Positions 1 to 64,000 of a stretch of DNA of 64,000 bases are shown piece after piece. A program made the position numbers and the translations under genes. The stretch covers positions 1 through 64,000 of the forward strand of contig JAKATN010000002.1 in assembly GCA_021818715.1 (NCBI GenBank), given 5' to 3'. Positions within the stretch are counted from its first letter, which is position 1. Every line of letters starts with the position of its first letter. This DNA is from Thermoplasmata archaeon. Lineage in GTDB: Archaea > Thermoplasmatota > Thermoplasmata > Thermoplasmatales > Thermoplasmataceae. The notes beneath the pieces are model-generated. The model did no database searches. It was not told where the DNA came from and saw only the letters and a list, made by a program, of their open reading frames with translations.

Positions 1-2
1 TA

Positions 3-419
3 ATAAAAAGATATGTGTATGAAAACGGCTCGGAAATTATTCGTGCACAATATCATGAAGCATATTTGGGAAATGTTCTGCTTTCATTTAATATATGGAA
101 TATTGGGGAAGTAATTGGGATATTTGATAAGGCACATAGACAAAAGAGAATAACAAAAGAACAGCTAAATACTGTTATGAGCAGATTCTCAGATGAGACT
201 AGAAGGCTTAGAAAGATAGGCATGGTTAGGATAATCCCACTGTCAGATAGGATAATAGAAGGTAGCTGGGATTTTGTAATTAAGTATCATATCTATGCAG
301 CTGATGCTCTACAGATTACAAGTGCTCTTGAAGTTGGATGTAACGAGTTTTACACTGGAGATGAAAGACTTCACACGGTTACTCTTTCATCCGGTCTGAA
401 GTCTGTTTATCTGGGATAA
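3..419 (+). CDS. PIN-domain ribonuclease, VapC-like toxin (5' end outside window)
   Basis: The frame is open to the first bases of the window, and the residues just before the first possible start (GTG at 15) read KRY, as in the early PIN-domain segment. The true start therefore lies upstream and this is the C-terminal part. Near the end, YAADALQITSALEVGCNEFYT matches the conserved 'D-A-x-x-x-A' acidic site of PIN nucleases followed by their usual terminal 'FyTgD' segment. Known family members are toxins that cut RNA and pair with a small antitoxin encoded just upstream, which here would be off the window. It is the first of three toxin-type genes in this island. The PIN assignment is fairly sure; the toxin role is inferred. 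Confidence 0.72.
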   Translation: MKRYVYENGSEIIRAQYHEAYLGNVLLSFNIWNIGEVIGIFDKAHRQKRITKEQLNTVMSRFSDETRRLRKIGMVRIIPLSDRIIEGSWDFVIKYHIYAADALQITSALEVGCNEFYTGDERLHTVTLSSGLKSVYLG

Positions 420-477
420 TAGTTAATGCTTCAATAAATAACACAACCGCAACTGGAATTAAGTGTTTTAAATTAGG

Positions 478-517
478 ATTCGCTTAAAACAATGAGCAAA
501 TCCCGACCGGTCCATTA
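478..517 (+). repeat. Dispersed ~43-base repeat, copy 1
   Basis: The copy reads ATTCGCTTAA, a short variable spacer, then AAATCCCGACCGGTCCATT. It lies 190 bases beyond the 3' end of the zinc-ribbon gene. The bases just to its left, with its first half, resemble the terminal inverted repeat of the IS630-type element at 1835-3059 (about 17 of 21 positions). The rest of 420-704 shows no gene. Confidence 0.75.
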
Positions 518-704
518 TAATTTTCCTGCTTCCAGATGCAAAGTAAATGAATTTTTTTTCTCACAGATTTCTATGCAGAACCATTAACTATAACGGGTTT
601 GTGCTATAACTCCTGGCGCTTTTGTGAGCCTACTGTCAAAAAATAATCTTTTACCCTTCTTGTCTGTAGTTATTTGTACGGGGTATCCCTGAAATACACA
701 GTAT

Positions 705-1157
705 CTATCTCTGAACCTGGCTCATTATGTTGGATCTTCCAGAAGATCTGGAAATAAATCCAAGATAAATCATATACACTACATAGACGATAAGAGAAAT
801 CACGAAACCGTAAATGAACACTCCAGAACTTGTGTTTCTGTATGTCCCAAAATAAAGTGCAATCACTGCAATAAAAACCCCAATCGTACCTAGTAGTGCT
901 CCTATTAGGAAAGGCGACAATGACTGGTCCATAATTAATGGCAAACCATCCTCTTCACCCTTTTTTATGAGAAAACTCTGCTTTGTTTTGCAATTTGGGC
1001 AGATGAATGTCCAGTTCGGTCCAACCCTAACGGCACTTGCAGAACCCCACTTGGAATGCCTAAAATTGAACTTATAGTGGCAGTTTGGGCATTCAGTATG
1101 TGAAGTTACCCATGACCTGTGATCGCGGGATTCATTTGTCATAGTCATTTTCGTCAC
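705..1157 (-). CDS. Zinc-ribbon membrane protein of unknown function
   Basis: A 150-residue protein begins with a soluble region holding two CxxC knuckles (CPNCHY near residue 24 and CPNCKT near residue 53), which together look like a zinc ribbon. Two hydrophobic membrane spans follow (about residues 83-105 and 112-135), and the tail is basic and serine-rich. I do not recognise a family. The first start is GTG at 1157; ATG at 1148 is equally possible. It stands alone between two copies of the dispersed repeat (478-517 and 1215-1256), like a single-gene cassette. A role as a metal- or nucleic-acid-sensing membrane protein would be a guess. Confidence 0.6.
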   Translation of the reverse strand: MTKMTMTNESRDHRSWVTSHTECPNCHYKFNFRHSKWGSASAVRVGPNWTFICPNCKTKQSFLIKKGEEDGLPLIMDQSLSPFLIGALLGTIGVFIAVIALYFGTYRNTSSGVFIYGFVISLIVYVVYMIYLGFISRSSGRSNIMSQVQR

Positions 1158-1214
1158 TCATTAATCCTATACGCGATAATGATAAGAATTTTACTCCAAA
1201 AGACACAGAGTTAC

Positions 1215-1256
1215 CGTATTCTCAAAAATTATTATCAAATCCAAACACTCCCATTC
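1215..1256 (+). repeat. Dispersed ~43-base repeat, diverged copy
   Basis: Aligned with the copy at 3491-3533, about 31 of 43 positions agree with one gap. It shares CGTATTC at the left, TCAAATCC in the middle and CCATTC at the right. It lies 11 bases beyond the stop of the RelE-like gene at 1267, again on the 3' side of a minus-strand module. The extension CCATTCTAACC also occurs at the weaker copy near 4767. Confidence 0.55.
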
Positions 1257-1266
1257 TAACCAGTTA

Positions 1267-1518
1267 TCAATAAACGTTCTTTCTATGTCCAATCCTGATA
1301 ACTACAACTATTAGCTCGCTGTTCTTTATTTGATAAATTGCCCTATAGTCCCCAATCCTCAGGCTCCAGAGTCCCGTAAGTATTGAGGTCAGAGGTTTTC
1401 CGCTCTCGGGTTCGTTTTCAAGTTTGCGAAGTGATTTGATTATCCTGTTCCTTATTGGCTTGTCACATTTCTTGATAAACTCCTCAGATTCCGCTGTGAG
1501 GACAATGTCAAACGACAA
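1267..1518 (-). CDS. RelE/ParE-family toxin
   Basis: This 83-residue protein has the RelE fold pattern: an N-terminal strand and helix (FDIVLTAESEEFIKKCDK), a second helix with conserved leucines, the block LWSLRIGDYRAIYQI, and the terminal RIGHRKNVY. The arginines in RIGDYR and the C-terminal HRKNVY are the residues expected for ribosome-dependent mRNA cleavage in RelE toxins. The start is TTG at 1518, directly after the antitoxin stop with a 2-base gap, which is typical of co-translated pairs. A second pair of the same kind lies at 4824-5317; its toxin ends in the near-identical LGHRKNIYR, so the two may be paralogues. Confidence 0.85.
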   Translation of the reverse strand: MSFDIVLTAESEEFIKKCDKPIRNRIIKSLRKLENEPESGKPLTSILTGLWSLRIGDYRAIYQIKNSELIVVVIRIGHRKNVY

Positions 1519-1520
1519 TA

Positions 1521-1781
1521 CTATTCAAGCTCCCTGCTGATTTGATCGAGAGGCTTTGTATTTCCTGCCTTAATGTCTTCAAGTCCTCGAGCAATTCCCC
1601 TCATTATTTCCGGGTCAGAAAGAATGTCGAGTGTTTCTATCAGTGATTCCCTGCTGGCAACATCTGGTGAATATGAGTCTATCAATCTTGAAATCAAATC
1701 GTTGTAAGATTCTCTTGGATGGATTTTTAAGTGGTTAAGCCTTTCTTTGAGTTCGTTGTCAATTTGAACTGTTGTTACCAT
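1521..1781 (-). CDS. Antitoxin partner of the RelE-like toxin
   Basis: The protein has about 86 residues. A short N-terminal strand (VTTVQID) and the helical segment LKERLNHLKIHPRESYNDLISRLI look like a small ribbon-helix-helix DNA-binding domain. The acidic C-terminal half would wrap the toxin. I chose ATG 1781 over an upstream Met at 1814 because the added residues are hydrophobic, do not fit the family, and would run through a likely operator (direct repeat at 1785-1803). Antitoxins of this kind normally repress their own operon together with the toxin. Confidence 0.75.
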   Translation of the reverse strand: MVTTVQIDNELKERLNHLKIHPRESYNDLISRLIDSYSPDVASRESLIETLDILSDPEIMRGIARGLEDIKAGNTKPLDQISRELE

Positions 1782-1784
1782 AGA

Positions 1785-1803
1785 TAGCAATAGGTAGCAA
1801 TAG
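1785..1803 (-). promoter_or_regulatory. Tandem 10-base direct repeat, candidate antitoxin operator
   Basis: TAGCAATAG occurs twice with a spacing of 10 bases, one helical turn, immediately before the antitoxin start codon. Two ribbon-helix-helix dimers bound to one face of the DNA is the usual arrangement for such autoregulated operons. The binding role is inferred. Confidence 0.45.
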
Positions 1804-1834
1804 TTATTAAACATTATGGAAAATGTAAGTTGTA

Positions 1835-3059
1835 CAAGCTAGATTATCATTCGATTAATACACAGTCTACATTTATATCTCACTTCCGGTTATTCATAAG
1901 ATATAAATGGTCTTCAAAAGAAAATACCCTAAGCCGGACATTTCGGAAGAAGAGCTGAAAGAGCTTAGGAGGATCAGATCCTCAACAAAAGAGGAGAAGA
2001 GGAGAGTGATAAGGGCATCCATAATCCTTGATTACCTCGACGGTTACAGTGACGATCGGATCGCGGCCAGGAATGGAGTTAACAAGAACACGGTTAAGAA
2101 ATGCCTGTCCAAGCTACGGGAATTTGGCATGGAGACCGCACTGAACGATCTTCCAAGGCCCGGAAAACCAAGAAAGATAACGGATGACGATAAGTCATGG
2201 GTCCTGAACCTTGCATGCACAAAACCATCGGAACATGGATACCCGGATGAGCTCTGGTCCTATACGCTCATGACGGATCACATAAGGAAGAGCAGGTCTT
2301 CCCTTAAGAATATGAGCAGATCCACTGTCTTTGAGATCCTCAATGAGGCGGAAATAAGACCGCACAAGGTCAGGTACTATGTGGAGAAGAGAGACCCTGA
2401 CTTTGAGGAGAAGATGGCCACCGTACTGCACGTATACAGGGAGGTGGACATGATCAATAATGACGTTATAATACCGGAACTGAAGGATACCATAACAATA
2501 TCATTCGACGAGAAGCCTGGAATGCAGGCAATATCGATGACATCGGAGGAACTGCCTCCTGTTCCCGGAAAGCACCCTTCTGTCACGAGGGATTATGAGT
2601 ATAAGAGGTTGGGTACGCTGTCTCTTCTGGCAGGCATAGACCTGCATAATGGCATTGTTACGGAGACAGTGAGCAGAACACACAACAGCAATGATTTCAT
2701 AGCATTCCTGAAGAAACTGGATTCGTCATATCCCGGAGGGAAGAAGATAAGGCTTATACTTGACAACCTCAGGGTGCACACGTCCACGAAAACAAGGGAA
2801 TATCTCCTGACAGTGCCGAACAGATTCGAGTTTGTCTTCACGCCGAAGCATGGATCATGGCTTAACATAGTGGAAATGCTGTTCAGTAAACTTGCAAGAA
2901 CGATGCTCCGTGAGATCAGGGTAAAAACCGTGGACGAATTAAAGAACAGGATCGAACAGTACTTCCAGGAAATAAACAAGTCCCCCGTCATCTTCAGATG
3001 GAAATATAAAATGGATGAGATCACACTAGCATAGGGATTAAGCGAATGCTAATCTAGTG
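1835..3059 (+). mobile_element. IS630-type insertion sequence
   Basis: The element has one transposase gene flanked by imperfect terminal inverted repeats at 1839-1859 and 3037-3057, which match at 19 of 21 positions (both outer ends begin CTAGATTA). A TA dinucleotide lies a few bases outside each end, as expected for the TA target duplication of the IS630/Tc1 group, though the two ends differ by two bases there. The transposase frame is intact, so the copy may still be active. Its right end runs straight into the 3' half of a glycosylase gene. Confidence 0.8.
1907..3034 (+). CDS. IS630-family transposase
   Basis: A 375-residue single-frame transposase. The N-terminal half has two helix-turn-helix units (SDDRIAARNGVNKNTVKKCL, then the segment around SSLKNMSRSTVFEILNEAEI). 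The C-terminal half carries the DDE catalytic triad: D in ISFDEKPG, D in LILDNLRVH and E in SWLNIVEMLF. The spacing between the second D and the E is close to the D-D34-E rule of the family. The stop at 3032-3034 lies only two bases before the right terminal repeat. No frameshift or internal stop is seen. Confidence 0.93.
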   Translation: MVFKRKYPKPDISEEELKELRRIRSSTKEEKRRVIRASIILDYLDGYSDDRIAARNGVNKNTVKKCLSKLREFGMETALNDLPRPGKPRKITDDDKSWVLNLACTKPSEHGYPDELWSYTLMTDHIRKSRSSLKNMSRSTVFEILNEAEIRPHKVRYYVEKRDPDFEEKMATVLHVYREVDMINNDVIIPELKDTITISFDEKPGMQAISMTSEELPPVPGKHPSVTRDYEYKRLGTLSLLAGIDLHNGIVTETVSRTHNSNDFIAFLKKLDSSYPGGKKIRLILDNLRVHTSTKTREYLLTVPNRFEFVFTPKHGSWLNIVEMLFSKLARTMLREIRVKTVDELKNRIEQYFQEINKSPVIFRWKYKMDEITLA

Positions 3060-3060
3060 T

Positions 3061-3468
3061 AACGGATAGAGAACTCGCAGAGAATTGCAAAGTGGGTTAT
3101 AGAGCCAAGAGTATTGTCAGTCTTGCCAGAAAACTTGCAAAAGGTGATTTTCCTGCATCGGAGCAGATCCTGGAGATGGATCCTGACGAAGCTAAAAAAA
3201 GTCCTGCTCGAGTTGCCGGGCATAGGTGATTATTCTGCAGATATTATAAACCCTCACGGTGGTTTTCCTATTGACGTGTGGTCCGCCGAGGTTTTTGCAA
3301 AACTCTTCTTTGACAAGAAACCGGATAATAACAGGGAGGCCGTGGATAAAGTGAAAAATGAGGGTTTAAAGAGATGGGGGGGAGTGGTCATGGATGGCAT
3401 TCTACTACATTGTGCAGGATCTACCCAATCTATCTAAGAAGTTGGAAAAAGATTTGCGGCTTTCTTGA
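3061..3468 (+). pseudogene. HhH-GPD DNA glycosylase, 3' remnant cut by the IS element
   Basis: Across two frame changes the sequence encodes the C-terminal half of a base-excision DNA glycosylase of the helix-hairpin-helix-GPD superfamily. The hairpin and catalytic region reads LPGIGDYSADIINPHGGFP, with the catalytic Asp in PIDVWSAEVF. One extra A in a run of seven (near 3196) and one extra G in a run near 3376 break the frame. Removing one base from each run gives a continuous reading that ends RWGEWSWMAFYY...LRLS at the stop at 3466-3468. The N-terminal half is missing because the IS630 element ends exactly where the homology begins. The family role is excision of alkylated or oxidised bases; this copy is surely inactive. 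Confidence 0.8.
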
Positions 3469-3490
3469 TTTGGAAAATATGCCCAATTCT

Positions 3491-3533
3491 CGTATTCGCT
3501 TAAAATTTTAATCAAATCCCGACCGGTCCATTC
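3491..3533 (+). repeat. Dispersed ~43-base repeat, copy 2
   Basis: This is the clearest copy, with ATTCGCTTAAAA, then TCAAATCCCGACCGGTCC and a terminal ATTC. It lies 200 bases beyond the 3' end of the minus-strand MarR gene and 22 bases beyond the glycosylase remnant. The bases from 3534 to 3732 show no convincing gene. Confidence 0.75.
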
Positions 3534-3732
3534 CATATATTCAAAAATTTGTAAACAGTATCAAAATACCTCTTTCATACCTTAGGCTTGAATCCCCAGC
3601 AGCATCGACTTCAGTTTTTTTGAGGACTGATCCCTGACTGATGTGAATCGACCCGGGGGTGCATTGTATACCACACACTGGAAATAATGGCAAAGGCGAT
3701 TTACTGGAGGGATTATTAGATAATCATGAAAT

Positions 3733-4194
3733 TCAATTAGAGGAAATCAGTTTTATAAGCATTTCAGTGAATTCACTTATATTATTGTTCAATATGGCAA
3801 AGAAAGCACTATCAGTATCCTCAACGACTCTTATTGTTTTTCCGATCAGCTCTTTCCCTTTTTCCGTCGGAGATATTAGATGCGCCCTAGTGTCTCCAGG
3901 GTTTTTTAATCTCAGAATTAGACCCTTTTCTTCAAGAGAACGCAAGACCTGCGAAGTCATCATAACATCAGCATGCGCAAACCTTGCAATCAATACCTGC
4001 GTGGCTTCACTACCGTGATCGTTCAACCATACAGTCGAGGCAAGGAGCACGAACTGTACATGGGTCAGTCCAGATTCTCTTAAAGCTGCTCTCATTTTTC
4101 TTTGCCAGAGATTCATAGTCTGCCAGAGCAGAAAACCCGGGCTTTCGTCAGGTTTCTCAAATTTTGTAGGGATCTTATTATTTGGTGATGGCAT
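3733..4194 (-). CDS. MarR-family transcriptional regulator
   Basis: A winged-helix protein of about 153 residues. Its order is an N-terminal dimer helix (FLLWQTMNLWQRKMRAALRE), the MarR core GLTHVQFVLLAS, a recognition region (VLIARFAHADVMMTSQVLRSLEEKGLI) and the wing LILRLKNPGDTRAHLISPTEKG, where the DxR motif is diagnostic. I prefer ATG 4194, 12 bases after the stop of the upstream gene with GTGAGG in front of it. An upstream ATG at 4221 would overlap that gene. It is co-transcribed with the SRPBCC protein and probably represses the pair through the palindrome at 4676-4687, responding to a small aromatic or lipid-like ligand; the ligand is unknown. Confidence 0.85.
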   Translation of the reverse strand: MPSPNNKIPTKFEKPDESPGFLLWQTMNLWQRKMRAALRESGLTHVQFVLLASTVWLNDHGSEATQVLIARFAHADVMMTSQVLRSLEEKGLILRLKNPGDTRAHLISPTEKGKELIGKTIRVVEDTDSAFFAILNNNISEFTEMLIKLISSN

Positions 4195-4205
4195 AAGCTT
4201 TAGCC

Positions 4206-4655
4206 TCACTGTAATTTGCATATTTTTTCAATGAAAACAGCCATTCTTACAACATTCTCCATTGTTTTAGGAACTCCAGAAGATATACCATTTCCTATCT
4301 CCTTCTCCATCTCCTCTTTATCAGGACAGTTAACTGTTATATGGTTGATGAGCCGAGTCTTTCCATCTGACAAACTTGAAAAAGTGTGAATAAACTCTAT
4401 GGTTGCTCCCAAATTATCAATTACAGTTTCATCAGAGAAACCCTTCTCTGGGTCGGCAAGAGTAATCTTATAGCTTAATAATTCCTGTCCTTCAGGCTTG
4501 ATTTTCCCATGAACTCCTTCTTTGAATTCTCCTTCAAGGGATACACTTTCAATTCCATGATCCCATATTGTCCAGGATTCTACTCTGCTATAAAGCTCCC
4601 ATATTATCTGTTTCTTTGCGCTGGTTACGATACTGTGTTCAAATTCCCAGGTCAT
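4206..4655 (-). CDS. SRPBCC (START/polyketide-cyclase-like) protein
   Basis: About 149 residues with the helix-grip pattern of ligand-binding SRPBCC proteins: an N-terminal strand (WEFEHSIVTSAKKQIIWELYSRVESWTIWD), alternating strands, and a long C-terminal helix (GVPKTMENVVRMAVFIEKI). The start ATG 4655 is supported by a TATA-like TTATATAT at 4685-4692, about 30 bases upstream, which implies a leaderless message; the longer start at 4685 would fall inside the box. It may bind or carry a hydrophobic ligand. Being the first gene of an operon with a MarR regulator suggests a compound-responsive unit, but no substrate can be named. Confidence 0.75.
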   Translation of the reverse strand: MTWEFEHSIVTSAKKQIIWELYSRVESWTIWDHGIESVSLEGEFKEGVHGKIKPEGQELLSYKITLADPEKGFSDETVIDNLGATIEFIHTFSSLSDGKTRLINHITVNCPDKEEMEKEIGNGISSGVPKTMENVVRMAVFIEKICKLQ

Positions 4656-4675
4656 TATACCACAATAACCATATG

Positions 4676-4692
4676 ATATGCGCATATATAAT
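4676..4692 (-). promoter_or_regulatory. Palindrome overlapping TATA box, candidate MarR operator
   Basis: ATATGCGCATAT at 4676-4687 is a perfect 12-base palindrome and overlaps the TATA-like TTATATAT of the SRPBCC-MarR operon. A repressor bound here would block TBP, which fits autoregulation by the MarR protein two genes in. Confidence 0.5.
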
Positions 4693-4752
4693 AAGTGCGC
4701 GTATGTTTTTAGATCCTATTTGGTACAGGAAAACCATACGAGTAACCTTTCA

Positions 4753-4773
4753 CATGACCCTAACTGGTCCATT
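4753..4773 (+). repeat. Dispersed repeat, partial copy (right half only)
   Basis: ACTGGTCCATTC matches the right end of the ~43-base repeat and continues as TAACC like the diverged copy near 1252. The left half is not recognisable. It lies about 50 bases beyond the stop of the second RelE-like gene, keeping the rule that a repeat follows each minus-strand module. Confidence 0.4.
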
Positions 4774-4823
4774 CTAACCCTAATTGACTTTCGTAAAAAA
4801 CGCAACCTAGGAAATGAAGCTGG

Positions 4824-5078
4824 TCACCTGTAGATGTTCTTTCTATGACCCAGTGATCTGATAACTATAACTCTTCTATTTTCTTCAATATCCACAATCA
4901 CTCTATAGTCACCAACTCGCAGCTTGTATTCAGTTCTTCCAACTAACCTCACAAAGAACCTGTGTGGATCGCTTCTTGTGCTTTCTATTTTCCGGATAAT
5001 CCTTTTGGATACAGAAACGTCTAGGCCCCGAAGCTGGAAAAGGGATTCCTCTGAATATTCAACCTCAAAGTCTGTCAC
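4824..5078 (-). CDS. RelE/ParE-family toxin (second copy)
   Basis: An 84-residue RelE-fold toxin: FEVEYSEESLFQLRGLDVSVSKRIIRKIEST, then the core YKLRVGDYRVIVDIEENRRVIVIRSLGHRKNIYR. The RVGDYR block and the terminal HRKNIY are the same active-site signatures as in the first toxin. It overlaps the antitoxin by four bases, so translation is coupled. The sequence differs from the first toxin across most of its length, so the two pairs probably do not cross-neutralise, although that is inference. Confidence 0.87.
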   Translation of the reverse strand: MTDFEVEYSEESLFQLRGLDVSVSKRIIRKIESTRSDPHRFFVRLVGRTEYKLRVGDYRVIVDIEENRRVIVIRSLGHRKNIYR

Positions 5079-5317
5079 TGGATTCCCAACTGTTTCTTGA
5101 CTTCATCTGTGGTGTGGGTCTTCTTCTCTTTCACATCTAGGAGCCCTCTAAGTAGAGAAGCCCTGAAATCCTCAGTGTAAACTCCTTCCTCATCGCCCTC
5201 AGGAATTAGTGACATGAGTGCATTCAGCAACTCATCGTACGTCATTCTTTTGTGCGCTCTTAGTCCATTCAATTTCTCTCTTGTAGATCGGCTAATTTGT
5301 ATAGTTGTGTAATCCAT
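5075..5317 (-). CDS. Antitoxin partner of second RelE-like toxin
   Basis: An 80-residue protein starting MDYTTIQISRSTREKLNGLRAH, a strand plus helix typical of archaeal ribbon-helix-helix antitoxins, followed by an acidic stretch and the segment FRASLLRGLLDVKEKKTHTTDEV. That segment resembles the C-terminal EDIKAGNTKPLDQI of the first antitoxin in pattern. ATCCAT is repeated with 10-base spacing at 5312-5317 and 5322-5327 around the start codon, similar in geometry to the first module's tandem repeat. Confidence 0.77.
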   Translation of the reverse strand: MDYTTIQISRSTREKLNGLRAHKRMTYDELLNALMSLIPEGDEEGVYTEDFRASLLRGLLDVKEKKTHTTDEVKKQLGIQ

Positions 5318-5450
5318 GTATATCCATTATATAGCTAATGTATAACCACGATATAATCTTTTTCTTTCAGCCCATTTAGACATGGGTGTCGAGTAATATT
5401 TACTCATTGTGAGATAATGGAGTGTTTCCTATTTTTCAAGTGCTGCAAAA

Positions 5451-5490
5451 GTATTCGCTTAATGTTTTAAGCGAATCCCGACCGGTCTAT
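5451..5490 (+). repeat. Dispersed ~43-base repeat, copy 3 with perfect inverted arms
   Basis: ATTCGCTTAA and TTAAGCGAAT form a perfect inverted repeat around a four-base centre (5453-5476). CCCGACCGGTC follows, containing the palindrome GACCGGTC. TTAAGCGAAT is also the inner part of the right IS630 terminal repeat at 3038-3047. It is the last copy seen, and it directly precedes a transposase remnant. Confidence 0.7.
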
Positions 5491-5509
5491 AATTGCCATC
5501 TTGCATAAT

Positions 5510-5998
5510 TATCCCACAAGAATAATACATGATAATGGGCCCATCACAGAGAAGATTGAGTCCGGCGATATATCGCAGAAAGATCTCATGCAGGAAAAAA
5601 AGAGGCTTGGGAAGTTTGTCATTCTAAGCAACATGCGATCCGATCCCAGGGGTATATACAATCTGTACAAATCAAGAGAAGAGGTCGGGGACAGCATTTG
5701 ACGCAATGAAGAATGAACTCGGGAACGATAAGGCTTATGTACATACCACAGAAGGTTTCAGGGGATATTTCTTCACATCTTACATATCGCTGTACATCTA
5801 TCTCAGCATCCTTCACAGGTGCTGAAAGGTCATGATGTTTCACAGAAGATATCCGTGAAGGAAGCTCTTTTCGAGCTTTCGAAGATATATGTCATAGCAG
5901 ATGGAGAAAGAAGAACACTCGCCGAAATACCTGAGAGATCAAAAAAGATCGCAGATATATTTGGTTTGAAGTTATACCCTAAGTTTGTACGGAGTTAA
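5510..5998 (+). pseudogene. IS4/IS1634-type transposase, frameshifted 3' remnant
   Basis: Read across at least two frameshifts the sequence gives the C-terminal end of a DDE transposase. LGKFVILSNMRSDPRGIYNL is followed by YKSREEV, which matches the Y-x2-R...E signature of the IS4 group. Then come AMKNELGNDKAYVHTTEG, FRGYFFTSYISLYIYLSILH, and in the third frame ISVKEALFELSKIYV through KLYPKFVRS to the stop at 5996-5998. The N-terminal two thirds and any terminal repeats are missing. Confidence 0.75.
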
Positions 5999-6029
5999 GA
6001 TATTCAGGTAAAAAAAAGTTTACTTTTGA

Positions 6030-6043
6030 ACTTTAATACTTTT
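6030..6043 (+). promoter_or_regulatory. TATA-like promoter of the mercury operon
   Basis: CTTTAATACTTTT lies about 20-30 bases before the ATG at 6060 and no ribosome binding site is seen, so the message is probably leaderless. No MerR-type or ArsR-type regulator gene is next to it. Confidence 0.45.
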
Positions 6044-6059
6044 CTGCGATAAGTAGAAT

Positions 6060-6293
6060 ATGGCAGAAAGGAAAGTAACCCTGAGAGTTTTTGGCATGAC
6101 TTGCGACGACTGCGTAAGAACGGTAAGTAATGGGTTGAAAAGGGAGGGTGCAGATGTATTATCCGTGTCATTAAATGATGGTATGGCAATTGTAAAGATA
6201 GATGATGCCAAAATTTCGGCAGAGAAACTCGTTAAAGCACCTGTCTTTGGAGAAAAATCCCATTATAAGGCCCAGTTGAGAAAAGTTGAGTAA
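6060..6293 (+). CDS. HMA-domain mercury/heavy-metal carrier (MerP-like, cytosolic)
   Basis: This 77-residue protein is one heavy-metal-associated domain. The metal loop GMTCDDC places Cys15 and Cys18 after the first strand, and the ferredoxin-like babbab pattern follows. There is no signal peptide, unlike bacterial periplasmic MerP. It therefore corresponds to the N-terminal HMA domain that many MerA proteins carry in cis, here encoded as a separate protein. Its stop is one base before the merA start, so the two are co-translated. It probably hands Hg(II) to the C-terminal cysteine pair of MerA; binding of other soft metals cannot be excluded. Confidence 0.85.
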   Translation: MAERKVTLRVFGMTCDDCVRTVSNGLKREGADVLSVSLNDGMAIVKIDDAKISAEKLVKAPVFGEKSHYKAQLRKVE

Positions 6294-6294
6294 T

Positions 6295-7719
6295 ATGGCT
6301 CAGGAATACGATCTCGTGATCATCGGGAGAGGTGCCGCGGCATTCTCTGCCGCAATAAGGACAAGCGAGATCACTTCCAACCAGGCAGCCATTGCAATGA
6401 TAGGTTTCGGGCCAATCGGAGGGACATGCGTTAATGTTGGCTGCGTCCCTTCAAAATATATCATAGAAGCTTCGAAGGTAGCCAGCATACAGCGGAATCC
6501 CCGGTATCCAGGAATTGATCCCTCAGATCCTTCAATTGCATTTGACAAGCTTATGGAGTCTCTTAGAGAAGCTGTTAAAGAGGAGAGGAAGAGCAAGTAT
6601 GAGGATATTCTGAAATTTTATCCTAACATAACAATGTACGAAGGAAAAGCGAGCTTTATCTCCAGCGACACTGTAAGCGTAAAATCTAAACTGGGAGAAG
6701 AGAGTGTAAAAGGATACAATTTCATCATAGCCACAGGATCCAGTCCCAAGATTCCACAGATTGAAGGCCTTGAAGAGACTGGCTACTTGACCAGTGACAG
6801 TGTATGGTCTCTCGGTGATCTCCCGGGCGAAGTCGGTATCATAGGTGGGGGTTTTGTTGGCCTGGAGATCGGTCAGGCCTTGCACAGACTCGGCTCAAAC
6901 GTTAGGATAATAAAGAAACACGATACCATAACCAGAGGGGTTGAAGGGGAAGTTGGGAGCGAACTGATGAGAGCTCTGGAGAGTGATGGAATTTCATTTT
7001 TAATCGGTAGAGATATTGAGAAAGTTTACAGGAAAGGAGATAAAAAGGTCATCAGAAACAAGTATAAAGGAAAAAGAGAAGAAATAGAGGTAGACGAAAT
7101 TCTGATCGCATCTGGCAGGAAGCCAAACGTAGAAGGCCTCTCACTAGAAAACGCTCGTGTTGCCTATTCTGACAACGGCATTAAGGTGAATGATGATTTC
7201 TCCACGGAAAACCCCTCGATCTACGCAGCTGGAGATGTGGTGGATCAGAAATACAGGCTCGAGACCCTTGCAGCAAGAGAAGGTGCCGTTATAGCATCGA
7301 ATATTTTCCAGCATTCATCGAAAGGTATTAATCTTCAAGAAGTCCCATGGGCAATTTTTACCGAACCGCAACTTGCATCCGTTGGTTACACGGAGGACGA
7401 ATACAACAGGAACTTTGGAAGGGCAGTTAGCAGAACCCTCCCTCTTGTTTCGGTGCCGAAGGCAAGAATATTGAGGGAGGATACAGGAATGTTCAAGATT
7501 GTGGCCGATGAGAATACGGGGAAGATCGTCGGCATCCACGTACTGGCGCCTTATGCAGCGGAATTTATTATGGAAGGCGTGTTAGCAATCAAAAACGGAT
7601 ATACATTTCACGATATCATAGATAACAGCCATATCTTCCCCACTGTGGCAGAAGGCATCAAGTTGACCTCCCAGTCGTTCACCAGAGATGTGACAAAGAT
7701 GTCGTGTTGCGTGGAGTGA
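6295..7719 (+). CDS. merA: Mercuric reductase MerA
   Basis: This 474-residue flavoprotein disulfide reductase has an N-terminal FAD-binding motif (IIGRGAAAFSAA), the redox-active GGTCVNVGCVPSK (Cys45, Cys50), an NADPH-binding GGGFVGLEIGQ, a second FAD motif (YAAGDVV) and the dimer domain with HIFPT. The C-terminal CysCys pair (471-472 in MSCCVE) is the hallmark that separates MerA from dihydrolipoamide dehydrogenase and delivers Hg(II) to the active site. It reduces Hg(II) to volatile Hg(0) with NADPH in the cytosol. ATG 6295 is preferred to an overlapping TTG at 6286. It lacks the fused N-terminal HMA domain, which the preceding gene supplies. Confidence 0.95.
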   Translation: MAQEYDLVIIGRGAAAFSAAIRTSEITSNQAAIAMIGFGPIGGTCVNVGCVPSKYIIEASKVASIQRNPRYPGIDPSDPSIAFDKLMESLREAVKEERKSKYEDILKFYPNITMYEGKASFISSDTVSVKSKLGEESVKGYNFIIATGSSPKIPQIEGLEETGYLTSDSVWSLGDLPGEVGIIGGGFVGLEIGQALHRLGSNVRIIKKHDTITRGVEGEVGSELMRALESDGISFLIGRDIEKVYRKGDKKVIRNKYKGKREEIEVDEILIASGRKPNVEGLSLENARVAYSDNGIKVNDDFSTENPSIYAAGDVVDQKYRLETLAAREGAVIASNIFQHSSKGINLQEVPWAIFTEPQLASVGYTEDEYNRNFGRAVSRTLPLVSVPKARILREDTGMFKIVADENTGKIVGIHVLAPYAAEFIMEGVLAIKNGYTFHDIIDNSHIFPTVAEGIKLTSQSFTRDVTKMSCCVE

Positions 7720-7725
7720 TGGATA

Positions 7726-8097
7726 TGAAAGAAATAGTTTCAAAATTCGGATTCACGAGGGCAGCCGTCTAGGTTTCCAGGCGTTATGATAAGGGCCTTA
7801 AGGATGTGCCCGCATATTGAAAAAATGCTCGGAATCGCATCGTAACCTAATCGAAAGATCTGCTCCATAACCGGAGGGTATGGGATAAAACCGTATTTCC
7901 CTCCGAAGACGAATGCAACGTTCCGTGCCAAAAGCGTTGAGTCATGGAAGAATAAACTCTACAGTTTCATGGGCAATGCACGAATGGCTGGAAGAATACC
8001 ACATGTGATCAATTCAACATGCACAACCCAGGCAGTACAGCTACCTGAAGTATAAAGGCCCGGAAACGATTAAGGAATACAGGGACTGTGCCTGAAA
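7726..8097 (+). pseudogene. Highly degraded DDE transposase remnant
   Basis: Stitching frames gives blocks typical of IS4/IS5-like transposases: YGIKPYFPPKTNATF, then ESWKNKLYSFM, then MHEWLEEYHM followed by SIQHAQ, which corresponds to the 'F..E.YH.RS.vE' catalytic segment. The final stretch reads YLKYKGPETIKEYRDCA. Several stops and shifts interrupt it. A short opening frame right after merA (ATG 7726, MKEIVSKFGFTRAAV) ends in a stop and may be the start of a truncated third mer gene or part of the relic; I cannot tell. Confidence 0.5.
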
Positions 8098-8260
8098 TAT
8101 TTTTGTCCCATTTTGTCCCAAATGCCGTTTAAATATAGAATGTACATAAAGCACTGAATCAGGTGGAACCTGTTTTTCAGGGCAAGCCAATGAGGATTAT
8201 TACCCTGAGTCATATTATAGAATATAAACTTGAAATAATATTTGTTAATAAGGAGAAAAA

Positions 8261-8311
8261 ATGAAGGATTCAAGAAGCGGACTTGTAATCCACGCCGAAA
8301 ATAGCGGGTGA
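8261..8311 (+). CDS. Possible 16-codon leader ORF before mtnB
   Basis: ATG 8261 follows AGGAG with good spacing (8251-8255). The frame MKDSRSGLVIHAENSG ends at TGA 8309-8311, which overlaps the first possible mtnB start (GTG 8308). A TATA-like GTTTAAATATAG lies near 8127-8140. It could couple translation of mtnB to an upstream ribosome. It contains no run of methionine codons, so it is not an obvious attenuator. It may also be chance. Confidence 0.3.
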   Translation: MKDSRSGLVIHAENSG

Positions 8312-8322
8312 TAAATGAACAT

Positions 8323-8988
8323 ATGACGAGGGCCAAACTAACATTGGAGGAACAGGAACACACCAGTCGGGGTAAATTTAAAGAATTGTCTAGAAAAATA
8401 GTCGATACAAGCAGCGCCTTCTACAGGAGAGGTTGGCTTTATGCAACGAGCGGAAACCTGAGCGCAGTTGCTGAAGAGACCCCTTTCAGATTGGCTATCA
8501 CGGCATCTGGAGTTGACAAAGGCAGCCTTACGGCCTCCCATGTCATTGGAATAGACGAATACGGGGCAATCCTCGATGGGCAATTCAGGCCTTCCAGTGA
8601 AACGCTAATCCACCTTATGATCGTAAAGAAACTTGGTGCAAAATCTGTTATGCACACCCACTCAATCTGGGGCACTCTTCTTTCCGAAAAGTTCTCAGGA
8701 AATGGTGGGATTGAAATCAGTGGGTATGAGATGTTAAAGGGGCTCCGCGGAGTCGGGTCCCATCAAAATTCCGAGTGGATACCCATTCTGGAGAACTCAC
8801 AGGACATGAAGCAAATATGCACTGAACTTGCAGGTGTATTTTCCAGAAATCCAGGCATCCATGGATTCTTGCTGAGGGGTCATGGCCTTTACACCTGGGG
8901 TGATTCTATTGAAGATGCAAAGAGGCACGTAGAAGCCCTGGAATTTCTGCTTGAAGTGTACGGTCGTCTTAAATTAGTTGCAACCTGA
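8323..8988 (+). CDS. mtnB: Methylthioribulose-1-phosphate dehydratase MtnB
   Basis: About 221 residues with the class II aldolase fold. The zinc site is HTHSIWG plus the distal HGLYTWG, the catalytic glutamate is in SSETLIHLMI, and the phosphate-binding segments are SGNLS and TASGVDKG. These are the features that mark the MtnB branch rather than fuculose aldolase. The enzyme removes water from methylthioribulose-1-phosphate in methionine salvage. GGGTGA lies before ATG 8323; GTG 8308 is an alternative start. It is the first gene of a run mtnB-mtnD-mtnC, and the chemistry fits consecutive steps of the pathway. Confidence 0.9.
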   Translation: MTRAKLTLEEQEHTSRGKFKELSRKIVDTSSAFYRRGWLYATSGNLSAVAEETPFRLAITASGVDKGSLTASHVIGIDEYGAILDGQFRPSSETLIHLMIVKKLGAKSVMHTHSIWGTLLSEKFSGNGGIEISGYEMLKGLRGVGSHQNSEWIPILENSQDMKQICTELAGVFSRNPGIHGFLLRGHGLYTWGDSIEDAKRHVEALEFLLEVYGRLKLVAT

Positions 8989-9026
8989 GACAGATACGAT
9001 AAAAACAACCAAAAAATGGTGAAAAA

Positions 9027-9584
9027 ATGGTAGTAGTGAGAGTAGAGGGAATGGCAGATCCGATAATTGATAGCTCAAAGGCAGGGGAATATCTTGCCTC
9101 GATTGGCATTGACTACGAACGCTGGGACACTTCCCATCCCCTGCCTGAAGACGCAGGAGAAGCTCAGATATTGGATGCATACCGATCGGAAATCGAAAGG
9201 CTGAAGGAGAAAGGCGGGTACCTGACCGCAGACCTCATCAATCTAAGTGAAAAAACTCCTGGATTAGATGAAATGCTGTCTAAATTCAACAAGGAGCACT
9301 GGCATGACGAAGACGAGGTCAGATTCACCATTTCCGGACATGGCGTATTTCACATCAATACCGGAAACCACAGGATCACCTCAATCGAGGTAAGCAGGGG
9401 AGATCTGATACGGATCCCCAGCCGGACTTATCATTGGTTCGACCTCTGTGAAGATCGTGAGATCAGGGCAATAAGGCTTTTCCAGAACAGGACCGGATGG
9501 ACTCCATACTACACAGGAAGCGGTGAGGACCTGAAGCAACAGCCTTTATGTATGGGCCCGGCCTACTTTCCCCTACGATCATAG
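9027..9584 (+). CDS. mtnD: Acireductone dioxygenase MtnD
   Basis: A 185-residue cupin. The metal ligands lie in KEHWHDEDEVRF (His, His, Glu) and the distal His is in RTYHWFDL, matching the acireductone dioxygenase signature H-x-H-x4-E...H. The enzyme splits the acireductone with oxygen: the Fe form yields the keto acid precursor of methionine, while a Ni form would yield an off-pathway product. It starts at ATG 9027, 38 bases after mtnB, and its 3' end overlaps mtnC by 37 bases in another frame. Dependence on oxygen fits an aerobic organism. Confidence 0.93.
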   Translation: MVVVRVEGMADPIIDSSKAGEYLASIGIDYERWDTSHPLPEDAGEAQILDAYRSEIERLKEKGGYLTADLINLSEKTPGLDEMLSKFNKEHWHDEDEVRFTISGHGVFHINTGNHRITSIEVSRGDLIRIPSRTYHWFDLCEDREIRAIRLFQNRTGWTPYYTGSGEDLKQQPLCMGPAYFPLRS

Positions 9585-10312
9585 ATTCTGGAACATTCAG
9601 ACTAATTGAAGGATCGGCCAGTACGATACTCCTTGACATAGAAGGTACAACAGTGCCAATGGAATTTGTTCATGGTACGCTTTTCAAATATGCAGAGGAG
9701 AGGGTACAGGATTTCATCAATAGGAGGGGAAATGAGGAAGAAGTCCAGCAATGTCTGTCCTCACTGGAATCGGAAATGAGAAGGGCTGTAAACGCGGGTC
9801 TGGAGAACGAGGAGGATATTGGAAAAGCGTCGATTGCACAATATGCCAGGAAGCTGATGGAAAATGACAGCAAGTTTTCCGCGCTCAAGGCTCTGCAGGG
9901 CTTAATTTGGGAGGAGGGTTACGCGGACAGTGGGCTCAAAAGCGAAGTCTATCCGGATGTTCCAGTGGCCCTGAAAAAATGGAAATCAGCGGGGAAAGAA
10001 GTATACATATATTCATCAGGCAGTGCGCTTGGCCAGAAACTGCTGTTCTCCCACACTGCATACGGGGACCTCACGAAATTAATATCTGGTTTTTTTGACA
10101 CCACGGTTGGAATGAAACGGGACGCCGGAAGCTATGTAAACATCGCCAGGCAACAGAAGATTGAACCGGCCAGAATACTGTTTTTCTCGGACGTAGTGGA
10201 GGAGCTCGGTGCTGCAGCCAGCGCAGGAATGAAGGTTATACTGGTGGACCGAACTGCAGGCTTCCGGGAAAGGAAGACACGGTATCCAGTGATACACGCA
10301 TTCATGCAGTGA
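9548..10312 (+). CDS. mtnC: Enolase-phosphatase MtnC
   Basis: A HAD-superfamily enzyme of about 254 residues. Motif I is LLDIEGTTVPMEF, in which D-x-E-G-T-T marks the bifunctional enolase-phosphatase of methionine salvage. Motif II is YIYSSGSALGQKLLF and motif III is FFSDVVEELGAAASAGM. It enolises and dephosphorylates diketomethylthiopentyl phosphate to the acireductone, the substrate of the gene before it. The only clear start upstream of motif I is ATG 9548, which overlaps mtnD by 37 bases. The roughly 25 residues before motif I are longer than needed, so a non-standard start further down is possible. Confidence 0.92.
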   Translation: MYGPGLLSPTIIDSGTFRLIEGSASTILLDIEGTTVPMEFVHGTLFKYAEERVQDFINRRGNEEEVQQCLSSLESEMRRAVNAGLENEEDIGKASIAQYARKLMENDSKFSALKALQGLIWEEGYADSGLKSEVYPDVPVALKKWKSAGKEVYIYSSGSALGQKLLFSHTAYGDLTKLISGFFDTTVGMKRDAGSYVNIARQQKIEPARILFFSDVVEELGAAASAGMKVILVDRTAGFRERKTRYPVIHAFMQ

Positions 10313-10323
10313 TGCTGGCGAAA

Positions 10324-11532
10324 TCACACACTTGCGGACGCAAGTGATCTCGACTGCATTATTGCCACAGAGAGGACTATAAGCCCTGCTGCCATAATTA
10401 AAAAAGCGGTCCCGGGAAATGACACCGACATTATGGCCCCGGCAAGCACACCGGCAATAGAGTTAAAAGAGGTTCCAAAAGTATCAAAGATCCCCTGGAC
10501 AGTACCCATTTTCTCCTTTTCCGTATATCTGAAAAGTAACGCAGTTGTCAATGGAGACACGAGCCCGGAGAATATTCCAAGCACGAAAAACACAATAAGC
10601 AGGGTGGAAAAGCCAGGCAGCGCCCAAGCCACTACAAGGACCAATCCTTCAGCAAGGAAGTAGAACGCGAGCTTTTCCCTCACATCATTCACCTCCTTCC
10701 TTGCAGCCATGTAAAAAGATCCGATCATCCCCCCAGAAGAAATTGCGAAGAAGGTGAAGCTGAGGAATGCCGGACCGAGGAAAAACACACTGTTGATCAT
10801 CACTGTCGAAACCGAGTCGGTCATCCCAAGGAACAGGGCTGAGAAGGCAGATATGGCAACTACGCTGAGCACAACTCTGGTGCGCCTGACATAATTAAGG
10901 CCATCTGCCATAATAGTTCCCAAACCTGGAGGCTCAGACATTCCAGAGATGCGAGGCATCAGCAGGATTGGAACAAGCGATACCGCATACAGCAGGAATA
11001 CAACCAGGACGGCATTCGCAACGCTTGAGGCTACCAGAATGCCGGACGCAAGGTAGCCTGCCAGCCTGGACGCCTTTGTTGCCACTCCCGCAGCAGACCA
11101 CCCCTTCACGTACTTTCTTTCCGGGAGAAACCGCTGTCCCCAGATTGCCCTTACAGGGATAAGGAGATCGATTGAGAAGCCAAAGAGCAGCGCAGAGGCG
11201 AAGAGCGAAATCACTGACTGGTAGGAATACCCGCCGAGGTATATCGGGAGAAGAAGAAGGGGCGACACCGCCTTCATCAGGGTTCCAGCTACTGCAGGTG
11301 TCCGTTTCCTGCCTGATCTGTCGACGTAGGCGCCAATGACTGCACTGGCGAGCATCGGCGCGGTCATCAACCCGGCAGTGACGCCAGTAACAAGGGGGGA
11401 AGAGGTGTACGAGATTGCCATCCATAGGATTAGCACCGTGAAAATTGAAGTGGCCAGGGTTGAAATGCTGATTTCTGAGATGACAAGCGAGAAATTCGCC
11501 CGCGATTTCACCGCATCCGGGTCGTTCAACAT
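10324..11532 (-). CDS. MFS transporter (drug/metabolite efflux type)
   Basis: A 402-residue membrane protein with about 12 predicted spans. The loop between spans 2 and 3 reads GAYVDRSGRKRT, the MFS 'GxxxDRxGRR' signature, and the two halves are joined by a central soluble loop (LGTIMADGLNYVRRTRV). It resembles the MFS group that includes macrolide exporters and enterobactin exporter EntS. No substrate can be read from the sequence. It starts 12 bases after the stop of the pyruvate-kinase-C-like gene, so the two are one operon, and it converges on mtnC. Confidence 0.85.
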   Translation of the reverse strand: MLNDPDAVKSRANFSLVISEISISTLATSIFTVLILWMAISYTSSPLVTGVTAGLMTAPMLASAVIGAYVDRSGRKRTPAVAGTLMKAVSPLLLLPIYLGGYSYQSVISLFASALLFGFSIDLLIPVRAIWGQRFLPERKYVKGWSAAGVATKASRLAGYLASGILVASSVANAVLVVFLLYAVSLVPILLMPRISGMSEPPGLGTIMADGLNYVRRTRVVLSVVAISAFSALFLGMTDSVSTVMINSVFFLGPAFLSFTFFAISSGGMIGSFYMAARKEVNDVREKLAFYFLAEGLVLVVAWALPGFSTLLIVFFVLGIFSGLVSPLTTALLFRYTEKEKMGTVQGIFDTFGTSFNSIAGVLAGAIMSVSFPGTAFLIMAAGLIVLSVAIMQSRSLASASV

Positions 11533-11544
11533 ACTCTCATTTGA

Positions 11545-12249
11545 TTAAGCCAAATAATACTGATCGATGTCGCCCTTCCAGCTGGAATCGGAATAGGGTA
11601 TCTCTGAACGTACATTATAACGGGGCTTTGCGATTATCTCCCTAATCTCGAACTCATCGAAAAATCCCTTGCTGTTGGCTGCTCGAACCACAAGCGCTGT
11701 ATCGAGACCCTTGAACGTGCCACCGAACGCAATGACCTCTTCTCCAGGATTCACCTTGCCTGCTTCTGTTGCAATGACTGCCGCCTCCACCGCGACTTTT
11801 GTGCCTGATCCAAGCAACTCCAGAGTATAGTCCACCGCCTCCGCCATGCCATTCCAGGTCCACTCAACCCTGGGGGGAGATACGGTAATACGGGCCCCCT
11901 GAACAACTTCTACTCCTGCGCTCTCGATTTGCTTCATTGTCCTCTCATACTCGCTCCTGTTAATTCCAATAGGAATGTCTCCCTTGGGCCCGCATGAGAA
12001 ATCGGGAGAGTGTGTTACGGCAACAATCCTGCAGCCCGATCCCTGGAAGATGGATATCGCCTTCAGTATGCTCCTTCCAGTTTCCGAAGCTATCACCGCT
12101 TTCCCTATACTCCTTTCGAGAAGGCGTCTTCTTGCGAGTTCCAGTACTTTTGATGTATTGGTTTCGCCGGCATACCCAAAATACGCCACCTCGCTCAGGA
12201 AGTCTTCCCGTGACTCCCCTGACCCCTTATCGTCACCTGCCGCTGACAT
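11545..12249 (-). CDS. Pyruvate kinase C-terminal-domain-like protein
   Basis: A 234-residue soluble protein. The stretch KAVIASETGRSILKAISIFQ and the later TEAGKVNPGEEVIAFGGTFKGLDTALVVRAA match the alpha/beta domain found at the C-terminus of pyruvate kinase and in stand-alone archaeal proteins of the COG1751 type. The catalytic barrel is absent, so it is not a pyruvate kinase. In that family the domain binds allosteric effectors. What it binds here, and why it is paired with an exporter, is unknown. Confidence 0.65.
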   Translation of the reverse strand: MSAAGDDKGSGESREDFLSEVAYFGYAGETNTSKVLELARRRLLERSIGKAVIASETGRSILKAISIFQGSGCRIVAVTHSPDFSCGPKGDIPIGINRSEYERTMKQIESAGVEVVQGARITVSPPRVEWTWNGMAEAVDYTLELLGSGTKVAVEAAVIATEAGKVNPGEEVIAFGGTFKGLDTALVVRAANSKGFFDEFEIREIIAKPRYNVRSEIPYSDSSWKGDIDQYYLA

Positions 12250-12540
12250 ATGGCATCATATCCGAAATTGTAATTGAAAAGCGCATAATAGCTTTAGTCA
12301 GCTTATCCAATACCGTGGATGAAACCGTTCTTAATGATCTCTCATGATAATCACCACTCATTTCTCTCAAGCACCGGGCGAACCCCCTTTCGCAAGCAGC
12401 TATATCACCACCAGATCACTCTTTGAAATAACGGGTGTTTGCAATCGCCCGGTACAAACTGCAAAGGGCAGGACAGGCATCCTGTGAACTGGCCTGCAGT
12501 GGTTGCAAATGGAATATATATTGGTGCGGACTCCTTATAC

Positions 12541-13620
12541 ATGGTTGCCGGAGATATTTTCAAGGGAATGGAGAACATAAACAAGATCCTAATCAGGAAT
12601 GGCGGAGAAAACGCAATCGACAAGACATTTTTCTATCTTTCAGGCATCGAAGCAGGCCTTTTCGAGGGTTCTTCACTGGTTTTTACCAGAGATTCGCAGA
12701 AACTGTTTGTTTACCCGCTTGAGGAGGAACTTGCAAAACAGTCCGGGCACGAGATAGTTGTTGCAAATTCCTTGTCCGAGATGAAGGAAAAGGTTGCAAA
12801 GGAACTCTCCATGGAAAGTGAGGTTGGAGTTAACCTCTCCTCCCTTACGGTGGAAATGTTTGAAAGCGTAAAGAGTGAAAATCCCAAGCTGAGGTTCAGA
12901 GATGTCTCCTCCAACATTTCAGAAGCCAGGATGCAGAAATCCACAGACGAAATAAAGAGGCTGAGGGAAGCCGCCCGCATAAGCGGAGAGGTATACCAGG
13001 CAGTTCTTGACTCCCTGAAGGAAGGGATGCAGGAAACCGAGGTCGCCGCGATGCTGGTATACAGGATGATGTCCGAAGGTGCATCCGGCCCTGCATTCGG
13101 CACCATCGTGGGTTTCGGTGAGAACTCAGCCATCCCCCACTACTCTGCGGGCAGGAGGAAGCTGAAGAAGGGCGATTTTGTTCTGACTGATTATGGGGCA
13201 CAGTACAGGAGGTATTGTGCGGATACTACCAGAACTGCCGTGTTCGGCAGAGCAACAGAAGAGCAGAAGGAAATCTACAGCATAGTGCATGAGGCCCAGG
13301 CAAGGAGCATGGAGCTCATAAAGGCTGGAGTGAACGGGAGGATCGTGAACCAGAAGGCGCTTGACATTATCGACTCCACCAGATACAGGGGAAAAATGAT
13401 GCATGGCCTTGGCCATGGCATCGGCCTGGAAGTGCACGACCACAGTGCACTTGGAAAGGCAGACAGGGAACTGAAGGAGAATATGGTAATAACCGACGAG
13501 CCGGGCATTTACGTTGCCGGATTCGGCGGAGTAAGGATCGAGGATGACGTTCTCGTAAAGAGGGATGGATACGAAAGAATAACGCACAAACCCCCTTCTG
13601 ATCTGATTGAAGTCCGATGA
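12541..13620 (+). CDS. M24-family metallopeptidase, Xaa-Pro dipeptidase/aminopeptidase type
   Basis: The C-terminal pita-bread domain has the full set of metal ligands: Asp in LTDYGAQY, Asp in CADTTRT, His in HGLGHGIGLEVHD, Glu in ITDEPGIYV and Glu in GVRIEDDVLV. The N-terminal creatinase-like domain spans roughly the first 130 residues. The reading frame runs back to 12439, but AATATATATT at 12511-12520 is a good TATA box about 25 bases before ATG 12541, so I place a leaderless start there; ATG 12568 is also possible. The enzyme would release an N-terminal residue before proline in the cytosol, finishing protein breakdown. Confidence 0.88.
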   Translation: MVAGDIFKGMENINKILIRNGGENAIDKTFFYLSGIEAGLFEGSSLVFTRDSQKLFVYPLEEELAKQSGHEIVVANSLSEMKEKVAKELSMESEVGVNLSSLTVEMFESVKSENPKLRFRDVSSNISEARMQKSTDEIKRLREAARISGEVYQAVLDSLKEGMQETEVAAMLVYRMMSEGASGPAFGTIVGFGENSAIPHYSAGRRKLKKGDFVLTDYGAQYRRYCADTTRTAVFGRATEEQKEIYSIVHEAQARSMELIKAGVNGRIVNQKALDIIDSTRYRGKMMHGLGHGIGLEVHDHSALGKADRELKENMVITDEPGIYVAGFGGVRIEDDVLVKRDGYERITHKPPSDLIEVR

Positions 13621-13625
13621 TACAG

Positions 13626-13637
13626 AAATATATTTAG
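13626..13637 (+). promoter_or_regulatory. TATA box of the chrB-like gene
   Basis: AAATATATTTAG lies about 28 bases before ATG 13659. The distance implies a leaderless transcript. Confidence 0.5.
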
Positions 13638-13658
13638 GGTTGTGCGGTTCAGATCAAT

Positions 13659-14126
13659 ATGAAGTGGGTTACTAGGGAAAAGGCAAAAGTGGACAGGATT
13701 GCCTGCCCCTGGATTATAAGCAGATTTGTCGACAGTAAAGCTGAATTCTTCTTTGTACCAAAGAATCAGGTGCTGGACTTTGCAAGGGAAAACAACGCTA
13801 TCCCGTTTGATACACCGGGAGCAGAACTCATGCACTTCGAAGAAAACGGCTACGAATACGTCAGCTTCGATGCGGTTATCCGTAAATACGGCCTGAAAGA
13901 TCCGGCGTTGCTGGAACTCGCAAATATAGTGAGATCTGCTGACGCTGAGCCTCCAGATGCAAAGCCGGAAGGAGCAGGACTGGAAGCAGCAGCTCTAGGG
14001 TTCAGAAGGATCGCAAAGAGCGACCATGAAAATATGAAACTCCAGTTCCCTCTATACGATGCCCTTTATGAATACTGTAAATGGAAACTCGAAGAAGGGG
14101 GAAAGTTGGAGCACTCGCCTGCATAG
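13659..14126 (+). CDS. ChrB-type chromate resistance domain protein
   Basis: A 155-residue protein beginning KWVTREKAKVDRIACPWIIS, followed by RFVDSKAEFFFVP and TPGAELMHFEENG, all characteristic of the C-terminal domain of ChrB. In bacteria the full ChrB has an additional N-terminal half and regulates or supports the chromate exporter ChrA. This protein is the C-terminal domain alone and no chrA is near. The conserved Cys in IACPW and the neighbouring acidic residues may bind metal. Its role in chromate resistance is therefore only a family-based suggestion. Confidence 0.8.
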   Translation: MKWVTREKAKVDRIACPWIISRFVDSKAEFFFVPKNQVLDFARENNAIPFDTPGAELMHFEENGYEYVSFDAVIRKYGLKDPALLELANIVRSADAEPPDAKPEGAGLEAAALGFRRIAKSDHENMKLQFPLYDALYEYCKWKLEEGGKLEHSPA

Positions 14127-14231
14127 AATAGCGTTTAAAAATCAGAGAATCCTGATTACCAGGCAGGAATGAGCGGTAGTCTCCCCTTGCCATTTCCTGA
14201 CCCGGAATCAACATATTAGGGTCGGGCACAC

Positions 14232-14831
14232 TCAGGTTACCGTTATGCGACCATACATCCCGTTCTGCGCATGGCCCGAATATGTACAGAGATACCAGTA
14301 AGTTCCTGCTGAACTGAAACTGTAACTAATGTTCATGTAGGCGTAGTGATCAGCCCCGGCCGGAGGAAGATACGGCATCATTGACATGTAACCATATCCG
14401 TTTTCGTAGCCGTTCATCATACCCATCTCGTCCATATAATATGAATACGGGGGGCCGGAGTTGCTCAGCACGAAGTTATGATAAGCATCGGAGTCAACAT
14501 TTACAACTGTAAACTGAACCGTAACTCCAGATTGCATCACAATGTTCGGGTTTACTATCCCGAAGATCTCAAAACTGTACATGCTCCCGGAATTCATCGG
14601 CCCCATCATTACGGGCAAGTCTGCAGAACTATTCACATAAATCGTGGAAGTTGCCTGTGAAACGGTTACTCCTGCTCCTGTCACATTAATCGAGCTCAAT
14701 TCGGATTGATTCAGGTAGTTTATTCCAGAATGGTTGTCATAACTTTCGCTCAATATCTGTGTTCCCGTTAGCACAAGTACAGTTGCTAGGATAATTAAGG
14801 AAAGGAGGCCGAATACTTTATATCTGTTCAT
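14232..14831 (-). CDS. Sulfocyanin/rusticyanin-like blue copper protein, membrane-anchored
   Basis: About 199 residues. An N-terminal hydrophobic segment (VFGLLSLIILATVLVLTG) anchors or exports it. A cupredoxin domain then shows the four type 1 copper ligands: His118 in DAYHNFVL, Cys182, His187 and Met192 in C-TYSG-H-AQNG-M. A methionine- and glycine-rich insert precedes the last strand. Such proteins carry electrons to terminal oxidases on the outer face of the membrane in acidophilic archaea. ATG 14831 is chosen because AGGTG from the end of the previous gene sits six bases before it; GTG 14840 would abut the stop. Confidence 0.87.
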   Translation of the reverse strand: MNRYKVFGLLSLIILATVLVLTGTQILSESYDNHSGINYLNQSELSSINVTGAGVTVSQATSTIYVNSSADLPVMMGPMNSGSMYSFEIFGIVNPNIVMQSGVTVQFTVVNVDSDAYHNFVLSNSGPPYSYYMDEMGMMNGYENGYGYMSMMPYLPPAGADHYAYMNISYSFSSAGTYWYLCTYSGHAQNGMYGRITVT

Positions 14832-14840
14832 GCCAGCCAC

Positions 14841-15197
14841 CTACTTCCTCAATATAGTTACCATTCTCTGGTATTCCCCTTCTGTGATTTCTCCCCTCGC
14901 CAGTCTTGCTTTGGCAATCTCCTCTGCACCATTTAGATAAGGCGCATATTGCCCTTCTCTGTGGGTTCCGCTCGCGGAGAACATGTAATACAGAAAAATC
15001 AAGAAGAAGACCACGGCGACGACTCCTATTAATGGCATTGCTATTCCTGGTCCCCCCATCATGTAGTAGCCATTGTTGACATAGTTTCCACCATTATAGC
15101 CTCCGCCGGAATACATTGAAAATATTACGGCTGCAGCAATGACAATTGCTATAAAACCCACAAGAACCCACAACAGATTCCCTATCTTTTTGTCCAT
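14841..15197 (-). CDS. Small two-span membrane protein with SHOCT domain
   Basis: A 118-residue protein with a first membrane span (LLWVLVGFIAIVIAAAVIF), a Gly/Tyr/Asn-rich external loop, and a second span (PLIGVVAVVFFLIFLYYMF). Its C-terminal tail, GAEEIAKARLARGEITEGEY, is the SHOCT oligomerisation motif. It is the first gene of an operon with the blue copper protein, whose start overlaps its end. The promoter has a TATA box at 15219-15229 and palindromes further upstream. It may scaffold the copper protein or the oxidase; this is inferred from position only. Confidence 0.75.
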   Translation of the reverse strand: MDKKIGNLLWVLVGFIAIVIAAAVIFSMYSGGGYNGGNYVNNGYYMMGGPGIAMPLIGVVAVVFFLIFLYYMFSASGTHREGQYAPYLNGAEEIAKARLARGEITEGEYQRMVTILRK

Positions 15198-15218
15198 AAC
15201 CGATTCATGCTGAAAGAG

Positions 15219-15268
15219 CTTTTAAGATATAGCTGAAACATGTTTCATGACGACAATGAAACCGGTTT
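15219..15268 (-). promoter_or_regulatory. Promoter and twin palindromes upstream of the blue copper operon
   Basis: GCTATATCTTA at 15219-15229 is a TATA box about 25-32 bases before ATG 15197. Directly upstream are TGAAACATGTTTCA at 15234-15247, a perfect 14-base palindrome, and AAACCGGTTT at 15259-15268, a perfect 10-base palindrome. Their place next to the TATA/BRE region suits a dimeric regulator. Which regulator binds is unknown. Confidence 0.5.
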
Positions 15269-15459
15269 ATGATCCCAAGATCTCTGAAACTTCTCAAAAA
15301 CGATCCTCCTCACTTTGCTGGTAACTTTATCTTCCGGAAACCAGATAGTATCTCTGCAGTGAACTGCGCGGGTCCTCATTTTAGCCTTGATTCAGGAGAC
15401 TTCCTCGGAACGTCCTGATCAAAGTTGGATAATCTCGATGGCGGCTGGAAAGGCAAGGC

Positions 15460-15801
15460 TCATATCTGCGGTAAATAAGCAAAGCCGCTTGCGAAAAACC
15501 TTCCACCCTTGGTAAAACGGATAGTGACCGTTTCCCTTCCTCTGTCGATAGAACTGTAGATCACTTTGTCCATAAAAAGGGACAGGCTCTTCAGCTTTAC
15601 CTCTGTAAAATGCGATGGAACATCGCCGCTTCTCTCGCTCACCTTCAATTTCTTGATTACCTGGCAGGATTCATCCTTGCATGGGCCTGCAACGCTTATC
15701 AGACTCAGGACGAAGGATTTGTCGTAGATTTCCTGCAGAAAGGGACCCACCATTCGTATTTTCCCTTTCCCTATTACTATTTCAATCTCCTGTTTTGTCA
15801 T
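15460..15801 (-). CDS. Hypothetical protein downstream of copA
   Basis: A 113-residue soluble protein with no recognised family. It has a short CKDESC motif near residues 41-46 that could bind a metal, a basic middle and a strand-rich C-terminal part (RETVTIRFTKGGRFFASGF). It begins 42 bases after the stop of the Cu(I) ATPase on the same strand and is probably the last gene of that operon. A metal-related role is suggested only by this position and the cysteine pair. The bases between it and 15219 hold no other gene. Confidence 0.5.
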   Translation of the reverse strand: MTKQEIEIVIGKGKIRMVGPFLQEIYDKSFVLSLISVAGPCKDESCQVIKKLKVSERSGDVPSHFTEVKLKSLSLFMDKVIYSSIDRGRETVTIRFTKGGRFFASGFAYLPQI

Positions 15802-15842
15802 TCATCAGCACCATGGGCTTCCAACGGGTACCCGCATGGGTT

Positions 15843-17936
15843 TTAATTACCGGTTTTCGCCTCCTTGCCGTCATAAGATTCCGCTGCTCTATTTAGCAAA
15901 CGCCGGATCTTGCCGTCAAGCAAAAGAGAGTTGATTACAACCGAAGATGAGCTCATTCCCATTGCAAAAGCTGCAAGGATAGGCAGGAATGAGTATATCG
16001 AGAGGCCGAACAGCGGGACCAGGATCCCGCCTGCTACAGGGATTAACGCGGTATTGTAGCCAAAGGCCCAGCCAATGTTCTGCTTTATTTTCCCAATAGT
16101 CTTATCGCCGATGATCTTGGAATAGACAACATGGCTAAGATCGTTGTTCAGCAATATTATGTCCCCGCTTTCCCTCGCAATATCAGTGCCTGAAGCCATC
16201 GCTATACCGACATCCGCAGTTTCAAGTGCAACAGTGTCGTTTATTCCGTCTCCAGTGTAAATCACATAATCGCCAGCAGACTGATACTGCTTTATTATCT
16301 CAGACTTGTCGGCGGGCAGGACCTCAGCATGGATGTCACTAATTCCCAGTTCCCTTCCGATTCTTCTGCCTTCCTCCAGGGAATCACCTGTGATCATCGC
16401 AGTCTTCACGCCCAGGAGTCCAAGCGCGTTTATTGCAGGTAACGCACTGTCCCTGATCTTGTATGAAAGCGACAGACTTCCCGCTAAAATATTGTCCAGA
16501 TTAATTGAAACTGAGGACCCACCCTCTTTTTTTGCTCTAGATACCCGGACCGCAACGTCTTTGACTCTGCCCTTTATTCCCACTCCAGGGATCTCCTCCA
16601 CATCGCGTACATCTGCCAGGGGTATGTTTCTTCCCGCAGCGAATGAAACTATGGCCTTTGCAATTGGATGGTTGGAGGAGGATTCAACTGATGCAGCCAT
16701 TGCAATAACGTCTGCTTCATCATATCCCGGCATTATTGATACCGAAGTAACTATGGGATCGGGTTCTGTAAGCGTGCCGGTCTTATCAAAGACCGCCCGG
16801 TTCGCCTTGGAGAGTCTGTCCAGAGCGCTGGCGTTCTTTACAAGTATGCCATTTTCTGATGAAACGTTTGAGGAAATAAGCAGTGTAATTGGACCTGCAA
16901 GACCTATTGCACAAGGGCAAGCAATCACAACAACCGAAACGAACACAAGCACTGCGATTTCAACTGAGAGCGCACTTCCGATGCTTGACAGGTAGAAATA
17001 CCAGAACAAAGAAGCTGCAATGGCGGCTGTAATCACCAGCGGAACAAAAACGGATGAAAACACATCGGCGATTCTCTGAACCTTTACGCGACCGGAGATC
17101 GCCTTCTGTATCAACTCGTATATCTGGTTCACAGTGCTGTCTTTCCCGGTTCTTGTCACATTGATCCTCAGAATGCCATTCAGGTTTACAGTTCCCGAGG
17201 AGACTTCGCTGGGCGAGACCTTCAATACCGGTTCCTGTTCCCCGGTGAGCGATGATTCGTCCACTTCACTTTTGCCATCGTATACAACCCCGTCAACAGA
17301 TATGACTTCACCTGGTTTTATCAGGATCTTATCTCCCGGGGCTATCTCATCTGTCCTTTTGTCTATTATCTCCCCGTCCGACGTTATAAAATGGGTCACA
17401 TTAGGGATCATTCCGATTAGTTTGCTGGCGGCTTTGTTTGCCCTAACCTTAGTGATGTTTTCAATGAAATTTCCTGTCAGGATAAGAGTTATGATGAAAA
17501 CTGACGCATCAAAGTAAACCTCTGATGCAGGAATGGTAATACTCGGGAAAAATGTTACATACGCAGAAAAGACAAATGCTGTCAGTGTACCCATGGTGAC
17601 AAGAAGATCCATGTTCGCGCTCCTGGTCTTCAGAGAATGATATGCCCCCTCGTAGAACCCATATCCGGAATAAAATTGTACAGGAAGCGCGATCGTCAAA
17701 AGGAGATAATCTCTGTAAACCACAGAGGGCGATACCAGGTACGAGATCAAAAGGACGGTTATGGCAAGCGGCCAGGCAACAATCAATCTTCTCTTTAACC
17801 CCGTCTCCTCTTTCTCTGGTGATGCGTACTTTTGCTGGCATGTCTTGGAGCAAAAATAATATCTTTGACCGTCAACGTCTGCATAGAGGTCGGAAGTCTC
17901 CGGAACGAACATTCCGCAGACGGGATCTGTGGGCAA
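15843..17936 (-). CDS. copA: P1B-1 Cu(I)-exporting ATPase with N-terminal YHS/TRASH domain
   Basis: A 697-residue P-type ATPase. Residues 1-45 form a YHS/TRASH metal-binding unit (DPVCGM...YYFCSKTCQQKY) in place of the usual HMA domain. Cu(I) selectivity is shown by CPC in IACPCAIGLA, Y-N in GYNTALIPVAGG and M-S-x-S in MGMSSSSVVINS. The catalytic set is complete: SLTGEQEPV, the phosphorylated Asp in DKTGTLTEP, the SSNHPIAKA nucleotide site, TGDS and GDGINDTVA. It pumps Cu(I) out of the cytosol. The 46-residue YHS protein lies 11 bases upstream and the hypothetical protein downstream, so the three form an operon. Confidence 0.93.
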   Translation of the reverse strand: MPTDPVCGMFVPETSDLYADVDGQRYYFCSKTCQQKYASPEKEETGLKRRLIVAWPLAITVLLISYLVSPSVVYRDYLLLTIALPVQFYSGYGFYEGAYHSLKTRSANMDLLVTMGTLTAFVFSAYVTFFPSITIPASEVYFDASVFIITLILTGNFIENITKVRANKAASKLIGMIPNVTHFITSDGEIIDKRTDEIAPGDKILIKPGEVISVDGVVYDGKSEVDESSLTGEQEPVLKVSPSEVSSGTVNLNGILRINVTRTGKDSTVNQIYELIQKAISGRVKVQRIADVFSSVFVPLVITAAIAASLFWYFYLSSIGSALSVEIAVLVFVSVVVIACPCAIGLAGPITLLISSNVSSENGILVKNASALDRLSKANRAVFDKTGTLTEPDPIVTSVSIMPGYDEADVIAMAASVESSSNHPIAKAIVSFAAGRNIPLADVRDVEEIPGVGIKGRVKDVAVRVSRAKKEGGSSVSINLDNILAGSLSLSYKIRDSALPAINALGLLGVKTAMITGDSLEEGRRIGRELGISDIHAEVLPADKSEIIKQYQSAGDYVIYTGDGINDTVALETADVGIAMASGTDIARESGDIILLNNDLSHVVYSKIIGDKTIGKIKQNIGWAFGYNTALIPVAGGILVPLFGLSIYSFLPILAAFAMGMSSSSVVINSLLLDGKIRRLLNRAAESYDGKEAKTGN

Positions 17937-17947
17937 TTGTGCTACCT

Positions 17948-18088
17948 TTATCTGCTGTGTTTTAATGGGTTCTTGTCAAATTCAGTTTTGCATGCGCTGC
18001 TGCAAAAATAGAACGACTTTCCCTGAAACTCGCTCCTGTACTGCGTATCTTCCTTCACTTTCATCCCGCAAATCGGATCTTTAGCCAT
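17948..18088 (-). CDS. 46-residue YHS/TRASH metal-binding protein (CopT/CopZ-like)
   Basis: This short gene reads MAKDPICGMKVKED, then FYFCSSACKTEFDKNP and ends at TAA 17948-17950. The Cys in PICGM and the pair C-x3-C match the TRASH zinc/copper site. It is closely similar to the first 45 residues of the ATPase that follows 11 bases later, so one is probably a duplicate of the other. Small TRASH proteins next to copper ATPases are known in Sulfolobales (CopT) as copper-handling partners. A TATA-like TTATTTAAC lies 21-29 bases before the start, implying a leaderless message. Confidence 0.85.
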   Translation of the reverse strand: MAKDPICGMKVKEDTQYRSEFQGKSFYFCSSACKTEFDKNPLKHSR

Positions 18089-18094
18089 AATGAC

Positions 18095-18123
18095 AACATT
18101 TCCCAATTGTTATTTAACATTTC
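18095..18123 (-). promoter_or_regulatory. Promoter of the copper operon with spaced direct repeats
   Basis: AACATTTC occurs at 18095-18102 and 18116-18123, 21 bases apart (two helical turns), on either side of the TATA-like TTATTTAAC. This geometry suits a metal regulator controlling TBP access. Binding by the CopR-like protein encoded at 21580 is a guess. Confidence 0.35.
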
Positions 18124-18149
18124 TTATACACAATGTATCAGTTTTGATA

Positions 18150-18330
18150 AGTTATTTAACATTACCAAAAAACATCACTGAATTTGAGCATAGAATGTTC
18201 ATTATTCTTCAGAAAAATTCAAGTAAACAATTCTTGCACGCAGAATACGTTATCACACAATTTTTATGCCGATCTGAGTGTGAAGCCCAGTACCTGACTG
18301 CAGATCAAAAACTACCATTGGAAACGCGTT
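18150..18330 (+). pseudogene. Possible remnant of an AsnC-type copper regulator
   Basis: The frame here reads KNITEFEHRMFIILQKNSSK, which lines up with KNLTDLEQRMIALLKSNSRR at the N-terminus of the CopR-like regulator encoded at 21580-22116, with ten or so identities over 24 residues. After this the similarity fades and no TRASH domain follows before the stop at 18357-18359. It lies divergent to the live copper ATPase operon, exactly where a regulator gene would be expected. The match is short, so this call is tentative. Confidence 0.35.
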
Positions 18331-18421
18331 TTCAAACATCTAACCGGGGTGACTGCTGAATTTGCACGGGTTGCGGGCCAGGAACCTGCAACTGTTATTT
18401 ATTGGAACACGCTTATCCTTT

Positions 18422-18868
18422 GTGTACAACTTACCCAGCCTTGCTACCCTTGGTTGGCTTATATTGGTTTTCTTTGTATTGTGGGTTGTTATCTCCCTCC
18501 CCATTTACATTGCATCAAGGGTAATGGTTTCAAGGAGGAAGGCTACCCTGGGAAGGGCTATAATCACCACTTTTATCGCGATCATAGCATTCATATTACT
18601 AGCCTCCATCTTTGGGCTCATATTCCCATTTCTTGGACTCCTGATGGGCTTTCTGGGGATACTAGCCGTCTTGAGGGTAATGTACGACATTGGCTGGGTT
18701 TACGCCTTCGTTATGGCAATAGTGGCCTTCATCTTCATAATCGTGATCTCTACAATACTGGCCCTGTTAGGACTCGCCTTGTTTTCATTCAACGCTGCTG
18801 CCCATTTTCCGTCAACCGTTGCGTCTGTTTTGGCACTCACTAATTTTCAATATCCTGGGGGGCCATAA
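18422..18868 (+). CDS. Four-span membrane protein of unknown function
   Basis: About 148 residues, nearly all hydrophobic, with four likely membrane spans separated by a short basic loop (ASRVMVSRRKATLGRA). No family is recognised. GTG 18422 is chosen because TGTTATTTATTGG, a TATA-like stretch, ends about 20 bases before it; the frame also opens at TTG 18362. The gene ends five bases before isopentenyl phosphate kinase on the same strand and so is probably the promoter-proximal gene of the isoprenoid operon. A link to lipid synthesis rests on position only. Confidence 0.6.
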   Translation: MYNLPSLATLGWLILVFFVLWVVISLPIYIASRVMVSRRKATLGRAIITTFIAIIAFILLASIFGLIFPFLGLLMGFLGILAVLRVMYDIGWVYAFVMAIVAFIFIIVISTILALLGLALFSFNAAAHFPSTVASVLALTNFQYPGGP

Positions 18869-18873
18869 CTTTA

Positions 18874-19617
18874 ATGGATAGACCGGTAAATCTCATTAAG
18901 ATGGGAGGAAGCATCATAACGCGGAAAAACAGTTACAGGTATTTTCGCAGTCAAGTTGCCTCAAAAATAATAAAAGAAATTATGGAGATAGACGGAGAAA
19001 AGATCATCGTCCACGGAGGGGGGTCTTTTGGGCACATTAAATCACTCGAATATGGTATCCCCGGAGAAATTACGCCAAAGCGACTCGCCGGAGCTTCACT
19101 TGTTCACAGCGACATGCTTGAACTTTCCAGCCGCATAGCCGGACTGTTCGCCTCGCTGGGAGAGAAACCGTATATCTTCTCGACTTCATCGCTTTTCAGA
19201 CAGGGCGAGATGGATTATGCAGAGCCAGTTTCGTACCTGAGAAAAGGGCTGATCCCCCTGCTCTTTGGAGATACTTACATAAGCGGAAACAGGGTATTGA
19301 TATACTCAGGAGACAGGATTATGCTTGACCTCTCCAGGCAAATCAAACCATCAAAGGTAATATTCTTTAGCGATGTTGACGGCGTGTTCACCGACGATCC
19401 CAAAGAAAATCCCGAAGCCAAACTTCTCCAAAGGATAAAAGGAACAGCGGGAATTAACGCGACTGGAAAAGATGCAACGGGAGGAATGAAACTGAAACTG
19501 GAAACCATGGTTGAGGTGAAAAGATATTCTAAGGAGGTTTACATTATTAACGGAAGGTTCCCGGAAAGGATCAGGGAAACGGATAGTGCGGATTTCAAAG
19601 GTACAGTGATTGAATGA
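18874..19617 (+). CDS. ipk: Isopentenyl phosphate kinase
   Basis: A 247-residue member of the amino acid kinase family. The phosphate-binding loops are IKMGGSIITRK and HGGGSFGH, whose final His54 is the catalytic residue that separates this enzyme from other kinases of the fold. The nucleotide region is FFSDVDGVFTDDP and DATGGMKLKLE. It makes isopentenyl diphosphate from isopentenyl phosphate and ATP, the last kinase step of the archaeal mevalonate routes, including the Thermoplasma variant via mevalonate 3-phosphate. It overlaps the next gene, IPP isomerase, by four bases (ATGA), so product and next enzyme are co-translated. Confidence 0.93.
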   Translation: MDRPVNLIKMGGSIITRKNSYRYFRSQVASKIIKEIMEIDGEKIIVHGGGSFGHIKSLEYGIPGEITPKRLAGASLVHSDMLELSSRIAGLFASLGEKPYIFSTSSLFRQGEMDYAEPVSYLRKGLIPLLFGDTYISGNRVLIYSGDRIMLDLSRQIKPSKVIFFSDVDGVFTDDPKENPEAKLLQRIKGTAGINATGKDATGGMKLKLETMVEVKRYSKEVYIINGRFPERIRETDSADFKGTVIE

Positions 19618-20663
19618 TTGAACAGAGAAAGGAAGAACACATAAGGATCGCAGAGAATGAAAGGGTGATCTCGGAGCACAATTTCTGGGATGACATTCAG
19701 TTTGTCCATTATGCTCTTCCTGAAATCGACTTTGAGCAGATCGACTGCTCAATAAACCTGCTCTCTGCCAAGCTTGACTATCCGATAATCATATCATCCA
19801 TGACCGGAGGAACCCAGCTTGCCAAGAAGATCAACAGGAACCTTGCAGCCGCAGCAGAAAAATTGCACCTAGCAATGGGAGTGGGCAGCATGAGGGCTGC
19901 AATCGAGAAACCTGAACTCTCGGACACATTTTCGGTTATCTCGGAATTCAAGATCCCATTTAAGCTGGCCAACATAGGTGCGCCGCAGCTTATAAACCAG
20001 TCGAAGAATGCCTTCGGATCTGGTGAGATCGAGAAGGCAATAACCATGATTGAAGCGGATGCGCTTTACATACACCTTAACTTCCTTCAGGAAATGATAC
20101 AGCCTGAAGGAGACAGAAGAGCAAAGGGGATACTGAAAAGGATTTCCGAAATCGCGTCAAGTTTTCCCGTAATTGTAAAGGAAACTGGCAACGGAATATC
20201 TAGGGAAATCGCACTTGAGCTGAAGGACGCAGGAGTCAAGGGAATAGACGTTGGTGGATTAGGGGGAACCTCCTTCGCAGCGATAGAATATTACCGGGCA
20301 AAGATAATCAACGACGAGGAAAAAATGAACTCCGGTAACACTTTCTGGAACTGGGGTATACCCTCACCTGCATCAATAGTATATTGCCAGGTTGGTCTTC
20401 CTGTAATAGGAAGTGGAGGATTGAGAAACGGTCTTGATCTTGCGAGAGCGATCTCTATGGGTGCAGTGGCAGGGGGGTTTGCCAGGACACTTCTCAAAAA
20501 TGCGGACGATTCAGAGGACTCTGTAGTAAAGAACTTATCATTGATAATAAGGGATCTAAAGATCGCAATGTTTCTAACCAGGAGCAAGACCGTAAATGAT
20601 CTAAAGAAGGCCAGGAAAGTGATCGTAGACCCCCTCAAGCCATGGATTGATTTGCATGCCTGA
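19614..20663 (+). CDS. fni: Type 2 isopentenyl-diphosphate delta-isomerase
   Basis: A 349-residue FMN-dependent enzyme. Conserved blocks include ISSMTGGT, AMGVGSMRAAIE, ANIGAPQL, LYIHLNFLQEMIQPEGDR, VKETGNGIS, IDVGGLGGTSFAAIE and VIGSGGLRNGLDLARAI, all as expected for the TIM-barrel type 2 isomerase. It interconverts isopentenyl and dimethylallyl diphosphate for ether-lipid synthesis. The length is normal for the family. It starts inside the kinase stop codon, and its end overlaps the ZPR1 gene by eight bases. Confidence 0.95.
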   Translation: MIEQRKEEHIRIAENERVISEHNFWDDIQFVHYALPEIDFEQIDCSINLLSAKLDYPIIISSMTGGTQLAKKINRNLAAAAEKLHLAMGVGSMRAAIEKPELSDTFSVISEFKIPFKLANIGAPQLINQSKNAFGSGEIEKAITMIEADALYIHLNFLQEMIQPEGDRRAKGILKRISEIASSFPVIVKETGNGISREIALELKDAGVKGIDVGGLGGTSFAAIEYYRAKIINDEEKMNSGNTFWNWGIPSPASIVYCQVGLPVIGSGGLRNGLDLARAISMGAVAGGFARTLLKNADDSEDSVVKNLSLIIRDLKIAMFLTRSKTVNDLKKARKVIVDPLKPWIDLHA

Positions 20664-21186
20664 TTCTGGAAGGGAATACAGGGAACCCGATGAAATACCC
20701 ACTAACGTGGAATGCCCTGCTTGTGGCTCCAGCCTTTACATGATCATTTTTGAAACGGAAATACCGTCAGAGGGTCACATCATGATACAGACCTATTCAT
20801 GTCACAAGTGCCTCTTCAGGAAATCCAGCGTGTTTCCAAGCGAGCCTGGGAAGCACACGAGGTTGTCCCTGAAAGTCAAGGATAAATCTGCCCTGAACAC
20901 CATGCTTTACCGCTCTCAGAGCGCTTTCGTCTATATCCCGGAACTGGGAGCAGAGATCTCACCTGGTGAGAAATCAACAGGGTACATAACCACGGTGGAA
21001 GGGATACTGCACAGGTTGCAGGAATACATAGATCTCATGCCATACGACGACGAAGATGAATTCCTAAGGGTAAAGAAGGCTTTAGAAAAAGCAGAAGAAG
21101 GTGCCCTCCCTTTCACCCTAATAATTGACGATGAAACCGGCAAAAGCAGCATTTCCAGCACAGACACGGTCACGGAATACGAATGA
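20656..21186 (+). CDS. ZPR1 zinc-finger domain protein
   Basis: About 176 residues. The four-cysteine finger reads CPACGSSL, then CHKCLFRKSSV about 30 residues later. The ZPR1 beta-domain follows (SEPGKHTRLSLKVKDKSAL, then VYIPELGAEISPG and YITTVEGILHRL). Archaeal members have this single-domain form, while the eukaryotic protein has two copies and binds translation factor eEF1A. ATG 20656 is preferred over 20647 because it is followed directly by the conserved acidic start. Its position at the end of the isoprenoid operon does not explain its function. Confidence 0.8.
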   Translation: MPDSGREYREPDEIPTNVECPACGSSLYMIIFETEIPSEGHIMIQTYSCHKCLFRKSSVFPSEPGKHTRLSLKVKDKSALNTMLYRSQSAFVYIPELGAEISPGEKSTGYITTVEGILHRLQEYIDLMPYDDEDEFLRVKKALEKAEEGALPFTLIIDDETGKSSISSTDTVTEYE

Positions 21187-21235
21187 GCCTATTTCCCGGG
21201 CATCTCGGCACTTCAGCCCATTCCACCTGGAATCG

Positions 21236-21561
21236 TTGCACAGTGCGGATAGTCTGCTTCGTGTCCTGAGACTCAAGGCATTGATAGTTACCGGCGACTC
21301 TGCAGAAGAAGATCACAGGGTTCCAGCACAGGTTGTAATTGACGATATTCATGTGGAAGTACCCACTGATGCCAAACAGAGACAGTTAAGGAGCATCATG
21401 AGAATGGCGATTTTGTTGTTCTCGTCGGGGATAGGATCAACTATATGATCGCAATTGAACTGCAGGTGTCAGTATTGAACCGGATCCTTCTTAACAGGCC
21501 GAGGATCAAAAAGCCAACCGATGAGGTGCGAAGCCTCGAGCCTGCGCAACTGGCTCCTTAA
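21236..21561 (+). pseudogene. Remnant of a P-type metal ATPase
   Basis: The frame at 21236-21385 reads LRLKALIVTGDSAEED and VIDDIHVEVPTDAKQRQL. This corresponds to the segment LGVKTAMITGDSLEEG ... ISDIHAEVLPADKSEII of the live CopA. After a frame change near 21395 the sequence continues HENGDFVVLVGDRINYM and AIELQVSVLN, matching GDGINDTVALETADVG, with the second Gly and the Asp of the motif replaced. The N-terminal two thirds are gone. It ends at the stop at 21559-21561, convergent to the CopR-like gene. Confidence 0.65.
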
Positions 21562-21579
21562 TCAACTATTTCTCATCTC

Positions 21580-22116
21580 TCAAGCGTGCTCCCCGTGCCC
21601 TTCCATTATCTCCCGTCTCTTCCTCAGATCACGCTCGCAGTTTGAGCAACAGACGTAGAATACCTTTCTGTGCATTTGCAATTTGATGGGTTTCTCAACT
21701 ATATCCTTTCCGCAGTAGTCGCATTTCATGTGCTCCATTCTCATGCAATCTTCGTTAATGTTCCGTCTTACGGCAATCTTCACATCAAGAACCTGCATGT
21801 TCTGTACCTTGATCAGGTTCTCGTAGTACATGACCGCCAAATAAGTGCCATCGATCAGGGAGAAATACTCGAGGATCAGATCCTTCGGCAATCCTTCAAC
21901 CTCTTTCAGGTGTACCAGCACCAGGTCTCTCTCATCTTCTGCGAGCATGATGGTAAATCTTTTTATTACACCCTGCTCAGAAAGAGAGGACAAGATTTTC
22001 TTTGCCGTAATCCTGCTAATCTCAAGTTCCCTAGAGAGATCAAGCACGGTTCTTCGCGAATTACTTTTCAGAAGCGCAATCATCCGTTGTTCCAAATCTG
22101 TAAGATTTTTTGACAT
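21580..22116 (-). CDS. CopR-type regulator: AsnC-like HTH plus TRASH domain
   Basis: About 178 residues. The N-terminal winged helix (LTDLEQRMIALLKSNSRRTVLDLSRELEISRITAKKILSSL) is of the Lrp/AsnC type. A central ligand-binding-like region follows, and the C-terminus is a TRASH metal site (CDYCGK ... VFYVCCSNCERDL). This domain order is that of the copper-responsive CopR/CopT regulators of Sulfolobales. CAATATATACA at 22136-22146 is a TATA box 20-30 bases before ATG 22116, so the message is leaderless. It is divergent from a DoxX-like gene and convergent with a dead P-type ATPase; the live ATPase lies 4 kb away. Confidence 0.85.
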   Translation of the reverse strand: MSKNLTDLEQRMIALLKSNSRRTVLDLSRELEISRITAKKILSSLSEQGVIKRFTIMLAEDERDLVLVHLKEVEGLPKDLILEYFSLIDGTYLAVMYYENLIKVQNMQVLDVKIAVRRNINEDCMRMEHMKCDYCGKDIVEKPIKLQMHRKVFYVCCSNCERDLRKRREIMEGHGEHA

Positions 22117-22199
22117 GATGGGCAATTGAATCTGTCAATATATACATTCAGTATAACTTATCATTATGAATATTCCAGTAATTCAATACAAGGGATGGA

Positions 22200-22751
22200 A
22201 TGATCAAAATGGTCTCAAATGGGTCGGACAAGAACTGGTTTGCCAGGAACTCCAACATATACCGGTTGGGTCTAACTCTGTCGTTCGGAGTTATCTGGCT
22301 CATTGATGCGGTGCTCAAGTGGATGCCGAGTTTTATCGACGGTTTTAGCGGGTACCTGCAATCTGCGATGACCGGGCAGCCGAACTGGATAATGGGATGG
22401 TACAACTTCTGGATAAATGCCACGGCATATAATCCTGCAGCTTTTGCGTACATGGTAGCCGTGATCGAGACGCTACTTGCAGTTGCAATCATCTTTGGAA
22501 TTGCAAGAAAGACTGCCTACTTAGGGGGCCTGCTGTTTACCCTGTTCATCTGGTCTGTGCCTGATGGATTTGGTGCCTTCTGGATGACAGGCTCAACGGA
22601 TGTTGGTGCGAGCATAATATATGTAATTCTGTTCCTGGCTCTCCTGCTGGTGGATGGCATACTTGGTCCCAGCAGGTACAGCATAGATCACCTTATTGAA
22701 AAGAAGCATAAAGCCTGGGCCCGGCTGGCAGAAGTCAACCCACAATTTTGA
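22200..22751 (+). CDS. DoxX/DoxD-like membrane protein
   Basis: A 183-residue protein with four likely membrane spans: residues about 22-42, 80-100, 107-127 and 133-153. The pattern RLGLTLSFGVIWLIDAVLKWMPSF, a long outer loop with WYNFWINATAYNP, and VIETLLAVAIIFGIARKTAYLGGLL fits the DoxX/DoxD superfamily, which includes the membrane subunit of thiosulfate:quinone oxidoreductase in acidophilic archaea. No DoxA partner is nearby. It is divergent from the CopR-like regulator with 83 bases between the starts, so the regulator may control it. Confidence 0.7.
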   Translation: MIKMVSNGSDKNWFARNSNIYRLGLTLSFGVIWLIDAVLKWMPSFIDGFSGYLQSAMTGQPNWIMGWYNFWINATAYNPAAFAYMVAVIETLLAVAIIFGIARKTAYLGGLLFTLFIWSVPDGFGAFWMTGSTDVGASIIYVILFLALLLVDGILGPSRYSIDHLIEKKHKAWARLAEVNPQF

Positions 22752-22969
22752 AACAGAGTCAATCAGACAAATTTGGATCGTTCTAGCGAGCCAAACAATC
22801 TTTTAAGATCTATTATTTTTCCTGGCGAACCGGAAAAGCGCACCAAACTTCCCTGCGGGTAAAAGACGGTCTTCATGATCCTGTCGCAAGGAAGCCTATG
22901 ATGATTTATCACGAGACAGGGAGAAGCAGCAAACCTGGCGATGACATAACTGTTGAATACAAGTGAAAA

Positions 22970-24295
22970 CTACTTCACTAATATTTCCAGGTTCAGCCCG
23001 TTCCACTTGATCCGGTATCCAAGAGCTGGCAGGACCCTGGATGGGTTGTATCCTTCACCCTGTATGTACTCTACGATTCTGTCGGGATTCTTTAACTCCC
23101 TTTCAACAAAGGCCCTCAGTCTCTTTGCCTCTTCCGGTGATAGGTCGACACTGGCCGGGGCCTCTTTCTTTTTTCTGCCAGAATATTTTTCCATCAGGAC
23201 CTTCAGGACATTGTCCCAGTTTACAGGTGCATAAAAGCAGAGTTCTCCTTTTACCGCCTTGGAATCATCAAGCAGGAGGTATATGGTTTGCCACTGAATA
23301 CCTGCATCTCTGATGATGGCATCTCTCTCCCTGTTGAACTTTTCGTATGATGGAGAACTGACGTCTACCAGTATTTCCCCGCTTCCGGCAATAAACGAGA
23401 AATCCGGGAAATATACTCTTGAACCCACGACAACGGGCTTTGGTTCCCGGTCAGACGCCCAGTCAGGAATATAATCCCTGATCTGAAAATAAGGTTCAAT
23501 TTCAGGGAAATAGTGCGCCACTGAAGAATCAATTATCATGGAAAAGGTATTGCCGCCTCTCCTCTCTTCATCTAAAATTTGGGCTTCAACGGACCAGCCT
23601 GTAAGCGAGATCATTATCTTCACGAGTTTCGCGAACCTCGATCCATAGCGCCTGGTCCCCTCGAGAATCGAAACCGGACCGGAAATCTCAACGCCTTTCA
23701 GCATTGACCCTTCAGCAATAGGTTTGTAGATCAACCCCAGCAATTTAATCGCAGTGATAAGCCTCCTGAGCCCATTTTCCGCAAAAAAATTGAGGCTCTC
23801 GCATCTCAGAAGAATAGTCTCAAAAAGCTCAAAATTATACTCTCTAATCAGTTTCTCAGGCTGAATCACAGGAACACTATCCAGTATTTGTTCCGACTCC
23901 AGATCGCCAATTATTGCAGCTTCAACCTCTCGCGCTTCAGCCCCAAATTTTTTCCCGACCTCGAGAAGCAAGCCGTTTCTTAACGCAGGATCTATAACTG
24001 CGCCCGCTGCCCTGATAAATACCTCTTCCCTGATTTCCTGGGAGTTCAGGACGGAAGGTGCAACAAAATTGCATTGCCTGAGGAATACAGTGTAGATCGC
24101 CCTGAGCGTTTTGTGAAACTGCACCTTAAGCTCAAGTTCTCTTATCTCCTTGTCAGCTTCCCTGCGGGTTTTCCCCACCATAGTCCTAAGAAGTTGTATC
24201 ACGGCCGAAGCATATCCGTTGCTATCGTCAGAAAGGAATGCAGGGATGATCTTTCCCTTAATTCTGCGAACCTGTGCCAGATTCCACTGGAACAC
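22970..24295 (-). CDS. Bax1-type nuclease (DUF790), partner of XPB
   Basis: About 441 residues of the COG3372/DUF790 family. The nuclease-like part near the C-terminus has VYFPDFSFIAGSGEILVDVS, an acidic pair plus strand like a PD-(D/E)xK site, followed by KFNRERDAIIRD. GTG 24295 is chosen because GGAGGAAAG precedes it and the protein then begins QWNLAQVRRIKGKIIPAFLS, the usual family start; the frame also opens at 24352. The gene overlaps the end of the XPB gene by 38 bases. Archaeal Bax1 cuts DNA in complex with XPB in nucleotide excision repair. Confidence 0.85.
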   Translation of the reverse strand: MFQWNLAQVRRIKGKIIPAFLSDDSNGYASAVIQLLRTMVGKTRREADKEIRELELKVQFHKTLRAIYTVFLRQCNFVAPSVLNSQEIREEVFIRAAGAVIDPALRNGLLLEVGKKFGAEAREVEAAIIGDLESEQILDSVPVIQPEKLIREYNFELFETILLRCESLNFFAENGLRRLITAIKLLGLIYKPIAEGSMLKGVEISGPVSILEGTRRYGSRFAKLVKIMISLTGWSVEAQILDEERRGGNTFSMIIDSSVAHYFPEIEPYFQIRDYIPDWASDREPKPVVVGSRVYFPDFSFIAGSGEILVDVSSPSYEKFNRERDAIIRDAGIQWQTIYLLLDDSKAVKGELCFYAPVNWDNVLKVLMEKYSGRKKKEAPASVDLSPEEAKRLRAFVERELKNPDRIVEYIQGEGYNPSRVLPALGYRIKWNGLNLEILVK

Positions 24296-25628
24296 CTTTC
24301 CTCCTCCTCGCTGAAGTGCCGAACTCTGAAGTTCCTTTTGCCACGACCTCATAAAGGAACGCCTGCTTGCCAGGGGACGGTCTCAGTATTCTCCCCAGTC
24401 TCTGCCTGAACTGCCTTGTGCTCCCGGATCCGCTCAGCACGATCGCAACGGAAGCATCCGGAACGTCAACGCCTTCATCAAGGACCTTTGAAGTGGCGAT
24501 GACCCTGATCTTATTTTCCCTGAACCACTGAAGATATTCTCTTCGCTCTTTCGGTGGAGTTAGGTACGTGATTGCCGGGATAAGGAACGTCTTGGAAAGC
24601 AGGTATGCAGTTTCCGTATCTTCACTGAAAATTATGGTTTTTTCAGATACATGGCGCTTCAGGATCTCCTTAGTTGCCTCTATTTTCTTTTCCGCACTGA
24701 AGGCTATTTCCCTTGATCGTCTCCATGCAATAAGTGCCTCCCTTCCCTCCGGGTTCCATGAACTCAGAATAAACTTCTCGAAGTTCCAGGACCCACTCAT
24801 TGTCATCCGGTGTCTTCTCGCGTAGTTAAGAAATATGATCCTGTTCCTGTCATATTCCCTCTCCTCCCCCGGTGAGAGCCTGACAGGTATGCGCACTATC
24901 TGGTACGAGGAGAGGAAGTCAGCAAGTTCTTCATAGCCCAGCTCGAATACCTTCTCACCCATATATTGTGACAGGGTTTCGTGCAGCCCATCGGTTCTCT
25001 CCAGGGTTGCAGTCAGGCCCAGCCTGAACGGAGATGCATACATTCTCGCGATTTCAATAAACTTCCCGGCCGACAGGTGATGGACCTCATCGACGAGCAA
25101 AAACCTGAATCGGTTACCAAGAGATTCAGCCCTTAGGTAAGCAGAGTCATACGTGCACACCGTAACTGGAAGGAGCACGTCTTCTCCCCCACCTATCTGG
25201 CCCACCTCAATTCCGAAAGTCTCCGATATACGCTTCTTCCACTGCTCAATCAGATCAATGGTTGGAGCTATCACAATGGTGGAGGTTTTCAGGAATTCAA
25301 TGGCGGCCAGGCCTATGTGGGTTTTTCCTGCTGCAGTCGGCAGCACCACGATACCGTTGTTTCCATTGTCCTTCCACCGCTTCAGCGAAGTCCTCTGATA
25401 TTCGCGCAGGTTGAGATCAGAACGTAGCTTCAGGCTGTTCATTGCCGGAAAAACCCTGTCTTCTGCTTCAGGATACTTTTTTTTGAGATCCCTGTACCGA
25501 TAACCTTCAGTCCTGTAGATTCCCACGCGGTCGTCCTTGAGAACATAATCCTGGGTCATGCCACCTTCCGTCCTGATCACTATAGAGCCTCCGGAATATT
25601 CCATTAAAGTGGCTGGCACAGTTGGCAT
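24258..25628 (-). CDS. XPB-type DNA helicase
   Basis: About 456 residues of superfamily 2. After an N-terminal damage-recognition-like domain come the Walker A motif VVLPTAAGKTHIGLAA, the DEAD-box variant LLVDEVHHLSAG, the SAT-like GLTATLERTDG, and in the second RecA domain IIFSEDTETAYLLSK, VIATSKVLDEGVDVPDASV and QRLGRILRP. It unwinds DNA 3' to 5' in repair and transcription. GAATATATTT is a TATA box about 27-35 bases before ATG 25628 (MPTVPATLMEY), so I prefer this start to 25643. It is in one operon with Bax1. Confidence 0.9.
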   Translation of the reverse strand: MPTVPATLMEYSGGSIVIRTEGGMTQDYVLKDDRVGIYRTEGYRYRDLKKKYPEAEDRVFPAMNSLKLRSDLNLREYQRTSLKRWKDNGNNGIVVLPTAAGKTHIGLAAIEFLKTSTIVIAPTIDLIEQWKKRISETFGIEVGQIGGGEDVLLPVTVCTYDSAYLRAESLGNRFRFLLVDEVHHLSAGKFIEIARMYASPFRLGLTATLERTDGLHETLSQYMGEKVFELGYEELADFLSSYQIVRIPVRLSPGEEREYDRNRIIFLNYARRHRMTMSGSWNFEKFILSSWNPEGREALIAWRRSREIAFSAEKKIEATKEILKRHVSEKTIIFSEDTETAYLLSKTFLIPAITYLTPPKERREYLQWFRENKIRVIATSKVLDEGVDVPDASVAIVLSGSGSTRQFRQRLGRILRPSPGKQAFLYEVVAKGTSEFGTSARRRKGVPVESGTGSQN

Positions 25629-25740
25629 AGTGCATTTCACCATTTAAAGCAAATATATTCGGGAAGAGTTCCAGCCGGTGTATGTTTCTGTCGGTTGATA
25701 AGGAATATTAAATCGGTTATTCGTATCACGCCTTTAACAG

Positions 25741-27474
25741 ATGAAGATAACTTATTTCATTTCACTTGAAAAAAGAGTCCAGCAAATCATCTCTGTAAGG
25801 TTGGTCATTGAGGAGATAACCGATCCGCAGGTCCAGATAACCCTGCCGAACTGGACCCCGGGATCATACAAGATAAGGGACTATTCAGGGAGGATAAGAT
25901 CCATCTCTTTCAGGACCCAAACAGGGACAATTCTAAAGGCAGCAAAACTTGACAAATCAAGCTGGAAAGTAACCCGGGACGAAACAGGAACTGTGGAAGT
26001 AGTTTATGAGATATATGCCAGTGAACTTACTCCGAGGACGAGCCACGCTGATGCCACGCATGCCCTCCTGAACCCTTCAGGGTTGTTGTTCTATGTGGAG
26101 GGGTACAAGGAGCAGACCTCTGAAATTGAACTTTCCATCCCGGATGGCTGGCACATCACCACAGGTCTTGAAAAGATAGACGGAAACAGGTTCAGGGCGA
26201 CAAATTACGACATCCTTGCAGATACGCCTTTCGAGATTGGCACCCAGCAGGTTTTCACTTTCAGGGTCGATGGCAGGGAACACGAAATTTCCATTTATGG
26301 GAATCCCCAGATGGATCTGGGCACGTTTGTAGCAGACGTGGAAAAGATCGCAAACGCTGCCTCCTCGATGATGAAGGGAATTCCGTGCAAGCGGTACTGT
26401 TTCATCTTTGACTTTTCCGATACCCGTGGGGGAGGTCTGGAACACCTGAACTCCACTGTCATAATCATGGACAGGCTCATGCCGCTTAGCCAGAAATCGT
26501 ACAGAGCCATGCTGTCGACCGTCGCGCACGAATATTTCCATATGTGGAACGTCAAGCGAATCAGGCCTGTGGAGCTTGGGCCGTTTAATTACAAGGTCGA
26601 GAACTATACCAATATGCTCTGGTTTGCCGAAGGGATAACAGATTACTATGCTAATAAACTGCTCCTGAGGGCCGGCATTGTTGATAGGTCTGGCTTTTTT
26701 GAATATATGGCCAGGCATATCAACACTTATTTCGACAGGCCGGGCAGGAAGAGGCAGTCTCTGTATGAATCGTCGTTCGACAGCTGGATAAAGCAATACC
26801 AGCCGACCGCTGATACCCTGAACTCATCAGTCAGCTATTACCTTGGAGGAATGATGCTGGGATTTGCGCTTGACCTTAAGATAGTCACGACAACGCTCGG
26901 GCAGAAGAGCCTCGACGATCTGATCAGGCTCCTGTTTGAAAAATACAGGAAAGACGGGAAAGGGTACACAGAAAAGGATCTGCTTGGCGGACTGAAGGAG
27001 ATCACCGGGCAGGACCTTACGGCATTCATAGATTCATACGTAAAGGGAATTGAGGAGATTCCATTTGAATCCCTGATGGTAGGTGCCGGTTTGGAATTGA
27101 CGGTAAAGCAGCTTGAGGAGGGATGGTCCGGCATCATACTTAAGAGGGAAGGGGCAACGACCAAAGTGGTTTCCGTGGTTGAAGGGTCAAGCGCCTGGGA
27201 TGCTGACCTGATTGCAGAGGATGAGATTCTGGCCGTGAATGGCATAAGAATTTCGGAAAAAATGATTTCCAGCGAAGACAGGTGGTACGAAGGGAAACTC
27301 GACAGGTTTGCCAGATTATTCCCGCAGAGTGCAAGCATTACGTTTTTCAGAAGATCTGAACTGATGACAACCACATATGTGCCAAAAAACTTCGGCAGGG
27401 ACGTTTCCATTAAAGAGAGCAAGGACCAAGAAGCACGGGTCAGGAAGATGCTTGAAAAGCTCCTTGCGGGATAA
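25741..27474 (+). CDS. M61-family aminopeptidase with PDZ domain
   Basis: A 577-residue zinc peptidase. The N-terminal beta-sandwich (QVQITLPNWTPGSYKIRDYS) is typical of M61 glycyl aminopeptidases. The active site is VAHEYFHMWNVKRIRP near residue 263 with the third ligand in LWFAEGITDYYA near residue 298. A PDZ domain occupies the C-terminal hundred residues (GLELTVKQLEEGWSGIILKR ... DEILAVNGIRIS). No signal peptide is seen, so it acts in the cytosol. ATTAAATCGG near 25708 is a TATA box about 30 bases before the ATG, which implies a leaderless message. Confidence 0.9.
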   Translation: MKITYFISLEKRVQQIISVRLVIEEITDPQVQITLPNWTPGSYKIRDYSGRIRSISFRTQTGTILKAAKLDKSSWKVTRDETGTVEVVYEIYASELTPRTSHADATHALLNPSGLLFYVEGYKEQTSEIELSIPDGWHITTGLEKIDGNRFRATNYDILADTPFEIGTQQVFTFRVDGREHEISIYGNPQMDLGTFVADVEKIANAASSMMKGIPCKRYCFIFDFSDTRGGGLEHLNSTVIIMDRLMPLSQKSYRAMLSTVAHEYFHMWNVKRIRPVELGPFNYKVENYTNMLWFAEGITDYYANKLLLRAGIVDRSGFFEYMARHINTYFDRPGRKRQSLYESSFDSWIKQYQPTADTLNSSVSYYLGGMMLGFALDLKIVTTTLGQKSLDDLIRLLFEKYRKDGKGYTEKDLLGGLKEITGQDLTAFIDSYVKGIEEIPFESLMVGAGLELTVKQLEEGWSGIILKREGATTKVVSVVEGSSAWDADLIAEDEILAVNGIRISEKMISSEDRWYEGKLDRFARLFPQSASITFFRRSELMTTTYVPKNFGRDVSIKESKDQEARVRKMLEKLLAG

Positions 27475-27569
27475 ACGCCAACTTCCAGTATAGGCAGGGT
27501 GTGCGCACTGAAGCTATACAGGCAGTCTACATAGTCAGCAGGGAGAAATACCACGATGCGCCGCCATGC

Positions 27570-27616
27570 AAGCTGGCACAAATCCGGTTGCCAGCTTCAG
27601 AGTCAAGTTTATATAG
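27570..27616 (+). promoter_or_regulatory. Inverted repeat plus TATA box before the COG1395-like regulator
   Basis: AAGCTGGCA at 27570-27578 and TGCCAGCTT at 27589-27597 form a perfect nine-base inverted repeat around ten bases. TTTATATAG at 27608-27616 is the TATA box. The repeat sits just upstream of the box, so it may be a binding site, possibly for the HTH protein it precedes. Confidence 0.45.
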
Positions 27617-27636
27617 TTCGATTCATGCTTAACGGT

Positions 27637-28587
27637 GTGGATGGTCTCCGAAAGGAACTAATGGAAGAGACTATCAGTTCTCTTTCAGAGCACGGATTTG
27701 AAGTGTCAGAACTTGACCTTGCAGGGCTTAGTGCATACGATATAATAGCCAGGTCCCAGACAGAAAAGTTCGTGATCAAAGTTCTCTACAATATCGATAC
27801 CCTGCGAAACGGCGTTGCCCTTGAAATCCTAAGGATTTCGAAACTTATGGGGGGCGCAGCACTCGTCGTGGGCAGGCGGTCAAGCGTCGGAGATATGGAA
27901 AGAGGCATCATGTACTTCAGGCATGGCGTTCCCATGCTGTCCGTCGAAACCTTCTCCGATTATCTGTCAGGAAGGAAACCTTACATTTTCTCCGGCCCAG
28001 GCGGGTACTATGTCCCTATTGACGGCCAGAAGATGCACAGGGTAAGGATAGAACTGGGGCTCTCCATAGGATATGTTTCCACAAAGGTTGGGATTTCCAG
28101 GCGTTCAATCTCGCTTTATGAATCCGGAAATGCGGCTACCATAGATGTGCTGAACAAGATTGAAAACCTTCTGGACGATGAAATCAGGCAGGAAATGAAC
28201 TTGGTTGAAATAACCAGATCAACGCGAATAGGAAACCAGGATTATCAGACGGATGACACATTCCTGAAGGAAGTGATAACTCTGCTGGAAAATGTCGGGT
28301 ACAGCATCTATCCTACGCAAAAGGCCCCTTACGATGCAGTTGCATGCGAGAGAGAAGACTTCCTGTTCACGCTTGGAGCGATCAGGGCACTGAAAGAGGA
28401 AATAAACAGGATTAACGCCATAGTCAAGGCATCCGCTGCAATGGAGAAGGAGTTCCTGCTGGTGTCCCCGAATGAAACAGAAAAAGTGAACGTCCCTCAG
28501 AACATTGTCTCGATCACGGAATTAAGGGATTCATGCGACCATGGCAACATAAAGCCGCTCCTGGAAAGAAACAGATATCCTCCATGA
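27637..28587 (+). CDS. Archaeal HTH transcriptional regulator (COG1395 type)
   Basis: About 316 residues. The N-terminal domain (roughly residues 1-120) resembles an archaeal restriction-like fold without an obvious catalytic set (DIIARSQTEKFVIKVLYNID). The middle has a Cro/C1-type helix-turn-helix: RIELGLSIGYVSTKVGISRRSISLYESG. A third domain with SIYPTQKAPYDAVACE follows. This order is that of the conserved archaeal regulator family COG1395. The frame opens at 27556, but the TATA box at 27608-27616 sits 21-29 bases before GTG 27637, which I take as a leaderless start; ATG 27625 is an alternative. It overlaps the next gene by ATGA. Confidence 0.78.
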   Translation: MDGLRKELMEETISSLSEHGFEVSELDLAGLSAYDIIARSQTEKFVIKVLYNIDTLRNGVALEILRISKLMGGAALVVGRRSSVGDMERGIMYFRHGVPMLSVETFSDYLSGRKPYIFSGPGGYYVPIDGQKMHRVRIELGLSIGYVSTKVGISRRSISLYESGNAATIDVLNKIENLLDDEIRQEMNLVEITRSTRIGNQDYQTDDTFLKEVITLLENVGYSIYPTQKAPYDAVACEREDFLFTLGAIRALKEEINRINAIVKASAAMEKEFLLVSPNETEKVNVPQNIVSITELRDSCDHGNIKPLLERNRYPP

Positions 28588-29231
28588 AAATAGTAGCGCT
28601 GACCATAAACGGCAACAGCATCCTGCTTATCGGAGGAGTACGGGGGCTCGTGAGCGAGGGGGAGGAGATAGATTCAATCCTGAAAGACTTCGACCCGGAG
28701 ATAGTAGCCATATCGATGTCGCCAGAGGAAATGGAAGGCCTGAAGCATTTTCTTGATGAGCCATTCCGGGTCGGCCTATCGGATTACGACATCATATACG
28801 GGTACAAGCTTGCGGTATATGGCGAAGTCATGGTTCCACCCCCTATATTCCTGAATGCAGTCAGATATGCCTCACAAAACGGCAAGCGCCTGGTGTCACT
28901 TGATCTGCCGGAAAGCGAATTCTCAACCTCTTACACCAGGAACATAGGAACCATATCGCTAATAAGGCACTCCCTGAGAAAAACAAGGCTGAGAAAAAAA
29001 TTCTTCCCCGATCCCGATCCGGATCAGTTCACAATATCATGGCAAAACGAAATCGAGAAGATCAAAGGTTTCCGCGAGCTGCAGCAATCAAGGATAGATG
29101 CAATCGCAGTTTCCCTAAATGATCTCTTCGGGAGCTGCAAGGATCAGAGGATTGCAGTAATTGTAGAAAGGGAGATCGTTGGCCAGATAGAAGCGCTGAT
29201 CAGCGTACCCGCTTCCCAGAAAACCGCTTGA
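28584..29231 (+). CDS. Conserved hypothetical protein, loosely TraB-like
   Basis: About 215 residues, soluble. The start MKIVALTINGNSILLIGGVRG, then SILKDFDPEIVAISMSPEEM, looks faintly like the N-terminal segment of TraB/PrgY proteins, which have a strand, a GxxH turn and 'P-D-V-V-x-V-E-L'. The His and Glu signatures are absent, so I do not assign it. ATG 28584 overlaps the stop of the HTH gene, so the two are translationally coupled. Its 3' end overlaps the convergent rlmE gene by 32 bases. Confidence 0.6.
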   Translation: MKIVALTINGNSILLIGGVRGLVSEGEEIDSILKDFDPEIVAISMSPEEMEGLKHFLDEPFRVGLSDYDIIYGYKLAVYGEVMVPPPIFLNAVRYASQNGKRLVSLDLPESEFSTSYTRNIGTISLIRHSLRKTRLRKKFFPDPDPDQFTISWQNEIEKIKGFRELQQSRIDAIAVSLNDLFGSCKDQRIAVIVEREIVGQIEALISVPASQKTA

Positions 29232-29805
29232 AAACCAGGTATATCTCACTGCTTCCCTCCCTGGTGGCAGAAACAGAGGTTATCTTCCTGAAATCAAAGA
29301 ATCCTGAATATTTCCTAAAAAGCTCTGCAGTGAGGTCCCCCTGGAACATCTTTGCGGCGACGCAACCTCCCTCAGTCAGGAACATCAGAGAGAGATCCAG
29401 CACCCGCCTGCATATTTCGTATGACCTGGAATGATCCAGGGAATGGTTTCCGGAAGTCTTCACCATGGCATCCGAAAGCACCGATGAAAAGCCTCCCAGG
29501 TTATTTGCAGATAACCAGTCCCTGATCTTCACTTCAACTGAGGGGTCAAGAAGATCAGCTTTGAGAAACGTCACATTTTCTACGGGTTCCATCGAGACCC
29601 TGTCGATAGAGAGTATCGGTCCCACGGTGAATGACAGTGCAGCCTGAGTCCAACCTCCAGGTGAACTGCCGAATTCCAGGACAGGTCCGTTCCCGATTAC
29701 GCCGAATCTCTCCTGAAGTTCCAGAAGCTTGAATGCTGCCCTGCTCCTGTATTCCAGGCTCTTTGCCCTGAAATAAAAACTGTCCTTTCTCCCTGCTGTG
29801 CTCAT
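29200..29805 (-). CDS. rlmE: 23S rRNA 2'-O-uridine methyltransferase RlmE (FtsJ/RrmJ)
   Basis: A 201-residue Rossmann methyltransferase. The order is the N-terminal KSLEYRSRAAFKLLELQERF, SAM motif VLEFGSSPGGWTQAAL and the core LSDAMVKTSGNHSLDH. The catalytic tetrad K-D-K-E can be placed in AAFKLLE, LSDAM, VAAKMFQGD and SSEIYLVFK. It methylates the ribose of U2552 (E. coli numbering) in the large-subunit rRNA. It overlaps gcvH by four bases and probably shares its promoter. Confidence 0.92.
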   Translation of the reverse strand: MSTAGRKDSFYFRAKSLEYRSRAAFKLLELQERFGVIGNGPVLEFGSSPGGWTQAALSFTVGPILSIDRVSMEPVENVTFLKADLLDPSVEVKIRDWLSANNLGGFSSVLSDAMVKTSGNHSLDHSRSYEICRRVLDLSLMFLTEGGCVAAKMFQGDLTAELFRKYSGFFDFRKITSVSATREGSSEIYLVFKRFSGKRVR

Positions 29806-30173
29806 TCCCCAATTAACTTTTTGTATTCTGCAGCAGACATCCCGCCGGGCGTATCAGAAATCTTGATCTTGACCAGCCAGTTTGCGTAACTGTCCTTGTT
29901 GATCAGTTCAGGCTGATTCTCCAGAACTTTGTTGATTTCGGAAATCGTTCCTGATACAGGGGCATATACCTCTTCAGCAGATTTTACGGACTCCACTGTT
30001 AGAAGCACTTCACCCGCCTTCTTCGCGTCACCGACCTTTGGCATTTCTATATAGACCACATCAGTAAGCTGGTGCTGCGCATAGTCCGTAATGCCTACGG
30101 TAGCAACCTTTCCGTCAAGTTTGAACCACTCATGCGTTTTGGTATATCTGAGCCCATCAGGAACGCTGTACAT
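29802..30173 (-). CDS. gcvH: Glycine cleavage system H protein
   Basis: A 123-residue lipoyl carrier. It starts GLRYTKTHEWFKLDGKVATV, the classic H-protein N-terminus, and carries the lipoyl lysine (Lys64) in VESVKSAEEVYAPVSG. It shuttles the aminomethyl group between the P, T and L proteins of glycine cleavage. None of these is in this window, so the system must be completed elsewhere; some archaea also use H-like proteins for lipoate relay. It is divergent from thpR with only 38 bases between the starts, and TATA-like stretches there serve both. Confidence 0.93.
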   Translation of the reverse strand: MYSVPDGLRYTKTHEWFKLDGKVATVGITDYAQHQLTDVVYIEMPKVGDAKKAGEVLLTVESVKSAEEVYAPVSGTISEINKVLENQPELINKDSYANWLVKIKISDTPGGMSAAEYKKLIGE

Positions 30174-30211
30174 ACCTCTATATCTTTTATCTGTTTATAT
30201 TACTTGCACCT

Positions 30212-30712
30212 ATGAGAGCTTTCCTTGCAGTTCCAGTGAGCGGCGCAGTCGTAGATCAGGTGAGGCGAAGCCTGTCTGAAGTTCCCTGTCTCAGGGTGAC
30301 ACCGGCCGAAAATATACACCTGACATTTGTTTTCTTTGAGGATCTGAAGGACCATCAGATGGGGGATATCATCGGAAAAATGAAACGCTTCAGGGTAGGC
30401 CACCCCGTCCGTATGCAGCTGCATGGTCCAGAATGTTTTCCCAGTGATGGTCAGTGCAGGGTGATAGTCCTGAAGGACCTGTTCCCACAGACGTCAGAAC
30501 TCTATGCAAGTGTTACAAAGGAAATCGCCAGGAACCCGGAACGCCGAAGATTCCAGCCTCATGTCACAGTAGCAAGAACCACGGGAAAATGCAGCATGAA
30601 TCTGCAGCCGGTTACAGTAGAAACAGAGGCCGCTTCCCTTGTTCTCTTCCGGAGCGACCTGAGGCCAACCGGTCCGCTATACTCGAAACTTTATGAAATT
30701 CAGCTTATGTAG
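30212..30712 (+). CDS. thpR: RNA 2',3'-cyclic phosphodiesterase ThpR (LigT)
   Basis: A 166-residue 2H phosphoesterase. The two catalytic H-x-T motifs are HLTFVFFED near residue 40 and HVTVARTTG near residue 113. The length is normal for the family. It hydrolyses RNA 2',3'-cyclic phosphate ends to 2'-phosphate and can also ligate tRNA halves in vitro. Its last 13 bases overlap the convergent downstream gene. Confidence 0.92.
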   Translation: MRAFLAVPVSGAVVDQVRRSLSEVPCLRVTPAENIHLTFVFFEDLKDHQMGDIIGKMKRFRVGHPVRMQLHGPECFPSDGQCRVIVLKDLFPQTSELYASVTKEIARNPERRRFQPHVTVARTTGKCSMNLQPVTVETEAASLVLFRSDLRPTGPLYSKLYEIQLM

Positions 30713-31011
30713 GTGGCGTGATCCCCATCCCTGTTCCTGTCGCTATTTTTCACGCTCATTAGATCCTCATCCATGAACTCTATGGAGAACAGGCCGCTCA
30801 CGGGGATTATCCTGAGCAGCGGTTTCTTGTTTCCATTGGAAACCCTGAATACAATGGCCCCCTCTTCGCCAAGGATCGTGTAGCCGACAAATTCGCCTTC
30901 CGTCTTCATGGGCTCGTCTCCGCCGCCATTGGAATAAACAGTGTATTTCCCTCCCTTCTTGATTTCAATCATATCCATGTCCATCACTGCATTTCCATTT
31001 CTACCCACCAA
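30700..31011 (-). CDS. Conserved hypothetical protein
   Basis: About 100 residues, rich in strands: MIEIKKGGKYTVYSNGG, GEFVGYTILGEEGAIVFRV, KKPLLRIIPVSGLFSIEFM. It looks like a small beta-barrel protein with a charged tail. I do not recognise a family. The start is unclear: TTG 31011, ATG 30984 or a later ATG are all possible because of repeated Met codons. It converges on thpR with a 13-base overlap. Confidence 0.55.
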   Translation of the reverse strand: MVGRNGNAVMDMDMIEIKKGGKYTVYSNGGGDEPMKTEGEFVGYTILGEEGAIVFRVSNGNKKPLLRIIPVSGLFSIEFMDEDLMSVKNSDRNRDGDHATYIS

Positions 31012-31179
31012 ATTGAAGAAGAAATGGAAATGTTCATTACACCAGTGCTATAAACATTTTTCAGCTTGACGGATGCTACCTGCCTGAACTCGGAAAGAGG
31101 CACCACAGCTGGTACCATGTCCCGGGCCGGAGGTCTTTCCGCCTGCATACTGTTAAAAGGCGTTCACACATATTGATCC

Positions 31180-31860
31180 GTGCATTTCTGGGATCCAGAG
31201 AAGGCCATATACAGGGGAAGCCGGGTTCCCGTTGTTTCCCTGGGTGACAGCATCAATGTTGTCCTCGATGCCTTCAGATCAGGAAAACTGGACCGGAACC
31301 GGATTTACGAATTAAGGTACGACCTCATGGGCGGGAGTGAAGAGGGTCTTCGCGGCTTTCTGGAAGAAGTCGTAAACAGCGGTATACGATACATATTTAC
31401 ATACAGGGGAGAGACGGACAAATCCTTGAGAATTTACAGGAGTTCGATCGAAGCCGGTGCAACTCTCATTGATTTGGATCTGAGAGTGGCACGCCAGCTT
31501 TCAAACGTCAGGACTAAGAAAATTGTCTCTTTTCATGGATCGTTTCAGGAAGCAAGGAGACTGATACCGGCAATGCTTGATCTGGATCCATTTGTCATTA
31601 AGATAGCGCCAAAATTTTCATCGCTTCAGGAATTTCTTGGCTCAATTCCAGAGGTAAACCAGATAAGGAAGGACTTGCAATTGCCACTCTGTTACTCCCC
31701 CATGGGAACAATTCCTGGTATGAGGTTCTTTTCCTGCATCTATCTGAGCGACATGTGTTATGTAAGCTGGAAAAAGCCCACAGCTGAAGGGCAGCCCACT
31801 ATGGCGGAGTATGACAAATTCATCCAGTTAGTGCATGCGGGCGGCTCTGATCATATTTAA
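31180..31860 (+). CDS. aroD: Type I 3-dehydroquinate dehydratase
   Basis: A 226-residue TIM barrel of the shikimate pathway. Blocks seen are VVSLGDS, YELRYDLMG (substrate-binding Glu-x-Arg), FTYRGETD, IDLDLRV, KIVSFHGSF, the Schiff-base lysine in FVIKIAPKFSS and EGQPTMAEYD at the C-terminus. It dehydrates 3-dehydroquinate in aromatic amino acid synthesis. GTG 31180 is chosen because TGTTAAAAG near 31150 is a TATA box 25-30 bases upstream. The 34 bases to the next gene contain another promoter, so it is probably monocistronic. Confidence 0.88.
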   Translation: MHFWDPEKAIYRGSRVPVVSLGDSINVVLDAFRSGKLDRNRIYELRYDLMGGSEEGLRGFLEEVVNSGIRYIFTYRGETDKSLRIYRSSIEAGATLIDLDLRVARQLSNVRTKKIVSFHGSFQEARRLIPAMLDLDPFVIKIAPKFSSLQEFLGSIPEVNQIRKDLQLPLCYSPMGTIPGMRFFSCIYLSDMCYVSWKKPTAEGQPTMAEYDKFIQLVHAGGSDHI

Positions 31861-31893
31861 ATTACCCACAGCACTTTCTCCGGAAGGCAAACG

Positions 31894-32577
31894 ATGGTCG
31901 GCAGAAACTTCTTCAAGAAATTTCTCGTTGTGGGTGAGAAACAGCTACTTTCTGAACTCGAGCCGCTTCTTACTCTGGGCCTGAACGCAGATTCCGAGAT
32001 CAAAAAAATGCTTGCATCAGGGGGCGGCGACATGGATGGAACTTACGAGCGGGTCAAGAACATGGAAAAGCAGGCTGATGAAATCTCCAACAACCTGCAC
32101 ATGGAAATTACACATGGGGCTATCAGCTCCACCCTCATGGGAACGCTTTCTGACCTTGTGGAAAAATGCGACACAATAATCGACTCGGACTATTTCGTGG
32201 TACGCGAAATTCGCAGGTTCCTGCATGCCGGCAACAACACTGACGAAGCTACTGTGCGGGAGATTGATGGGGCATACAGGATATTTTCCCAGATGATAGA
32301 TTATCATGTTGAAGCCCTTGAGATTCTCCAGAAAATGGCGATAGCCGGCAACATCAACAGCATGAGGGATGAAAGGCGATCAATCGAGGACAAGGAAGAA
32401 AGTGTAGACAACCTGAAGGACGATCTCATCGACAGGCTTTACAGGAACAGCCGAAAACTGCCCTACCTGACGTTCCTGCATCTGATGGAGATGGTGCACA
32501 AACTGGATGACCTCCTGGACCTCTGCGAGGATATATCGGACCTGATCCTGAACATTGCCAACACGATCTCGGTCTGA
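31894..32577 (+). CDS. PhoU-like DUF47 protein
   Basis: A 227-residue all-helical protein: KNMEKQADEISNNLHMEITHG, DKCDTIIDSDYFVVREIRRF, YRIFSQMIDYHVEALEIL and FLHLMEMVHKLDDLLDLCEDISDLI. The repeated D/E-x-x-x-D/E metal-binding faces and the pattern 'a-D-x-a-E-D-I-S-D-x-I' are typical of DUF47, a relative of PhoU. Such proteins normally control the PiT transporter encoded next to them, here five bases downstream. TCATATTTAAATT near 31853 supplies the TATA box. Confidence 0.88.
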   Translation: MVGRNFFKKFLVVGEKQLLSELEPLLTLGLNADSEIKKMLASGGGDMDGTYERVKNMEKQADEISNNLHMEITHGAISSTLMGTLSDLVEKCDTIIDSDYFVVREIRRFLHAGNNTDEATVREIDGAYRIFSQMIDYHVEALEILQKMAIAGNINSMRDERRSIEDKEESVDNLKDDLIDRLYRNSRKLPYLTFLHLMEMVHKLDDLLDLCEDISDLILNIANTISV

Positions 32578-32582
32578 TCCCC

Positions 32583-33491
32583 ATGTTGCTTGAACTGGTC
32601 AGCCTGCTTCTCGCATCAGTTCTGACAGCCCTGGTCGCAGGGAATAATCTCTCCGCGGCAGTGGGAACCCTACTCGGTTCCCGGATAGTGACCCGTGGTT
32701 TTGGAGTAACACTTGGAATAATAGGATTTTCTTCAGGGCTGCTTTTTGAGGGGTACCTGATGAGAGGTGCAGCAGCTTCACTTCAACTCGGTAACTATTA
32801 CCTGACCTCATACGCATTTGCGGGAACCATAGTGATATTCCTTGCTGCCGCTTATTTCAGGTCCCCTCTTTCCCTCACTATGGCGCTGATCGGGATATCC
32901 ACCGGAATCGATATCTCTCAGGGACTGGCAGTGGATTCAGATTTCCTGATCAAGCTGGTTGTAGTTTGGACCCTTGCCCCGGTGTTGCTGATAATACTTT
33001 CATTTTATATCAACAGGGCAACCACAAGCAGGCCCATGGAGAATATATGGCAAGAGGCAACGATCCTGAAGATTCTGCTTGTGGTGGTGGCGCTTCTAAC
33101 CGGCTTCACCCTTGGGGCAAACACCCTCGGGCTCATACAGGAACTTCAGGGTGATACCTTACTTACCGAGGTTTTCATGGTAGTGGCCATTGCGGCAGGA
33201 TCCATATTTCTGTCCGGCGGAGTGATCAAGAGGGTGGGGGAGGAGATTTTCGCCCTGAGGTATCACAATGCGCTTACATCACTGATCGTATCCTCCGCGG
33301 CGGTTGAAGCCGCCACGCTGGTAGGGATCCCGCTCAGCAATACACAGACGCTCGCTTCCTCCATTCTTGGCGTTGGCTTTTCTCACAGATACAAACTCCT
33401 TTATACGAAGCCATTCCTCACAGTGGCAGCCACCTGGGTAATCTCCCCGCTTGCAGGTCTTTTGCTCGGGCTTGCAGCATTCATAATCTGA
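32583..33491 (+). CDS. PiT-family inorganic phosphate transporter
   Basis: A 302-residue membrane protein with about nine spans. The two PiT signature repeats are GNNLSAAVGTLLGSRIVTR near residue 20 and, in the second half, VGIPLSNTQTLASSILGVGF. It takes up phosphate with a cation at low affinity. It is shorter than most PiT proteins (about 330-500 residues), lacking the long central cytosolic loop as many archaeal forms do. It is co-translated with the DUF47 protein. Sulfate permease relatives cannot be fully excluded. Confidence 0.88.
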   Translation: MLLELVSLLLASVLTALVAGNNLSAAVGTLLGSRIVTRGFGVTLGIIGFSSGLLFEGYLMRGAAASLQLGNYYLTSYAFAGTIVIFLAAAYFRSPLSLTMALIGISTGIDISQGLAVDSDFLIKLVVVWTLAPVLLIILSFYINRATTSRPMENIWQEATILKILLVVVALLTGFTLGANTLGLIQELQGDTLLTEVFMVVAIAAGSIFLSGGVIKRVGEEIFALRYHNALTSLIVSSAAVEAATLVGIPLSNTQTLASSILGVGFSHRYKLLYTKPFLTVAATWVISPLAGLLLGLAAFII

Positions 33492-33821
33492 CTATTTCTT
33501 GCCCATCTCCCGCTTAATCATCCTGATTTTCCTCTTTACCACTGCGAAAGGATCGAAACCAGCATGCAATGATATCACGGCGATGATGAACGCCAATGAG
33601 ATGAAAAATGCAATTATAAATGGGTAAATTGCCAGGAGCATGCCGGTGTACAATCCGTAACCGATCACTGCGGCAAGCAAAAGCACGTAGAAAACTGAAT
33701 CCAGAATAACTTTTCGGATTATACTCTTCCTTACCCTGGACTGGTTTGGAACCATGCCCTCGATCCCCCACTTCTTTTCAAACCATTCCCGCGTTCTCTC
33801 AGAAGTGCTGCCCTTGTCCAT
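33492..33821 (-). CDS. Two-span membrane protein, hypothetical
   Basis: A 109-residue protein with a charged N-terminus (TREWFEKKWGIEGMVPNQSR), two close membrane spans (VFYVLLLAAVIGYGLYTGML and YPFIIAFFISLAFIIAVISL) and a very basic tail (VVKRKIRMIKREMGKK). Its stop directly abuts the stop of the phosphate transporter on the other strand. No family recognised. Confidence 0.6.
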   Translation of the reverse strand: MDKGSTSERTREWFEKKWGIEGMVPNQSRVRKSIIRKVILDSVFYVLLLAAVIGYGLYTGMLLAIYPFIIAFFISLAFIIAVISLHAGFDPFAVVKRKIRMIKREMGKK

Positions 33822-33969
33822 GGCACAAAGATATTTACCGCGAACGATATGAATGTTGCCCCATCATGTTTATAAATCGGGATAGAGAACCGACGATCAA
33901 CCTCGCCTGAGTTGTGAAAACATATAATAAACAGGTATAATCTCTAGTCCGGGCAGAACTATTCTGCAG

Positions 33970-34042
33970 GCCACTGTAGCTCAGGAGGTAGAGCAGCTGA
34001 CTTGTAATCAGCAGGTCGGGGGATCAAAACCCTCCAGTGGCT
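33970..34042 (+). tRNA. tRNA-Thr (anticodon TGT)
   Basis: The acceptor stem GCCACTG pairs with CAGTGGC. The D arm is GCTCAGGAGGTAGAGC. The anticodon stem is GCTGA/TCAGC with loop CTTGTAA, giving TGT. The T arm is GGGGG/CCCTC with loop ATCAAAA, where A replaces the usual first T of TTC. CCA is not encoded. GGTATAATC at 33935-33943 is a TATA box about 30 bases upstream. Confidence 0.93.
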
Positions 34043-34054
34043 TACGACAGGAAC

Positions 34055-34071
34055 TTTTTAATTTATTTTTT
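34055..34071 (+). terminator. T-rich terminator after tRNA-Thr
   Basis: The run TTTTTAATTTATTTTTT begins 13 bases after the tRNA. Oligo-T stretches are the standard terminator of archaeal RNA polymerase. From here to 34412 I see no gene; an ORF at 34071-34370 on the other strand has no recognisable features. Confidence 0.55.
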
Positions 34072-34412
34072 CACTGGGAAACTGTTCTGTCATTCAGGAG
34101 GAGGCCCGCAGGAAACATGAAAAGATCCAGCAGTTTCCTTCTGCTTCCACACAAACTATGTCTTACAGTCGCAGTCATGTGAGTTTGCGTTATTCCGGAA
34201 TATTCCATCCGGTTTTTCCTTTTCCCGATCCCATTTGAAAATACCGGACTTGCGCAGCAACGTCTCATGCAATTTAAAGTACGATAAATGAGGAATTGCC
34301 TCAGCCAGAGTCCAAGTATTTGCAGAAATGCCAAACCACCGGCCCGGGGATGAGCAACGGTCATTCGCACTAATAGAATTCGCCGGAAATACGCGCTGGT
34401 TGGAGAGAACGG

Positions 34413-34754
34413 TTATGATACAGTTGCGCCAATGTTATCTGCGACCTGTTTTATGCCTTCAAGAATACGTTCTTCAACTTTGTCTCCTGCACCCATCCTT
34501 ATGTTGAAAATACCGGATCCACCGCCAACTCGCCCAAAATCAATTTTCTGATCGTACCCGTTATAGAAAGAAGCCAGCACAAAGCCTATAGTGTCATTGG
34601 ACCTGAAGAAATAAACCGTTCCCGCCATATTCAATACTTCAACATTGCCAGATTTGTAGGTTTTTGAATGCACTACATTCTGCACGCAATTGCTGAATGC
34701 TCGTGATAGATCTTCAGGATCTATCCTCTTTGATACGGTGATGCTGATCATCAC
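34413..34754 (-). CDS. Conserved hypothetical protein
   Basis: A 113-residue soluble protein with alternating strands and helices: MISITVSKRIDPEDLSRAFS, VLNMAGTVYFFRSNDTIGFVL, GSGIFNIRMGAGDKVEERI and a final helix ILEGIKQVADNIGATVS. It could be a small alpha/beta sandwich. No family recognised. It stands alone; its start (ATG 34754 or 34751) is 48 bases from the stop of the SDR gene behind it. Confidence 0.55.
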   Translation of the reverse strand: MMISITVSKRIDPEDLSRAFSNCVQNVVHSKTYKSGNVEVLNMAGTVYFFRSNDTIGFVLASFYNGYDQKIDFGRVGGGSGIFNIRMGAGDKVEERILEGIKQVADNIGATVS

Positions 34755-34802
34755 GATTGCAGCGGTCTTAGGAATATAAATTTACGTTTATCATCAGGCG
34801 CT

Positions 34803-35600
34803 TCACATCAGCAGCCTTCCCCCGTCCACGATGACAAGGCCCCCAGTCATGTAATCCGATGCATGGGATGCGAGGAAAACCGCCACCTTTGCTATGTCAT
34901 CCGGGGTTCCCATCCTGCCAAGAGGAATCTGGCTGACAAATGCCCTCATCATCTTATCCCGTTCCTCAGCGCTCATGCTTGCCATCGAAGCGGGCGTCGT
35001 CCCCTCAGTGTTTATCCCTCCGGGGGCTATAGCATTCACAAGAATTCCATGTTTTGCAACCTCAAGCGCAAAATTCTTCGTGAACATGAGGACGCCACCC
35101 TTAGACGCATCATATGCGGCCAGTCCGGCATATGAGGGATGCACACTGTCAATGGAGGCAATGTTCACTATTTTTCCCTTGATCTTCTGATCGATCATAA
35201 GTCTTGCAGCGGCCTTGCAGGTGAATGCCATTGCACGGAGGTTAATTCTGTAAACCCTGTCGAACAGTTCTTCACTCATTTCCAGCATTGGAGACATTGG
35301 ATATATGCCTGCATTGTTCACAAGGACGTCAATTCCCCCGTAATGATCAATCATGCTTTTCATCATAGCTTCCGGCGCACTGTCGTTAAGCAGATCAACC
35401 TCGGTAACCGATATATTCTGTCTAAGGGTTGAGGCTAGGCTTTTGATATATTTTGTGGCAGGCTCGGTTACTCTGTCTGCAATCAGTACCTTTGCGCCGC
35501 CTTCAACAAACCTCTTCACTATACCCATACCTATGCCCATCGAACCGCCAGTCACCAGGGCCCTCATCCCGGAGACTGAGAATATATCCATGCCAGTCAT
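34803..35600 (-). CDS. Short-chain dehydrogenase/reductase
   Basis: About 265 residues with a full classical SDR set: cofactor loop VTGGSMGIGMGIVKRF, the NNAGIYPMSP motif, catalytic Ser in NIASIDSVHP, YDASKGGVLMFTKNFALE with the Y-x3-K pair, and PGGINTEGT. The acidic residue at the end of strand 2 (LIADRVTEP) suggests preference for NAD. The closest general type is glucose/3-oxoacyl reductase-like; the substrate is not predictable. TTATAATCTTA at about 35630-35641 lies 30 or more bases before ATG 35600, which I prefer over the longer frame from 35660. Bases 35661-36013 hold no recognisable gene. Confidence 0.85.
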   Translation of the reverse strand: MTGMDIFSVSGMRALVTGGSMGIGMGIVKRFVEGGAKVLIADRVTEPATKYIKSLASTLRQNISVTEVDLLNDSAPEAMMKSMIDHYGGIDVLVNNAGIYPMSPMLEMSEELFDRVYRINLRAMAFTCKAAARLMIDQKIKGKIVNIASIDSVHPSYAGLAAYDASKGGVLMFTKNFALEVAKHGILVNAIAPGGINTEGTTPASMASMSAEERDKMMRAFVSQIPLGRMGTPDDIAKVAVFLASHASDYMTGGLVIVDGGRLLM

Positions 35601-36013
35601 TCTCACACCAGAATGACAAACCCGTGCCGGTAATAAGATTATAACCTTATCCGTATGCAACAGTCCACCCGGGTAGGGAAATACGGCATCCTGCCAAGCA
35701 ATTCCTCTTTATTGTGAATCTATTCCAGGATTCCTGCATCACGCTTAACGTCCACAGCAGGGAATTACGGACTTTAAATACAAGACTTCAGTGCATCCTG
35801 CTCTATCTTATGGGGTTGAATATGAATGTCGACCCTATATGCCAGGACGTGGTGGGAGTAGGGCGATAGCTTTTTCAGGCGATCCCGGGCTTTGGTAATG
35901 TAGCCGCGGAATCAGGTTCCCAGCAATCACCGGTTTGTACAATTGCAAGCATCCCAAAATCCAAAGAAGGATACAAAATGCCTGTACCTTCATATGTTGG
36001 GAGGCTCGTAAAA

Positions 36014-37633
36014 TCAGCACGTCCAGCCGTCCAGGAGCTTACCTAGATCGTATTCCTTCAGGTCATCACTCACTTCCGGACTGAACTCCATTCTTCCAAG
36101 TATGTCCCTGTCTATGTCGACTCCGGGAGCGACTTCCTCAAGGACAAGGTGTCCATTTTTGAGCCGGAACATAGCCCTTTCCGTGACGTAGAAAATCTCC
36201 TGGCCATTCTTCACGGCTTCCCTTCCGCTGAAGAACTTCTTCTCCACTTTTTTTACGAATTTGTTTATGGGCCCGTCCTTCTCTATCACCAGCTTTCCGT
36301 CCTGGACCTGGTACTGGCCATGGCCTGCGGTGAAGGAGCCTGTGAAGAAGGTCCTTGGCGCGCCTTCTGCGATCACCGGAAACCCTCCAGGGCCGGTAAG
36401 TTTGGTCGGGAGGTATGAAGAGTTGACCCCGCCACTTTCTTCCACCTGCAGGAAACCAAGGGCAGCAGCGTCGATTATTCCACCTTCGTAATTCGAAAAC
36501 ATGTCTGGGATCGTTGACAGGGCAAACGATCCGAAGGAAACGCCGAAATCTACACCTCCAAGGGCAAGGCCACCCCAGGGTCCCGACTCAACTACTGTGA
36601 TTATCCTGTCAGACAGTTTTGCCTGTTCAAGCATTGACGATATGGAAGAAGGTATTCCCACCCCAAGGTTTATCAGCAGCGGCTCGCTCTTTTCCCTGCA
36701 AAGTTCCACCAAGGCCGCAAGCACCCTTCGTGCGGCTATCACCTGGTCTATGGTCTTTGCGGTTTCCGTGGATTTTAGCAGGGATTGCGGGAGAACCTCG
36801 CCCGGCAGCTTTAGTGATGCCCGGGGGTCATATTCAAAGCTGGTGGACTGCCAGTGGTATTTCGCCGGAGAATAAACAACCTGGTCAACCAGAGGGTAAG
36901 GTACCTCAACCTGCCTTGGGTTCATTATCCCGTTTTCCAGAATCCGCTTGACCTGTGCGATGACCATGCCTCTGTCTGGCATGGCCTTTGTGGCCTGCGC
37001 AATGCTCAGGACGGTACCCCTGATCGCCTCATCCTCCATGGTAAGGTTACCCAGCTTGTCTGAAGAAGTAACACGGATGAGCGCAAACTCTGGCTTTGGT
37101 GCCCTGTAAAGCAGGTACTCGTGGTTGTCAATGGGCATTAAAGTGATCCTGCATTCCCTGTCTTCCTTTGCCCTATCATTGAGTGCCCCGCCGTCGTTTC
37201 TTGGGTCCAGGAAGGTGTCAATACCTATTTTTGTCAGGAGCCCGGGCCGGCCCGAAGCAATTTCCCGAAACCAGTATACTGTAACGCCAATTGGCCAACC
37301 GTAAATGGCAAGTTTATTGTCTAAGGTGGCCTTCTGCAGCCACGGGGAAAAACCAAGAAAAGGGATCAGCATGCCCCTGATGAAGTCAAAGTCTCCCCGC
37401 TGGTATATCTCCGAAAAAACGGAATCGAGGGCACGTCCCGGGGCAGCGGGCAGTGCATCTGTCTCGATGAAAATAGATTTCGGGTGCCCTGTATCCTTGA
37501 ATCTTTTGTAAAGGCCCATGATCAGGTATTCCGGTGTAGTTGCCATGTTGAAGCCCGAAATAGCCACCACCGCGCGGTCAGGAATGGAGGAAACGAGTGA
37601 GACATCTGCACTGTCTGTCGATATTTTATTCAT
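36014..37633 (-). CDS. Family I CoA-transferase (acetate/propionate CoA-transferase type)
   Basis: About 539 residues with alpha and beta subunits fused in one chain. The N-terminal half has VAISGFNMATTPEYLIMGL. The C-terminal half carries LLINLGVGIPSSISSML and the catalytic Glu in VVESGPWGGLALGGVDFG near residue 348, as in YdiF-type enzymes. It moves CoA between acyl groups and a carboxylate through a glutamyl-CoA intermediate. TTAATTATAAAC near 37655-37666 is a TATA box 25-33 bases before ATG 37633, which I prefer to TTG 37648. The acceptor acid is unknown; it may work with branched-chain or fatty acid breakdown. Confidence 0.85.
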   Translation of the reverse strand: MNKISTDSADVSLVSSIPDRAVVAISGFNMATTPEYLIMGLYKRFKDTGHPKSIFIETDALPAAPGRALDSVFSEIYQRGDFDFIRGMLIPFLGFSPWLQKATLDNKLAIYGWPIGVTVYWFREIASGRPGLLTKIGIDTFLDPRNDGGALNDRAKEDRECRITLMPIDNHEYLLYRAPKPEFALIRVTSSDKLGNLTMEDEAIRGTVLSIAQATKAMPDRGMVIAQVKRILENGIMNPRQVEVPYPLVDQVVYSPAKYHWQSTSFEYDPRASLKLPGEVLPQSLLKSTETAKTIDQVIAARRVLAALVELCREKSEPLLINLGVGIPSSISSMLEQAKLSDRIITVVESGPWGGLALGGVDFGVSFGSFALSTIPDMFSNYEGGIIDAAALGFLQVEESGGVNSSYLPTKLTGPGGFPVIAEGAPRTFFTGSFTAGHGQYQVQDGKLVIEKDGPINKFVKKVEKKFFSGREAVKNGQEIFYVTERAMFRLKNGHLVLEEVAPGVDIDRDILGRMEFSPEVSDDLKEYDLGKLLDGWTC

Positions 37634-37784
37634 GGGACTCTCCGGCAAATCTCAGCGTTTATAATTAACCTTAAACCTACCATATAAGCAAAGGATTCTT
37701 CTCCAGTCGGGGAGATGTTCGGATCAGAAAAATGCATCAGTTGGCCGATTAAATTTAATACTCAAGTATCAATTGTGACCTGTC

Positions 37785-37985
37785 CCAATAAATAGTATCT
37801 GCGATCTAATGAGCCGATACGACGACGTGGGACTAAAGATTGCAGCGTCTTATGGGCTCCGGACAGAGCACCCGGTGGGAACCCGGGCTGTGACTATCCG
37901 ATCAGCGACCTGCAAAGAAGTCCCCAGCGGGTCACGGAACAGGAAACGTGAATGATTCCGGTTAGTCTGGGGAAAAATACCGCTT
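37785..37985 (+). other. Structured leader, candidate small RNA or short ORF
   Basis: A TATA-like ATTAAATTTAATA near 37748-37760 is followed by about 200 bases with strong base-pairing potential. CCCGG at 37871-37875 pairs with CCGGG at 37883-37887, nested in ACAG 37863-37866 with CTGT 37888-37891, and TCACG with CGTGA around 37932-37951. The same stretch also has an open frame of 48 codons from ATG 37809 to TGA 37953-37955 (MSRYDDVGLKIAASYG...). It does not show the conserved RNase P or SRP RNA motifs. It could be an independent RNA, a long leader of the site-2 protease gene, or a small protein gene. Confidence 0.3.
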
Positions 37986-37988
37986 GAA

Positions 37989-39062
37989 ATGGAAACTAAT
38001 CTGACAGGGAAGGTCAAGTCCGAGGAACTCGGCGCCGTCGAAGAGACGGTCAACAGGTACATAGTGACGTATGAGGCTCACGTCAGCCCCGTCACGGTTA
38101 TATTCTTCTATCTGGAAGCAGATAACCCGGATTTCTCGCAGAAGTTTGATGAGTTGAGGAAGGAACTCGTGCCCATGGGTTTCATTCCCTTCGTGAACCA
38201 TGACGGTGAAAACAGCATAACTGTAACGAAGAGGCCGCCCGTCAATTACAGGGGAAACATCGTAAACATCGTGCTATTTGCGCTTACACTTGCCTCCACG
38301 ATATACGTTGGCACAATTTATTCGTACTCTTATGCCACAAGCGATATTATGAGGGTTGCTTACGGCTTCCTCTTTTTCTCCGCCCCGCTGATGCTCATCC
38401 TTGGCCTTCATGAACTTGGCCATTACTTTGTCGCGAGGCGTTACAACGTGAAGGCATCTTTTCCATTTTTCATACCATTCCCCTTGACAATAGGCACCTT
38501 CGGAGCCTTTATCTCGCTTCGCGATCCAATACCAAACAAGCGCGCGATGACAGAGATAGGCGCAGCGGGACCGATCGTCGGTTTCATGACGTCCCTTCCA
38601 CTGCTTTTCGTGGCCAATTACCTGCAGGGGGTCATCCACCCGGTTCTTGCGCAATCACCTGGCTTCACACTGAACTTTCCATTGATATACAAGCTGATTG
38701 GGCTGAATTCTCTCCCTGCGGCAAACGTATTCCCGATGGTTTTCTCCGTGTGGGTCGGCATTTTCGCCACAGCCATGAATTTGCTTCCCGTCAGCCAGCT
38801 CGACGGAGGCCACATTATACGGGGGGTTATGGGAAAAGCGTCGAACTACGTGGGCTATATCATAGTCATGCTCCTGATTGGCATATCATTCGTCTACAAC
38901 TATGACGGCTGGCTGTTCCTGGCACTGTTTGTCATAATTATGGGGGTGTCGCATCCGCCACCGCTCGATGACTACACCAAACTGAGATGGATCGATGTGG
39001 CTATAGGTGCTTTGGCTCTGTTCATGTTCATCGTGTCGTTCACGCCAATTCCAATTTCATGA
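37989..39062 (+). CDS. Site-2 protease (M50) intramembrane metalloprotease
   Basis: A 357-residue protein with about seven membrane spans after a soluble N-terminal region of roughly 80 residues. The zinc site is LGLHELGHYFVARRYN near residue 141, and the third ligand is in QLDGGHIIRGVMG near residue 271. Both signatures are complete. It resembles archaeal S2P proteases that cut transmembrane helices to release signalling proteins. Its substrate is unknown. Its end overlaps the convergent MFS gene by six bases. Confidence 0.9.
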   Translation: METNLTGKVKSEELGAVEETVNRYIVTYEAHVSPVTVIFFYLEADNPDFSQKFDELRKELVPMGFIPFVNHDGENSITVTKRPPVNYRGNIVNIVLFALTLASTIYVGTIYSYSYATSDIMRVAYGFLFFSAPLMLILGLHELGHYFVARRYNVKASFPFFIPFPLTIGTFGAFISLRDPIPNKRAMTEIGAAGPIVGFMTSLPLLFVANYLQGVIHPVLAQSPGFTLNFPLIYKLIGLNSLPAANVFPMVFSVWVGIFATAMNLLPVSQLDGGHIIRGVMGKASNYVGYIIVMLLIGISFVYNYDGWLFLALFVIIMGVSHPPPLDDYTKLRWIDVAIGALALFMFIVSFTPIPIS

Positions 39063-40496
39063 GGAAGTTTCCTCTTCCGGATCGGGCAGAGTCTTTTTTG
39101 CAATGCCTGAACTCCTAAGTGCGGAAAGAAGGACAGATATTATCAGCATTACAAGAGAGACCAGGAGAGCACTCCTTATTCCGTCCATAAACGACGCTGA
39201 AATTCCGCCAATAAGCGATCCACCAGTGCCAAGGAACACCTCAAACACCTCTGCCCTTGGTACTGAAGATGCAGCTACAGAAATAACGAGTACGTAACTC
39301 GTGAGGGTTCCAATGTTTGAGAGGGTTCTCAGCACGCCTGAGACAGACCCATACGATCCGGCACCGGAGGCTGCCATGACCGATCTATTGTTCGAGGGCC
39401 AGAACATTGAGCCTCCGATCCCAGAGATCAGGGAGACGGCAATGATGTAGTAGAAGGAAGTTGTCGTCGTAAGCAATGAATATAGAAACACCGCAGCTAT
39501 CAGGAAGGCTATTCCCATTGTCGCAAGCAGCCTGCTGCCAAACCGGTCTGATAGAGATCCCATTTTCGGCGCAAACGCGCTGGAAAGAATGTACCCAGGT
39601 ACGAGCAGCAGAGAAGCGTCAAACGGCGAAAGTCCCCTGACGCCCTGTAGGTAAAGTATGAGCAGGAAGATCACTGAAAGGTAACCTACCGCCTGGAAGA
39701 AGGAAGCCATCAGAGGAATAAGCAGTGTCCTGGATCTGAACACCTTCGGATCCATCACCGGGTTATCCTTTCCCCTTTCAAGGAACAGGAACAGCGGAAA
39801 CAGTAGCACTCCGGCAAGTATCAGCAACACATTGAAAGGAGTGGTGCCGGTGGAAACAACCTGGGTTGCACCGTAGGAGGAGATAAGCAGAGAAGCGCCA
39901 ATCAGGACAAGGCCGGAAGTGTCGGGTACCTTTCCCTTTTTTCTCACGCCGGAAAAAGTGCCATATCCAAGCCAGATTCCAATAATGCCAATAGGCACAT
40001 TGATGTAGAAAATGAACTGCCAGCCGAGGAACGTCGTGAGGACACCGCCCAGTACAATTCCAAGAGTTCCGCCAACGTTCCAGCCCATGGTGGTGTAGCC
40101 GAATGCCTTTCCGCGCTTCTCGTAGGGGAAGGTATCTGCGATCAGGGCATTCCCGTTAGCCTGCATGAGTGCTGCTCCGAATGCCTGTCCTCCCCTGAAA
40201 GCGACAAGCATCCATATTGAGCTTGAGGCGCCACAGAAGAATGAACCGATGGTGAATACCACAAACCCGATGGTGAAGACCCTTCCATGTCCGAAGGAGT
40301 CACCGACGCTTCCCAGCTGGGTGGTGAAGATGGCCACCACCATTAGGTAAACAAGCAGAGTCCATATCGCCAGAAGCAGTCCAGCGTGAAGATCCCCAGA
40401 GATCGTCGGCAATGCCAGAAGGACAACTGTGGAATCGACCGCAGACATCAGCGTTCCAAGGGTGACGGTCAGTAGAATCCTGCTAGATTTATCCAT
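39057..40496 (-). CDS. DHA2-family (EmrB/QacA type) MFS exporter
   Basis: A 479-residue protein with about 14 membrane spans. The N-terminal motif LGTLMSAVDSTVVLLALPTI is the DHA2 signature with the acidic residue in span 1. It is followed by LGSVGDSFGHGRVF (motif A) and MGWNVGGTLGIVLGGVLTTFLGWQFIFYINVPIG, in which W-R/Q-W-x-F-x-I-N-x-P-I-G is typical of 14-span exporters. It pumps out drugs or other hydrophobic compounds using the proton gradient. AATTATAC about 30 bases before ATG 40496 is the TATA box. Bases 40497-40758 hold no gene. Confidence 0.9.
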   Translation of the reverse strand: MDKSSRILLTVTLGTLMSAVDSTVVLLALPTISGDLHAGLLLAIWTLLVYLMVVAIFTTQLGSVGDSFGHGRVFTIGFVVFTIGSFFCGASSSIWMLVAFRGGQAFGAALMQANGNALIADTFPYEKRGKAFGYTTMGWNVGGTLGIVLGGVLTTFLGWQFIFYINVPIGIIGIWLGYGTFSGVRKKGKVPDTSGLVLIGASLLISSYGATQVVSTGTTPFNVLLILAGVLLFPLFLFLERGKDNPVMDPKVFRSRTLLIPLMASFFQAVGYLSVIFLLILYLQGVRGLSPFDASLLLVPGYILSSAFAPKMGSLSDRFGSRLLATMGIAFLIAAVFLYSLLTTTTSFYYIIAVSLISGIGGSMFWPSNNRSVMAASGAGSYGSVSGVLRTLSNIGTLTSYVLVISVAASSVPRAEVFEVFLGTGGSLIGGISASFMDGIRSALLVSLVMLIISVLLSALRSSGIAKKTLPDPEEETSS

Positions 40497-40758
40497 TAAG
40501 TGAAATCGCTATTGGATCAGTATAATTATAATTTACTGGCAGCGTTTCCCATTTACTGCGCTATTCAGCAGGCGAAGGCCTTTTTCATCATGGTATAGAA
40601 AAAGTGTACCTCTTCTGTCATTTACCCGTTCATGACCCGGGCACGTTGGTTTTTGTCGCATTTTGACATTGCATCATTCAATTGTGAAAATATATGACTC
40701 AAAATTCCATTTTTTCGCTGTAACGTGATTTCCGAAACACATTTGGCAAAGGGGAAAC

Positions 40759-40795
40759 CTTATAAGTCAGTCTATACTGGTAAAATAAAGGGTGA
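40759..40795 (+). promoter_or_regulatory. TATA box and Shine-Dalgarno site of the EncFtn-like gene
   Basis: CTTATAAGT at 40759-40767 is a TATA box. GGGTGA at 40790-40795 lies five bases before ATG 40801 and complements the 16S 3' end, which favours this start over GTG 40792. Confidence 0.55.
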
Positions 40796-40800
40796 AAAAG

Positions 40801-41085
40801 ATGCCAAGATTTGAGGTGGCAGAGGATCTGAGCGACAGGATAAAGGATCTAAGCAGAGCCAGACAGACGCTGATAGAGGAGATGGAAGCGATAATGTTCT
40901 ATGACGAAAGGGTGGATGCCTGTACCGACAAGAACCTGAAGGAAATAATGATCCACAACAGGAATGACGAGAAGGAGCATTTCAGCCTCCTGCTGGAATA
41001 TCTCAGGCGCAATGATCCTGAACTGGACAGGGAAATGAAGGAAATAATTTTCAGCAAAAAAGAACTCAAGGAACTCGGGGATTAG
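40801..41085 (+). CDS. Encapsulated-ferritin-like protein (EncFtn/Flp family)
   Basis: A 94-residue two-helix protein. The first helix contains LIEEMEAIMFYDERVDACTD and the second IMIHNRNDEKEHFSLLLEYL, followed by RRNDPELDREMKEIIFSKKE. The Glu in the first helix and E-K-E-H in the second form the ferroxidase ligands in EncFtn, which assembles as a decamer of dimers and normally sits inside an encapsulin shell, oxidising Fe(II). In most known cases the shell gene is adjacent or fused. No encapsulin gene occurs in this window. An Nramp-like metal transporter follows about 770 bases later. Confidence 0.83.
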   Translation: MPRFEVAEDLSDRIKDLSRARQTLIEEMEAIMFYDERVDACTDKNLKEIMIHNRNDEKEHFSLLLEYLRRNDPELDREMKEIIFSKKELKELGD

Positions 41086-41851
41086 CGGAAATCAGGAATT
41101 GCAAAAAAGCCATCATGCGCTGCGTGAGGAAAGAACTCTCTTAAAGCCCTTCCTGTAATTTCCCGTACTCTCTCATCCGGTTCTTATATTGCTTATTGCC
41201 TTCAGGGTGGTTCCAGGAGGCATACATTTCCCTTCAGGATTTTTCACTCATAACGGATTCGGCACAGTCTACGCACACAAAAACCCGGATCCCCATCAAG
41301 AACCATCCTTCAAATACCATAAATATCTGGCAATAAAAATTGCACCCGATGGCATTATGGTAAGCCCTGATAGAGCCCCTTTTGCACATTGGTTCGATTT
41401 TCGCCCTATCCAGCAGCATAATTCTAAAAAGAGGATAATCGGGCTTTCGTGACGGTCATAGTTTGATGTTCATTAGGTTTTGACAGGCAATTGAAGGCTT
41501 TATTGCACAAGTTTTTGATTCAGGCAAGTATCGCCTTGTTTAAATTATCACAAATCTGGGAGAAGTAAGGTTATCCAACCCAGTTCCTCATGTAATGATC
41601 CCACACAATAGTGTGAACAGCCCTTTTTATATTATACGGGAATGCCGCCCTTATGACGTGCAATGATGGTGGAGGAGATTGCGATGACCACCCTAGTAGT
41701 ACCTCACACTTTTCTAAAGAAGACCGACGCACTTCTCATTACCAACAACCTTAGATGGATTCTTCTTTTTATGGCAGCTTTTGAGTTGTGCAACGCATTA
41801 CTCATTAATCGGGGCAAACCTTGCTCGACGGTAAACGCAGGGGTTTTTTAG
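41086..41851 (+). other. Long stretch without a recognisable gene
   Basis: Two short frames exist (87 and 62 codons on the plus strand) but neither shows domain signatures or a convincing promoter. The segment is more AT-rich than its neighbours and contains the T-runs and stop density of decayed DNA. It could be an eroded mobile element, given the transposase remnants 2 kb further on, but I cannot identify one. Confidence 0.3.
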
Positions 41852-43252
41852 TTGTCTTCCTGGAAGAAACATGTCACGGAGCATTCGAAAATAGATATAG
41901 AGAAGCAACTAAGCTCTTTGCCTGTAGACCTCAAGTACAGGACGGAGGACAGACTTCATATCGAGTTTCATAGACAAAAACGAACTCATCTTTCAAAATT
42001 AGAACTTTTTTTCATGTTAATCGGTCCAGGCGTACTCGTGATGATTGCAGACAATGATGCTGGAGGCGTCATCACCTATGCCCAAACAGGTGCCATTTTT
42101 GGAATTGGTTTTTTTATTCCTTTTATGATCCTGATGCTCCCGGTGGCGTATTTTGTTCAGGAGATGACTGTACGATTGGGGGCTGTTACCCATAGAGGGC
42201 ACGCGGAACTTATCTGGAAGCGTTACGGCAAATTCTGGGGATCATTTTCTCTGGGGGATCTGGTCATCGCCAATTTTCTTACCCTTATAACTGAATTTAT
42301 AGGAATAACTATAGGAATGTCCATATTTGGGATTTCGCGAATTATATCCGCCACTGCCTTTGTAATAATGGTAATAGCAATACAACTTTTCTTAAGGTAC
42401 TACACATGGGAGAGGATTTCCCTGTTCATTGCTGCTTTCAATCTGGTATTTGTTCCACTACTGTTTTTCCTTCCCCATCCATCACTGGGGCTGGTCTTAG
42501 ACAGTTTCGCAACATGGAAGATAAGCGGTGGTGTAAGTTCACTGTTCGTATATGTACTGCTCGCAAACCTTGGCACTACTATTGCACCCTGGATGCTGTT
42601 TTTTCAACAATCCTCTGTCGTGGATAAAGGGTTGACAAAGGATGACATAAAAATTGGGCAACGAGATACGCTGATCGGGTCCACGGTTATGGTAATAGTG
42701 GCTATTGCCATAATAATCCTAACTGGAACCACAGTATTTGGCCTCGACCCCAATGGAACTCTCGGAATCGATAATATTTTACAGATATTTGCAGCAAGAG
42801 TTGGGACGTTTCCCATGGAACTCTTCGCGTTGGGCCTTGTTGAAGCTGGCTTCATAGCAGCGATTGCAATTTCCGCTAGTACTTCGTGGGCCATGAGCGA
42901 AGCGTTCGGATGGAAGAAAAGCATAAATCTACCAGCGCGAGAAGGCATCATGTTTTATCTTCCCAGTTTTGCTGCACTTGCAGTTGCTGCATCTATAACT
43001 CTCATTCCAAATGCGCCTCTCGGTTATCTCAATCTGACTGTGCAGGTTATAGCTACAATATTCATGCCCGCTGCCATGCTGTTTCTTCTGTTGTTGCTGA
43101 ACGACAAGGGAATAATGGGCAGCATGGTCAATAAGAAATGGCAGAATGCAATCGGCTTTTCAATAATTGGATTCCTGATACTGATGAACGGTCTCTATGG
43201 ACTGTCGGTCGCTCTTCCTTCGGTATTTAACCATCTTGTGGGGATGCTGTGA
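41852..43252 (+). CDS. Nramp-like divalent metal transporter
   Basis: A 466-residue protein with about 11 spans. The first span carries MIADNDAGGVITYAQTGA, a variant of the Nramp D-P-G-N metal motif. QEMTVRLGAVTHRGHAELI follows, as in the family. The sixth span reads LGTTIAPWMLFFQQSS, with A-P-W-M in place of the classical M-P-H, so the usual metal-binding Met is not at its standard place. It therefore belongs to the Nramp-related group, and Mn/Fe versus Mg specificity is open. The N-terminal 55 residues are hydrophilic. The start TTG 41852 is the furthest upstream and is uncertain. Confidence 0.83.
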   Translation: MSSWKKHVTEHSKIDIEKQLSSLPVDLKYRTEDRLHIEFHRQKRTHLSKLELFFMLIGPGVLVMIADNDAGGVITYAQTGAIFGIGFFIPFMILMLPVAYFVQEMTVRLGAVTHRGHAELIWKRYGKFWGSFSLGDLVIANFLTLITEFIGITIGMSIFGISRIISATAFVIMVIAIQLFLRYYTWERISLFIAAFNLVFVPLLFFLPHPSLGLVLDSFATWKISGGVSSLFVYVLLANLGTTIAPWMLFFQQSSVVDKGLTKDDIKIGQRDTLIGSTVMVIVAIAIIILTGTTVFGLDPNGTLGIDNILQIFAARVGTFPMELFALGLVEAGFIAAIAISASTSWAMSEAFGWKKSINLPAREGIMFYLPSFAALAVAASITLIPNAPLGYLNLTVQVIATIFMPAAMLFLLLLLNDKGIMGSMVNKKWQNAIGFSIIGFLILMNGLYGLSVALPSVFNHLVGML

Positions 43253-43324
43253 ATGAAGGTGATATAGACGGCCGTTAAAGACAGAGAAATAAGAATTGAA
43301 AACGGGATAGAGCTCAATGAATTC

Positions 43325-43474
43325 ATGGTTTCAGAGGGACTGGACGACCTCAGCAGGGTACCCGTTGAAAAAGTTAAATTCAGCAAGGGGGTTATGGTGG
43401 CTTTTTGGTTCCTTCGAATCTACATAATCCTGATGGTATTGCTCGTGATCGTAGGATTCTCGCACGTTGTTTAG
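43325..43474 (+). CDS. Small single-span membrane protein after the Nramp-like gene
   Basis: The frame ATG 43325 to TAG 43472-43474 encodes 49 residues: MVSEGLDDLSRVPVEKVKFS, then a hydrophobic span (VMVAFWFLRIYIILMVLLVIVGF). In the same frame the coding-like sequence extends upstream (DREIRIENGIELNEF) to a TAG at about 43272, just after the transporter stop, without a start codon. The gene may have lost its original start or use an unusual one. It may be an accessory subunit of the transporter. Confidence 0.45.
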   Translation: MVSEGLDDLSRVPVEKVKFSKGVMVAFWFLRIYIILMVLLVIVGFSHVV

Positions 43475-43734
43475 ATCGGAAGTTCCATAAAAATTAAGCG
43501 CAATAATTCACTGAGAACGGCACCCCAGCCCATCTTTTTCTCTTAATATTCAGTTTTTTCTGGTGGCTACGGTTATTCCCCGGTTTGGAACAGCATCCGG
43601 CAAAGTCACTCCCAGTGACCTGGTAAGTTCCTAATCTCCCGGCTCGTTAGGCATTATTAATGAACGTTTTCCTTTGTTGCTCCGTTAAACAAATCCTCCC
43701 GGCACCCGCACATAATGCGACATTTTCTTGTTTT

Positions 43735-44133
43735 CCCTCAATCATCGATCAGTTCACTGCCTTCACCTCCTTCTTTGCCCCCTGGTTTATATAGTCGTAT
43801 ATCCAGAACCTCTGGCATCCCTCGGCTTCCAGTCCTTCCGTGCTTCTGCTCACACAGTTCTCACTGAACTTCCTTTTCACGGCGGAGAATATCCCCTCTG
43901 TTCCGGGCCATCTCATGCCATAAGTATTATCCTCTGCCCTTTTCCTGGTATTCCCTTATGGCCCTGCGCCTGTACCTGCTTCCCACGTACCTGCCCGGAG
44001 AGGCGTTCTTCCTTATCTTGATCACAGGCCTTGCGCCGATTGAGTGCATCTGAGTGAAGAGAACATTGGTGACAATTGCATCGTCGCCGTAGAATTCCTT
44101 CACCCTTATTCCTTTCATGACTGCCTCCCTCAC
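43735..44133 (-). pseudogene. IS5-type transposase remnant
   Basis: The minus-strand frame from 44133 reads FYGDDAIVTNVLFTQMHSIG, ARPVIKIRKNASPGRYVGSR, then RRRAIREYQEKGRG and a stop. After a frame change it continues IFSAVKRKFSENCVSRSTEG, LEAEGCQRFWIYDYINQGAK to a stop near 43739. These blocks correspond to the 'GarP.I.iRkNA' and 'E.ifsavKRkFGe' regions of IS5-group transposases. The N-terminal half is absent. Confidence 0.72.
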
Positions 44134-44189
44134 GATAATGGGCGCAGGCTTCTTCTCCTACAACAATATAGGATCAATGTGCGACAGGA

Positions 44190-44786
44190 AACATAACTTT
44201 TTGATCTCGGTTCCTGCCAACAGATCCATATACGGGGATGCAATTGAGAGATCATCATACATCGAGGACACCGATAAAGCTGTAAAATAAAGCTACAGGA
44301 TACTCTTCATACAATCCGCAATGGAAAAATTCTCCAGTCATTCCATCTACGTTCATACAGTCCTGGATCCTGAGAGAAGGGGAAGGGAACTCAGAAGGTA
44401 CCTGCTGAAGCTTCCAAAGAATTATGATGCCTTCACTGTGAAGAGAAAAGGCTTCATGGTACTCATGAACTCATCGTAAATAGAAAGAGAGGATCTTATT
44501 CCGCTCTATTACAGCAGGCAGTACGTAGAGAAATCTTTCCCTGCTTCCCTTACGGGTACACAGGGAGGAATCACTGAGAGGATACCTGTTCATCACCTTT
44601 ATTTCGGTTATCGTATATATGGAGATACAGAAGCGCCTGGAATCCGTTGAGTTATCAATGGATATCCTGAGAAACATCAAGTGCAAGGTTTATGACAGGG
44701 AGATAGTGGTGCAGGAACTGACGAAGGATCAGAAGAAACTGTTAGAGAAGATAAATGTCATAGTGCCTAATGTGATGGGAATTTAG
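44190..44786 (+). pseudogene. IS4-type transposase remnant with stop and frameshifts
   Basis: Plus-strand frames read VPANRSIYGDAIERSSYIED, MEKFSSHSIYVHTVLDPERR, then KRKGFMVLMNSS and an in-frame TAA. The reading goes on as IEREDLIPLYYSRQYVEKSF, where Y-x2-R-x3-E is the IS4 signature. After a shift comes ITFISVIVYMEIQKRLESVE and DREIVVQELTKDQKKLLEKI to the stop at 44784-44786. It lies in opposite orientation to, and a few dozen bases from, the IS5-type remnant. Confidence 0.72.
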
Positions 44787-44947
44787 TAAATTCAGAGAAA
44801 ATGATTTTGAAAAGTGCGAAAAATAAACAGAAGCCAATGGATAGTTTGTAATGGCCCTGCAATTCTACGAAGAGGACATGGAGTTTCCTGAACCCACTTT
44901 GTACCCTTCTATCTCTCTGCCTCTGCCGGACAATGAGACGGGGGAGG

Positions 44948-47900
44948 TCATGTTTTTCTTCGTATTACCAGGAAAGCAATTGCAGAAACTGCCAGGGATA
45001 CTGCGGAAATTGCGTATGGAAGGGTACCAATTATGCTTGAAAGAAGTGTGGAAGCCGGAGCAAATGACACATTTATAGACCCGGAAACCCCGCTGACCTC
45101 CACAACACCCTGATAGCTGGTTGCCGAGGACCCGCTGCCGGCGAGGATCTGATAGTAGTAAGTCCCATTGGTCAGGTTGAATGATATTGTGGACCCGTTT
45201 GAAGTAAAGGTATTTCCAGCTATGGTCACTGACCACAGCTGCCCTGCAGTCAACCCAGTCTCCCTAAACGTCACCTGGAAAACTACCGGCACGAAGGAGA
45301 TGTTCTCTGTAACACCCCTGCCATTGACCGTAACAATGGCTGTATAATATTCAGGCCGGTAGGTATGGTTTGAGATAGAGATCTCATACTGGTATGACCC
45401 GTTGGTCAGATAGAAAGTATAGCTACTGGACCTTAACGTCACCGTAAGAGATGTTATGTTTACATACCATACTGTACCCTGTGGTAGACCGTTTTCCGTA
45501 AATGTCACTCCAAATCTTACAGGTACAAAGGTTACGTTAATTGAGGGTGGTGATTTTCCACTCACTTTGAAACTGCCGGTTCCGGTTGGCATATAATCCC
45601 TGTTGACGGTCGACAGAACAAACGAATATGATCCGTTCGGGACGCTGAATATCAGGGTACTGCCTGTCGAATGGAAAGATTGTCCGTTGCTCAGATTCGC
45701 ATACCACACGGTGCCGGAAGGCAGCCCGATTTCCGTGATGATTACAGCGTAGGTATTGAGGGAGAACGACAGTGATGTGCTTGTGTTGACTGATCCTGCT
45801 GAGAACATTCCCTCTGAATTTGAGACATTGAAACCAGGAGTGATCGCTGAATATGAGTATGTACTGTTGCTAATGAGAGCGAAAACGATTGTCGAGTTGG
45901 AAGAATATTGTGTAACGTTTGAAACGAACCCTCCATTTACCTTTATCCCCCAAGTGCTTCCAACCTTGTAACCCGGCCCCGCAACAAATGATTCTGTTGG
46001 GAATGACACCGTGGCAACCGAGTTGGAATTGTAATCCGCAACATATATTTCACCGGACAGGAGATTGACCAAAACAGATGACGGCCCATTTCCGGTAGGT
46101 ATCTGCATGATTACGTCAAGCCCATTGATTACGGATATGTTATCGGATCCATAGTTGGCTACGTATAATAGGCCATTGTCAGAGTCGTATGTTATGCTGT
46201 ATGGTTCCGTTCCGGTGGTCACGTTACCCACTGGAGTCAATCCGCTGATGGCCATGACCGTGTTGGACTGGTATAATGCTGCATAGACATAACCATTGGC
46301 AGGATCGAAAGCCATAGAGTAGATCGCAGATCCGGTGGCTATGGCGGCAACTGTAGTCTGCCCATCGAGTACATAGACATATCCATAGTTTGTGCCCACA
46401 TAAAGATAGCCATTCTCAGGATCCACTGCAACTGAGGTGGGTTCTTCTCCAACATTCACCGTGCCAACGACAGTAAGGTTGGAAATTATGCTTATCGTCG
46501 CGGTTCCATAATTCGCAACATAAACATATCCGGTGACCGGATCGCTTGTAACGTAATATGGATCGTAGTTGACTGGAATCTCTGCCACTATCCTGGTGCC
46601 GTTGATCACAGTTATGTCACTTGACTCATAATTTGCTACGTATACAAACTCATTGACAGGATCGTAGGTGAGACTGTAAGGATAGCTGAAACCAATAGGT
46701 ATAGTGTCGACAATCCTATTGCCACTGAGCACAACCACATAATTGTCACCCGAAGAGGAGGATGAATAATTTGCAATATATACAAGGCCGTTGGCCGCGT
46801 CATAAGTACCTGCGTATGGATATTTCATGCTTGTAGAACCCTCCCAAGAATAACTATCTACAAAGGAAATATTCATTGAAATATCGATTCCGCTTCCACT
46901 TATAACCCCTGAATCCTTCGGAAGAATATACCATAGATGCTCTGACTGCGTCACTGGACTGTTCACCGAATAAGAATAAGTGCCATTGGCAAGTGTAATG
47001 TTCATGGAGTCGGTGGTGGAGTAATAGCTTACGCCATTCACAGTGATCTCCCAGACAGATCCATTGTTTAGACCGGGTGAACCGTTTTCCCCTTCATGAA
47101 GAACGAATATGTCCCTGGTGAACCTGATGTATACCACAACCGGAGTGCCATTTACAGACAGAGACCCGGATGAAACATTGGCAGTATATCCCGGCGACAC
47201 AGGCGAAAAGGGGTAAGTTCCATTTATCACCCGCAGGGAAACCGCCGTTGCATCGGAAGTTTGCGCTGTCTGATTCACGGCAACGTACCATATTGTACCA
47301 TTCATCAGCCCTGTTTCGTAAAAAGTTACAGGATAGAACTTTTCACTGGAAATCCTCTGGAAACCTATGGATGTGATGTTGGTTATATTGGTTCCCGGTA
47401 ACTCCTCCCCCGACACGCCTAAGTAACCTTCGGGAAGAGAAGAGTTATACCCTGTGGATCCGTCCCTGAAGTTATATGTACCATTTGGAAGATAGAAGAT
47501 TATTGTTGTGCCCGTTGTTGAGACATTGCCTATTCCGGAAAGATTTACCCACCATGCTGTTCCAGCAGGCAACCCTGACTCCGTAAATGATTCATTGTAC
47601 TTTTCAACACTGAATATGGCCGTCTCGTTGATCTGAGACAGTACGGTTATCTCAGCCTCATTGTTTGGACCGGTGTAGTTCCCGAGCCCTTTGCCCACCC
47701 ACTTTGCATAGAACCCAGGATCCGGAATGGCCGTCACCCATATTGACGATGATTCGTTGTACCATCCGCTTGCTGGTTTCACCTTTCCGTTAGATCCACC
47801 AATTACAATGTTTACCCAGTACTGAACTGTCACTTTCAGTTCAACAAGAGAATTGCTGCCATTCACAATATTGATACCTGAAGTTCTGTTAACAGAGGCC

Positions 47901-48805
47901 CTTTCATCATTGATTCCCTTGTAATAGGCGCTGGCAGTCCACCAATTGTAGCTGCCATTTGGAACCTGGAACCATATGATGCTAAAATTGGAACTCTTGT
48001 TCATCTTTGCATATGAAATGTTCCAATCCATCCCCTGGGGGAGGCCTGATAGTGTAAAGTAGGTCATGTGGAGAGAACTGGAAAGACTGACAGGTGAAAA
48101 TACATAAACAGCAGTGCCAATACTCATATAACCAGGATACGGGTTGCCTGCTGTCGCTGATGTTTTGGCAGTGAAATTATATGTTCCCTTTTTAAGATAC
48201 TGGTACCCGAGCAGAATATAAGTGTATGCCGTACCTTGCTTCAGTGTAAAGTTGAAGTTAGCACTGGAAGTGATAGAGATAGAGTTCTCGCTGGATGCCG
48301 CTGCCATAATCACGACCAGAGAGCCGTTGCTCTGAACTGTAAACTTTCCGTTCAGACCTCCTGCTCCTGATGAATCATTCTGAAAAGTATAGGCATCCGC
48401 TATTCCGCCGCGCACCTTTGCTTCAGCTATAGTGTATGACCCTGCAGAAGTAGAGAATGATGTAGAACGCGATAAAGAGTGACCAATGACTACAACTGAC
48501 GACGCTCCCGCAGAGTTGGTTGCATTGACGTCCGGGGAGAAGTTTTCTCCGCTTATTCCATATCCACCACCCGTGGCAACAGCGTACAAATACAAATCTC
48601 CAGCAGCAGACAGGGAATCATTCTTTTGAGAGTTAAAAGCGTTAAAGGCGAGAAGAGAAGTGTTTTCCAATGGAACTTCTCCTCTAATGAATGCTGAGTG
48701 GCCAGAAGGCGCCGAATGCATAGTTTCACCCATTGATAAGTTGACACCTGCTAGCAGAACTACAATTATCACAAACATTGCCGTTCCGATGATATGCCTT
48801 ACCAT
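44948..48805 (-). CDS. Giant surface protein: Ig-like repeats around a seven-bladed YVTN propeller
   Basis: About 1285 residues. An N-terminal signal segment (IIGTAMFVIIVVLLAGVNLS) is followed by a Ser/Asn-rich domain, then several copies of a repeat starting 'F-x-E-x-G-L-P-x-G-x-x-W-x-V-N' (FTESGLPAGTAWWVNLSG, FYETGLMNGTIWYVAVNQ). The centre has seven propeller blades of the YVTN type, each with D-P-x-x-G-Y-V-Y-V-A-N-Y followed by I-x-V-I-N-G. Three more repeats (ITEIGLPSGTVWYANLSN, FTENGLPQGTVWYVNITS, FRETGLTAGQLWSVTIAG) lead to the C-terminal span IGTLPYAISAVSLAVSAIAFLVI and RRKT. It is exported and anchored by its C-terminus, with many N-glycosylation sites. ATG 48805 gives a clean signal peptide; TTG 48829 is the longer alternative. 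Confidence 0.85.
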   Translation of the reverse strand: MVRHIIGTAMFVIIVVLLAGVNLSMGETMHSAPSGHSAFIRGEVPLENTSLLAFNAFNSQKNDSLSAAGDLYLYAVATGGGYGISGENFSPDVNATNSAGASSVVVIGHSLSRSTSFSTSAGSYTIAEAKVRGGIADAYTFQNDSSGAGGLNGKFTVQSNGSLVVIMAAASSENSISITSSANFNFTLKQGTAYTYILLGYQYLKKGTYNFTAKTSATAGNPYPGYMSIGTAVYVFSPVSLSSSLHMTYFTLSGLPQGMDWNISYAKMNKSSNFSIIWFQVPNGSYNWWTASAYYKGINDERASVNRTSGINIVNGSNSLVELKVTVQYWVNIVIGGSNGKVKPASGWYNESSSIWVTAIPDPGFYAKWVGKGLGNYTGPNNEAEITVLSQINETAIFSVEKYNESFTESGLPAGTAWWVNLSGIGNVSTTGTTIIFYLPNGTYNFRDGSTGYNSSLPEGYLGVSGEELPGTNITNITSIGFQRISSEKFYPVTFYETGLMNGTIWYVAVNQTAQTSDATAVSLRVINGTYPFSPVSPGYTANVSSGSLSVNGTPVVVYIRFTRDIFVLHEGENGSPGLNNGSVWEITVNGVSYYSTTDSMNITLANGTYSYSVNSPVTQSEHLWYILPKDSGVISGSGIDISMNISFVDSYSWEGSTSMKYPYAGTYDAANGLVYIANYSSSSSGDNYVVVLSGNRIVDTIPIGFSYPYSLTYDPVNEFVYVANYESSDITVINGTRIVAEIPVNYDPYYVTSDPVTGYVYVANYGTATISIISNLTVVGTVNVGEEPTSVAVDPENGYLYVGTNYGYVYVLDGQTTVAAIATGSAIYSMAFDPANGYVYAALYQSNTVMAISGLTPVGNVTTGTEPYSITYDSDNGLLYVANYGSDNISVINGLDVIMQIPTGNGPSSVLVNLLSGEIYVADYNSNSVATVSFPTESFVAGPGYKVGSTWGIKVNGGFVSNVTQYSSNSTIVFALISNSTYSYSAITPGFNVSNSEGMFSAGSVNTSTSLSFSLNTYAVIITEIGLPSGTVWYANLSNGQSFHSTGSTLIFSVPNGSYSFVLSTVNRDYMPTGTGSFKVSGKSPPSINVTFVPVRFGVTFTENGLPQGTVWYVNITSLTVTLRSSSYTFYLTNGSYQYEISISNHTYRPEYYTAIVTVNGRGVTENISFVPVVFQVTFRETGLTAGQLWSVTIAGNTFTSNGSTISFNLTNGTYYYQILAGSGSSATSYQGVVEVSGVSGSINVSFAPASTLLSSIIGTLPYAISAVSLAVSAIAFLVIRRKT

Positions 48806-48946
48806 AATGCAAACAACCCCAAGTTGCAAAATTACCTGATTGACGTATTTAACTACTGATCCTGAGATATAAGGGCTTTTTGTTGGGAACGCTCTCGCTT
48901 ACAATACCCCGCAATTCTACCAGTAAACAGAATGGGGGATATAGAA

Positions 48947-49018
<72 letters not shown>

Positions 49019-49419
49019 CTTCAGTTGTGGGAAAATAATGCGGCTTTATTTAACGATGACGCACAAAAGCTGATAGCTTCTAAATTCACATTAAGAATCA
49101 ACCGATCACCCCACTCCATATGCAATAATCCACACCAACCCGTCTAATAACGCCGCAATTTCATTGAAGAGTGTATGCACATTCAGCCGTTCGCCCTTTG
49201 CTCAATTTTGTTCAGCAAATAAGAACTCCCCTTGAGGATCAGTAAAAATGGGTGAACCTGTCTGACTCCTAATGGAGAACTGCCTGAACTTCACTTTAGG
49301 CCTACGGTTTAAAAGCCCCAATCAATGCCCGTAGTTTAAATACTGCATTTTCGGACTGTTCAATCCTGCGTAAAACCATGATTGCTATAAAATACAGAAA
49401 CAAAATAAGGTCTCAAAGA

Positions 49420-49493
49420 GGGCTTGTGGTCCAGCTGGTTATGACATCGCTCTCACACAGCGAAGATCGCCGGTTCGAATCCGGCCAAGCCCA
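49420..49493 (+). tRNA. tRNA-Val (anticodon CAC)
   Basis: The acceptor stem GGGCTTG pairs with CAAGCCC. The anticodon stem TCGCT/AGCGA encloses loop CTCACAC, giving CAC. The T arm is GCCGGTTCGAATCCGGC. CTATAAAATAC at about 49385-49395 is the TATA box. It reads GTG codons, complementing the GAC tRNA 400 bases away on the other strand. Confidence 0.95.
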
Positions 49494-49594
49494 TCAGCAA
49501 TGTGCCTGATTGCCTGCAGGATGGTTATACACCATGCTTTCCGGAATGCCGAGAGATTATTAACCGCCCTTCAATGATAGCATGAAAGAGATAT

Positions 49595-50350
49595 ATGGCA
49601 GATACCGGCGAGTTGCCCAAAGACAGATCGGAAAATTATTCGAAGTACAGGTCTGCATATCCTGCTGATGTTCTCAGGATACTCAACGAGAAATACATGT
49701 TCAACTCCAGGATGGCTGTCGCCGACATCGGTTGTGGACAAGGGAACCGGGCGCGGCTGTTTCTTGAAAATGGCAATCCGGTGTTTTGCGTGGATCCAAA
49801 CGAAGAGATGCTTCAGAAGGCCAGGGAAAATCTTAAGGAATTTTCCAATGTCACGTTCCTCAGAGGATATGCCGAAAGAAGCGGGCTGAAGGACGGCAGC
49901 ATAAACCTGGTAATCGCAGGGCAATCGTTTCACTGGTTCAACACCGACAAGGCAAAAACTGAATTCAAGAGGATACTGAGGGGACCGAACCTGGTTGCCC
50001 TGATATGGAACATCAGGGAGGAAGATAGCGCCACCTTCAACGGGGAATACGAGAGAATCTGCAAGAAATACAGCCCCGGATACCATGGAACAGGTGGAGG
50101 CGTCTCAGAGGATTTGATTTCGGATTTCTTTGGCTGGTCCCATGGGTATTACCAGCTTGACAACAGCCAGGATCTAGACATTGAAGGTATACTTGGAAGA
50201 TACGCCTCCGCGTCATACAGCATATCTGCAGAAGATCCAAAATATGAAGCCATGGTTAACGAATTTAAAGAGTCCTTTTCGGCTTATGAGAAGAATGGGA
50301 AAGTGAGGCTTAAGTACACCACAAAAATGTTTGTTGGTCACCTGAAGTGA
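49595..50350 (+). CDS. Class I SAM-dependent methyltransferase
   Basis: A 251-residue protein. Motif I is VADIGCGQGNRARLFLENG, motif II VFCVDPNEEMLQKARENL, and NLVIAGQSFHWFNTDKAKTE corresponds to the post-II segment of the UbiE/trans-aconitate methyltransferase group. The C-terminal half is variable and gives no substrate. It starts at ATG 49595 after tRNA-Val and ends convergent to a second methyltransferase, 21 bases away. The two are different branches of the family. Confidence 0.83.
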   Translation: MADTGELPKDRSENYSKYRSAYPADVLRILNEKYMFNSRMAVADIGCGQGNRARLFLENGNPVFCVDPNEEMLQKARENLKEFSNVTFLRGYAERSGLKDGSINLVIAGQSFHWFNTDKAKTEFKRILRGPNLVALIWNIREEDSATFNGEYERICKKYSPGYHGTGGGVSEDLISDFFGWSHGYYQLDNSQDLDIEGILGRYASASYSISAEDPKYEAMVNEFKESFSAYEKNGKVRLKYTTKMFVGHLK

Positions 50351-50371
50351 TCGCCGATGCAATGACGGAGC

Positions 50372-51115
50372 TTACTCTTTTTTCCCTATAATTATGCATC
50401 TGGACTTGATGAATGATTTGCCGTCAAAACCGTATTTGTCCTGGAAATAGGCCTCATTTTTTTCAAGAAAAGAAAGGCATTTCATCCCTGCAACAGAGTC
50501 TGCCATTACCGGGGAGAGCCATTTTTCGACTGTTACCTTCTCCTCCTGTCTTTCTGAATACTCGATCTTAAACCCATAAGATTTGACCAGGTTCAACCAG
50601 TAAGTCATTGACCCGGCCGCGGCATGGGTGTGATCCCTCAGCCTTTCAAGTTCATTGAAAACGTCCAATTCATCGGATTCCGAAGTTACCATGTCGACAA
50701 ATCCGAAATAGCCCGGCTCTTTCAGTATCCTGTAAACCTCAGAGACAAATCTTGGCTTGTCACTGAAATGATGCGCGGCTCTTCTGCAGGTGGCAGTGTC
50801 AAAGGAGGCATCCAAAAAAGGGGTATTGTACGCATCCCCCTTCATCAGTATCATGTTGGAGGCACCTTCCAGCTCCGCCAGTTTTCTGGCCTCATTTAGC
50901 ATCTCCAATGTCATGTCAAGGCCAATCACCACACTTGAACTTCTTGCAAGGGCAAGCGCAGTGAAACCAGTACCAGTGGCAAGGTCTATGGATACGGAAC
51001 CAGCCGGGACTGGCAGATGATCAACCAGGGAGCCAAGATCCTTGCCTGCGGCATGTGAATCGCTCTTTGCATAACTTCCAGCATGTTTCGAAAACAAACC
51101 GGAGGAGTCCTCCAT
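50372..51115 (-). CDS. UbiE-like SAM-dependent methyltransferase
   Basis: A 247-residue protein. It begins FSKHAGSYAKSDSHAAGKDL, typical of UbiE/ArsM-like enzymes. Motif I is SIDLATGTGFTALALARSS, motif II VIGLDMTLEMLNEARKLAE, motif III DAYNTPFLDASFDTATCRRA. The phrase CRRAAHHFSDKPRFVSEVYRIL resembles small-molecule C- or O-methyltransferases acting on quinone-like rings. The real substrate is unknown. The gene is probably monocistronic. Confidence 0.82.
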   Translation of the reverse strand: MEDSSGLFSKHAGSYAKSDSHAAGKDLGSLVDHLPVPAGSVSIDLATGTGFTALALARSSSVVIGLDMTLEMLNEARKLAELEGASNMILMKGDAYNTPFLDASFDTATCRRAAHHFSDKPRFVSEVYRILKEPGYFGFVDMVTSESDELDVFNELERLRDHTHAAAGSMTYWLNLVKSYGFKIEYSERQEEKVTVEKWLSPVMADSVAGMKCLSFLEKNEAYFQDKYGFDGKSFIKSRCIIIGKKE

Positions 51116-51175
51116 GATGGAGTATTATTCTGGGGGCTATAAATCCGCCTGAGATTCTCTGGATATGCGCAAAGG

Positions 51176-51397
51176 TCAGTCTCCTTGCGTATTCACCTCC
51201 ACGGTTTTTCTTGTCCTCGTCTTTCCGGAAAGCAACCTTACGTCTGATACAGCAACGCCGAAGAATGACGCAATCTGCTTCATAACGTCCAGGTTTGCCT
51301 GATTGTTTACGCGCTCTGCCTCTGTATACACAGTGAGGGTAGTTCCGGATTTTTCCGGCTTTCTGTTTCCCCTCCTCACCTTTACCTGTATTATCAT
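51176..51397 (-). CDS. DUF167/YggU-family protein
   Basis: A 73-residue protein matching the DUF167 pattern: an N-terminal strand with Q-V-K-V-R, then VYTEAERVNNQANLDVMKQI, a helix, and VSDVRLLSGKTRTRKTVEV, which carries the family signature 'v-x-l-x-x-G-x-x-S/T-R-x-K'. Function unknown in the family. It begins four bases after the stop of formate-tetrahydrofolate ligase and is in its operon. Confidence 0.8.
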   Translation of the reverse strand: MIIQVKVRRGNRKPEKSGTTLTVYTEAERVNNQANLDVMKQIASFFGVAVSDVRLLSGKTRTRKTVEVNTQGD

Positions 51398-51401
51398 GCC
51401 G

Positions 51402-53033
51402 TTATGATAGGCCGACGATTTCCCCCGAATCGGTAATGTCTATCCCTTCGGACGCGGGTACTTTTGGAAGTCCTGGCATTGTCATTATGTCTCCTGCGAG
51501 AGGTACAAGGAAGCCCGCGCCTGCAGAGATGTTTATTCTTTCTATGGTGAGGGTGAATCCTTCGGGTGAATTGAGCAGGGCTGGATCATCGCTGATAGAA
51601 TTCTGTGTCTTTGCCATACATATTGGCAAACCGGACAAGCCAGTCTTCTCTATGAACTTCAGGTCCTTCACTGCCTGCTTTCCATATGAAACTGAACCGG
51701 CGCCATAGATCCTCTTGGCTATTTTCTCTATCTTGACCTTCACCGGTTCGTTGAACTCGTAGACATAATTCAGCCTGACAGGTTCATTGCTGATATGCCT
51801 AAGCACTTCATTTGCAAGATCAATCCCTCCCTTCCCACCTTCAGTGAACACATCCGATATTGCCGAATCCACCTTTCTGGATTCCAGGATCTCCTTGAGC
51901 GTTGATATTTCGCTTTCCGTGTCAGTAGGGAACCTGTTTATCGCAACGACGGGCTCGACCCCGAAGGATCTGACTATTTCCACATGCCTCAGCAGGTTCT
52001 TTGAACCTTCTCTCACCGCCCCCACATCTTCCACTGAGAGATCCTTGGATCCTGCATGATGCTTTATTGCCCTGATTGTGCCCACTATCACTACTGCATT
52101 AACGGGTAGGGAACCCACACGCGAAACCAGGTCAAAGAATTTCTCCGCCCCCAGATCAGATCCGAACCCCGCTTCAGTAACCAGATAATCCGAGGTTTTC
52201 AAGGCCAGATCATCTGCCAGCACGCTGGAGGTGCCATGGGCAATGTTCCCGAATGGGCCTATATGTATGAATGCCGGTACCCCTTCCGTGGTCTGGGCAA
52301 GGTTGGGTTTAAGAGCATCCACAAGCAGGGCAGCCATGGCCCCCTGCGCGTTGATATCTGACGAGAACACCGGGTTTCCGCTGGACGATTTGGCAATCAT
52401 TATCCTGCCGAGCTTGCTTTTCAGGTCAGCGTATGATTTGCTCAGGCCAAGAATGGCCATGACCTCCGAAGCGGGCGTGATCACAAACCGATCAGGTGTG
52501 AGCGCTCCATAGTCCTTCCCTCCAACTCCAACTAAGATTGATCTCAGAGATCGATCGTTCATGTCGACAGTTCTTGGGAATAGGAGTTCTTTTGGATCGA
52601 TTCCAAGTTTGTTGGCAAAGTACATATGATTGTTTATTAGCGCCGAAAGAAGGTTGTGTGCCGCCGATACGGATGGAAAATCCCCCGTGAATATCAGGTT
52701 GATCCTGTCGCTTGGTTCAACCTTGGATTTCCCGCCTCCAGTGGCACCGCCTTTGACGCCGAAACATGGGCCAAGCGAAGGTTCCCTGATTGCAATACAG
52801 ACCTTCTTGCCAAGTTGCTGCAGCGCCTGTCCAAGGCCGATCACCGTCGTGGTTTTACCTTCTCCCGCAGGAGTCGGGGTCATGGCCGTCACCAGGATCA
52901 ACTTCCCCTTTCTTGGGCTGCGGAAAGCAGGATTGTCAAGCGGTATCTTTGCGAGGTGTTTACCGTAGGGTTCAATCGAGTCTGCTGCAATTTTCAGCTT
53001 ATCTGCTATCTCTGTAATGGGTCTCAGTGCCAT
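51402..53033 (-). CDS. fhs: Formate--tetrahydrofolate ligase
   Basis: A 543-residue enzyme of normal length. The P-loop is TPAGEGKTTTVIGLGQAL near residue 52. Other family blocks are CIAIREPSLGPCFGVKGGAT, NLIFTGDFPSVSAAHNLLSA, HIGPFGNIAHGTSSV, EAGFGSDLGAEKF and INRFPTDTESEI. It joins formate to tetrahydrofolate using ATP to give 10-formyl-tetrahydrofolate. This enzyme is found in only part of the archaea, so folate-type C1 carriers are implied; the H protein of glycine cleavage at 29802 fits that. Confidence 0.94.
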   Translation of the reverse strand: MALRPITEIADKLKIAADSIEPYGKHLAKIPLDNPAFRSPRKGKLILVTAMTPTPAGEGKTTTVIGLGQALQQLGKKVCIAIREPSLGPCFGVKGGATGGGKSKVEPSDRINLIFTGDFPSVSAAHNLLSALINNHMYFANKLGIDPKELLFPRTVDMNDRSLRSILVGVGGKDYGALTPDRFVITPASEVMAILGLSKSYADLKSKLGRIMIAKSSSGNPVFSSDINAQGAMAALLVDALKPNLAQTTEGVPAFIHIGPFGNIAHGTSSVLADDLALKTSDYLVTEAGFGSDLGAEKFFDLVSRVGSLPVNAVVIVGTIRAIKHHAGSKDLSVEDVGAVREGSKNLLRHVEIVRSFGVEPVVAINRFPTDTESEISTLKEILESRKVDSAISDVFTEGGKGGIDLANEVLRHISNEPVRLNYVYEFNEPVKVKIEKIAKRIYGAGSVSYGKQAVKDLKFIEKTGLSGLPICMAKTQNSISDDPALLNSPEGFTLTIERINISAGAGFLVPLAGDIMTMPGLPKVPASEGIDITDSGEIVGLS

Positions 53034-53087
53034 GTAAATCTCTTAGTGACAGCAACTTCAAAATTAACCCTTGCCATTAATATGTAT

Positions 53088-53132
53088 GTGCAGAAGCTTA
53101 TATCTAACACACTGTGCAGCTTCTTAGAAGCT
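53088..53132. promoter_or_regulatory. Palindromic and repeated motif between fhs and dsrE
   Basis: AGCTTCT at 53118-53124, one T, and AGAAGCT at 53126-53132 form a perfect palindrome. GTGCAGAAGCTTA at 53088-53100 repeats its right arm, and GTGCAG recurs at 53114-53119. The cluster lies in the 245-base gap between the two divergent transcription units and may bind a shared regulator. Confidence 0.4.
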
Positions 53133-53278
53133 TAAGGAGTCATTTTGCCCTTACAGGTAAGGCGTTTTGAGCAGAAAAAATAAGGATTGGGATCGCAGGA
53201 TTTTCCCGAAGTTCGAAGGCTTACCTATAAGGTGTTATCAATAAAAGCGATCCTTCAATAAACAACGGAGATGAACGT

Positions 53279-53692
53279 ATGGCGGATAAGGTAGCCCTGA
53301 TTTTGTTTTCTGGAACCATGGACAAGTTGATGGCAGGATCTATAATCGCATCCGGTGCAGTTGCAAACGGAATGGAGGTGGACATATTCGTCACTTTCTG
53401 GGCTTTATTGCAACTTAAAAAGACTGGAGTGCCCAAACCCACCCTCAGCCCGGAAGCGGGTGACATGTCCAAGCAGATAATGAAAATAATGCAGGAAAAG
53501 AAGGTACCATCATGGCTGGACACCATCAGGAATCTGAAGGATATCGGCACAGTCAATCTTTATGGGTGCGCAATGTTCGCCGATCTTCTTGGACTGAAGA
53601 AGGAAGATCTCGATCCGATCGTGAAGGAAGTCATTGGAGTATCCCAGTTCGTGGACATGGCCAAGGATTCCAAAATGACGCTGTTTCTGTGA
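53279..53692 (+). CDS. DsrE-family sulfur-relay protein
   Basis: A 137-residue protein of the DsrE/F-like fold: [40 protein letters not shown], a long insert with [20 protein letters not shown], then [20 protein letters not shown], where the Cys (about residue 99) is the expected persulfide carrier. Family members pass sulfane sulfur to TusA. GGAGATG lies five bases before ATG 53279. It heads an operon with TusA, a flavoprotein and a DUF1641 protein. Confidence 0.85.
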
Positions 53693-53708
53693 AAATAAGG
53701 TGATAAAA

Positions 53709-53948
53709 ATGGAAGAAATCAAACCGACAAGGGTTATAGATGCAAGAGGAAGTTTCTGCCCCGGGCCGCTTATGGAAATGATAAAGGCATACAAACAGGG
53801 AAAAGTTGGAGACGTCATATCCATTTACTCTACGGATACAGGCACCAAGAAGGACGCCCCGGAATGGATAAAGAAGTCCGGAAATGAGCTTATCGGTGTT
53901 TATGATCGAAAGGGCTACTTCGAGATAGTGATGAGAAAGACAAAGTAG
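53709..53948 (+). CDS. tusA: TusA/SirA-like sulfur carrier
   Basis: A 79-residue protein. [20 protein letters not shown] contains the C-P-x-P motif, whose Cys carries the persulfide. The rest has the strand-helix-strand TusA fold ending [15 protein letters not shown] 53709 is preceded by AGGTGAT at 53698-53704 with five bases spacing, which decides against GTG 53700. It would receive sulfur from the DsrE-family protein and pass it on within the operon's sulfur oxidation or trafficking system. Confidence 0.9.
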
Positions 53949-53956
53949 TGTTATTC

Positions 53957-55102
53957 ATGCCATTAAACAGAAAGAGAGCCATCATAGTAGGCGATGGCGC
54001 CGCCGGAACCATATTGGCGAACAAGCTTAGATTTCATTCGGATCCCTCCGAAATCGAGATTGTTGTTTTCGGGAAATCCGAGAACCACTACTTCAAGCCC
54101 GACGGGGTTCAGATCCCATTTGGGTTCAAGGACTACCGCAACAGCGTAAAGCCCACCCAGTCCCTCTTCAATTATGGAATACAGTTTATCAAATCGGGCA
54201 TCAAGGAATTCGATCTGGACAATTCAACGGTGAAATGCGAGAAGGATAACACATTCCGGTATGATTACCTCATCATCGCTACGGGTGACAGGTTTTCAAC
54301 GGAAGATCTTCCCGGGTATGAAAAGGCGGCTTCCCACTTTTACAGCCTGGAAGCATCGCTTGATCTTAAAAGAAAGCTTTCGGCTTTCAGGGGGGGAAAG
54401 ATTGTTATCGGACAGGCAAGCATACCCATACAGTGCCCTCCGGCACCTTACGAATTCACCTTCCAGCTGATCCAGTACCTCAAGCTACGGGGGATCAGGG
54501 ATAAGACGGAAATCCATTACGTCTACCCGCTCAACAGGGTATTCACAATACCCAATGTCTCAGATTTTGTCGAAAAGCTGATGGAGGAGCAGGGTGTCAT
54601 AATCCATAAGATGTTCAACGTCGACTCCCTCGATCCGGCAGGGAAGAAAGTTAACTCCCTGGAGGGAGAGACTCTTGACTATGACCTCCTGATTCTTGTG
54701 CCGCCACACAGCGGGCAGAAGGTGATAACTGAATCTGGCCTGGCTGACCAGAGCGGTTACATATCAGTGGACAGGCATCATCTCAATTACAAGGATTATG
54801 ACAACGTTTTCGCGATAGGGGATGCCACCGACCTGCCAATATCAAAGGCAGGCGCAACTGCACATTTCCAGTCTGAGTACCTTGCTAACCGGATAGCCAA
54901 CGAGGTTAATGGAAACGCCTTCTTTGATTCCTACAACGGGGAGGTGGCCTGTACCACCATAACAAGCGGAACCCAGGCTATAACACTCTTCTTCAGCTAT
55001 GATAAGCCTCCCAGGGCAAATTTCCAGAGCAAGTCAGATTATTTCCTGAAATGGACATCCTCTGACACTTATTTTTCCGCAATGCTGAGGGGCATAATGT
55101 GA
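53957..55102 (+). CDS. Sulfide:quinone oxidoreductase-like flavoprotein
   Basis: A 381-residue FAD-dependent pyridine nucleotide-disulfide-type oxidoreductase. The FAD site is RAIIVGDGAAGTILANKL, the second motif is YDYLIIATGDRF and the C-terminal motif NVFAIGDATDLPI. Cysteines in PIQCPPAPYEFTF and EVACTTITSGTQA fall where SQR-type enzymes have their active cysteines, and the C-terminal tail is amphipathic (YFLKWTSSDTYFSAM), suggesting membrane attachment. It may oxidise sulfide or a protein persulfide to the quinone pool. ATG 53957 or GTG 53948 can be the start. Confidence 0.82.
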   Translation: MPLNRKRAIIVGDGAAGTILANKLRFHSDPSEIEIVVFGKSENHYFKPDGVQIPFGFKDYRNSVKPTQSLFNYGIQFIKSGIKEFDLDNSTVKCEKDNTFRYDYLIIATGDRFSTEDLPGYEKAASHFYSLEASLDLKRKLSAFRGGKIVIGQASIPIQCPPAPYEFTFQLIQYLKLRGIRDKTEIHYVYPLNRVFTIPNVSDFVEKLMEEQGVIIHKMFNVDSLDPAGKKVNSLEGETLDYDLLILVPPHSGQKVITESGLADQSGYISVDRHHLNYKDYDNVFAIGDATDLPISKAGATAHFQSEYLANRIANEVNGNAFFDSYNGEVACTTITSGTQAITLFFSYDKPPRANFQSKSDYFLKWTSSDTYFSAMLRGIM

Positions 55103-55112
55103 GGTGATAATG

Positions 55113-55598
55113 ATGGAACTATCAGATGAGAAAGACAAATTTGACACTTTGATTCAGGAACTGTTGGACAACTCGGATATCGTGCTTTCCCTACTCCCCC
55201 TGCTGAAGCGGCTCAAGGAAGCCGGCATAATCGATCTCTTCGCAGGCATAACAAAGGACTATGTGCCGACCGACGTTGAGTTTCTGGGCCACTTTTTCTC
55301 TTCAAGGGAATTCACCTACTCGATTCTCAAGAGTGCAAATCTTGTGTTGAGCCTGCTATATGCCCTTTCCGACGAGAAGGTTTCCGATACAGTCAAGAAT
55401 GTTATGTTCAATCTCAGGGGGATAATAGACGGAGTCAGCGAGAGCCAGAAGGACAACTCCCCGCTTTCAATCATCGATCTGTACCGCCTCTCCAGGGACA
55501 GGAATGCAGTGAGAGGAATAAGGGCCTATGTGGCTGTCATGCGATCCATAGGGGAGATTTTCGAGCGGACTGGAAAAGAATGCAAGGGCCTGGACTGA
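55113..55598 (+). CDS. DUF1641-family protein
   Basis: About 161 residues, all helical, with three repeated-looking amphipathic helices (DIVLSLLPLLKRLKEAGIID, SILKSANLVLSLLYALSDEK, GIRAYVAVMRSIGEIFERTG). This fits DUF1641, a family found beside SQR-like flavoproteins and formate dehydrogenases. GAGGTGAT at 55101-55108 overlaps the stop of the preceding gene and serves ATG 55113 (ATG 55110 and GTG 55104 are alternatives). It probably forms a complex with the flavoprotein; no catalytic residues are seen. Confidence 0.75.
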   Translation: MELSDEKDKFDTLIQELLDNSDIVLSLLPLLKRLKEAGIIDLFAGITKDYVPTDVEFLGHFFSSREFTYSILKSANLVLSLLYALSDEKVSDTVKNVMFNLRGIIDGVSESQKDNSPLSIIDLYRLSRDRNAVRGIRAYVAVMRSIGEIFERTGKECKGLD

Positions 55599-55655
55599 TC
55601 AACGGGACTTGCAATCAGCCCCGGCTCCCCGCCCAGGCTTAATCAACCTTAGGGT

Positions 55656-56207
55656 TTATGAATGGGAGCCTGAAGCCGCAGAGGCTGCATAAGCCTCTAT
55701 CTGCAGGTACAGGTTGACCTTTTCACCGAGCAGCATCCCTCCCCCCTCCAGGATCATGTTCCATTTTACTCCAAATTCGCTTCTCTGTATTGTTGCAGAT
55801 GCGCTAAGGCCAAACCGGGTATTTCCATAGGGATCCTTTATTTTCCCGCTGTACTCTCCACGGAAGGAAACTTCTCTGGTTACTCCCCGGATGGTCAGAT
55901 CTCCTGTTATCTCCACATCTTCTTTGCTGCCTCTAATTCTCTTTGTCCTGAAGGTAATCTGCGGATATTCCTTCATCGCCATTATCTTGTCTGATCTCAG
56001 ATCGTTGTCCCTGTCCGGATTGCCCGTATCAATGCTGGCAACGTCTATGGTGAACTCCGCTCTGACGCTGTTGAAGTCGTCAGGGTCACCGGCAATTTCT
56101 GCCCTGAAATTCCCAAATCTTCCTTTCACGGTTGAGATCATCATGTGCTTTATCCCGAATTCTACGCTGGAATGCGCTACGTCCAGTGTCCATTTTTTCT
56201 GATCCAT
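55656..56207 (-). CDS. YceI-family lipocalin-like protein
   Basis: About 183 residues. It starts WTLDVAHSSVEFGIKHMMISTVKGRFGNF, the family N-terminus with the ligand-contacting His and the 'V-x-G-x-F' strand. It continues with VDVASIDTGNPDRDNDLRSD and DLTIRGVTREVSF. No signal peptide is present, so it is cytosolic, unlike many bacterial forms. YceI proteins bind isoprenoid-type lipids. ATG 56207 is favoured by GGTG six bases upstream. It is divergent from an HxlR regulator that probably controls it. Confidence 0.88.
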   Translation of the reverse strand: MDQKKWTLDVAHSSVEFGIKHMMISTVKGRFGNFRAEIAGDPDDFNSVRAEFTIDVASIDTGNPDRDNDLRSDKIMAMKEYPQITFRTKRIRGSKEDVEITGDLTIRGVTREVSFRGEYSGKIKDPYGNTRFGLSASATIQRSEFGVKWNMILEGGGMLLGEKVNLYLQIEAYAASAASGSHS

Positions 56208-56225
56208 TTTAACACCTAGATTACT

Positions 56226-56246
56226 TTTCGCAAGTGACTTGCGAAA
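56226..56246. promoter_or_regulatory. Perfect 21-base palindrome, candidate HxlR operator
   Basis: TTTCGCAAGT, a central G and ACTTGCGAAA form a palindrome of 10+1+10 bases without mismatch. It lies between the YceI TATA-like GATTATATCAC (56253-56262) and its ATG, and 57 bases before the HxlR gene. A second, spaced pair ATGTG/CACAT (56251-56255, 56266-56270) overlaps the YceI box and abuts the TTTAAATAA box of hxlR at 56270-56278. Confidence 0.6.
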
Positions 56247-56302
56247 TTCGATGTGATATAATCGCCACATTTAAATAACATTTGTAACTTAGTGTAAAGG
56301 AG

Positions 56303-56698
56303 ATGACTGTGAGTAAAGTTACTGAAGCAGTGGAGGAACTCTCGCCGGGAATTCAACACTGCCCAATTGTGGCGGCAATAAAGCAGATCGGGGGAGAATG
56401 GAAGCTCATCGTGATCAGGTATCTCTGGCAGAGGCCGATGGGATTCAACGAATTGCTGAAGACTGTGGAGGGGCTCAATTCCAAGACCCTTTCTTCGACG
56501 CTGAAGTATCTGGAGAGCCATGGAATTATTGCCCGGGTGGTTGAAAACACCAGGCCATTCAGGGTTAGATATTCCCTCACAGAGAAGGGAAGGGCACTTG
56601 AGGAGCCGCTGAGGGACCTGCAGAAGTGGGGAGAGGACTGGATAATAAACGGGCAGAACCAATCAGGCCAGGCCCTTCCAAATCAATGCGTGCAGTGA
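56303..56698 (+). CDS. HxlR-family transcriptional regulator
   Basis: A 131-residue winged-helix protein. CPIVAAIKQIGGEWKLIVIR is the family start with the conserved Cys, followed by RPMGFNELLKTVEGLNSKTLSSTLKYLESHGII and the wing ARVVENTRPFRVRYSLTEKGRAL. HxlR proteins respond to aldehydes, oxidants or redox changes, often through this Cys. AAGGAG precedes ATG 56303. Its TATA box and operator-like palindromes are shared with the divergent yceI gene, so it likely represses both. Confidence 0.9.
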   Translation: MTVSKVTEAVEELSPGIQHCPIVAAIKQIGGEWKLIVIRYLWQRPMGFNELLKTVEGLNSKTLSSTLKYLESHGIIARVVENTRPFRVRYSLTEKGRALEEPLRDLQKWGEDWIINGQNQSGQALPNQCVQ

Positions 56699-57171
56699 TC
56701 TCCCAATCGGGTAATTATTGAGTTTATCGTCTTCAGAATGGAATCATAATGCGTACCCTCCCAGTACACCTTTCCGCAGTTGAGGCAGACAAACGCAGAG
56801 GCATATCTGCCCCGCACGCCTTCTGGCACCCGATCTGACACCTGGCTCATTGGAACCCTGGATGTCTTCCCATTGCACAAAGGACACCTGGTGAAGAAAA
56901 GTTCCCTTGACGGGGCGAACTCAGAAAGGAACAGCGCAAGCTGATCATTGATATTTTCAGATAGAACATAGAGGGAATGACTGTACCTTTTAGAGAGTTC
57001 CCTGTCCCTTGTGATCAGGAATAAACCCTTACTGGTGCAGTATTCCATTATCTTGGCATCACTCCAATCTGAGGTTGCGTATTCTACCGAGTAACCCATC
57101 ATCCTGAGCCACCTGGTGAGTCTGCCGAGCATGCTGTCTGCAAGGAACCCTTCCACCCGAAAACGGGTCAT
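56683..57171 (-). CDS. Mut7-C RNase-domain protein with zinc ribbon
   Basis: About 162 residues. The N-terminal PIN-like Mut7-C domain reads FLADSMLGRLTRWLRMMGYSVEYA with the first acidic residue, then GLFLITRDRELSKRY with the second pair. The C-terminal zinc ribbon is TRCPLCNGKTSRV ... VCLNCGKVYWEGTHYD. The order is the one normal for stand-alone archaeal Mut7-C proteins, which are predicted RNases; the biological target is not known. It converges on hxlR and overlaps it by 16 bases. Confidence 0.88.
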   Translation of the reverse strand: MTRFRVEGFLADSMLGRLTRWLRMMGYSVEYATSDWSDAKIMEYCTSKGLFLITRDRELSKRYSHSLYVLSENINDQLALFLSEFAPSRELFFTRCPLCNGKTSRVPMSQVSDRVPEGVRGRYASAFVCLNCGKVYWEGTHYDSILKTINSIITRLGDHCTH

Positions 57172-57262
57172 ATTCACTCACCCCTCATTTGCCGTAGACC
57201 ACAATTCTATTGGGATAATTTAAAGTGGCTGTTCGTGGCAGGCAGGGAAACAGAAAAAAGAA

Positions 57263-58756
57263 TCACCTGTCAGTATAATCCTCGTATGGATCAAATCCAA
57301 TGATGCCCTTCGACGGTTCAAGGGATGTAAGCTCAAGCGGGAGGCCTTTGGTTTCCCTGATCGTGAACAGAGTTATCACCGCGCCCAGAGTTGAGAAAAG
57401 TGCGAGGAGCTCAAATTCTCCGGCCTGCCCCAGTGCAAATCCAAGAATCAGGAAGAGAAAAGTGAATATTCCCGCCCCAAGTTTCGCCACAGAAGATGCA
57501 ATTCCATGGGCTGTCGCCCTGATCTCAGTGGGAAAGAGTTCTGTCGGCAAAATGAATGTTGTAGTATTTGGGCCTATGTTGCCGAAAAGGTATGAAATCC
57601 CGAAAACCGTTATGAAGAGGCCTACGTTGTTTTCCAGGGTATTGTAGAAAATTCCCAGGACCAGGTAGGATACTGCCATGACCAGGAACCCAAACCACTG
57701 CAGTGCTTTCCTGCCCACGATGTCCACCGTAGCTACTGCAATGAAGTAACCAGGAACAGCAAAAGCTGCGGCAAGCACGGTATCACCGATTGCTGTGTTC
57801 GTGACAGCAGTTTTCAGGGATCCGGCGGTGCCGTATCCGATATTATTCAGGATGAAGCTGTTGTTCAGCGTGGTCCCGTAAAATGCCATATCAAAAATGA
57901 ACCAGGTTATCGATGTGCCCAGAATGAAGGTCATGTATTTTCTGAGCAGTCCTGAATAATCTGTCTTTTTCGAAACGGGATTAACAGTCTCGGTTATCTC
58001 GGCAGCATTTCCGCCAACAATTGTTCTGGTGGCTCTTGAGGCATATTCCGCATTTCCTCTGACCTGCAGGGAGAACCTTGGGGTTTCCAGCATTTTCCTT
58101 CTGAGATAAACCACGTAAAATGCAGGTACAGCGCCAAATCCAAGCATGAATCGCCAGGAATAGGAAAGTGGAATGGTATAAATTGCAACCAGACCGACAA
58201 GTGCACCTGCAAGCAGACCCAATCCCTGCATCGCAAAGACCATTCCCACAAGTTTTCCCCTGTGCTTGCTGCTCGAATACTCGCTCATTATTGTGGAACT
58301 GATTGGGTAATCGCCGCCAACTCCTATACCAAGAAGGAATCTGCTTATCACCAGCATTGTGGAATTTACAGAAAATGCTGAAATTACTGTAAATGCTATG
58401 ATGATCCCAAGCTCCATCCCGTAGACAGCCTTCCTTCCCATGCGGTCCGAAATGTTGCCGAAAATGAATGCACCGGCAAAGGCGCCGAAGAGAGCGGCCG
58501 AGGTTATTGCCCCCTCGACGACTGAGAGATTCGCAACCTGGTAACCGAACAGCACGGTAGATCCAGAGGCGGTAACCTTCAGGTTGAACCCGGCGGGAGA
58601 AGCCAGTATTGGCATGGCGACAGTGAGAACAAAAAGCAGGTATGCATCTGTGAAGAAACCCATCCCTGCAACAATCATTGTTTTGATGTGTCCCTTTCTG
58701 AGCCCCGAATCGTCCAGAGTCTTAAGTATCCCGTCTGACGGGTCAGCTGGACTCAT
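57263..58756 (-). CDS. MFS transporter, phosphate/aromatic-acid:H+ symporter-like
   Basis: About 497 residues and 12 spans. The start (MIVAGMGFFTDAYLLFVLTV) has the D-A-Y/D motif of PHS and AAHS symporters, motif A is GNISDRMGRKAVYG, and LLGIGVGGDYPISSTIMSEY is the sugar-porter-like motif B. The long central loop and the second half (ATVDIVGRKALQWFG) agree. This type takes up phosphate or carboxylic and aromatic acids with protons; which one is not decidable. ATG 58756 is chosen over TTG 58777; a TATA-like ATTATATAGG lies near 58795. Confidence 0.85.
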   Translation of the reverse strand: MSPADPSDGILKTLDDSGLRKGHIKTMIVAGMGFFTDAYLLFVLTVAMPILASPAGFNLKVTASGSTVLFGYQVANLSVVEGAITSAALFGAFAGAFIFGNISDRMGRKAVYGMELGIIIAFTVISAFSVNSTMLVISRFLLGIGVGGDYPISSTIMSEYSSSKHRGKLVGMVFAMQGLGLLAGALVGLVAIYTIPLSYSWRFMLGFGAVPAFYVVYLRRKMLETPRFSLQVRGNAEYASRATRTIVGGNAAEITETVNPVSKKTDYSGLLRKYMTFILGTSITWFIFDMAFYGTTLNNSFILNNIGYGTAGSLKTAVTNTAIGDTVLAAAFAVPGYFIAVATVDIVGRKALQWFGFLVMAVSYLVLGIFYNTLENNVGLFITVFGISYLFGNIGPNTTTFILPTELFPTEIRATAHGIASSVAKLGAGIFTFLFLILGFALGQAGEFELLALFSTLGAVITLFTIRETKGLPLELTSLEPSKGIIGFDPYEDYTDR

Positions 58757-58915
58757 TATAAGGAATATACTGAGCAAATTTAGGGTTTACCTATATAATT
58801 TGCCTATTCTAAATAGCACTATATATGATAAGGTTATACGCGCGGAAAGAAATTCACCCCCGATAACCCTGAAACAGGCAGAAATACTGCGATGGGAGGG
58901 CCGGTGTGTAGTTCT

Positions 58916-59626
58916 ATGGACAGATCAATTGTAAGGAAGGCAACAGCCGAAGATTGGGGCTCGATATCGAGGATCTCCTCCATTGCAATGTATGACGATT
59001 ACATCAACAAGATAGGGCCAAGTTACCTGAAGGCTGGTGATACTTACGTTCTGGAAAAAGGCAACCTGCTTGGTTTCCTGAAAATACAGTATATGCCTGA
59101 CGGATCCCTCTACCTCAGCGGATTAAGGGTGGACCCGGCTGCCAGGAGAAAGGGTGTAGGAGAAGCGCTCACCCGCTATGCCACATCACTGGGCAGTGAT
59201 TCTGGAAAAAATGGAGCCAGGGTGCTCATACAGCCGGAAAACAATGCCAGCCTTTCCCTTTCCAGGAAACTGGGGTTCTCCCCAATCGAGTTCTTCCATT
59301 TTTTCCAGGGAGAGATTGATCTCTCCGGCTTTTCGGAATCTAAGAACTGGCCCATGCGCATCATTGATCTGGGGTTTGAGTACTCCCTTCCCGCAGGGAA
59401 TTTCCCTGCGATGCTTATGAAAAAGGGCGCCATGCAGGTATCGGTATCACGGGTGGGTACCCCATGGAACAATCGGGCATTCACCGTTCTTGGAAATGGG
59501 CAGATTCCCTTCAGAACGGGAAAATCAGTTATCTCTGTGCCGCAGGACTATTTCAGCGGAACTCCTCCAGATCTCGAACCGCTAGCTGGATTTGGGAGTG
59601 CTGTGCTTCTGGAGAAGAAGTTCTGA
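58916..59626 (+). CDS. GNAT-family acetyltransferase
   Basis: About 236 residues. The N-terminal GNAT fold covers residues 1-125: IVRKATAEDWGSISRISSIA, then LYLSGLRVDPAARRKGVGEALTRYA with the acetyl-CoA loop R-x-x-G-x-G, then ALSLSRKLGF-type motif B (NASLSLSRKLGFSPIEFFHF). The remaining 110 residues form a second domain that I do not recognise, possibly a degenerate GNAT half or substrate-binding part. The acetyl acceptor is unknown. ATG 58916 fits the family start better than 58892. Confidence 0.8.
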   Translation: MDRSIVRKATAEDWGSISRISSIAMYDDYINKIGPSYLKAGDTYVLEKGNLLGFLKIQYMPDGSLYLSGLRVDPAARRKGVGEALTRYATSLGSDSGKNGARVLIQPENNASLSLSRKLGFSPIEFFHFFQGEIDLSGFSESKNWPMRIIDLGFEYSLPAGNFPAMLMKKGAMQVSVSRVGTPWNNRAFTVLGNGQIPFRTGKSVISVPQDYFSGTPPDLEPLAGFGSAVLLEKKF

Positions 59627-59805
59627 CAGATCTTCCGGAAAGTTTTCGAGGGCAACCTGGTGAAGCAGACTGAATATCGGCGGATGACAGGCCCCAGTCC
59701 TAAAAGCAAAATCCTGTAACCTTCAGGATGTTCTTCAGGCAATGTTTATCAACATCTGAAGAAATATTGTATAGGTCAGCATCTCCGAACTGAAGACGGT
59801 TGATA

Positions 59806-61290
59806 ATGAAATTCAGGCATGGGGAAACAGTCCTTGTATCAGTGATCGTCGTTTTAATGATGCTCAGCTCTTTTTCGTCTGCGGTTGATGCCCAGGGAAC
59901 CAGCACGAACACCCCGATAAAGCACCTTGTCATACTGATGATGGAGAACCACAGTTTCGACAACCTCTTTGGGGTGTACGGAATGACTGAAAATGGAACC
60001 ATCGAGAAGAATCTGTCGCTCCCGGAGAATCTGCTGACGGGGAACTTGACCAGCAACCTGAGTTCCGTGCCAAACGGCGTTTTCTCCACATCAAACCCGT
60101 ATGAAGGGTACAGCAATTACCACACTGACTGGAATAACGGCCATATGAACGGATTCATCAATGGATCCGGGCCGAGTTCGATGACATACTTCACCGCTTC
60201 ACAGATGGGCCCTGAGTGGATGATCGCCCAGCAATACGCAATGGGTGACATGTACTTCAGCGAAATGCTGAGCATGACGTTGCCAAACAGGCTATTCAGC
60301 ATCTCGGGTTTCACCCCGCTGACTACAGATCAGTCTCCCCCGCCGTATGTTCTGTATTCTGATACAATTTTCAGTGAACTTGACTCCCATGGAGTTTCAT
60401 GGGGATATTACTTCCAAAATCCATCCCTGGGTGAGGAGCCTCTTAACCTGGTCTATGGGATAGGCTCACATGCCGCCGATATAGGCACATGGAACGATTT
60501 TGTCAAATCAATTCAGTCAGGAACCCTCCCCGACATTACCTGGGTTTCTCCTATTTCAGGCGGAACAATAGAAATTGAAAGCCAGCATCCTCCATTCAAC
60601 GTTCTGATAGGGGAACTGTGGATCCTCTATATCGTTCACCTGATCATGGAAAGCAGCTACTGGAGCAGCACGGCCATAATGATCACCTACGACGAAGGGG
60701 GAGGATACTATGACCAGGTTGCACCTCCGGTAATTGGTGGAGAGCAACTGGGTTTCAGGGTTCCATTTATCCTGATTTCACCATATGCAAAGGAAGGCTA
60801 TGTTTCTCACACGGTGATGAGCCACACTTCGATACTGGGTTTCATTGACTACAACTGGAACATGCCAGCTCTCAACAAACTGGTTCTGGACTCAAACTTA
60901 CCTCTGGATATGTTCAACTTCAATCAGCCTTACAGCACCGGGAATATCGCCAGGCCCCCGATGGCATGGAACCGGTCCCAGCTTGCCCTAATCCCGAATT
61001 CCCTGGTGAACAGCACAAACAAATCGCTGAACTACAGCAACGTTGGGGGTTTCTTTCCCGTTGGTCTACAATATCCCGTTTCTGATCTCCCATATGCCAG
61101 CAGCGGCAGTTCCACCTTTAACCTTTCACAGATCTCGAGCAATGTTTACATCAGCAACGAAACCGGGTATTACCCCGTACCTGCTCAGGGATTCAGCCTT
61201 TCGACCGGTGTACTCTTAGGTGCGGTTGCAGCCGTGGCAGGTTCCTCGGCAATCACAGCATATTTCATCTGGAAGAGGCGCAGGTTGTAG
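59806..61290 (+). CDS. Secreted acid phosphatase/phospholipase C-type phosphoesterase, membrane-anchored
   Basis: About 494 residues. A signal peptide (LVSVIVVLMMLSSFSSAVDA) is followed by IKHLVILMMENHSFDNLFGVYG, the hallmark of the bacterial phospholipase C/AcpA phosphoesterase family with the E-N-H-S active site. Later blocks GWDNSG-like YDEGGGYYDQVAPP and HTSILGFIDYNWNMPALN complete it. A C-terminal span (GVLLGAVAAVAGSSAITAYFIW) and KRRR anchor it outside the cell. It would release phosphate from organic esters at acid pH. ATG 59806 is preferred to TTG 59800. Confidence 0.9.
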   Translation: MKFRHGETVLVSVIVVLMMLSSFSSAVDAQGTSTNTPIKHLVILMMENHSFDNLFGVYGMTENGTIEKNLSLPENLLTGNLTSNLSSVPNGVFSTSNPYEGYSNYHTDWNNGHMNGFINGSGPSSMTYFTASQMGPEWMIAQQYAMGDMYFSEMLSMTLPNRLFSISGFTPLTTDQSPPPYVLYSDTIFSELDSHGVSWGYYFQNPSLGEEPLNLVYGIGSHAADIGTWNDFVKSIQSGTLPDITWVSPISGGTIEIESQHPPFNVLIGELWILYIVHLIMESSYWSSTAIMITYDEGGGYYDQVAPPVIGGEQLGFRVPFILISPYAKEGYVSHTVMSHTSILGFIDYNWNMPALNKLVLDSNLPLDMFNFNQPYSTGNIARPPMAWNRSQLALIPNSLVNSTNKSLNYSNVGGFFPVGLQYPVSDLPYASSGSSTFNLSQISSNVYISNETGYYPVPAQGFSLSTGVLLGAVAAVAGSSAITAYFIWKRRRL

Positions 61291-61472
61291 TGGAGCAACT
61301 GGTAAAAGCCCGAGAAAATGATCCGGATATAGAGTCATTAAAGTTTCCACTGAAGTGTATGCAGGATTCCGATTAGGAGACGGCGATACTGCTATGCGTA
61401 AGGTTATTCATTGGAGAAAATAGTGGAATGCTGAAATATAGAGAGAAATTCTATAAGTATGTAAAAATGAAC

Positions 61473-61496
61473 AAGTGATCTGGAAGCAGATCACTT
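61473..61496 (-). terminator. Perfect hairpin at the end of the surface-protein gene
   Basis: AAGTGATCTG at 61473-61482 and CAGATCACTT at 61487-61496 form a ten-base-pair stem with a four-base loop. The stem overlaps the stop codon of the surface-protein gene (61491-61493), and in its direction of transcription the stem is followed by T-rich sequence. It looks like an intrinsic terminator or a 3'-end stabilising hairpin. Confidence 0.5.
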
Positions 61497-64000
61497 TCTT
61501 TTCTTTATAAACACTGCAATGCCGGCTGCAGCGATCACGGCAATGATTCCCGCTATGATATAATACACATCAATATTGGTCTGTGGAGAGGGTGAAATTT
61601 TAGTCAGATTGAGGCTTACGGAAACCGATTTGACCTGGCCAGCGTTAAGAGAGAAGTTAAGGTAATAGGTGGTGTATCCTTTAAGTGCGACGATCAAACT
61701 GTATGAACCTGCGGTCACGCTCACATTGAACGATCCAGAAGCCAGGGCAATGTCTTTTCCGTTGATACTTACGGTCGCATTGGAAGGGGTCACTGTGCCC
61801 GTTATATATGCATAGTGCAAGTACGAGATAGCTTCAGTGATATTTTTCCCGTCTACGACGAATCTGCCGGAATACTGCAAGGTGTAGTAGTTTGTCATGT
61901 TGGAGACGGTGAAGCTGTAGGTACCGTTCTGCAGGCTTACGGAGATGGAAGAGGAAAGGGTGGTATAGGTTTTCCCCGACATATTGAGATACCACTGGTT
62001 GCCTGAAGGAAGACCCGTTTCGGTAAACACTACGCTGTATGTGACAAGGCTGAAGGCCACCGAGACAGTAATATTTGCATCGCTGACACTGAATTTTCCG
62101 GCCGGATTTACAGGTGCGTAATCCTTGTTTTCAGCCGAAACCATGTATGTGTAATTGCCGTTTATCAGCGTTATCTCTGCACTCGGCCCAGTGGATTCCA
62201 GGCTGGTCCGTCCTGTTATATTCACCCACCAATTCACCCCGGCGGGAAGGCCTGACTGATTGAATGTTACAGCATAGGTTTTCTCGAATGTCACGTTCTT
62301 CGAATATGCCTTAGCAGATATGGTGAACGTACCGGTCTCAACTGTAGCTGAATAGACTTTATCGGCGGACGATATGGAATATGAATAGGTTCCATTGATC
62401 AGCTGGAAACCAATAGTTGTTCCAGTGCCAGAATGAGAGTTTGAGCTGCCGGACGCGTTAGTCACGTTCACATACCACACAGTCCCGGACGGTAGCCCGG
62501 TCTCAGAGAATGAGACGGCGTAAGTGTAGGGTTCAAATTTAATGGACACTGACACGGGAGCGCCGTTAACCTGGACAGAACCGGTATAGGATGTGGGGGC
62601 ATAGCCTTTGTCTGAGGTTGCGACAGTGTACGTGTATGTGCTATTTGGAAGTGCAACACTGATCGTCGCCCCGGATGACGAGTGCGATGGCTGTCCGGTG
62701 ATATTCACGTACCATTCAGTGGGCAGAGGCAGGTTTGATTCGGTGAATGTCACCATATATGATGCAACGAAGGCGATCGTTGGCACGCTCACGCTCTTAC
62801 CGTTCACAGTAAAATTGCCCGTGGCTTTGGATGGCGAGTAGGACGCATTAGCAGATGCCACGGTGTAGTCATAGCTCCCATTGGGAAGGTTTGCAGTTAT
62901 GATGCTTGTGGTGGAGTTTAGGGAAAGCTGTCCGGTAATGTTGACGAACCACTTCACCCCTGCCCCCAATCCGCTTGCCGAGAAGGTGACGGCATACGTG
63001 TAAAGATTGAACTTGACATTCTGGGTCACTGCCTTTCCGCTCACACTCAAGGATCCGGATGCGGCCAGAGGAGCATACGACTTGTTGTAGCTAGCAATGG
63101 TGTAGCTGTAAGTCCCGTTTGGAAGGCTTGTGGATATGCTCGAAGACGTCGACGACAACGGATTTTCTCCGGTGATGTTCGCATACCACAGGTAGCCAGA
63201 AGGAAGGCCCGTCTCATCAAAAGTTACCGAATAAGTGGCAGAAGACACCCCGCTGAACGTTATGGAAACGGTTTTAGAAGCACCAGACACGCTGAGATAT
63301 CCGGATGATATAGAGGGGGAAGAGGCAGTATCCGAATCCTGCACAGTGTAATAGTGTGTGCCGTTGGAGAGGTTGAAATAGTAACTTCCGGATTGCAACG
63401 GGCCGGAGTAATAGCCGGTGATATTAACATACCACGATTGCCCTGCAGGCAGACCCGTTTCCTGGAAGAGGATCTGGTAGAAGTTGAAAAATTTCAGATG
63501 AACGATCTGGGAAGAGCCAGAGACTGTCACATAGCCGCTCAAAGAGCTGCCATTGGTGTACGCACTATACTCGTATGTTCCGTTAGTCAAAGCGGCATCA
63601 TAGGAGGATATACCTTCAAAGAGACCCTGGGCCAACTGTATCACCTGCCCGGAACCGCTGAGCGTATCAATGGTGAGGGACCAACTCGCAATGGAAGACG
63701 TATCCCTGTTGATGAAAGTCACGCTGTACACATAATTTAGGGTAACACTTAGGGACTTGTTTGAACCAGCCACGGTTATGCTACCAGATGCCACCGGAAC
63801 CAAACCCGCATATGCGCGATAACTGTAAGTGCCGTTCGGCAACGCCAGTGACAGATGGGTGTTTTCCGAGCTTCCGGATGCAGTTGTGTTTGAATCTGTG
63901 TTATTTGCAGACGCCGACCACGCGAAACCCGCATTCAAACCAGTTTCAGTTAAATTCACATCATAAAATTCAGGCATATTCACATTGAATGTCCGTGAAG
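61491..64000 (-). CDS. Surface protein of tandem Ig-like repeats with PEGA-like domain (5' end outside window)
   Basis: At least 835 residues. The frame has no stop before the window edge and no signal peptide, so the N-terminus is missing. About nine repeats of roughly 75-80 residues follow each other, each beginning 'Y-x-V-x-F-x-E-T-G-L-P-x-G-x-x-W-Y-V-N-I-T-G' and containing 'L-x-N-G-T-Y-x-Y-T-V' (for example FDETGLPSGYLWYANITG, FSETGLPSGTVWYVNVTN, FTETGLPSGNQWYLNMSG). A PEGA-like domain (YITGTVTPSNATVSINGK ... VTAGSYSLIVALKGY) precedes the C-terminal anchor YYIIAGIIAVIAAAGIAVFI and KKRK. Many N-x-S/T sites suggest glycosylation. It is the same repeat unit as in the protein at 44948-48805. 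Confidence 0.85.
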   Translation of the reverse strand, partial: SRTFNVNMPEFYDVNLTETGLNAGFAWSASANNTDSNTTASGSSENTHLSLALPNGTYSYRAYAGLVPVASGSITVAGSNKSLSVTLNYVYSVTFINRDTSSIASWSLTIDTLSGSGQVIQLAQGLFEGISSYDAALTNGTYEYSAYTNGSSLSGYVTVSGSSQIVHLKFFNFYQILFQETGLPAGQSWYVNITGYYSGPLQSGSYYFNLSNGTHYYTVQDSDTASSPSISSGYLSVSGASKTVSITFSGVSSATYSVTFDETGLPSGYLWYANITGENPLSSTSSSISTSLPNGTYSYTIASYNKSYAPLAASGSLSVSGKAVTQNVKFNLYTYAVTFSASGLGAGVKWFVNITGQLSLNSTTSIITANLPNGSYDYTVASANASYSPSKATGNFTVNGKSVSVPTIAFVASYMVTFTESNLPLPTEWYVNITGQPSHSSSGATISVALPNSTYTYTVATSDKGYAPTSYTGSVQVNGAPVSVSIKFEPYTYAVSFSETGLPSGTVWYVNVTNASGSSNSHSGTGTTIGFQLINGTYSYSISSADKVYSATVETGTFTISAKAYSKNVTFEKTYAVTFNQSGLPAGVNWWVNITGRTSLESTGPSAEITLINGNYTYMVSAENKDYAPVNPAGKFSVSDANITVSVAFSLVTYSVVFTETGLPSGNQWYLNMSGKTYTTLSSSISVSLQNGTYSFTVSNMTNYYTLQYSGRFVVDGKNITEAISYLHYAYITGTVTPSNATVSINGKDIALASGSFNVSVTAGSYSLIVALKGYTTYYLNFSLNAGQVKSVSVSLNLTKISPSPQTNIDVYYIIAGIIAVIAAAGIAVFIKKRK

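Follow-up and report, generated by a model that had tools for sequence, protein, structure and literature searches.

Archaeal cop clusters, described in Ferroplasma, Saccharolobus and Pyrococcus, combine a CopR, CopT or CopY regulator with a CopA or CopB ATPase and, optionally, with CopZ or CopM (PMC7830388). The locus described here, which lies in a 64,000-nucleotide stretch of DNA (the window), resembles these clusters in its gene families, in its TRASH-domain regulator, in its divergent ancestral layout and in a palindromic site with a CA-WWW-TG core upstream of the ATPase operon. In spite of these similarities, it differs from them in two respects: (i) the regulator and the ATPase come from two diverged units, with isoprenoid genes between them; and (ii) each unit holds the relic of its lost partner. 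The host, an acid-loving archaeon of the Thermoplasmatales, once had two gene sets for copper export, each of which is now short of a different gene, and the pump from one set has no switch gene except that from the other. The features of the locus are the following (coordinates in the window, strand, nature of the feature):

15843-17936, minus strand: copA of unit I, an intact open frame for a Cu(I) P-type ATPase of 697 aa with an N-terminal YHS domain
about 17949-18089, minus strand: copZ of unit I, intact, read from the translation as a YHS/TRASH-type metallochaperone of 46 aa
18125-18139: predicted CopR operator at the promoter of copZ-copA (minus-strand sequence GATACATTGTGTATA), the best matrix hit in the window
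18154-18340, plus strand: remains of unit I's divergent copR, start codon gone and frame broken, solid to 18236
18362-21186, plus strand: mem18362, IPK, IDI2 and ZPR1, between the two cop units, intact and syntenic in the relatives G001 and G003
21256-21477, plus strand: copA relic (part of the P-domain), assigned to unit II and convergent with the live copR
21580-22125, minus strand: copR of unit II, intact, with a winged HTH and a TRASH domain (Arc_trans_TRASH)
22141-22155: second predicted CopR operator, TATACATTCAGTATA, in the gap that separates copR from the DoxD-like gene, the third-best matrix hit
22200-22751, plus strand: gene for a DoxX/DoxD-like membrane protein, divergent from copR (DoxX E=0.002, below the cut-off)
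22808-22969, plus strand: relic of a second ZPR1 gene, marking the outer border of the unit II insertion, before h22970

An earlier, sequence-only reading of the window had proposed an intact Cu(I) ATPase with a YHS partner, and both are present over 15843-18089. The ATPase scores 471 bits with the copper-translocating model TIGR01511 (cut-off 397), its translation contains the Cu(I) signature motifs CPC (in the membrane), DKTGT, GDGIND and MxxSS, and the solved structures nearest to it are those of CopA; with its profile score above the cut-off and both CPC and DKTGT in place, it is a P1B-1 Cu(I) ATPase. It is 74-75% identical to the CopA of four relatives (G003, G034, G062 and G098), and CopZ is 87% identical to that of G003 and 85% to that of G001. 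The differences between the copA genes of the window and G003 amount to 141, 96 and 436 at the first, second and third codon positions, and are thus mostly at the third; only such counts are given because dS is saturated. The same reading had seen a possible regulator remnant at 18150-18330 and had named the lack of significant similarity in this segment as a result that would overturn it. The similarity to copR is significant: 18154-18236 aligns with codons 1 to about 28 of the copR gene of G003 (80% over 86 bp, E=3e-14), with a score of 43 where the maximum among 300 shuffles was 17, while the stretch from 18237 to about 18340 shows only suggestive homology. Two small deletions break the frame of this relic. 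This alignment is unbroken from copA through copZ and the promoter into the copR relic (15919-18236 of the window against locus L036).

The regulator of unit II, also recognised as intact and CopR-like by the sequence-only reading and now extended to 21580-22125, has the arrangement that defines an archaeal CopR, an N-terminal winged HTH followed by a C-terminal TRASH domain (Arc_trans_TRASH 60.8 bits, cut-off 27; HTH_24 24.0 bits, cut-off 21.9). As for the AsnC-type label that had been given to the regulator remnant, HTH_24 is above its cut-off and the Pfam AsnC-type HTH model below. The live CopR is about 55% identical to the unit I regulator of the congener, and its gene differs from that of G001 at 51, 36 and 104 first, second and third codon positions. 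Next to it, 21256-21477 matches the CopA genes of many relatives, the best match being that of G001 (66% over 179 columns, E=2e-13 in DNA; protein E=6e-16), and none of 100 shuffles reached its score. The P-type ATPase remnant had been drawn wider, from 21236 to 21561; the tail from 21478 to 21561 is unsupported, its score being reached by 25 of 300 shuffles. We infer that this relic belongs to unit II; its columns are too few for tree placement, and the clade tests do not choose between a G001-type and another CopA.

Both relics are short and frame-broken, and a Pfam search recovered neither of them (18154-18340 and 21256-21477), as would be expected if they were chance resemblances or an assembly artefact, and the genes a rearranged single cop cluster. 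That explanation is extremely improbable: the DNA alignments have E values of 1e-13 to 1e-14 and scores that no shuffle reaches, the relics have the correct position and orientation relative to the intact units of relatives, and the flanking genes follow the relatives' order on one 152-kb contig. A chance or artefactual origin of the relics is in practice refuted by the alignments and the shuffles.

The comparison with relatives identifies both source units. CopR is divergent from (CopZ-)CopA in nearly all relatives that have both genes in the fetched stretch. This is the layout of unit I, CopR / CopZ-CopA, which is intact in the congener G003 on a contig apart from the isoprenoid locus; it is this divergent unit that both the CopA of the window and its copR relic match. 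Unit II is intact in G001, of the same genus, as CopZ-CopR-><-CopA between chrB and mem, a syntenic place; the copA relic and the live CopR of the window, read on the opposite strand, reproduce this convergent layout. An alignment scan turned up 33 loci, but no convergent CopR/CopA pair other than that of G001, nor was another seen among the fetched loci; a scan of the genome contigs with a single CopR as query gave no matches. The proposal that complementary halves were lost from two regulator-ATPase units therefore stands, and the supposed duplicates are indeed two distinct source units, although they are diverged lineages and not fresh tandem twins. Twin units had been expected in relatives: two or three cop units per genome occur in five (G014, G015, G032, G062 and G088), but in none of the 77 family genomes were units I and II found intact together. 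Unseen cop copies are possible, since the completeness of G001 is only 62% and that of the genome to which the window belongs 91%. In the window's own assembly (1.39 Mb), a genome search found one CopA, with no other close Cu ATPase, and its sole TRASH match was the live CopR. Here the regulator does not adjoin its ATPase: four genes separate the live copR from the live copA-copZ, over about 3.5 kb rather than the four kilobases first estimated, and the adjoining partner of each is a relic. With a single CopA, a single TRASH regulator and the isoprenoid genes between them, what would be the one working system is split around the isoprenoid operon, just as had been proposed.

The descent of the surviving pair agrees with two sources. 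In the CopR tree, the window groups with G001 at 98/95 support (95 with more sequences), with G089 next, whereas in the CopA tree it groups with G003, G013, G062, G082 and G098, and G001 is outside that set. A CopR tree constrained to the grouping seen for CopA is rejected for the window's protein (p-AU 0.0027); a constraint that unites the CopA proteins of the window and G001 costs 9.9 log units and is disfavoured, though formally not rejected (p-AU 0.096). Since the two trees disagree, the surviving CopA and CopR are most likely of mixed descent.

We consider it very likely that the locus results from reciprocal loss in two diverged cop units, of which unit I lost copR and unit II lost copA, so that a mixed set remains. 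The two units would once have flanked the mem-IPK-IDI2-ZPR1 genes. Unit I would have been a canonical divergent CopR / CopZ-CopA unit, its copR decaying to the relic seen today, and unit II a convergent CopR / CopA pair, to which the decayed copA is assigned; the one complete set left would comprise CopA and CopZ of unit I and CopR of unit II. Both units were probably inserted around the isoprenoid genes, since the chrB-mem-IPK-IDI2-ZPR1-h22970 locus of G003 is free of cop genes. A ZPR1 relic follows the DoxD-like gene (22808-22969); it matches the ZPR1 of G003 at 75% over 61 bp and also at the 3' end, and none of 500 shuffles did as well. The unit II insertion therefore lies between one intact ZPR1 and one dead one, which points to recombination at ZPR1 as its way in. 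The relic resembles the G003 gene more than it does the intact ZPR1 of the window. At the other side of the locus, 8164-14116 is 88% identical in DNA to G001, up to the stop codon of chrB, at which the cop genes start, and beyond it the identity is about 72%; this drop hints that a recombination boundary coincides with the site of insertion. Of the two cop relics, that of copA is the more eroded, so the ATPase may perhaps have been lost first.

A single complete unit could have led to an identical end state. In such a history of horizontal replacement, unit I was alone at first, a segment with the unit II CopR, an already truncated CopA and a DoxD-like gene then entered next to ZPR1, and decay of the resident copR followed, only one unit ever being complete in the lineage. 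The position of the insertion between an intact and a dead ZPR1, the location of unit II on opposite sides of the isoprenoid genes in G001 and in the window, and the greater erosion of the ATPase relic all speak for it. However, G001 carries unit II with an intact CopA beside the same genes, and a complete unit II was therefore present in the genus; we regard replacement as a possible but unlikely course of events.

Reciprocal loss also raises the question of how the surviving halves work together, on which the promoters bear. Among relatives, 16 CopR-bearing units have a similar palindrome, with the consensus AATACATTTTGTATA, at a fixed offset before copZ; in the remaining CopR-bearing units it is weaker, shifted or missing, and it is absent at the conserved offset in seven CopR-less units. 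A matrix built from the relatives' sites was ranked across the 64-kb window. Its best hit, 18125-18139, is at the conserved offset upstream of copZ, so that the likely operator falls just outside the promoter site that had been pointed to at 18095-18123; the predicted operator at copR, 22141-22155, has a weaker core. The pattern TATAC-N5-GTAT occurs in the window at these two places only, with 0.17 matches expected. Genome-wide, a scan with the exact pattern gave 9 matches against 13 for a reversed-pattern control; the arms alone are not specific at that scale, and the case for the operators therefore rests on position and conservation. In addition, the CA-WWW-TG core of the window's palindrome agrees with the ChIP-seq motif of the Pyrococcus furiosus CopR, TTNNCAWWWTGNNAA (PMC7830388).

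These sites also bear on whether the two losses were coupled at all. If they were not, copZ-copA would be constitutive or under another regulator, and the live CopR would control only the DoxD-like gene or other targets; CopA-CopZ is indeed found with no CopR detected in the genome in G005, G017, G023, G033, G082 and G083. Such uncoupled losses are improbable here: the palindrome is missing at the conserved offset in CopR-less units, yet the window's copZ-copA promoter keeps the best match in 64 kb, and the differences in both CopR and CopA are mainly at third positions. No CopR relics were found upstream of CopZ in the seven CopR-less units, a result of little weight, since the search did not pick up the relic in the window either.

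Returning to reciprocal loss, the unit II CopR would most likely sense Cu(I) through its TRASH domain, as characterised archaeal CopR proteins do. It would switch copZ-copA in trans through the predicted operator at 18125-18139, inherited from the lost regulator, and would act on its own promoter and the DoxD-like gene through that at 22141-22155. That the unit II CopR now controls the unit I CopA is probable, as there is a single Cu ATPase and a single TRASH regulator, and the palindrome survives at the ATPase promoter, where CopR-less relatives lack it, and is also present at the promoter of the live CopR. The DoxD-like gene, relatives of which adjoin copA in four genomes (G034, G062, G082 and G098), is a probable second target. 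We are evenly divided as to whether CopR has been permanently rewired into a small split copper regulon, in which it would act on copZ-copA in trans and the DoxD-like gene would have replaced copZ-copA opposite it.

Other genes accompany the window's copA: a rusticyanin gene (14232-14840; TIGR03095 182 bits, cut-off 147), a SHOCT-domain gene (14841-15197) and h15460 (15460-15801), homologues of all three being found beside the cop units of several relatives. The last encodes a conserved protein of 113 aa with no known Pfam family that recurs beside the family's cop units, and is a candidate cop-cluster gene.

Decay of single cop genes is seen elsewhere in the family: G032 has an intact CopR beside a stop-ridden, truncated CopA (L038, 3550-4760), and in G029 a broken CopR accompanies CopZ, next to which no CopA was found (L077, 7058-7739). 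In contrast to the window, a second unit with the complementary loss was not seen in either, and G032 keeps a further complete unit. CopR and CopA are also unlinked in G008, G026 and G091, for example, where a long distance separates them or they lie on different contigs; in the window they are about 3.5 kb apart. A literature search for cop pseudogenes in the Thermoplasmatales found nothing relevant. Since the loss of single cop genes recurs in the family, the locus is an instance of a known process: ordinary gene loss accounts for it, here in well-resolved form, and the system is not of a new kind. It stands out because the two losses complement each other and each source unit can be identified.

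The locus thus offers a natural experiment within one genus, in which both ancestral units are found intact and a cop-free version of the locus exists. It permits testing whether a diverged paralogue, about 55% identical to the unit I regulator of the congener, can take that regulator's place while the operator stays. For annotators, the lesson is that a copper operon may have its regulator elsewhere than next door, and that a lone copper ATPase is not necessarily unregulated.
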